The notes beneath the pieces were generated by a model. That model worked only from the letters and a program-made list of their open reading frames with translations, was not told the DNA's origin and did not search any database. A stretch of 64,000 bases of DNA, taken from positions 25,978,946-26,042,945 of the forward strand of contig OV121084.1 in assembly GCA_921293015.1 (NCBI GenBank), read 5' to 3'. A program made the translations under genes and the position numbers. Below, in pieces: positions 1-64,000 of the stretch; the stretch's first letter is position 1; each line of letters starts with the position of its first letter. The stretch is from Phorcus lineatus. Lineage: Eukaryota > Mollusca > Gastropoda > Trochida > Trochidae.

Positions 1-29
1 TGAGATTGATTTTTTTTCTTCTATTACAG

Positions 30-32248
<32,219 letters not shown>

Positions 32249-33075
32249 AATGGACACAGGTCCAAAGAACTCATCCGACAGAACTTGACCCCAGTAGTTT
32301 GACTTGAAGTTCCTTGAAAATTCTTGAATTCAAAATTATTAATTTGAATTCTTGCCTTTATATCTTATAAATTCTTTGTTGCTTTTATCTACATGAACCT
32401 GTGCTTGACTAGATATCAGCCTTGAGTTGAATTCAATTAACAAGATAGACATATGTAATCTCTTTGACTTGATAATCCTAATCTGGTTAATATCTTAATT
32501 CAACATTTTATCGATTTCAGTAAATTCATCTTGATTTGATATCTTGAGCTTGATTAGTCACAAGGTTTGCAAAGTTGTATTTCAAATAAACTGCTTTAAA
32601 AGAGGAGAAATGTTCAAGCTTCAATATTATGCGCTTTATTTGACTGTTCAAGTTGGATTGCAATAAAGCTGTCACAACTTAAACGGATTTTCTGAAGATT
32701 CAAGGATTTTCTATTTGAAATCCTAGCTGCTCTATACAATGTTGACTCAACATTTTGTGCTTGATTATTTGCACACTTGCCAAATTTGTGTATTTAAACA
32801 AATAATTTGTAATATTGAAGCTTTAATATTATCTTTATTTCAAATTTGTAACTCTTTCTTACTTTTCTAAGCAAGTTCCAACCAATAGTTTGTTGTTTAA
32901 ATTCCACTGTAACAAATGATAAATTCTGATTTCTTGAAAACATCATTCATTTGATTCCGTTCAATTCAATGATGTAAAAAAAAAATTTTATCACTGTTTA
33001 TTAGCAACTTTACAGATGCAGATCTGTATCCTCTTTACGCTATTGTCTGTCAATAAAGATACTATTACCATGTTA
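32249..33075 (+). other. DYNC1H1: DYNC1H1 3' UTR with three poly(A) signals
   Basis: This AT-rich non-coding tail follows the stop codon. Canonical AATAAA hexamers occur at 32585-32590, 32662-32667 and 33052-33057, so alternative polyadenylation could give 3' UTRs of roughly 0.36 to 0.83 kb. The end coordinate is an estimate about 20 bases beyond the last signal. Confidence 0.6.
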
Positions 33076-33459
33076 TGTTTTGTTGTTATTCACTTTCTCA
33101 AAGTTTGTTTCAATAATGATATAATCTATAATTCTTACAAGAAATCAAGTATCAAGGATATTTTCCAGCAAAACATCTATCTTTCTAGACAGCTATATAA
33201 CGGGACATAATGTAGGCAGGACATTTCTAGGACATTTAATGCGATATGATCAATCTTATTTACGGTCAACTTAATCATCCTAAAAAAACATGCAAAATGG
33301 ACAACTCTCATGTGTTAAAAATGTACATGTTGTTTAATCATTTGTGAAAATATTTAGAAATGAAATAGGCCTCCTATACTGACCATTGCAAAGTCTTCAC
33401 AGTCTTATTAAAATTGACAGTGTTCCCAGGAATAAAAGTTTTTTAAAATGACTGTAGCG

Positions 33460-33748
33460 TGGGGCCTTTCCTCTCCACAACGGTCTGAAGGCAGCCTCAC
33501 TGCTCACACCTGCTGACACCAGTTAAGCACAGACAAAACCTAGTCATTTGCGAACCAATCACATCATCGCGTTTAAAATAAGGATAGCGGCGATCTTGGT
33601 TAATGAATGGTAAATGGGAGTTACTTGCCCCTAGCTACTGATACCGAATGCTTTTGCCGCACGCATTGTGATTGGTGAGCTTAGTTTATGTAAGAACCTG
33701 CGCTACAGTAGGCTGCGGTCAGACCGTTGTGGAGAGGATAGCCTAGAC
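33460..33748. mobile_element. MITE with long inverted repeats
   Basis: CCTCTCCACAACGGTCTGA at 33470-33488 has an exact reverse complement at 33719-33737. The similarity extends about 35 bp per end with small gaps, and further pairing occurs inside (CCAATCAC against GTGATTGG). No ORF is present. This fits a foldback MITE of about 290 bp lying between the two convergent genes. Confidence 0.8.
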
Positions 33749-33879
33749 AGATTTCGAATCTCGGTAGAGTCTTGAAATATTTTGAAACTTTTTAATCCTC
33801 TGAACACGGTCGATTTTAATCAGACTGGATACTTCATGGCCTATTTCATTGAGAAGTGTGGGCAGGATAGTGTTTTCAG

Positions 33880-34037
33880 AGCAAGTGGTAGGGGTTCGAA
33901 TCCTGCCGGGGGCTCGGCAACTTAGTCTGCAGTAGAGAACTGTTCTACACACAGTAAGGTTAGGGTGCAATGCTAAACTGAATTACAGCACAGTTCCACC
34001 TATGGTTTACTAGTTCCAGCCTATGCTCACACACTGA
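33880..34037 (+). mobile_element. tRNA-derived SINE, 5'-truncated
   Basis: It contains a pol III box B (GGGGTTCGAATCCTGCC) followed by GGCTCGGCAACTTAGTCTGC, GTTAGGGTGCAATGCTA and CTAGTTCCAGCCTATGCTCA. It is the same family as 45411-45637 but opposite in orientation. The box A end is lost or diverged. Confidence 0.8.
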
Positions 34038-34039
34038 CT

Positions 34040-36641
34040 ACACCGTGATCATACATCTTATTCAAGTTTCAAATTGTCCTTTGTTGGAAACCAGGACCAT
34101 TCAAAGATTGTGGGGAGAGAGAACAGATTCTAACTGGGAAAGGGTTTTATAGAACATCAGGGCCTCCTTACAGCCCTACTTAGTGCAATGTTAAAGAATT
34201 GGAGTTAAGGTTAACCTTAGTTAAGGTTGCTTTGTGAAAGCAGGCCCAGACACTTTTTTTGAGAAGTATACAACATTTAATTTGGGTTTTCTCTTGTCAA
34301 TTATACTTGACTCAGCATCATTGCCTGTTTTAAAAAAATACAAACTCCAAAATATTGTACAATATTTATTGTGATACCATTAGCCAAAATGGGATAATGA
34401 ATTGCATATATGAGACAATTATAACAATGTGATTATGTACAGAAGCAACATTCTTACAAAACACTTTCCGCCTTGCAACTGTCACAGATCTCTCCTGTTC
34501 TCAATAAGAACAGCACTGCTCCCCACGGTTAACATCTAAATCTGAACACTAATACTGGCAGTGGTAACGTTACCATACTTACTGGTAACAAGCCTGGTTC
34601 ATTCAAATATACAAGTAGAGTTACCCACCCAAGCCCTTCAGCTTCAGGAATAGTAACACCCATATACGAGTGATGGAATTAGAGATTCCAGAGAACTTTG
34701 TATTTACATAAATAGGTTAGATTAAATTACCTGTTATCTAAATGACCTAATTGAGGAGTACAAGAATGACCATGGTCTAAGTATACCTGGTCGAAATGCA
34801 CACAATTTGCGCTATAAATTTGATCTTCAGGTTTGAGACTAGCCTGCACAACTGTGATTTATGTTGTTGCCATATGTTTTTTGTCAAATCATGTGGAAAA
34901 ATATAAATTGGTGTTCATTCTTCATTAGCTATAACCAAAGCAATGTTCCCAGACAATGTCGGCAATAGATAAATTCATTTGTCTGCGCATGCAGCACATA
35001 TGATTTATTTTGATAAAAACAGTTTTCAGCCTACATTTTGCTAGTTTCCTGCTATTCTATTTGAGAAGAAAATCAGACACGAATGATGAACAAGAAATAA
35101 TTTGTAACTTGTAGAATGAAGTTCAGCATACATTCCTAATTATTTCATGATTCTTGAAGCCAAACTCTCCACATTCACTACAACATACTTTATGTTTGTC
35201 TACCACTAATTTCATCTCAACAACATTTCTAATCTATTTTGTATTCTTGTCTAACATTTGGCCGGCAGTTCTGATCAATGCACCTGCACATGAGGGGCAA
35301 TGCCAATATGAATAAATGCTCATGACAACAAAAATACATAATTATGATGGTGAATATGACTAAATGTACATGAAACAAATAGGCTAAGAATAATTTTATA
35401 CAAAGAATGTCCAACACATAATCATAACACAAAAATCCTTTGGTAATATTTGAAACATAACATAAGCATACTGGTTTAAGATATTGCCAAACATGTTACA
35501 TGACAAATCAAACCTATGGGCAAGGGCTACTGTGCTAGTCATCTGACAGGTTCCTTTCTTACATTGAAGCATTTCTAATCCTCAAAATGTCTTCAAATCA
35601 GTTTACTACACAATGAGTCAACAAATGTAATCAAAGCCCCGTCACGATATTGATATCTAGAAGGATTATTGTCAATTACTTGTTAAAAAAAACAGCGATA
35701 CTATTGATTATGTGTAATCAGCTATTACAAACATTTCCATATACACTTTAACTGAATTTGGAAGTTTTAAGTACTGACTGACTTACTTTCCATGGCTGGG
35801 AATAATACTAAATGTTCAATTAATTTTCTCATTTTCTAGAAGTAGAGAGATAGGGTCAGGTACCTTTTAAACTTTTTTTTTAAAGAATTCAGTAAAGAAT
35901 TCAACAAGCAAGAGGACATGCACAAAAATGAGATAAAAAAAAAGTTTCTCATTAGACTAACACAGTTTACCCTTGCTAACAAAAGAATTTCCAACATGAA
36001 AACTGTATCAATGTGAAGATGAGGATTGATATATTCATTTCCATACACTAAACAATGCACCAACAAGCAACAAGACACTATGTCTCGCAGAAAACAAACA
36101 GCAGCAGAATAGGTTGAGCGATGTTAGTTGAGCATGAAAGATGAAGTCAATGGATGATAAAAATAAACTCTCTCGGTGGAATGGAAGTCATTGCAATTGG
36201 TCTGTCTCTTAGTAGGGTCTCCTCAAGAGCTGTCCTCTGGAATGGCAGTGGCTGTGATCTCTGTATCCATGTGTGTATCTTTGCGTGTATCCCTGCGTGT
36301 AGCTTTGCATGAATTAACGCATGAATAGGTGTGTATCCATGCATGTTTCTATGTGTCTATCAATGTGTATTCATGCATGAATTTGTGTGTATCCATGAAT
36401 GAATTTGTGTGTATCTATGCACGAATTTGTGTGTATCCACACAAGTATCTACATGTGTATCCATCTGAATATTTTCCTCTTCCAGTGTTAGTCGATATCT
36501 TTAGCTGAACATTTGTGTGCATGTACACGTGTTTATGTATCACTCTTGTGACTGTCTGTGAATATATTCCTGTGTTGTCTCCCATCTACAGTGTCTTCCT
36601 CATGCATCTGTGTGTCTCATGTGTCATTGCTATGTTTCGTA
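34040..36641 (-). other. PPP2R3C 3' UTR / intergenic, no coding signal
   Basis: This AT-rich stretch lies downstream of the PPP2R3C stop codon on the - strand. A - strand AATAAA (TTTATT at 34365-34370) could end a long 3' UTR of about 2.3 kb, but nearer ends are possible. No convincing ORF is seen on either strand. A TGTGTATCCATGC-type minisatellite is listed separately. Confidence 0.4.
36230..36480. repeat. Degenerate minisatellite in PPP2R3C 3' UTR
   Basis: Imperfect units of about 20 bp, of the type GAATTTGTGTGTATCCATG, vary between TGTGTATCTATGCACG and TGTATTCATGCATG. It lies just past the PPP2R3C stop and so is probably transcribed in its 3' UTR, as a CA-rich sequence. Confidence 0.85.
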
Positions 36642-39600
36642 TCAGTGATCTTCCGCCATTTCAGGCACCAGATATTCTCGGTTTTCGTACGTCCAGAAAT
36701 CATTCAGATCAATTAGAATACTAACAACTGTGTCTCCCTTGCCACTGAAACAAAAAGGAAACATCCGAAGTTTAGACCAGATAGCTTAGTTACGCTTGGT
36801 AAAGATGTCGCAAAGTTTTCACTGCTCCAAAGGATATAATACTAAATACAGATGCATAAGTTTTCTCTTATGTATCATTGGACCGGTGTGACTGGGTCAT
36901 TAGAGATAGAAAATGTGGAGAGCATCATAGAAATTGTTCTTATTCTAGATTTAGGTAATACAGATAGAAAAGCTCACCAGTTGATAAGATCTTGGAGTGA
37001 CAAGGCGTATGGGTCAGCTGGTTTCACCATGTCAAATATTTCATCTTTTACATCCTGGAAGGAAACCGGTTCCTGTCCGTGAAGCTTCATCTGTTCCTGG
37101 ATTGCCTGGAAATACATTAATACACAGTATGATTGATACACCCATACACATTTCAAAACCATTTACTCACTGACTGAAAATAACATTTTTGAATATGCCT
37201 TTTACTGCCAGATCTGTATTCCCTTTTACAACAGGTAATGAACAAAGGGAATTCATGGGCAGAGTCACACCAAAAAAAAAGATGAGGAAAGCAATATTCT
37301 GTGACAAACTTATTCTGCGAATTTATTAATTACTTCCAGGTTCTGCAAAAGAATTGCTGGATATTTAACATATAAACATCTTATCAACATAATTAGCCAT
37401 TCATCCTTTTCGTAGCAAGAGTTCACAATAGTATATTCAAGCTTCGACTCACCCTAAAGAAGTAGTTGAGAGCGAAGACATTGAGAGATCCGCGGTGCTG
37501 CACGTCCAGAATACGGAAGAGATATCTCAGCGCCTGTGTCTCTCGTCGGTTCTCCATCGCCAGTACAAAGTCGAGGTACGTCTTGTAATCCATCTCTCCT
37601 TCATATGTCAAACACTCTTGGAACACTCTGTCAAGGAACACTTCCGTGAGTGTCCCAGTGCCGTATCTGGTAACGAAAGGTATGGAAACTCAGATTACCA
37701 ATTAATTTTGTTTTCCAACTTCACACCATCACAAATGTGTATCAAAAATGAAAACTTTTGACATTTTAAAAAATCTCATCATTGTTGAATATCTAGGATT
37801 CACATTATACAATTGACTGCAATTTATTTATTTGCATAAACCTATGATGTTGTAAGATATTGTCAAATAACATTGAGCGCTGTCGTAGTGGTTATAACTT
37901 GATGTTACAATTTTTGGGGAAGGGCCATAGCTTACAAGTGAGTTTTCAGCAATTTCCTTGCAATTCAGCTATATTTAAATCATTGAGTAATAGTTCCTTT
38001 GGTCCCATTAAATACCAATGTTTTGAGACATCATCATCATCATTATTATCATTACTGACTCCACTCATATATACACAACCCACCTGGCCAGCTCCTCCTT
38101 GCTGAGCATGCCGTTCCTATCCTTGTCTAAGTTCAGGTACTGTCCGTACACTCGTAGAGCTGACGGCGCCGAGAACCAGTTGGATTCCTGCATCTCCTTG
38201 GAGAGTTCCTCGTCCCTCAGCTGTAGCATAAAGTTGACATAGATTCAGGATTCATGTTTCCTTTTGAATATCTTTACTGAATTGTGCACATTTTCAAATA
38301 CAACAAACACTAAACATGAAGAGAAAGATTAGTAATGATCAACCGGTATCATACATCATTTCAACAAACAAGGAAATTCAAAGGAAATAATTCAACTAAT
38401 AATCCAATGATTACTTGAGCATCTCTCCCTAACATAGATACCCTCAATAAATAATTTTTAAACTTTATGTAGTCATAAAAGAAATACTAGTACATACCTC
38501 AAGAAGGTCATCCAGAAAGCTACAGGCCAAAATGTCTTGGATCTTTATTTTGCCTGTTCTGAGAGGATCCAGAAAGAAGAAGAACTTGCGGACAGCTGTG
38601 CATACATAGAATGAGTAGAAGGACTTTTCTAGGCCATTGAGCTGTCAAGGAAAGAATCAGGATTAATAATGGATTCAGCCCATAATTATAGAATATTCAC
38701 AGGTTAAGGACAATGAATACATCTTAAAAGTTATCACTTTGGATTAAAAATGACCATGTGAGTATCAGTTGTAGACTATCTGTGTTTTGATGCCAATTAA
38801 TTGTTGAATGTTGGCGAGAGAGTTAAGGTAAGACGTCTCACTTGACTCAGCAAATAACTAGAACATAGCGAGACCCTGGTCAGACCATGGGGTCTTTAAC
38901 ACACTAGCTGGTTATCAATAAATCGTAACGCGATGAAAGAAGATAACGATGCATCCTCACCTGTGGCAGTGTAGGAATCAGCTCGAGGATATAGTTCTCC
39001 AGATCCTTAATAAACAGACATGCACAACATTATAAATATTCACAGCAAATATTTCAGTTTGATGTTAGCATTATGGCAGGCCACAAAGGCCTAAATATAT
39101 ATTTATAATTATCCATTAGCCAAGGAATTTGTACACAACATAAAAGCTTTCCAGCCAGGCCTTTTCCTTCTGGGGAAAAAAAAAGACTCAAATAGGTTTT
39201 TAAACAAAGCCCCTTTAACCCTTAACCTAGGGGACTCTTGGTCACAAAATCGATAAATGATAATCCACACTGTTCAAGGAGTCTATAAACAGCATGCCAT
39301 AAGCCCATCGTGTCATTTAGGCCTGAAGAGTTAAAAAACAAAATACATCTACTTCAATATTCAAGATATTAAGACACAATTTGGACTCACCGACTCCTTT
39401 AGATATCCCTGCCCGGCCACATCGTAGAGAGAGAGACCGATACGCGTCTGATGGAGCCAGACCTTACGCATGACATAGTTGAAGAACTGCATGATAGAGA
39501 TACGACCCAAAGGATCTGACTGTAGTAACTTGCTGAACACTGTGGCACGGAAGAAAGGCCTGGAAGTAACAGCTATAGATTAACAAATATCAAACAGATA

Positions 39601-42600
39601 TGACATATCACCTAAGAAAATTCATAGATCAACAAAAGAGAAGCAGAAAGTTTCAATGCTTAGTTTGATAATACAAACTATTTGGTCAAGTGTTTCATAG
39701 GTTTTTCAATGGGATTTTTTGTAGGTTTGGATAATGGCCTTTAAGTGCCTTTTGGGTAATGACTCAGCTATGAGAGGCATGGAAGTTGATTAAAACGTAG
39801 GACTGGCTTACTGGCACTTTGTCCCTGCCTCTTTGCCGACTTTGAGGAAATCTTCATAGCTGATCATCTGTTCATCTCCCAGTAGTGGTGGGGTATGATG
39901 TTTATCCAACAGGAACCACAGATTCTATACACAAAAAACATGGCAGTCATGTTGTCCTTCAAATGTTTAGTTAAAATTGAGAGAAGAGACTTTACTCTCC
40001 AACTGCTAAAATGTACAGTTCCAAGTCACTTTGACGGCCAAATTTACAGGATTCACATTATTTTTAAAAAGTGAATAATCCAGTCTTTTAAAATGAATCG
40101 TGTTCTGAGGAATTACATATTTAAAATAATGTCTCTTTCAGGCTACAACTAGTTCTCTTCACAACATGCTGAGAACAGCAGGTTCTGACGTATTCGGTTA
40201 ATCAATAAGAAGGGCTCTGACAAATGCTTATCAGAAGCTAGGGGGAGGCATCCTGTGAACCATTCATACTACTTGATTGCCACTTTCCTGCCTTTATTTG
40301 TGGATGTGATTGGTCCTCTAATGACAAGGTTTTATCTGCATTAAACTGATAACAGAATAAGCGTCTATACACGCTGTCTTCAGATTGTGTGGAGTTGTAA
40401 TAACATAGAGGCAATATCTTGAAACTAATTACTCTGAACAAGATCAATTTTAAGTGGACTACTCAACTATAGTCTACAGTCCACGGGATAAATATAGGAA
40501 ATCTCAAAATATTGTATTAATCTGGGGTAAAAATGATAAATCAGATGAATGTTTAATAAGATTTATAGTTCTTTAGGAACAGATAATTTCCATAGCTATT
40601 ATTCTATGTCTTTTTAAAAGAATCATTCTTGAATTCAATCTTTTTATCATTACCTGAAGTTCATCATTGTCTAACAATTCTCTGCTCCTACGCTGAAGAA
40701 ATACAGCTCTGTAAGCAAAAGATAAAATGATAAATCATAATACAAGCTTCGTCTTTTAAATACATGTACATTCATGGTAGTAGATTAAGCAAGAATAACT
40801 AGAAAATCATGCGAAAACTATTCATAGTTTAAAGGCCGGCATCCGCCACTATACACGGTGTTGGCGTGGCCAAGTTGACCTGAAAAAACTACACCTTGAA
40901 GGGAAAAAATGAGGGTACCTATGTTCGGAGTGGGATAAATCAAAATCTTCTTACCGGAAAGTTATCATATTTACACAATATATCCTTGGCACTTCAAAGA
41001 AATGGAATTTCTAAACATGTTTAATCAAAACTAAAAACTAAAACAGAACTTTGACTGCATTTATTTCCAAATTTGAATTAACTTTGTAAATGTCACGAGA
41101 CTATATTCTCATCATTACCATACCAAACAAGTCTGCTAGTGGAGAAAAAGATCCATTCAGAGTGTCAGATTTCACTGCCTTCCCAGCCTGACTGGGAAAT
41201 CAAAACCTCCCCCATTCCATATGTCCCCCAAATATTTAGCTCTGCTTGTGGGGATAAGCTGTAGAGACTAAGGTTATAAAAAGATTATTGTGACAGTAAA
41301 TGGATTTAGACAATTTTTGTATAACTTTTGTCAACAATAGTGACACATTTACTTCAAATACATCCAAACATTGTTTAAAGACTATGGTTGTTTTGAACGT
41401 TTTTCAAAAAATTTTAACAAATACAATTATATTGAATTCTATAATTAAAGATCTACTTTGTGTTGTTCATTTCATAAAATATATAGAATTTAATATACTA
41501 AAAATATCAGCCTATCACACAGATTTAAACTTCATGTATTATTACTAAAGGCTTTTTCCCTGATGATTATGCACTGAAACTCAGTAGACTACTACCAGCC
41601 ACAACTTGTAGTAAAGTTTTGAGACCTTTGACCCTGCTGAGCTCTCGCAGGCACCAAAAAAAACGTTACCGCCCTGTCACTCAAACACTGATAATATCTT
41701 TGTTTATGGAATCAACCAATCAGAGTAAAGATGACAAAGATAAGAAACCCATGGGTTTTTTGGAGGTTTAGATCCCGGCCTTTAACAATAAGGAACAACT
41801 CCTTGTTGATTTTTCCTACCTTGATTCTTCCCGCAGTTTCAACAAAAGGGGTTCGTCTTCAGATGGCAACTACAAAAACAGATTGTGAAAGGTCAGTTTC
41901 CATAAAACAAATAGACATCTTACTTTCATTTGACAGAAAGAATTACGTAAGAAAAACATATCTAAAACAGTATGATTGACAAAAAGATTCATTTCATTAT
42001 GATCTCTACTCAACACTCATTGATTCTTTTTATCTACAAAAATGGTCAATACTCAGTCATATAATATATAACTCTTTCTTAAAAATGTATTAATATATTT
42101 AGATTGGGTGAAGAAAACTGTGTAAAAGTTATCTAAACCACTGTAAACACTTGATCTTTTATTATCAAATTTTCTTCAACTCGCTATGCCATTCTACTTA
42201 CAACTTACTAACAACCCCAAACTTATGCAAGTTTTCCATTACTGATTTTCTTAATTCTTCCTGCTAAGCACAAAAAAGATTTCTGAATAGAATTACATAG
42301 CAGGCCCAGAAATATCGGTGAGTGAGTGAGTTGTTGTTTAACGCCACTTGAGCATTATTACAGCCATTAGTGGCGTCCCAGAAATATCGGGAAAAGGTTG
42401 CAAGGCTTGAGATTGGGGCTAGCACGAGTAACACCTTGCAGTGGAAGTTGTAGCGTTTAATAACTGCTGTCCACTTTACGACAGGTATTGGATCACTTTA
42501 AATCCAAATATTTTACATTTCATAAAAGTCAGGTTATTTTGACATCATTAACGATTACCTTCACATAGAGACTTGGGACATTCTTGTAATCATCTTTAAG

Positions 42601-43397
42601 GCCTTTCCAGTTTTTGTACAATTTGGTAAATTCTTCTGAGTCATCATTTCCGTCCTTAGGTATACTTCGAACTGATTAAAAAGTATATATCCATATATAT
42701 AAAACACATACACTTCCGTTTACTCACATGATTCAACTAAAGTAACACATGCACAATATTGTTCATTATGAAATATCAAGTTTTCATAACTTTATCTTAA
42801 AATTTTGGACACCTGTAGCGATTATCTACTGGGATTTTCAACTGTACTTCTTATCAAATTTCTTTCAAAGGAACCTCTAAAATATGCTAGTTTGGCACCA
42901 AGAACTTTACTATGTGTTATTATTTCTAGAAATAATATGTGATGTTTTGTTCTTTGATGGCAATTCAAATTCACACAATATGAGAAAAAAATTAACTGCT
43001 CGATTGATGCGCATATGTAGACCTCACCATATCTTTATAAATAGATGCTATCAAATCTGATAAAGTGAATAATGTTTACATGTGGCTTTAGCTGAATTAT
43101 GGATGTGATTTCTAAAGATTTCAACACATTTTAGACACGATTCTTAAAAGAAAGTTGTTGTTTTTTTGTGTATTTTAATATTGATACGTCATTGTGCGGA
43201 CTATAATACAAAATACATCAACAATTGTGCAAAGATCGGCGACTGTCAGTTGGATAGACTTTATGTGCATTTGGGACAATATTCTTGCTCTCCACTTCAG
43301 TAACAACAATGATTTATGATGGATAATAACGCCAAATAAAGGAAGTCGTACCGCGTTTAGCACTTAGAAACTTGCGTAGAGTTGTTGACCAGTCCAT
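36642..43397 (-). CDS. PPP2R3C: PP2A regulatory subunit B'' gamma (G5PR-like), complete
   Basis: This gene encodes the EF-hand-type B''-gamma subunit that targets protein phosphatase 2A, linked in other animals to centrosome, cell-cycle and lymphocyte functions. Twelve exons in transcription order are 43397-43352, 42671-42559, 41869-41820, 40708-40654, 39924-39812, 39559-39391, 39005-38961, 38641-38498, 38220-38084, 37666-37453, 37105-36978 and 36744-36642. They total 1,317 bp, or 438 residues; the human protein is 453. Landmarks are LPSEDEPLLLKLREESR, LGRISIMQFFNYVMRKVW, LRVYGQYLNLDKDRNGMLSK (EF-hand loop), EVFLDRVFQECLTYEGEMDY and VKDEIFDMVKPADP. The start MDW matches the human N-terminus. 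The frame stays open upstream to an ATG at 43604, with another ATG three codons before, so an N-terminal extension is possible but unlikely. All introns are GT-AG. Confidence 0.95.
40829..41785. mobile_element. Candidate non-autonomous DNA transposon in PPP2R3C intron
   Basis: The short inverted ends TTAAAGGCCGGCATC (40829-40843) and GATCCCGGCCTTTAA (41771-41785) bound about 960 bp between PPP2R3C exons 4 and 3. Both ends carry TTAA-like outer bases, the target of piggyBac-type elements. No transposase ORF is inside. The pairing is only about 14 of 15 bases, so chance is not excluded. Confidence 0.45.
42310..42385 (+). mobile_element. Gastropod-type SINE fragment
   Basis: The segment begins GGTGAGTGAGTGAGTTGTTG, continues TTTAACGCCACTTGAGCA, and ends GCCATTAGTGGCG. 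I recognise this as a very abundant short repeat in gastropod (notably vetigastropod) genomes. It is only about 70 bp and therefore truncated. Confidence 0.6.
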
Positions 43398-44265
43398 GTC
43401 GTGCATTTTAGCCGACTTAGTTTGTGTCAATATTGACACGTTTGATTCCACGCCTAATTTTTTTAACCATCTGCTTCCAATGTTTTGCTTTAGTCCTCCA
43501 TCTTTGAATTTCCTAATCCCGCTTCTTTCTGATTGGCCGAAAGACAATGAGGCTCCCTCTATCGTCGGCTTAGGAGAAAGGGGAGAGAAGCAATTGATTT
43601 TCAAGTCTCAACTTGATGAAACAAAATGAGACATAAGAGCGCGAGTGTTACCACCTGTGTTAAATATTCGTGTAATTAACAGGCTGTTACTTGTTGGTTT
43701 CAAATACGTTTTCAGATTTTGTATATGTAATTTTTTATTTGTTTATAATAATATTTATCATAAAAAATATCGTTACTGGGTAAATAGAAAATCTCAACTT
43801 TGTTATGGTTCTTAAGAAAAATGGTAGATAAAAGTTTTGACATTTATTTCCTACCAACAATCATTGATATATTTAATGTTGGAAGGCAAAAAAGCTGCGT
43901 TTTTTAAGTATCACGGGAAATGATATTCTTTTTTAGTTTTCAAGAAAAAATTCATCTTTCAACCCAGCTCATTAGGCCTATAGCCATTAGATATCTATCT
44001 TACTATTTGTGATCACTGCAGTTAACTGCTAATGTTGTGCATTAAAACGTCAATCACACATCACACAATAATATATTATTAGGTTCTTGACGACATGTAT
44101 GTAATCTATTTTATGATGTAAGGGAATTGTTAAAAATATTCTTAATACTTTCCACACAAAAAAGAAAAAAGTGGGCTGGCTCACATACTACCACAGCCCG
44201 CCTGATTTCTTCTCTCTCTAGTATGAATTAATATGATTCTGGATAACCTGATTTACTAAAAGTAA
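43398..44265. other. PPP2R3C upstream region
   Basis: This holds the presumed promoter and 5' UTR of PPP2R3C, followed by AT-rich DNA. There is no obvious TATA box in a fixed position. A moderately GC-rich patch (43490-43600) is the most promoter-like part. No gene is seen on either strand. Confidence 0.35.
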
Positions 44266-44268
44266 ATG

Positions 44269-44870
44269 TGTCCCCATTGAAGCATTAGATCTGTTAATCA
44301 CTACAAGTCAAATTGCGCATTCAAGGACCATAACTTTGTGAAAAATAATATTTTGGAAATGGCATTCGAACTCGATCAAGAGCATCAACAGGTGTGTCCA
44401 AAACCAAAATTTCATTCACCTAAGTGTGATACTGTCTGAGAAAACTTTTCCCCATGGAATCATCAGACATGTTAATCGCTCCGAGTCCAATTTCAGAAGC
44501 AAGGGCCATAACTCTTTAGAAAATATGATTTCGGAAATGACTTTCGAACTCGATCAAGAGTATCATCAGGTGTATCCAAAACCAAAATATCACTCCTCTC
44601 GGTGTAATAGTGTTTAAAGAATCTGTCCCCACTGTACATCATATAGCTAAGTCCAAAAATGAAGTTTCCGTGGAAACGACAAAAAAATGAATTCCAGAAA
44701 ATTCAAAAGTGTAGACAAGGTTATGGTCAACATGTGTACAAAGTTTGGTTGATCTAGACCTTACGGTTTTTGAGTAAATTGACCGGACGGAAGCACGGAG
44801 GCACGGAGGCACGGAAGGACGGACGGAATGACCGCTATATACTCGCTAGCGGGGGTATAATAAGATGAAG
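44269..44870 (+). repeat. Dispersed molluscan-type repeat with internal duplication and (ACGG)-rich end
   Basis: Two diverged copies of a roughly 178-bp unit (44269-44446 and 44447-44627) share TCGAACTCGATCAAGAG and GTGT(A/G)TCCAAAACCAAAAT. They are followed by CAAAGTTTGGTTGATCTAGA, CCTTACGGTTTTTGAGTAAA and a GGACGGA/GGCACGGA run ending in GCGGGGGTATAATA. This layout is common in mollusc intergenic DNA. It has no coding potential. Confidence 0.65.
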
Positions 44871-45306
44871 TGATAAAACGCAGATTAAAGCTGTGGAACG
44901 TAGTGGAACAAAATCGTGACCTTATTTCAATGAGATTGATCTCTACCAAATTCGTGTTGAGGGAAGCAGAGTTGACCACCAATAACAAGAGGTCACACTA
45001 GGGAACCTGTATATGACCAAATATACAAACTAGAGTAACCCAGTGACAAAGAGAGTATTTGTATTGTATTTTTTTAAACATTTCATATCAGAAGAAAACA
45101 AGATGCAATTTTGTAGCATTCTCAATTATCATCTCTTATTATCTTTAGGATGGTTCGTGTCGTAAAGTATCGAAGATATCATCAACGAATTCTTTTGCTT
45201 TTGAAATAGTGTCACAGAATCGTCAAAATGGTTACTTTTGCTCGTATTTGCGCCTCTGGTTAGCGCCGCCTGGGCAATATTTCAGAAGCGGTCGCGAAGC
45301 CTTTCC

Positions 45307-45690
45307 AGGGCCTACATTTTCGAGGCTCTATTAATAATACGATTGCCATAGATGAGGTGAGGTGTGTTGGTGATTAACGCCACTTTCAAGAGTATTTCAC
45401 TTATGTCGCGGCTGCTGTTGAGGCTATGCATTGCGGTGAAACCTGTGAGCATCGGCTGGAACTAGCGAACCATGGGTGGTACTGCGCTGAAATTCAGTGT
45501 AGCATTGCACCCTAACCTGACTGCGTGTAGAACTATTCTCTACTGCAGACACAGTTGCCGAGCTCCTGGCAGGATTCGAACCACGGACCTCTTGATCCGA
45601 AGCCGAACGCGCCAACCACTGCGCTATGCCGCCCCCACGAAAGCCATAAGCCGGATGTCTTTTAAGAGAGTTTCGAAATTACAGGTCCAG
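45307..45690. mobile_element. Older hairpin MITE interrupted by SINE insertions
   Basis: The left part (AGGGCCTACATTTTCGAGGC) and right part (AGAGTTTCGAAATTACAGGTC) are inverted partners of each other. They resemble the intact hairpin at 15668-15778. The interior is occupied by a short GATTAACGCCACTTTCAAGA repeat and a tRNA-derived SINE, so the insertions happened after the MITE. Confidence 0.6.
45411..45637 (-). mobile_element. tRNA-derived SINE, near full length
   Basis: On the - strand a tRNA-like head carries box A TAGCGCAGTGG (45616-45626) and box B GGTTCGAATCC (45572-45582), correctly spaced. A tail follows with CTCGGCAACTGTGTCTGC, GTTAGGGTGCAATGCTACAC and TAGTTCCAGCCGATGCTCAC. This is the best copy of the family in the window and defines the fragments at 10.1 and 33.9 kb. 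Confidence 0.85.
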
Positions 45691-45739
45691 TAATATTTGT
45701 ATTTCAAATTTGGCATGATTATGTGTAGGTTTACCGGCC

Positions 45740-48700
45740 GACAGTGGCCGTTATAAACTCCTTGATACATATCTAGTGAACAGCATTCATAGATATGTTA
45801 ACGTTGTTCTTTCAAACAGTGTATATAAACCGGTAAATATAAGCTTTCACCTTGAACTTTTAAACATCTTGTTCCACGTTGGGAATAATTCGGTCATGCT
45901 TTACGACAGTGGCAGATGGTCCATTCAGTATGTTGAACGTGTCCGAGTTGCTTTTGTTAGCAGTAGCTTGTACATTTCAGTGTGTTTCACAACAATGCAC
46001 GTGCAGCTAAACTAAATCGTTCTTAACTGTAGTGGTAGCTTGTACATTTCATCATTTTGCACGTGCGGCTAAACACTAGAGTCTGCTTCTAGTCAGTTGT
46101 TACAACGACTTGATATTAATGATACGAAGAGGCTTCACAGCGCATCTCTCCCCCACAGAGGTAGCTCCCTCATTAATTCATACACAACCTCTGTCCTAAC
46201 AGAACTATTCGGAGGGTTACCCTTCCGGCAAAATGTTGAAACATAAACTACCTTGCAATATTCTAGTATATGAAAATACCGCATGCATGGATAATATATT
46301 TGATGTTAGCGAAGCCTATGCATTGATGCAGTCACTGAATAAGGCCAATGTGTTCTGTAAAGAAGAGTCAAAGTGTAGAGAGCATATCCGAATAAAGTTT
46401 AGCTTTCCGAAAATATCCGGATATAACTGAGACGATTTGAATGATAAACGGCGTCGCTGATTGCACAATAACTTTAATTGCGCCCAATTTGGCTTCTACA
46501 TTTCTGGACCGAGAAACGCTCGAATTAGGGCAGAGGTTGTAAAAGAATTTATGACGGAGATACCTCCGTTGGGAGAGAATGACATCTCAGGTGCACTTGG
46601 ATGTTTAAAATAAGAACCATGGCGTTTTAACGTCATTCCGTTTGAGGTTTTATTTGGGGTTTAGTCAATGAGTAAACTAGCTATAACTTTGCCAAATGTA
46701 ACAAGGCGCATTTGAAACATGTATACCTTGGCCTAAAAGTATTTTTATTCAAGATAAAAAGCATTGTGTACTCTAGAGTTCACCTCACTAGAAGAACTCT
46801 GTTTAAAGCTAAACTCATCGGGGAACTGCAATTACGAAACAAATTTTATATGAATGATGGCGGTAAACTTGGCATTCAAAGTGCCAAAACCCTAAATTTG
46901 AGTTTTTAAACTTGTTATAATTAAATGTCCTCTCATTTTGGATAAAAATGCAAAAAGGTGAAAATCACGTGACCCGGCTAGTGGTGCATAGTCACGTGAC
47001 GCAGAAGTCATCGCTCGTAATCGATGATGACCATAGCGGGAAAAACACATAGAAACCACCAAAAGTCACACCACAAAATGTGCGTTACCTACCTGAGAAT
47101 TGACAAAAAACTGTCCTTTGATAGCAGTCTTGGAAGAACATCCATGAATTTTAATTGGCTTTTTGTTTTCACATTGCAGAAAGAATGAGGCAATTTTGGA
47201 CAAGCCAAAAACAGCACAACCAATGATATTTTTCTACCAAAAGACTGATACTCGCTTGCAATAGACCACCGCCAATGCTCTTTTAAGTGACGTACGTAGT
47301 CTACGTCATTTGCAATAGGTCTGTATTGCGTCTTGCTCGTAATGCCCAGGATACTATGGACAGGTAGAATCAGAGCTATTCGATTGATTAAATGGCTTTC
47401 ACTGACCACTAAACTTTGACAAATGGCTATTGTCGTTAGGCAGGCAAAACATTCAACATTTCAGATTACTAGTGATTATAAAGTTCGTATGACTTGTCAC
47501 TGATTGACCAATTAATCGTTCAAAACACACATGATGGAGCCAAACCACATCCATTTATGAACAAGTGCCGATGAAGGTTTAACGTGAATAATGAACCAAT
47601 CATATGATGGGCATATTCGGGTCTTACGTTTAACAAAAAAGAATTTTTAGTTAAAAAAGGATCAAAATTAATGTCAGAAATCTTTTACGACTCCCTACAA
47701 TCTTTGAATTTATAAAGCCCAAACTTGGTTATGCCAATGGAAATTTCCATTGGTTCAGTGTTTAGGAGATTGGTATATTTATGAGGCTTACTTTACCTCA
47801 CACTTCTTACGGTCAAATATTGTTCAAAAGAATTATTGCAATTTATTTTAACTTTCCTTGCCGATGAAATTACTTGCTCCTGGGTTACCCAACGTGAAAG
47901 TGACCTACATTGTAATTAATTCATGATAAGGAGATATATGCAATTATATTTCATACATGACATTAAATGGTATATCACATGACATACTCATTATATAGAT
48001 GTACAAAACATCTGTGGCATGAATTGTTTATTTATTTTCCATTAAATCCAGTCTAATAAACAGAAATAATGCTTTAAATGATAGAAATGGCAGTTATTGG
48101 TCGTTGTAATTCAGTTTCTGTGGCATTCGATTTGAAAGTTAATGAACTGACCCAATTTAATGGACAATGGTTTCTGACACATCCATTAAAGCAATTGACA
48201 CACACACACACACCAATATTTCGTAAAAGTAAATCATGCATTAATAGTGCATATTTCCAAACATTCTCAACGATCCGCACTTATGTTATCTACCATATAA
48301 ATTATTTGGGACAACAATTATCGTTTAGGTTATAAAGTTCATACTAAAAAACGGGGAGGAATCAACGCATCGCTGCTTATACTATGTATAGAAATATAGA
48401 GACATTGGCTCTGTAGTTCACTAGTCTCCCGTGACTCAATGCATATTAAGATAGTAGGTTGGTAACATGCAATGAACCGTTACCAAAAACACAATAATCA
48501 TAACATTTGGTCTAACTTTGTCACCTCACGATTTCAGTGCTTATCCTCCAAATAGCTTCAATAAGGTACACTTTTTGACTCGGACATATACAAAAATGTC
48601 TGCTTTCAAATCACTAGATACAGTAAAAAAAAAATGAAAATGTTTGAAATATCATTTCAAACTAACAACATTCTTCTTCCACTCCCCTCCTGACAGCACC

Positions 48701-48940
48701 TCCCTGCATAAGTCTAATGTTCAACTCGCCAACCTTCAATCCGCATAATTATGCAATAAGAATCGAACGTACTGGTAGGGACTTGGTAAGCTCAAGCGAA
48801 GTGAAAATGCAGGGCTAGCTGTCTAACTCAATGAGTTGATACTGGGAAGTTGATTTTATGTTCATAGATTGCTAATCAAAAGGGGTATGAATTTTGTTCA
48901 TATGGACATTTTATGATCACAAAACAAAGCGAAAAAACAT
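45740..48940. other. Intergenic region without recognised gene
   Basis: I see no supported gene here. Present are two near copies of GTAGCTTGTACATTTCA followed by GCACGTGC(A/G)GCTAAAC (45963-46074), two E-box palindromes (CACGTGAC at 46966-46973 and GTCACGTGAC at 46991-47000), and a short CA run near 48200. A 106-codon - strand ORF (47409-47089) ends at a donor-like CAG|GTAGGT but has no recognised homology. Confidence 0.4.
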
Positions 48941-48948
48941 AAATGGTC

Positions 48949-48954
48949 TTTATT
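48949..48954 (-). terminator. Poly(A) signal of the 122-aa protein gene
   Basis: TTTATT on the + strand is AATAAA on the - strand, 364 bases after the stop codon of the small basic protein gene. It is the first canonical hexamer I noticed downstream. Confidence 0.5.
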
Positions 48955-49317
48955 ACAATGTTGTACATGACTGAAAGTATAATTACGGATGAAATACAGC
49001 AATTCCCTGTCGGCTACAATGAAGTCTAATAATAAGGAGTAAAATTAAAGAGTAAAAGTATGAACATGTCAACACATAAAAACTTACAAATATTGTAAAT
49101 TTGCTTATTTAGAAAATAGGTAGGAAAAGTCCTGCGTCTCTCTTCATTCACTCATTCTATAATTTAAAAAAACCTATTCATTCATACATGATGAATATAT
49201 TCAATTGGCATCAAGCAAAAGTTCATATAAAAATATAGTTAACAGAAATTAATCTCTGTGGTCTACAGAAATTGATCTTTGGAATAGGCATTGCATCGAG
49301 GTATATAAATGCATCGA

Positions 49318-50869
49318 CTAAGGTCTGGCTCCGTACACCGATGTTGTGTGTGCGGAGTTCTGTCGGATGACGGGACCAAAGGCCATCGCCATTCCGTTTG
49401 CGACAGGCGAGAGACCTGCAAATCCGCGCCGGAACCACTTCCACGATGTGCGCACGATTCTCCGGAAGCGTTTTCGTATCTGTGGAGTAAAAAAATGGTC
49501 AAGTATAATACATTAGGGTGAATGCTTCAATGTTGGAGAAGCTTAATCTTTTTTTTTTTTGGAGTTAAATTTCAGATTTTCAGTATATTTTAGGGCGTGG
49601 CACCTCTAACCCTTTTAACGGGTCAAATCTGCATTTAATAATCCCTACTGACCTGATAAGCTTAGATCCTGCTTATATAAAAAAGGAAACAACAATGTTG
49701 GATCTTCTTAAATGTCTAGATAAAAGTCGATAATAACAGATTGCTGCCATAACCAGAATTTAGCCAACATTCGAGGATTCGATAAGATAAGCCATAAACA
49801 CTTTAGCTCACAGAGGCATTTATAATGTTCAGTAAGGTTGGGACAAACGTCTAAAGTATTAGGAACTGTTGATGTCTCCTATACGGATTTGGCTTTGAAC
49901 ATATTTAGGCCTACCTAGAATCCCTATTTGTCAAGCTATTTTTCACAATGTTCATTTCTTACGCCGCTAATTTCTGAGGAAGAAATACAAATCGGTTTAA
50001 AAGGTTAGTCCTATTTCACCTCTATCACAAACTTGCACATTCTCACTCAAGGGACTTCCTCAGAAGTTCTTAATAGCATTATTAGCAGCTAGAAATATGA
50101 AACTCACTAGACATTCAACCACACCTTTACATGGCCTCAAAGACCTGATGAGCTAAACATCACATTTTCAGATCATATTTCCCATTCTTATCCTCACTGC
50201 ACCAGTCATATAAACATGCCATTCACTATTGTCTATTCGTTTCGCGTAATACTTATGTCTATGAAATTTACGACTTCCTTCCATCAAATAACAAAAGTCG
50301 GAACTACTACATAAATGTACTGGAATACGTAAGTCAAATTCACGGATGTAAATTTCTTTGACATGAAGGGCATGTGGTTCGAAGTGTAAATTCTAGCAAC
50401 CATTACCCCCTAAGAATCAATCATCATTCACTTGGTAAAGTTGTAAAACAGTATACGCTCTAAAGCAATATGTCACTTACTAAAAATATTGACATCAGCC
50501 TGTTGACTCGTTCTCGCTCGAGAACTACGAACATTAAGACCTTCGTTTCAGTTTTATAGTACCAAATGGTATATATACATAGTAACTCAACTAACATATA
50601 CTCTTTGTTGTATATTTCATTGCAATATATACAGTAACTGACAATGTTTATACAACTGATACCTTCTTATTTCTTCTCTTCTTCTTCTCCTTCTTCTCCT
50701 GTTTAATGATCTGTCGGGTGGGACTGTCCTCAACATGGGCCAACAGAGGTCGAACTGAGTCACACCCGTCCGTTTCACTGTCCGTCCACTCTTCCTCCTG
50801 TCCCCCAGCCCCGGGGGTGGATACGGAGACAGGGGGGTCAGGCGTCAGAGGGCTAGGCTCCGACTTCAT
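49318..50869 (-). CDS. Two-exon gene for a small basic protein of unknown function, 122 aa
   Basis: The exons are 50869-50663 (69 codons) and 49479-49318 (53 codons plus TAG), joined in phase 0 with a good donor (AAG|GTATCA) and acceptor (TTTACTCCACAG). The first half is acidic and Ser/Pro-rich (EPSPLTPDPPVSVSTPG, EEEWTDSETDGCDS). A very basic block follows (KKEKKKRRNKKIRKRFRRIV) and then a small, hydrophobic, Gly/Ala-rich segment (FRRGFAGLSPVANGMAMAFG). This acidic, basic, then membrane-active order faintly recalls vertebrate C1orf115-type proteins, but the likeness is weak. A nuclear localisation signal or membrane-surface binding are both possible readings. A - strand poly(A) signal lies at 48954-48949. 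Additional 5' exons cannot be excluded. Confidence 0.65.
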
Positions 50870-51360
50870 AATGAACTCTTTTCAGCATACTCTCACAATG
50901 TCTGTCTTTCGTCGACACACGATTAGAGTTAGGCTATACACCTATTCTTCTCCGATGATTTGAACACAACGCTGGGAGTATAAGTCAATAAAGACTTCGA
51001 CATTACCTCATATCTATTGGATTTCTTCTCATTGAAGTACATATCCTGTTCTTTAGTTCCGAAGATGCATTGTTCTGTCACATCAAGAAGGACACACCAT
51101 TGTGTAACTCAATTAAGGCTATCCTTGTCATATGCGACACAGCAGTGACAGTCGACCTACATTCTCGTGCGTCCAGTGTCACTCCTCTGTAAAGGCCTGT
51201 GTGTTTATCTATCTGTGGCTTGGTATACTCTAGCTGTTTGATAATACCTTGATCACGTGACTCAGTAGTACACTTGCACGGCGCATATGTTGCCCCAATT
51301 CTGGCGGTGGAGGGGTGGCGTTCCGCTCTGTTGCATCACGTGACTATTGACGAATAGCTA
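50870..51360 (-). promoter_or_regulatory. Upstream region of the 122-aa gene with two CACGTGAC boxes
   Basis: Two ATCACGTGACT-like sequences (around 51254 and 51346) flank a GC-rich patch with GGCGGTGGAGGGG. Such E-box pairs bind USF/TFE/MITF-type factors in animals. The position upstream of the - strand gene suggests a promoter. No other gene is seen here. Confidence 0.4.
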
Positions 51361-52410
51361 TCGAAATAAGGATGACTGAAACATACAACAGAAAAATCCT
51401 GTATTTCCCGAATACTATAGAAATGGACAAAATATATTAAGTTCATTTCACAATTATAGAGAGGGGGAAATGTTTTTCGAATTTTCGTGTGCAAATAATG
51501 TCTTCAGCTGATGCCTCTCAGATGATGAGGTATTGACTGGCTATCTAACTGAGTGAATGTATATTTGAATTAACAATTCCAATAGTGTTTATGGGGCTAC
51601 AGGTGGGTCATTCCAGCTCAATTCGACCAAAGCCTCCCAGTTGATGTCGCCGATTTCTTTCATTTTCACACCAACCAAAGTACGTTTATAAGTCATTACA
51701 AAAACAAAATATTGTTTGCAAATTCGCATTGATTTTGCTGTAAGGGTTGTTTAATTATGACACGTAACGCAATTCTATGAAATACACCACTTGCAGAAAA
51801 ATGTTCGCTAAAAAATAAATTTTTGCTGCTCATTGTTATTTTTTTGTTTATAGATTGTTAATATAATTCCAAATTTGCATACGTTTACATTTTGCAGATA
51901 TCTAAGAAATCCCCTTAGTTACGCAAATTTCAAATTCGGTAAAATTTTAAGCGATTTCAGGATATGGTCAATTTTCTATAAGCTGTATCAACGAGATTTG
52001 ATAGCTTGAGTGATAATAATTTGTATGAAGGATAAAAATATTAATCGGAAAGTCCAGAACTTCAATCATACATAATTTCACCTATCCGTATTTAGTTTGA
52101 ATAAATTTAAACATACCTACCCTCGGCAAAAAAACGGAAATTCTACCATATTCAAAAGTCTCTATACAAAAAGGCGCACCTTGCACAGTAATGAAATTTG
52201 GACAGTTTATTCTTCATCATATGAACGCTAAAATATCCAAAAATCACGAGGGTAAAATGTCTAGTTTTCAAGAAATAAATGTTTTTATATATTGCCTATT
52301 AAAACATAAGTAGAGATTTTAAGGATGTTTCATATCGAACAGTCTGTCCAACATAACTTTTCTTCGTAAGAAAAAGGATATATAGAAGTGGTCCTGGAAC
52401 AATACAATTT
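51361..52410. other. AT-rich region, possible left part of a transposable element
   Basis: No ORF of note is present. A segment near 52170 (CAAAAAGGCGCACCTTGCA) is inversely similar to one near 54865 (GCAGGTGCGCCTTTTTC). These could be diverged inverted ends of the element described at 52411-54165. Confidence 0.3.
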
Positions 52411-52587
52411 ACTATGTTGGTATCAAATGAAACGATGGGGGACAATGTCCGCGAAGCAGTAACGTTCGCGCGAATGTTTCTGCCACTTATGAATTTCCAT
52501 ATACATATTTCACGCCTGTGGCCAGGCATGAAGGAGTTTGTTAGTGTTCGTATTGATGGTGAAAAGGTTCACAAACAGAAAAGATTA

Positions 52588-52703
52588 CTCTTAGGAAAGC
52601 TTAGAGAACTGTATGTTTCTTTCAAAGAAGAGACCAGCAACCTCTAAAAAATTTAATTTTCAGTTTTGTGAATTGAGACCAAAATGGTGGATATCTCTGC
52701 TGG
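52588..52703 (+). repeat. Left 116-bp direct repeat flanking the LINE fragment
   Basis: It contains GAACTGTATGTTTCTTTCAA and GAAGAGACCAGCAACCTCTA. Its partner is 53190-53305, which is of equal length and differs at several bases. The repeats look like an unusually long target-site duplication, or like a duplication of the host element around the insert. Confidence 0.85.
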
Positions 52704-53189
52704 GTTTTTTTTTATTTTCCATATTTTATAATACAGGCAAACAAAAGGTATTGACAATGACACGGTTATACAGATAAAATATTATACAATAGGCAATGAC
52801 AAAAGTGTGCTTATGGTAATATATAATAGACTGTTGTGTTTTCTTTACAAGTAACAGATGTAGAGTTGACCAGTATTCAAAAAAAAATGTGTTCAGTGCC
52901 CGATGATAGGAACACGTATCTTGAGCTATCGTAATATCGAACAATTTCTTTCTTTAAGTAATCAATCTTCGGACAGAAGTTATTCATGCTACACCTATAG
53001 ATATACTGTTTGACTGCATTAACAGGATTATTGTTTTTTCCCTTCATTCCCAGAATAATTGTTTTGTTTGTAAATTCTAATTTTAACTGCACTGAATTCA
53101 ACCATGATTCCATATCTTTCCATAGTCTTAAGATGGGTTCACATTCCCATAATACATGGTTTATTGTTTCTATATCTTTTTTGCAAAAA
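52704..53189 (-). mobile_element. 5'-truncated LINE (non-LTR retrotransposon) fragment
   Basis: The - strand ORF from about 53242 contains FCKKDIETINHVLWECEPIL, the CxxxxETxxHxxxxC pattern found after the reverse transcriptase domain in L1/Jockey-type elements. A T-rich stretch at 52704-52720 is a poly(A) tail on the - strand. The piece is flanked by 116-bp direct repeats and splits the transposon-like pseudogene. Confidence 0.75.
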
Positions 53190-53305
53190 CTCTCAGGAAA
53201 GCTCAGAGAACTGTATGTTTCTTTCAAAGAAGAGACCAGCAACCTCTACAAAATTTAATTTTGAAAGTTTTGTGAATTGAGACCAAAATGGTGTATCTCT
53301 GCTGG
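53190..53305 (+). repeat. Right 116-bp direct repeat flanking the LINE fragment
   Basis: This is the partner of 52588-52703. Here the host reading frame stays open (NLYKI) where the left copy has a stop, so the right copy looks closer to the original. Confidence 0.85.
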
Positions 53306-54349
53306 TGCTCCTGGTACACATTCAGTGTCAGATACATCAAAATGTTAAACTAATGCTCGCTGCATTGCCTGGGTTGAAATTGAATATTCAGGAACTTTTA
53401 CAGAGGGTTGTATGCAACGTCCAGGCACAAGAATGCATGTTATGTCGCTGTGATAACTGGAATAGATGTACTGAAAATCGTTATCGAGTCACATCTCCAG
53501 GATGAGGGTCTAGATACAGAGGATGAAATTTCATATAAAGTTTGGGTACATACAGATAGAACAAACCTTATCACAACATCCTCAAGTCCTCAAGACTTTG
53601 TTGATGTCCTCTTGTACAAACTTGACGATTTGACAGTTCACCATTTCACTGCAAAATCTCACTCGGCCTTCTTGCCAAGATTCAAAGACCAGTTAGATGA
53701 TGAGACTGCAATAATTATTCTTAATTTTGCGGAGAACTATTCTTTTGTAGTACAAGACGCAGTCCAGGGTTTCCACTGGGAAAATTCCCAAGCCACTGTT
53801 CACCCATTAGTGGTTTACTACAGACAGGGAAACGAATCCGGGGGTTTAAACGGTCATATACTTTAGTGATGGTGCAGCAAGTCAATATAAAAACTACAAA
53901 AATTTGTCAATCTCTGTTCTCACGAAGAGGACTTTGGACTAAAAGCAGAGTGGCATTTCTTTGCAACTAGTCATGGCAAAAATGCTTGTGACGGGATAGG
54001 AGGGGACAAGCAAAAGCCAGTCTTCAAGCGACTTTCCAGAACCAAATCACAACTCCAAAACAACTGTTTGATTGGGCAGTGATTGTCATTCTTGCTGCAA
54101 AAATTTTGTTCGTGAAAAAAGAAGAGATCGAATCGGAAATTGAAAACCAAGACTTGCGCTTTTTTTGCCCAACTGTTCCCGGGACAAGAATTCACCATTC
54201 ATTCATTCCAAAAAGTGCAACAAAACTGGCCATAAAACGTGTGTTACAAAGCAATATATCAACAACAGTAACGTTAAGAAAGAAGGAACAGGGGGAAATG
54301 AAGATAACACCAGGATTACGTGATCGGTCATGATTGAACAATTGGAAAC

Positions 54350-55290
54350 GTTAATATCTGTATATGATGACAATCAAGACATGATCATTGATGTTCTGAT
54401 TCCAAGTAGAATCGAGCCCCAAACGTTAAAGACGCCAAGACGAAAGGCAAAGGTGACACTGCCTTTTGATCATATTAGCAGCTTGATGTTGACATCAGAC
54501 TGAGGTACTACAAGCTTTCTCCGGAGAGCTACAGGTCAATTTGCCAAAAATGTAAAGAGTTTGCTCTCGAGCATTTCGGTAGCAAATAACTTAAAATAAA
54601 ATATCTAAAAGGTAAGTTGATCCCCAAGGAATTTTAGATAAAGTGAATTGTCATGAATTAACTGATTATAACAACCTCCTGAATATCTCAAACATAGAGA
54701 TGTCAAATCAATGTGAAGCGTCGGTAAAATCATCTGAGGGTTGCTTTAGTAAATCACTTGCAGAAGGTTAACGGAAAATTGTACCTCCGCCAAACTTTCA
54801 TTTTTCGTAGTGTATACTATGGGATACATGTGTGCAAAAAATGAAGCCTCTGGCAGGTGCGCCTTTTTCTATAGCCAGCTTAAAACATAGGGCATTTTTG
54901 ACATTTTTCCGAACAGTGGGTAGATATAAGGCAGCTATTATAACACAAGAACAAAATATATTGTCAAGGCCGTATTAAATGCTTCCTATTATACAGTCAT
55001 GAAGCAAGACTAGATTTGAATGAATGATTCCTAAAATATATCAAAAGAAACACCATCCACTTCTACCATTTCAAAGCAACAAACTGCCTTGAGAAAAGAA
55101 ATAATACTAAAATAACCCTTAAACTAATTTATTTTAAAAAATCTTGATTGGGCAGAAAATGCTTCCAATTTTGAAAAAAAAAACAATTATGTGTTAGCAT
55201 AGACCCTATGTGAATTGAATGAAATAGTGCTTTATGTTATAAAGTTTATTTATATGTTATTATCATCCATCGATGTTACGGATATTAAGC
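54350..55290. other. Non-coding region between transposon debris and tandem array
   Basis: This is AT-rich DNA without a supported gene. A short open stretch around 54355-54500 (DNQDMIIDVLIPSRIE) could be the tail of the degenerate transposon. Nothing else is recognised. Confidence 0.3.
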
Positions 55291-55336
55291 CAAAGTTACG
55301 GATATTAAGCCGTTGTTCTAAAATGAAAGTACTATG

Positions 55337-55480
55337 TTTGGCGCCGCTACAGTGATAGCATTGGAGGCTACCGTAGGTACGCGCATGCGTGACGTCGCTA
55401 TGGTCACGACGTCATTTATCTGTTGATGTCACAGACGATGTAGCCAGTCTCCGGCGAAGCGCCGCCGGAGACGGACGTAT
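55337..55480 (+). promoter_or_regulatory. GC-rich island of array unit 1: E2F-, NRF1- and CRE-like sites plus hairpin
   Basis: Sites in order are TTTGGCGCC (E2F-like, 55337-55345), GCGCATGCGT (NRF1-like, 55381-55390), TGACGTCG (55390-55397) and CGACGTCA (55407-55414), two CRE/ATF half-palindromes facing each other. A perfect 9-bp inverted repeat follows: GTCTCCGGC at 55447-55455 and GCCGGAGAC at 55464-55472 around an 8-base loop. The same island recurs every 1,365 bp. It lies 430-570 bp upstream of the TATA box, so it may act as an enhancer or as the promoter of another transcript. Factor names are inferred from consensus only. Confidence 0.55.
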
Positions 55481-55907
55481 TTAGGGGAGAGGCCGCCCGC
55501 GCGGTTTTGGGCTTATTTGCCGAATTTCCTGACTTCAGATGATTTAATTTACCGTTCGTCAATGCATTCCTTCTTGACGCAAATAATCACAATCACATAT
55601 ACAGTTTTCCCACATTAATCTAAGTAAACGGATATTAAGCCGCTGTTCTAAAATGCAAGTTTTGTAAGTCTATATACTTGTGAAAACAGAACCATTTACA
55701 ACCGCATTTGTGCCAATCAGTTTTCAATCAGTGTCAGTTATCAAGTGTGTTACAATCTCCTATCACTCAGTTATCAAAACACAGCCGTGGCGGTTCTGCT
55801 TATCACTGTGCCATGTTAGAGTGATTAGATTATTGTCAGGATTCAATTATCTCCAATACACTCCACATATCTGGCATGAACAATGAGAAGAACATGTCAT
55901 TCGTATG

Positions 55908-55913
55908 TATAAA
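55908..55913 (+). promoter_or_regulatory. TATA box of array gene copy 1
   Basis: TATAAA here overlaps the A of an in-frame upstream ATG at 55913. With transcription starting about 25-31 bases downstream (about 55938-55944), that ATG is outside the mRNA. This leaves the ATG at 55997 (AACATGG, good initiation context) as the start after a 5' UTR of about 55 bases. The same box recurs at +1,365-bp steps: 57273, 58638, 60003, 61368 and 62733. Confidence 0.7.
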
Positions 55914-55996
55914 TGCAGAGACGATTTCGATGGAGGACATTATCTACCCTAGCTTTCTCCAGCAAACCTGTATTTAGAGATTCGTGCCGATTCAAC

Positions 55997-56302
55997 ATGG
56001 AAAAAGTTCAAATGTACGCAGAATTGACTCAGACAGAAACACGTTTCAAACGGGCCTGTGAACAAGTAGTTCTCCTGAATGACAAGCTTGAAGGTCTCCA
56101 ACGCCGATATGACAAAGCAAGACAAGAGAATCATCGTTCATTTCGCTACAACCTCCGCCTGAAGATGGCATCTGTTGAAGGCGTACGCAATGCTTACTAT
56201 GAATACGCTTGTGAAAAGGCAGAGAGGATTGCCGAGTTGAGGTACTATGTATCTGAAGAAGCCCAGTCCGACTCCGAAGGTGAAGACAGCATGGTGTACT
56301 AA
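55997..56302 (+). CDS. Array gene copy 1: 101-aa coiled-coil protein with acidic tail, unknown function
   Basis: The ORF is intronless. The start was chosen at 55997 because the TATA box excludes the ATG at 55913, which would give 129 aa. The protein is highly charged and helical: residues about 5-50 show heptad-like spacing (RACEQVVLLNDKLEGLQRR). A conserved-looking core follows (SFRYNLRLKMASVEGVRNAY), then EYACEKAERIAELRYYV and an acidic tail with likely CK2 sites (SDSEGEDSMVY). It has no signal peptide or membrane segment, and it is not a histone fold by sequence. I do not recognise the family with certainty. The 3' UTR carries a histone-like stem-loop, suggesting a non-polyadenylated, replication-linked mRNA; a role in S phase or early cleavage is inference. 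The hydropathy and length would suit a small nuclear or chromatin-associated factor. Confidence 0.8.
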   Translation: MEKVQMYAELTQTETRFKRACEQVVLLNDKLEGLQRRYDKARQENHRSFRYNLRLKMASVEGVRNAYYEYACEKAERIAELRYYVSEEAQSDSEGEDSMVY

Positions 56303-56332
56303 GACAACCATGCAGTCTAACCATTTTACAAC

Positions 56333-56348
56333 AGCCCTTGTCAGGGCT
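56333..56348 (+). terminator. Histone-type 3' stem-loop of array gene copy 1
   Basis: AGCCCT-TGTC-AGGGCT forms a perfect 6-bp stem with a 4-base loop, 30 bases after the stop codon. Against the metazoan histone consensus GGYYCU-UYUN-AGRRCC it differs by one compensated base pair at the stem foot (A-U for G-C) and one loop base (G for Y). The next bases AAACA fit the ANNNA cleavage context. Identical hairpins occur in the other units at 57698, 59063, 60428, 61793 and 63158 (first base). Confidence 0.78.
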
Positions 56349-56358
56349 AAACAAATAT

Positions 56359-56367
56359 CAAAAAAGA
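56359..56367 (+). promoter_or_regulatory. Histone downstream element-like purine motif, copy 1
   Basis: CAAAAAAGA starts 11 bases after the stem-loop and differs at one base from the classic CAAGAAAGA that pairs with U7 snRNA in histone pre-mRNA processing. Spacing is slightly short but within the range seen for histone genes. It repeats at 57724, 59089, 60454, 61819 and 63184. Confidence 0.6.
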
Positions 56368-57361
56368 TTTCTGTTATACAATGCACAATCCCAAACCCTC
56401 CATCTTTGTATGTTAATAAACTAAAACGCCTACAATTTTGCGTATCTAAACTGGCACAAACAATTGCCCCACAAATATAAACATGCAGAATAGCATACGT
56501 GCACACACATGGAAACGCACACAAGACAACCCCATGTGCACATCGAAATAGGCATGACATTTGCAAAGCTGCAATGGTCCGGCACATCTGCTTCTCTCGA
56601 AACGATTCTCAATATTACCTAGAACGGAAATCAGAGTTCAGAAAAATCATAAAGAAAACCTCTTGAATATCGAAACCGTTTCTGTAAAAAATCGGGTCAC
56701 TTTTGGCGCCGCTACAGTGATAGCATTGGAGGCTACCGTAGGTACGCGCATGCGTGACGTCGCTATGGTCACGACGTCATTTATCTGTTGATGTCACAGA
56801 CGATGTAGCCAGTCTCCGGTGAAGCGCCGCCGGAGACGGACGTATTTAGGGGAGAGGCCGCCCGCGCGGTTTTGGGCTTATTTGCCGAATTTCCTGACTT
56901 CAGATGATTTAATTTACCGTTCGTCAATGCATTCCTTCTTGACGCAAATAATCACAATCACACATACAGTTTTCCCACATTAATCTAAGTAAACGGATAT
57001 TAAGCCGCTGTTCTAAAATGCAAGTTTTGTTAGTCTATATACTTGTGAAAACAGAACCATTTACAACCGCATTTGTGCCAATCAGTTTTCAATCAGTGTC
57101 AGTTATCAAGTGTGTTACAATCTCCTATCACTCAGTTATCAAAACACAGCCGTGGCGGTTCTGCTTATCATTGTGCCATGTTAGAGTGATTAGATTATTG
57201 TCAGGATTCAATTATCTCCAATACACTCCACATATCTGGCATGAACAATGAGAAGAACATGTCATTCGTATGTATAAATGCAGAGACGATTTCGATGGAG
57301 GACATTATCTACCCTAGCTTTCTCCAGCAAACCTGTATTTAGAGATTCGTGCCGATTCAAC

Positions 57362-57667
57362 ATGGAAAAAGTTCAAATGTACGCAGAATTGACTCAGACA
57401 GAAACACGTTTCAAACGGGCCTGTGAACAAGTAGTTCTCCTGAATGACAAGCTTGAAGGTCTCCAACGCCGATATGACAAAGCAAGACAAGAGAATCATC
57501 GTTCATTTCGCTACAACCTCCGCCTGAAGATGGCATCTGTTGAAGGCGTACGCAATGCTTACTATGAATACGCTTGTGAAAAGGCAGAGAGGATTGCCGA
57601 GTTGAGGTACTATGTATCTGAAGAAGCCCAGTCCGACTCCGAAGGTGAAGACAGCATGGTGTACTAA
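57362..57667 (+). CDS. Array gene copy 2, 101-aa coiled-coil protein
   Basis: The protein is identical to copy 1. The flanking DNA differs by single bases, for example T in the GC-island hairpin at 56820 (turning a C-G pair into a T-G wobble). Spacer variants are TTTTCCCAC and CCGCATTTG (type A), shared with copies 1 and 6. Confidence 0.8.
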   Translation: MEKVQMYAELTQTETRFKRACEQVVLLNDKLEGLQRRYDKARQENHRSFRYNLRLKMASVEGVRNAYYEYACEKAERIAELRYYVSEEAQSDSEGEDSMVY

Positions 57668-58726
57668 GACAACCATGCAGTCTAACCATTTTACAACAGC
57701 CCTTGTCAGGGCTAAACAAATATCAAAAAAGATTTCTGTTATACAATGCACAATCCCAAACCCTCCGTCTTTGTATGTTAATAAACTAAAACGCCTACAA
57801 TTTTGCGTATCTAAACTGGCACAAACAATTGCCCCACAAATATAAACATGCAGAATAGCATACGTGCACACACATGGAAACGCACACAAGACAACCCCAT
57901 GTGCACATCGAAATAGGCATGACATTTGCAAAGCTGCAATGGTCCGGCACATCTGCCTCTCTCGAAACGATTCTCAATATTACCTAGAACGGAAATCAGA
58001 GTTCAGAAAAATCATAAAGAAAACCTCTTGAATATCGAAACCGTTTCTGTAAAAAATCGGGTCACTTTTGGCGCCGCTACAGTGATAGCATTGGAGGCTA
58101 CCGTAGGTACGCGCATGCGTGACGTCGCTATGGTCACGACGTCATTTATCTGTTGATGTCACAGACGATGTAGCCAGTCTCCGGCGAAGCGCCGCCGGAG
58201 ACGGACGTATTTAGGGGAGAGGCCGCCCGCGCGGTTTTGGGCTTATTTGCCGAATTTCCTGACTTCAGATGATTTAATTTACCGTTCGTCAATGCATTCC
58301 TTCTTGACGCAAATAATCACAATCACACATACAGTTTTACCACATTAATCTAAGTAAACGGATATTAAGCCGCTGTTCTAAAATGCAAGTTTTGTTAGTC
58401 TATATACTTGTGAAAACAGAACCATTTACAACCACATTTGTGCCAATCAGTTTTCAATCAGTGTCAGTTATCAAGTGTGTTACAATCTCCTATCACTCAG
58501 TTATCAAAACACAGCCGTGGCGGTTCTGCTTATCATTGTGCCATGTTAGAGTGATTAGATTATTGTCAGGATTCAATTATCTCCAATACACTCCACATAT
58601 CTGGCATGAACAATGAGAAGAACATGTCATTCGTATGTATAAATGCAGAGACGATTTCGATGGAGGACATTATCTACCCTAGCTTTCTCCAGCAAACCTG
58701 TATTTAGAGATTCGTGCCGATTCAAC

Positions 58727-59032
58727 ATGGAAAAAGTTCAAATGTACGCAGAATTGACTCAGACAGAAACACGTTTCAAACGGGCCTGTGAACAAGTAGT
58801 TCTCCTGAATGACAAGCTTGAAGGTCTCCAACGCCGATATGACAAAGCAAGACAAGAGAATCATCGTTCATTTCGCTACAACCTCCGCCTGAAGATGGCA
58901 TCTGTTGAAGGCGTACGCAATGCTTACTATGAATACGCTTGTGAAAAGGCAGAGAGGATTGCCGAGTTGAGGTACTATGTATCTGAAGAAGCCCAGTCCG
59001 ACTCCGAAGGTGAAGACAGCATGGTGTACTAA
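58727..59032 (+). CDS. Array gene copy 3, 101-aa coiled-coil protein
   Basis: The protein is identical to copies 1, 2 and 4. The upstream spacer is of type B (TTTTACCAC and CCACATTTG), shared with copies 4, 5 and the partial copy 7. Confidence 0.8.
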   Translation: MEKVQMYAELTQTETRFKRACEQVVLLNDKLEGLQRRYDKARQENHRSFRYNLRLKMASVEGVRNAYYEYACEKAERIAELRYYVSEEAQSDSEGEDSMVY

Positions 59033-60091
59033 GACAACCATGCAGTCTAACCATTTTACAACAGCCCTTGTCAGGGCTAAACAAATATCAAAAAAGATTT
59101 CTGTTATACAATGCACAATCCCAAACCCTCCGTCTTTGTATGTTAATAAACTAAAACGCCTACAATTTTGCGTATCTAAACTGGCACAAACAATTGCCCC
59201 ACAAATATAAACATGCAGAATAGCATACGTGCACACACATGGAAACGCACACAAGACAACCCCATGTGCACATCGAAATAGGCATGACATTTGCAAAGCT
59301 GCAATGGTCCGGCACATCTGCCTCTCTCGAAACGATTCTCAATATTACCTAGAACGGAAATCAGAGTTCAGAAAAATCATAAAGAAAACCTCTTGAATAT
59401 CGAAACCGTTTCTGTAAAAAATCGGGTCACTTTTGGCGCCGCTACAGTGATAGCATTGGAGGCTACCGTAGGTACGCGCATGCGTGACGTCGCTATGGTC
59501 ACGACGTCATTTATCTGTTGATGTCACAGACGATGTAGCCAGTCTCCGGCGAAGCGCCGCCGGAGACGGACGTATTTAGGGGAGAGGCCGCCCGCGCGGT
59601 TTTGGGCTTATTTGCCGAATTTCCTGACTTCAGATGATTTAATTTACCGTTCGTCAATGCATTCCTTCTTGACGCAAATAATCACAATCACACATACAGT
59701 TTTACCACATTAATCTAAGTAAACGGATATTAAGCCGCTGTTCTAAAATGCAAGTTTTGTTAGTCTATATACTTGTGAAAACAGAACCATTTACAACCAC
59801 ATTTGTGCCAATCAGTTTTCAATCAGTGTCAGTTATCAAGTGTGTTACAATCTCCTATCACTCAGTTATCAAAACACAGCCGTGGCGGTTCTGCTTATCA
59901 TTGTGCCATGTTAGAGTGATTAGATTATTGTCAGGATTCAATTATCTCCAATACACTCCACATATCTGGCATGAACAATGAGAAGAACATGTCATTCGTA
60001 TGTATAAATGCAGAGACGATTTCGATGGAGGACATTATCTACCCTAGCTTTCTCCAGCAAACCTGTATTTAGAGATTCGTGCCGATTCAAC

Positions 60092-60397
60092 ATGGAAAAA
60101 GTTCAAATGTACGCAGAATTGACTCAGACAGAAACACGTTTCAAACGGGCCTGTGAACAAGTAGTTCTCCTGAATGACAAGCTTGAAGGTCTCCAACGCC
60201 GATATGACAAAGCAAGACAAGAGAATCATCGTTCATTTCGCTACAACCTCCGCCTGAAGATGGCATCTGTTGAAGGCGTACGCAATGCTTACTATGAATA
60301 CGCTTGTGAAAAGGCAGAGAGGATTGCCGAGTTGAGGTACTATGTATCTGAAGAAGCCCAGTCCGACTCCGAAGGTGAAGACAGCATGGTGTACTAA
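60092..60397 (+). CDS. Array gene copy 4, 101-aa coiled-coil protein
   Basis: The protein is identical to copy 3, and the surrounding unit is the same as copy 3 at every diagnostic site I compared. Copies 3 and 4 are therefore probably the most recent duplicates. Confidence 0.8.
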   Translation: MEKVQMYAELTQTETRFKRACEQVVLLNDKLEGLQRRYDKARQENHRSFRYNLRLKMASVEGVRNAYYEYACEKAERIAELRYYVSEEAQSDSEGEDSMVY

Positions 60398-61456
60398 GAC
60401 AACCATGCAGTCTAACCATTTTACAACAGCCCTTGTCAGGGCTAAACAAATATCAAAAAAGATTTCTGTTATACAATGCACAATCCCAAACCCTCCGTCT
60501 TTGTATGTTAATAAACTAAAACGCCTACAATTTTGCGTATCTAAACTGGCACAAACAATTGCCCCACAAATATAAACATGCAGAATAGCATACGTGCACA
60601 CACATGGAAACGCACACAAGACAACCCCATGTGCACATCGAAATAGGCATGACATTTGCAAAGCTGCAATGGTCCGGCACATCTGCCTCTCTCGAAACGA
60701 TTCTCAATATTACCTAGAACGGAAATCAGAGTTCAGAAAAATCATAAAGAAAACCTCTTGAATATCGAAACCGTTTCTGTAAAAAATCGGGTCACTTTTG
60801 GCGCCGCTACAGTGATAGCATTGGAGGCTACCGTAGGTACGCGCATGCGTGACGTCGCTATGGTCACGACGTCATTTATCTGTTGATGTCACAGACGATG
60901 TAGCCAGTCTCCGGCGAAGCGCCGCCGGAGACGGACGTATTTAGGGGAGAGGCCGCCCGCGCGGTTTTGGGCTTATTTGCCGAATTTCCTGACTTCAGAT
61001 GATTTAATTTACCGTTCGTCAATGCATTCCTTCTTGACGCAAATAATCACAATCACACATACAGTTTTACCACATTAATCTAAGTAAACGGATATTAAGC
61101 CGCTGTTCTAAAATGCAAGTTTTGTTAGTCTATATACTTGTGAAAACAGAACCATTTACAACCACATTTGTGCCAATCGGTTTTCAATCAGTGTCAGTTA
61201 TCAAGTGTGTTACAATCTCCTATCACTCAGTTATCAAAACACAGCCGTGGCGGTTCTGCTTATCACTGTGCCATGTTAGAGTGATTAGATTATTGTCAGG
61301 ATTCAATTATCTCCAATACACTCCACATATCTGGCATGAACAATGAGAAGAACATGTCATTCGTATGTATAAATGCAGAGACGATTTCGATGGAGGACAT
61401 TATCTACCCTAGCTTTCTCCAGCAAACCTGTATTTAGAGATTCGTGCCGATTCAAC

Positions 61457-61762
61457 ATGGAAAAAGTTCAAATGTACGCAGAATTGACTCAGACAGAAAC
61501 ACGTTTCAAACGGGCCTGTGAACAAGTAGTTCTCCTGAATGACAAGCTTGAAGGTCTCCAACGCCGATATGACAAAGCAAGACAAGAGAATCATCGTTCA
61601 TTTCGCTACAACCTCCGCCTGAAGATGGCATCTGTTGAAGGCGTACGCAATGCTTACTATGAATACGCTTGTGAAAAGGCAGAGAGGATTGTCGAGTTGA
61701 GGTACTATGTATCTGAAGAAGCCCAGTCCGACTCCGAAGGTGAAGACAGCATGGTGTACTAA
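61457..61762 (+). CDS. Array gene copy 5, 101-aa coiled-coil protein, one substitution
   Basis: One residue differs: IVEL instead of IAEL near residue 79 (GCC to GTC). The spacer is type B, but its TATCACTGTG and CTTCTCTCG variants match copy 1, so this unit is a mosaic. One extra private change, CAATCGG for CAATCAG, lies upstream. Confidence 0.8.
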   Translation: MEKVQMYAELTQTETRFKRACEQVVLLNDKLEGLQRRYDKARQENHRSFRYNLRLKMASVEGVRNAYYEYACEKAERIVELRYYVSEEAQSDSEGEDSMVY

Positions 61763-62821
61763 GACAACCATGCAGTCTAACCATTTTACAACAGCCCTTG
61801 TCAGGGCTAAACAAATATCAAAAAAGATTTCTGTTATACAATGCACAATCCCAAACCCTCCGTCTTTGTATGTTAATAAACTAAAACGCCTACAATTTTG
61901 CGTATCTAAACTGGCACAAACAATTGCCCCACAAATATAAACATGCAGAATAGCATACGTGCACACACATGGAAACGCACACAAGACAACCCCATGTGCA
62001 CATCGAAATAGGCATGACATTTGCAAAGCTGCAATGGTCCGGCACATCTGCTTCTCTCGAAACGATTCTCAATATTACCTAGAACGGAAATCAGAGTTCA
62101 GAAAAATCATAAAGAAAACCTCTTGAATATCGAAACCGTTTCTGTAAAAAATCGGGTCACTTTTGGCGCCGCTACAGTGATAGCATTGGAGGCTACCGTA
62201 GGTACGCGCATGCGTGACGTCGCTATGGTCACGACGTCATTTATCTGTTGATGTCACAGACGATGTAGCCAGTCTCCGGCGAAGCGCCGCCGGAGACGGA
62301 CGTATTTAGGGGAGAGGCCGCCCGCGCGGTTTTGGGCTTATTTGCCGAATTTCCTGACTTCAGATGATTTAATTTACCGTTCGTCAATGCATTCCTTCTT
62401 GACGCAAATAATCACAATCACACATACAGTTTTCCCACATTAATCTAAGTAAACGGATATTAAGCCGCTGTTCTAAAATGCAAGTTTTGTTAGTCTATAT
62501 ACTTGTGAAAACAGAACCATTTACAACCGCATTTGTGCCAATCAGTTTTCAATCAGTGTCAGTTATCAAGTGTGTTACAATCTCCTATCACTCAGTTATC
62601 AAAACACAGCCGTGGCGGTTCTGCTTATCATTGTGCCATGTTAGAGTGATTAGATTATTGTCAGGATTCAATTATCTCCAATACACTCCACATATCTGGC
62701 ATGAACAATGAGAAGAACATGTCATTCGTATGTATAAATGCAGAGACGATTTCGATGGAGGACATTATCTACCCTAGCTTTCTCCAGCAAACCTGTATTT
62801 AGAGATTCGTGCCGATTCAAC

Positions 62822-63127
62822 ATGGAAAAAGTTCAAATGTACGCAGAATTGACTCAGACAGAAACACGTTTCAAACGGGCCTGTGAACAAGTAGTTCTCC
62901 TGAATGACAAGCTTGAAGGTCTCCAACGCCGATATGACAAAGCAAGACAAGAGAATCATCCTTCATTTCGCTACAACCTCCGCCTGAAGATGGCATCTGT
63001 TGAAGGCGTACGCAATGCTTACTATGAATACGCTTGTGAAAAGGCAGAGAGGATTGCCGAGTTGAGGTACTATGTATCTGAAGAAGCCCAGTCCGACTCC
63101 GAAGGTGAAGACAGCATGGTGTACTAA
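62822..63127 (+). CDS. Array gene copy 6, 101-aa coiled-coil protein, one substitution
   Basis: One residue differs: HPSFRY instead of HRSFRY, about residue 47 (CGT to CCT), at the edge of the most conserved-looking core. A proline there could break the helix, so this copy may be altered in function. The spacer is type A, as in copies 1 and 2. Confidence 0.8.
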   Translation: MEKVQMYAELTQTETRFKRACEQVVLLNDKLEGLQRRYDKARQENHPSFRYNLRLKMASVEGVRNAYYEYACEKAERIAELRYYVSEEAQSDSEGEDSMVY

Positions 63128-63527
63128 GACAACCATGCAGTCTAACCATTTTACAACAGCCCTTGTCAGGGCTAAACAAATATCAAAAAAGATTTCTGTT
63201 ATACAATGCACAATCCCAAACCCTCCGTCTTTGTATGTTAATAAACTAAAACGCCTACAATTTTGCGTATCTAAACTGGCACAAACAATTGCCCCACAAA
63301 TATAAACATGCAGAATAGCATACGTGCACACACATGGAAACGCACACAAGACAACCCCATGTGCACATCGAAATAGGCATGACATTTGCAAAGCTGCAAT
63401 GGTCCGGCACATCTGCCTCTCTCGAAACGATTCTCAATATTACCTAGAACGGAAATCAGAGTTCAGAAAAATCATAAAGAAAACCTCTTGAATATCGAAA
63501 CCGTTTCTGTAAAAAATCGGGTCACTT

Positions 63528-64000
63528 TTGGCGCCGCTACAGTGATAGCATTGGAGGCTACCGTAGGTACGCGCATGCGTGACGTCGCTATGGTCACGAC
63601 GTCATTTATCTGTTGATGTCACAGACGATGTAGCCAGTCTCCGGCGAAGCGCCGCCGGAGACGGACGTATTTAGGGGAGAGGCCGCCCGCGCGGTTTTGG
63701 GCTTATTTGCCGAATTTCCTGACTTCAGATGATTTAATTTACCGTTCGTCAATGCATTCCTTCTTGACGCAAATAATCACAATCACACATACAGTTTTAC
63801 CACATTAATCTAAGTAAACGGATATTAAGCCGCTGTTCTAAAATGCAAGTTTTGTTAGTCTATATACTTGTGAAAACAGAACCATTTACAACCACATTTG
63901 TGCCAATCAGTTTTCAATCAGTGTCAGTTATCAAGTGTGTTACAATCTCCTATCACTCAGTTATCAAAACACAGCCGTGGCGGTTCTGCTTATCACTGTG
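63528..64000 (+). repeat. Array unit 7, partial (GC island and spacer only)
   Basis: The unit matches the others up to the window edge, with type B spacer variants and TATCACTGTG. The expected TATA box (about 64098) and ORF lie just outside, so nothing can be said about its coding part. Confidence 0.95.

Follow-up and report, generated by a model that had tools for sequence, protein, structure and literature searches.

The window, a 64,000-nt stretch of Phorcus lineatus DNA, ends in a tandem array on the forward strand that continues past the window (Table 1). The first-pass annotation had described an array of 1,365-bp units, each encoding a 101-aa product, and six complete units with exact spacing are indeed found. 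The array begins at about 55337, sequence identity at a lag of 1365 is 97-100% per 100 bases, and start codons recur at an interval of exactly 1365 bp; the seventh unit is cut by the window end and lacks the coding part. Among the 1,365 columns compared across the six copies, 12 are variable, two of them within the coding sequence, and one of the 12 is the copy 1 base immediately left of the array edge. The proteins are identical in four of the six copies, the exceptions being copy 5 (A79V) and copy 6 (R47P). The tandem multicopy, intronless layout claimed earlier holds for the coding sequence and leaves room for an intron in the 5' UTR.

Table 1. Positions of the array, its coding sequences and candidate regulatory elements within the window.
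Feature	Position	Strand	Remarks
Tandem array, 1,365-bp units	55337..64000	+	six complete coding units and a cut seventh; continues past window
E2F-like TTTGGCGC	55337..55344	+	array left edge, 660 bp before ATG; repeats once per unit at 56702, 58067, 59432, 60797, 62162, 63527
TATA-like TATAAATG	55908..55915	+	89 bp before ATG, six units; consensus match alone
Copy 1 coding sequence	55997..56302	+	101 aa, TAA stop
Copy 2 coding sequence	57362..57667	+	
Copy 3 coding sequence	58727..59032	+	
Copy 4 coding sequence	60092..60397	+	
Copy 5 coding sequence	61457..61762	+	A79V
Copy 6 coding sequence	62822..63127	+	R47P
Copy 1 histone-type stem-loop AGCCCU-UGUC-AGGGCU	56333..56348	+	Rfam match, pattern scan, minimum-energy fold of 80-nt context
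Copy 2 stem-loop	57698..57713	+	Rfam match, pattern scan
Copy 3 stem-loop	59063..59078	+	Rfam match, pattern scan
Copy 4 stem-loop	60428..60443	+	Rfam match, pattern scan
Copy 5 stem-loop	61793..61808	+	Rfam match, pattern scan
Copy 6 stem-loop	63158..63173	+	Rfam match, pattern scan
AAACA, inferred cleavage context	56349..56353	+	cut after CA, 5 nt past stem; offset constant across copies
CAAAAAAGA, candidate histone downstream element (U7 pairing)	56359..56367	+	10 nt past stem; constant offset
AATAAA, possible alternative poly(A) signal	56415..56420	+	47 nt past downstream element

Sequences matching the TATA box, E2F-like site, cleavage context and downstream element that had been claimed are all present in the unit. 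TATAAATG and TTTGGCGC are putative promoter-like sites identified by consensus match. All seven TTTGGCGC matches in the window fall within the array, as compared to 1.4 expected window-wide, and they count as one event because they are copies of one unit. The cleavage position within AAACA is taken from what is generally known of histone pre-mRNA cleavage. The purine-rich CAAAAAAGA lies within the interval of about 10-20 nt beyond the hairpin where a downstream element is sought.

The hairpin itself, AGCCCT-TGTC-AGGGCT, has a 6-bp stem and a 4-nt loop, is identical in all six copies and starts 30 nt past the stop codon. Histone stem-loops carry U at loop positions 1 and 3. The window hairpin has both, together with a G at the second stem base, which SLBP requires according to an excerpt of PMC10388802. 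The putative SLBP target reads AGCCCUUGUCAGGGCU. The claimed match to 14 of 16 consensus positions stands if the second loop base is left free, whereas against GGYYYTTTTCARRRCC the match falls to 13 of 16. When 4 Mb of first-order Markov sequence was scanned on one strand, three perfect 6-bp/4-nt hairpins scored at least 13 and none at least 14; in the window, scanned on both strands, the six array copies are the only perfect hairpins scoring at least 11. The 80-nt context folds with moderate energy (z -1.88), and 13 of 200 shuffles fold equally well. Scoring with Rfam, which had been recommended, returns the histone 3' stem-loop (RF00032) as the best match of the unit, aligned over the full model (positions 1-46) with E 0.0022 for 2 kb searched against 4,227 families, yet no match reaches its gathering score (22.8 versus 34 bits for RF00032). 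Over the whole 64 kb, all six copies match RF00032 at E 0.07, and no further match appears up to E 10. A coincidental hairpin next to a purine run would fit the unusual loop position 2 and the three of 16 positions that depart from the strict consensus; the RF00032 E-values speak against it.

Gene models of related proteins in which translation runs on into the 3' UTR provide a second line of evidence. Twenty-four models have tails of over 52 residues, and 16 of these were judged to be read-through; the sorting was done by eye, after the hairpin matches were known. The other eight (P0109, P0124, P0070, P0069, P0110, P0047, P0120 and P0040) were left out as genuine tails and contain no match to the hairpin pattern. 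The call on P0120 is uncertain. P0071, whose Pfam accession PF01165 we take to be the ribosomal S21 domain, was set aside as a chimera and retained in the pooled residue counts. The pattern applied to the back-translated extensions, GGYYYTTNTNARRRCC with no more than one mismatched pair, fits 13 of the 16 read-through models, or 13 of all 24 long-tailed models. Seven of these 13 have no mismatched pair and six have one; the fourth stem pair is C-A in six (P0100, P0106, P0125, P0126, P0128 and P0130). As for the remaining three, P0190 fails the pattern with A-C at the fourth pair, and the models P0131 and P0136 terminate inside the hairpin. Shuffling the residues of 191 proteins produced 26 pattern matches in 457,480 residues, corresponding to a chance expectation of 0.05 in the 850 extension residues, a figure that takes no account of the non-independence of related sequences. 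Outside the extensions, roughly 22,000 residues contain no match versus 1.25 expected. A looser pattern that admits the window's hairpin gives seven matches in the extensions and three inside coding parts.

The arrangement around the relatives' hairpins resembles that of the array. In the 11 models that allow the measurement, the hairpin starts 18-39 nt past the stop; G occupies the second stem base in 13 of 13 as it does in the window, and a purine-rich block, judged by eye, follows in 11 of 13, being weak in P0126 and lying beyond the end of P0160. Where near-paralogues are read in two frames, the DNA itself can be recovered: P0100 with P0106 yields GGCCCTTCWCAGAGCC-AACACAAATATCTMGAAAGAAAGC, and P0153 with P0154 yields GGCWCTTTTCAGWGCC-ACACATATTTTTCGAAAAGAAG. 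These pairs fix the order as hairpin, ACACA-like spacer and purine block, and two relatives carry GAAAGAAAG or GAAAAGAAG 13-14 nt past the stem. They also bear out the claim of a compensated stem change, with A-U at pair 1 in the window versus G-C in the two-frame relatives. Since the near-paralogues are alike beyond the element as well, the pairs fix the letters and do not by themselves demonstrate selection. A conserved C-terminal peptide in place of a 3' UTR was considered and rejected because W or Q stands at the usual tail end and the near-paralogues' letters are read in different frames.

A 178-tip tree places the window and both read-through groups in different parts. None of the 16 read-through models comes from the window's own 61-tip group, in which the nearest relatives yielded no 3'-UTR sequence, and the 13 models represent about two independent events because they fall into only two related groups. 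The earlier expectation that related genes would keep the stem-loop is thus borne out in two other lineages through their read-through gene models, and the layout appears to be common to three lineages, the window included, with the purine block in most relatives. Because the same element recurs in the relatives' 3' UTRs where 0.05 matches are expected, and given the RF00032 E-values, we reject coincidence as extremely improbable. A hairpin inherited from a histone unit as an orphon or through a conversion event, on genes with ordinary polyadenylated mRNAs, would explain the RF00032 score under the Rfam cut-off and the mismatch that one group of the relatives has at the fourth pair. A relic is expected to decay, however, and here the hairpin, spacer and purine block are in register across three diverged lineages, with the first pair compensated; we regard such an origin as unlikely.

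The array protein is a member of a large uncharacterised family found by profile search. Among the matches listed, all 10 relatives named by organism are from molluscs, and the family includes MAR_007173 of Mya arenaria, DPMN_063043 of Dreissena polymorpha and SNE40_014619 of Patella caerulea, which share it with the array protein and are annotated only as hypothetical. Weak coiled-coil matches to BAP31, ZapB and p115 were set aside, and the name "Mitochondrial fission protein ELM1", which five relatives bear, was attributed to erroneous automatic annotation. No relatives' DNA was found in viral or prokaryote contigs, and no protein relatives were found in phages or plasmids, one phage match at E 2 being disregarded.

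We also weighed whether the protein might be a strongly diverged histone or have a histone fold, which would make the gene a histone variant. The comparable size, the multicopy tandem layout and a pI of 8.5-10.6 over the first 88 residues in six of the seven members computed are in keeping with such an origin, although the window copy as a whole has a pI of 5.5. CENP-S carries a histone fold, and its profile gives a very weak, nonsignificant match (E 0.54, residues 90-124 of a 138-residue chain), the sole contrary sign in the similarity searches. A Pfam search of 46 family members at E up to 0.1 returned no histone family. The histone fold has three helices; the array protein is modelled as two long helices (pLDDT 90), and neither a histone fold nor a linker-histone domain was recognized in it. 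A PDB fold search with the model gave a best E of 0.21 and nothing at or below 0.001. The array protein is therefore predicted to be a two-helix hairpin rather than a histone, in line with the earlier claim of a non-histone product, and a histone origin, rejected on Pfam and fold, seems very unlikely.

Taken together, the RF00032 best match and the relatives' stem-loops support the proposal of the first-pass annotation that a non-histone family has histone-type 3' ends. We consider it probable that the array belongs to a multicopy mollusc family that relies on the SLBP/U7 machinery to cut its non-histone mRNAs. Each unit, with its uninterrupted coding sequence, would be transcribed by Pol II; SLBP would bind the hairpin 30 nt past the stop, and about 10 nt beyond the hairpin U7 snRNP would pair with the purine-rich element. 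Cleavage by the CPSF73 nuclease would then fall between the hairpin and the purine element, close to AAACA, so that the mature mRNA would finish with the stem-loop and have no poly(A) tail. Concerted evolution would keep the tandem copies alike and supply a high dosage, and, as with histones, dependence on SLBP would link production to S phase or maternal stores. On this reading, replication or early cleavage would require the protein in large amounts.

The AATAAA beyond the downstream element raises the prospect of two kinds of end, histone-type in dividing or maternal cells and polyadenylated elsewhere, a behavior known from some human histone genes. This reading overlaps with SLBP/U7 processing, and we give it somewhat less than an even chance: the human H2AC18 pre-mRNA can be processed by either route, as an excerpt of PMC9756948 describes, but the hexamer is frequent in AT-rich DNA. 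For a broader version of histone-type processing we hold the balance to be even, namely, that this is an ancient, highly multicopy mollusc family with replication-coupled, poly(A)-minus mRNAs, its helical-hairpin protein being made in bulk alongside histones and missed since annotation draws mostly on poly(A)-selected RNA. If so, the protein may be a component of chromatin, of replication or of the cleavage stages.

PMC3188798 reports a number of non-histone mRNAs without poly(A) in human cells, and its excerpts connect the stem-loop with histone genes only. Among the open-access literature matches listed, screened by title and abstract opening and not as a full review, no report of a non-histone stem-loop family was found. 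If the hairpin and downstream-element layout is kept, the family would break the rule that reserves such mRNA ends for histones, and the histone mRNA ending may not be exclusive to histones. It would also offer a natural test that separates the contribution of the RNA end from that of the protein in histone regulation, and would draw attention to an unknown protein whose production in molluscs may follow the histone schedule.

The array is closest to metazoan replication-dependent histone genes, with which it has in common a 6-bp/4-nt hairpin near the stop with G at the second stem base, A-rich flanks with CA, a purine-rich element downstream, an uninterrupted coding sequence, tandem multicopy units, and TATA and E2F-like sites. 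It differs from them in its non-histone protein, A-U rather than G-C at stem pair 1, the UGUC loop, the sub-cut-off Rfam score and the AATAAA downstream. In the clam Lucina pectinata, excerpts of PMC6210712 describe histone genes with a stem-loop-capable palindrome near the stop and a purine element in only four genes, at varying positions; the palindrome and, for some Lucina genes, the purine-rich element are thus common to both systems, whereas the Lucina genes encode histones. Human H2AC18, as presented in the same excerpt of PMC9756948, likewise combines histone elements and an AAUAAA in one 3' region. Its AAUAAA overlaps the downstream element, whereas that of the array lies 47 nt beyond it, in a gene whose product is not a histone.

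Thirty bases 3' of each stop codon, the array carries the hairpin AGCCCT-TGTC-AGGGCT, followed by AAACA, AATAT and CAAAAAAGA. The Rfam histone 3' stem-loop model (RF00032) aligns with the unit over its full length at 22.8 bits, but this score does not attain the curated value of 34. Up to an E value of 10, RF00032 matches the 64 kb nowhere but in the six array copies. The first-pass annotation had counted 14 of 16 positions matching the histone consensus, a figure that holds if the second loop base is left free, whereas the strict consensus gives 13 of 16. Its compensated stem change was borne out: A-U replaces the consensus G-C at the first pair, and stem pairing is therefore kept. Three equally good perfect-stem hairpins occur in 4 Mb of simulated sequence, and the 80-nt hairpin context has a moderate fold energy (z -1.88).

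The 1,365-bp units, arranged head-to-tail, occupy the right end of the window. Six coding copies, of which the first starts at 55997, are complete; the window edge truncates a seventh unit ahead of its coding part. This agrees with the tandem multicopy layout read earlier. The E2F-like site claimed at that stage, TTTGGCGC, is also present; it opens every unit, and its position at ~55337 marks the left edge of the array. Copies vary at 12 compared columns, of which two lie in coding sequence and one, in copy 1, is the base that immediately precedes the array. By eye, a diverged fragment of unit sequence in the left flank (ACGGATATTAAGCC...TTCTAAAATG, ~55280-55336) is joined to the array start, and this junction suggests that the edge of the array was once rearranged. 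Upstream of the coding ATG, the frame is open (55913-55996) back to an ATG within TATAAATG. The model of P0003, a close relative, starts at an upstream ATG and has a similar peptide there; given both, the array gene may encode a longer protein or have a conserved 5' UTR.

By eye, the dynein heavy chain gene takes up approximately the first 31 kb of the window. The minus-strand exon listed with it is presumably PPP2R3C-like.

Features of the window outside the array
Feature	Position	Strand	Evidence
Dynein heavy chain gene, intron-rich	2694-27380	+	Pfam dynein domains (AAA_6, AAA_8, AAA_lid_11) in four of ten ORFs submitted
Exon resembling PP2A regulatory subunit	37423-37689	-	No Pfam match
ORFs near array, retroelement or transposon remnants in appearance	52877-53866		By eye; no Pfam match

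The array protein has no significant Pfam match, and a Pfam scan of 46 family members gave no consistent match; an alignment of 46 members contains sixteen invariant columns. The AlphaFold model of the array protein (mean pLDDT 90) comprises two long helices, one from residue 2 to 43 and the other from 47 to 96. Sequence matches in the PDB are weak (BAP31, the best, E 0.033; CENP-S, E 0.54), and a PDB fold search with the model returned none below E 0.001. A single-sequence search with an E limit of 1 found 70 proteins, including the chimera P0071, and profile searches found at least 254 and then 357 at E up to 0.1, the best 120 of each being listed. Among the matches listed, ten are organism-named, all from molluscs (Mya arenaria, 4; Patella caerulea, 4; Dreissena polymorpha, 1; Nucella lapillus, 1) and all annotated as hypothetical proteins; these names point to a mollusc as the probable source of the window too. 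One source labels five relatives (P0171, P0175, P0182, P0184 and P0185) "mitochondrial fission protein ELM1", which is probably an automatic error. The cluster of P0097 holds 135 near-identical members, and many source contigs of relatives are approximately one unit long; these sequence data suggest that multicopy arrays are usual in the family.

The models of some relatives continue beyond the usual C-terminus. The probable cause is either a stop codon translated as W or Q by the gene caller or a slip of frame. The family motif is present in 189 models, and in 24 of them the tail exceeds 52 residues; sorted by eye with the hits already known, 8 of these tails were judged genuine and 16 were judged to run into the 3' UTR. 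At the normal tail end of these 16, W stands exactly there in 13 and Q in one, and P0100 and P0106 change frame shortly ahead of it. The check for the stem-loop in related genes proved positive: in 13 of the 16, the extension encodes a match to GGYYYTTNTNARRRCC in which no more than one stem pair is mismatched, although these hairpins, read from translated models, fall in two related groups and amount to approximately two independent events rather than 13. Seven of the 13 have no mismatch, and six have C-A at pair 4. Residue shuffling predicts 0.05 matches in the 850 extension residues; the remaining ~22,000 residues contain 0 versus 1.25 expected. Among the other three models, P0190 would have A-C at pair 4 (by hand), outside the pattern, and P0131 and P0136 stop inside the hairpin. 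A looser pattern that admits the A-U pair of the window gives 3 matches in coding parts as well as 7 perfect ones in extensions. The hairpin starts 18-39 nt past the stop in the 11 models whose tail end could be marked, and by eye a purine block lies downstream in 11 of 13. The fourth-pair mismatch, C-A or A-C, occurs in one relative group (P0100, P0106, P0125, P0126, P0128, P0130 and P0190).

A tree built from 178 core sequences places the window in a 61-tip group with 0 organism-named members, set apart from the rest with moderate supports (0.73-0.79). None of the read-through models is in the window's own group or in the limpet group: six belong to a group of 9 tips, and the other ten to one of 71 tips in which two Mya sequences are also found.

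Two pairs of relatives read in different frames, P0100/P0106 and P0153/P0154, are compatible over 51 consecutive bases and 43 bases, respectively, versus a maximum run of 25 in 2,000 trials with shuffled peptides; the more distant pair P0095/P0106 reaches only 20. The frames intersect as GGCCCTTCWCAGAGCC AACACAAATATCTMGAAAGAAAGC for the first pair and GGCWCTTTTCAGWGCC ACACATATTTTTCGAAAAGAAG for the second. Because each pair consists of near-paralogues, the two-frame match fixes the letters but alone is no proof of selection. When relatives are aligned with the window, the hairpin, the adjoining ACA, the AT-rich spacer and the purine-rich block are in register, and this agreement between lineages argues for selection on the RNA.

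We infer the cleavage, timing and protein function of the array genes. If their pre-mRNA is processed like that of histones, SLBP and the U7 snRNP would set a cut site between the hairpin and the purine element, and the resulting mRNA would end in the stem-loop, its stability and translation depending on SLBP. SLBP requires the second stem G (PMC10388802), and both the window hairpin and each of the 13 models have it. For the histone mRNAs of a clam, the stem-loop has been reported, and for some of the genes a purine-rich element as well (PMC6210712). The AATAAA at 56415 would allow a second, polyadenylated form of the kind described for human H2AC18 (PMC9756948).
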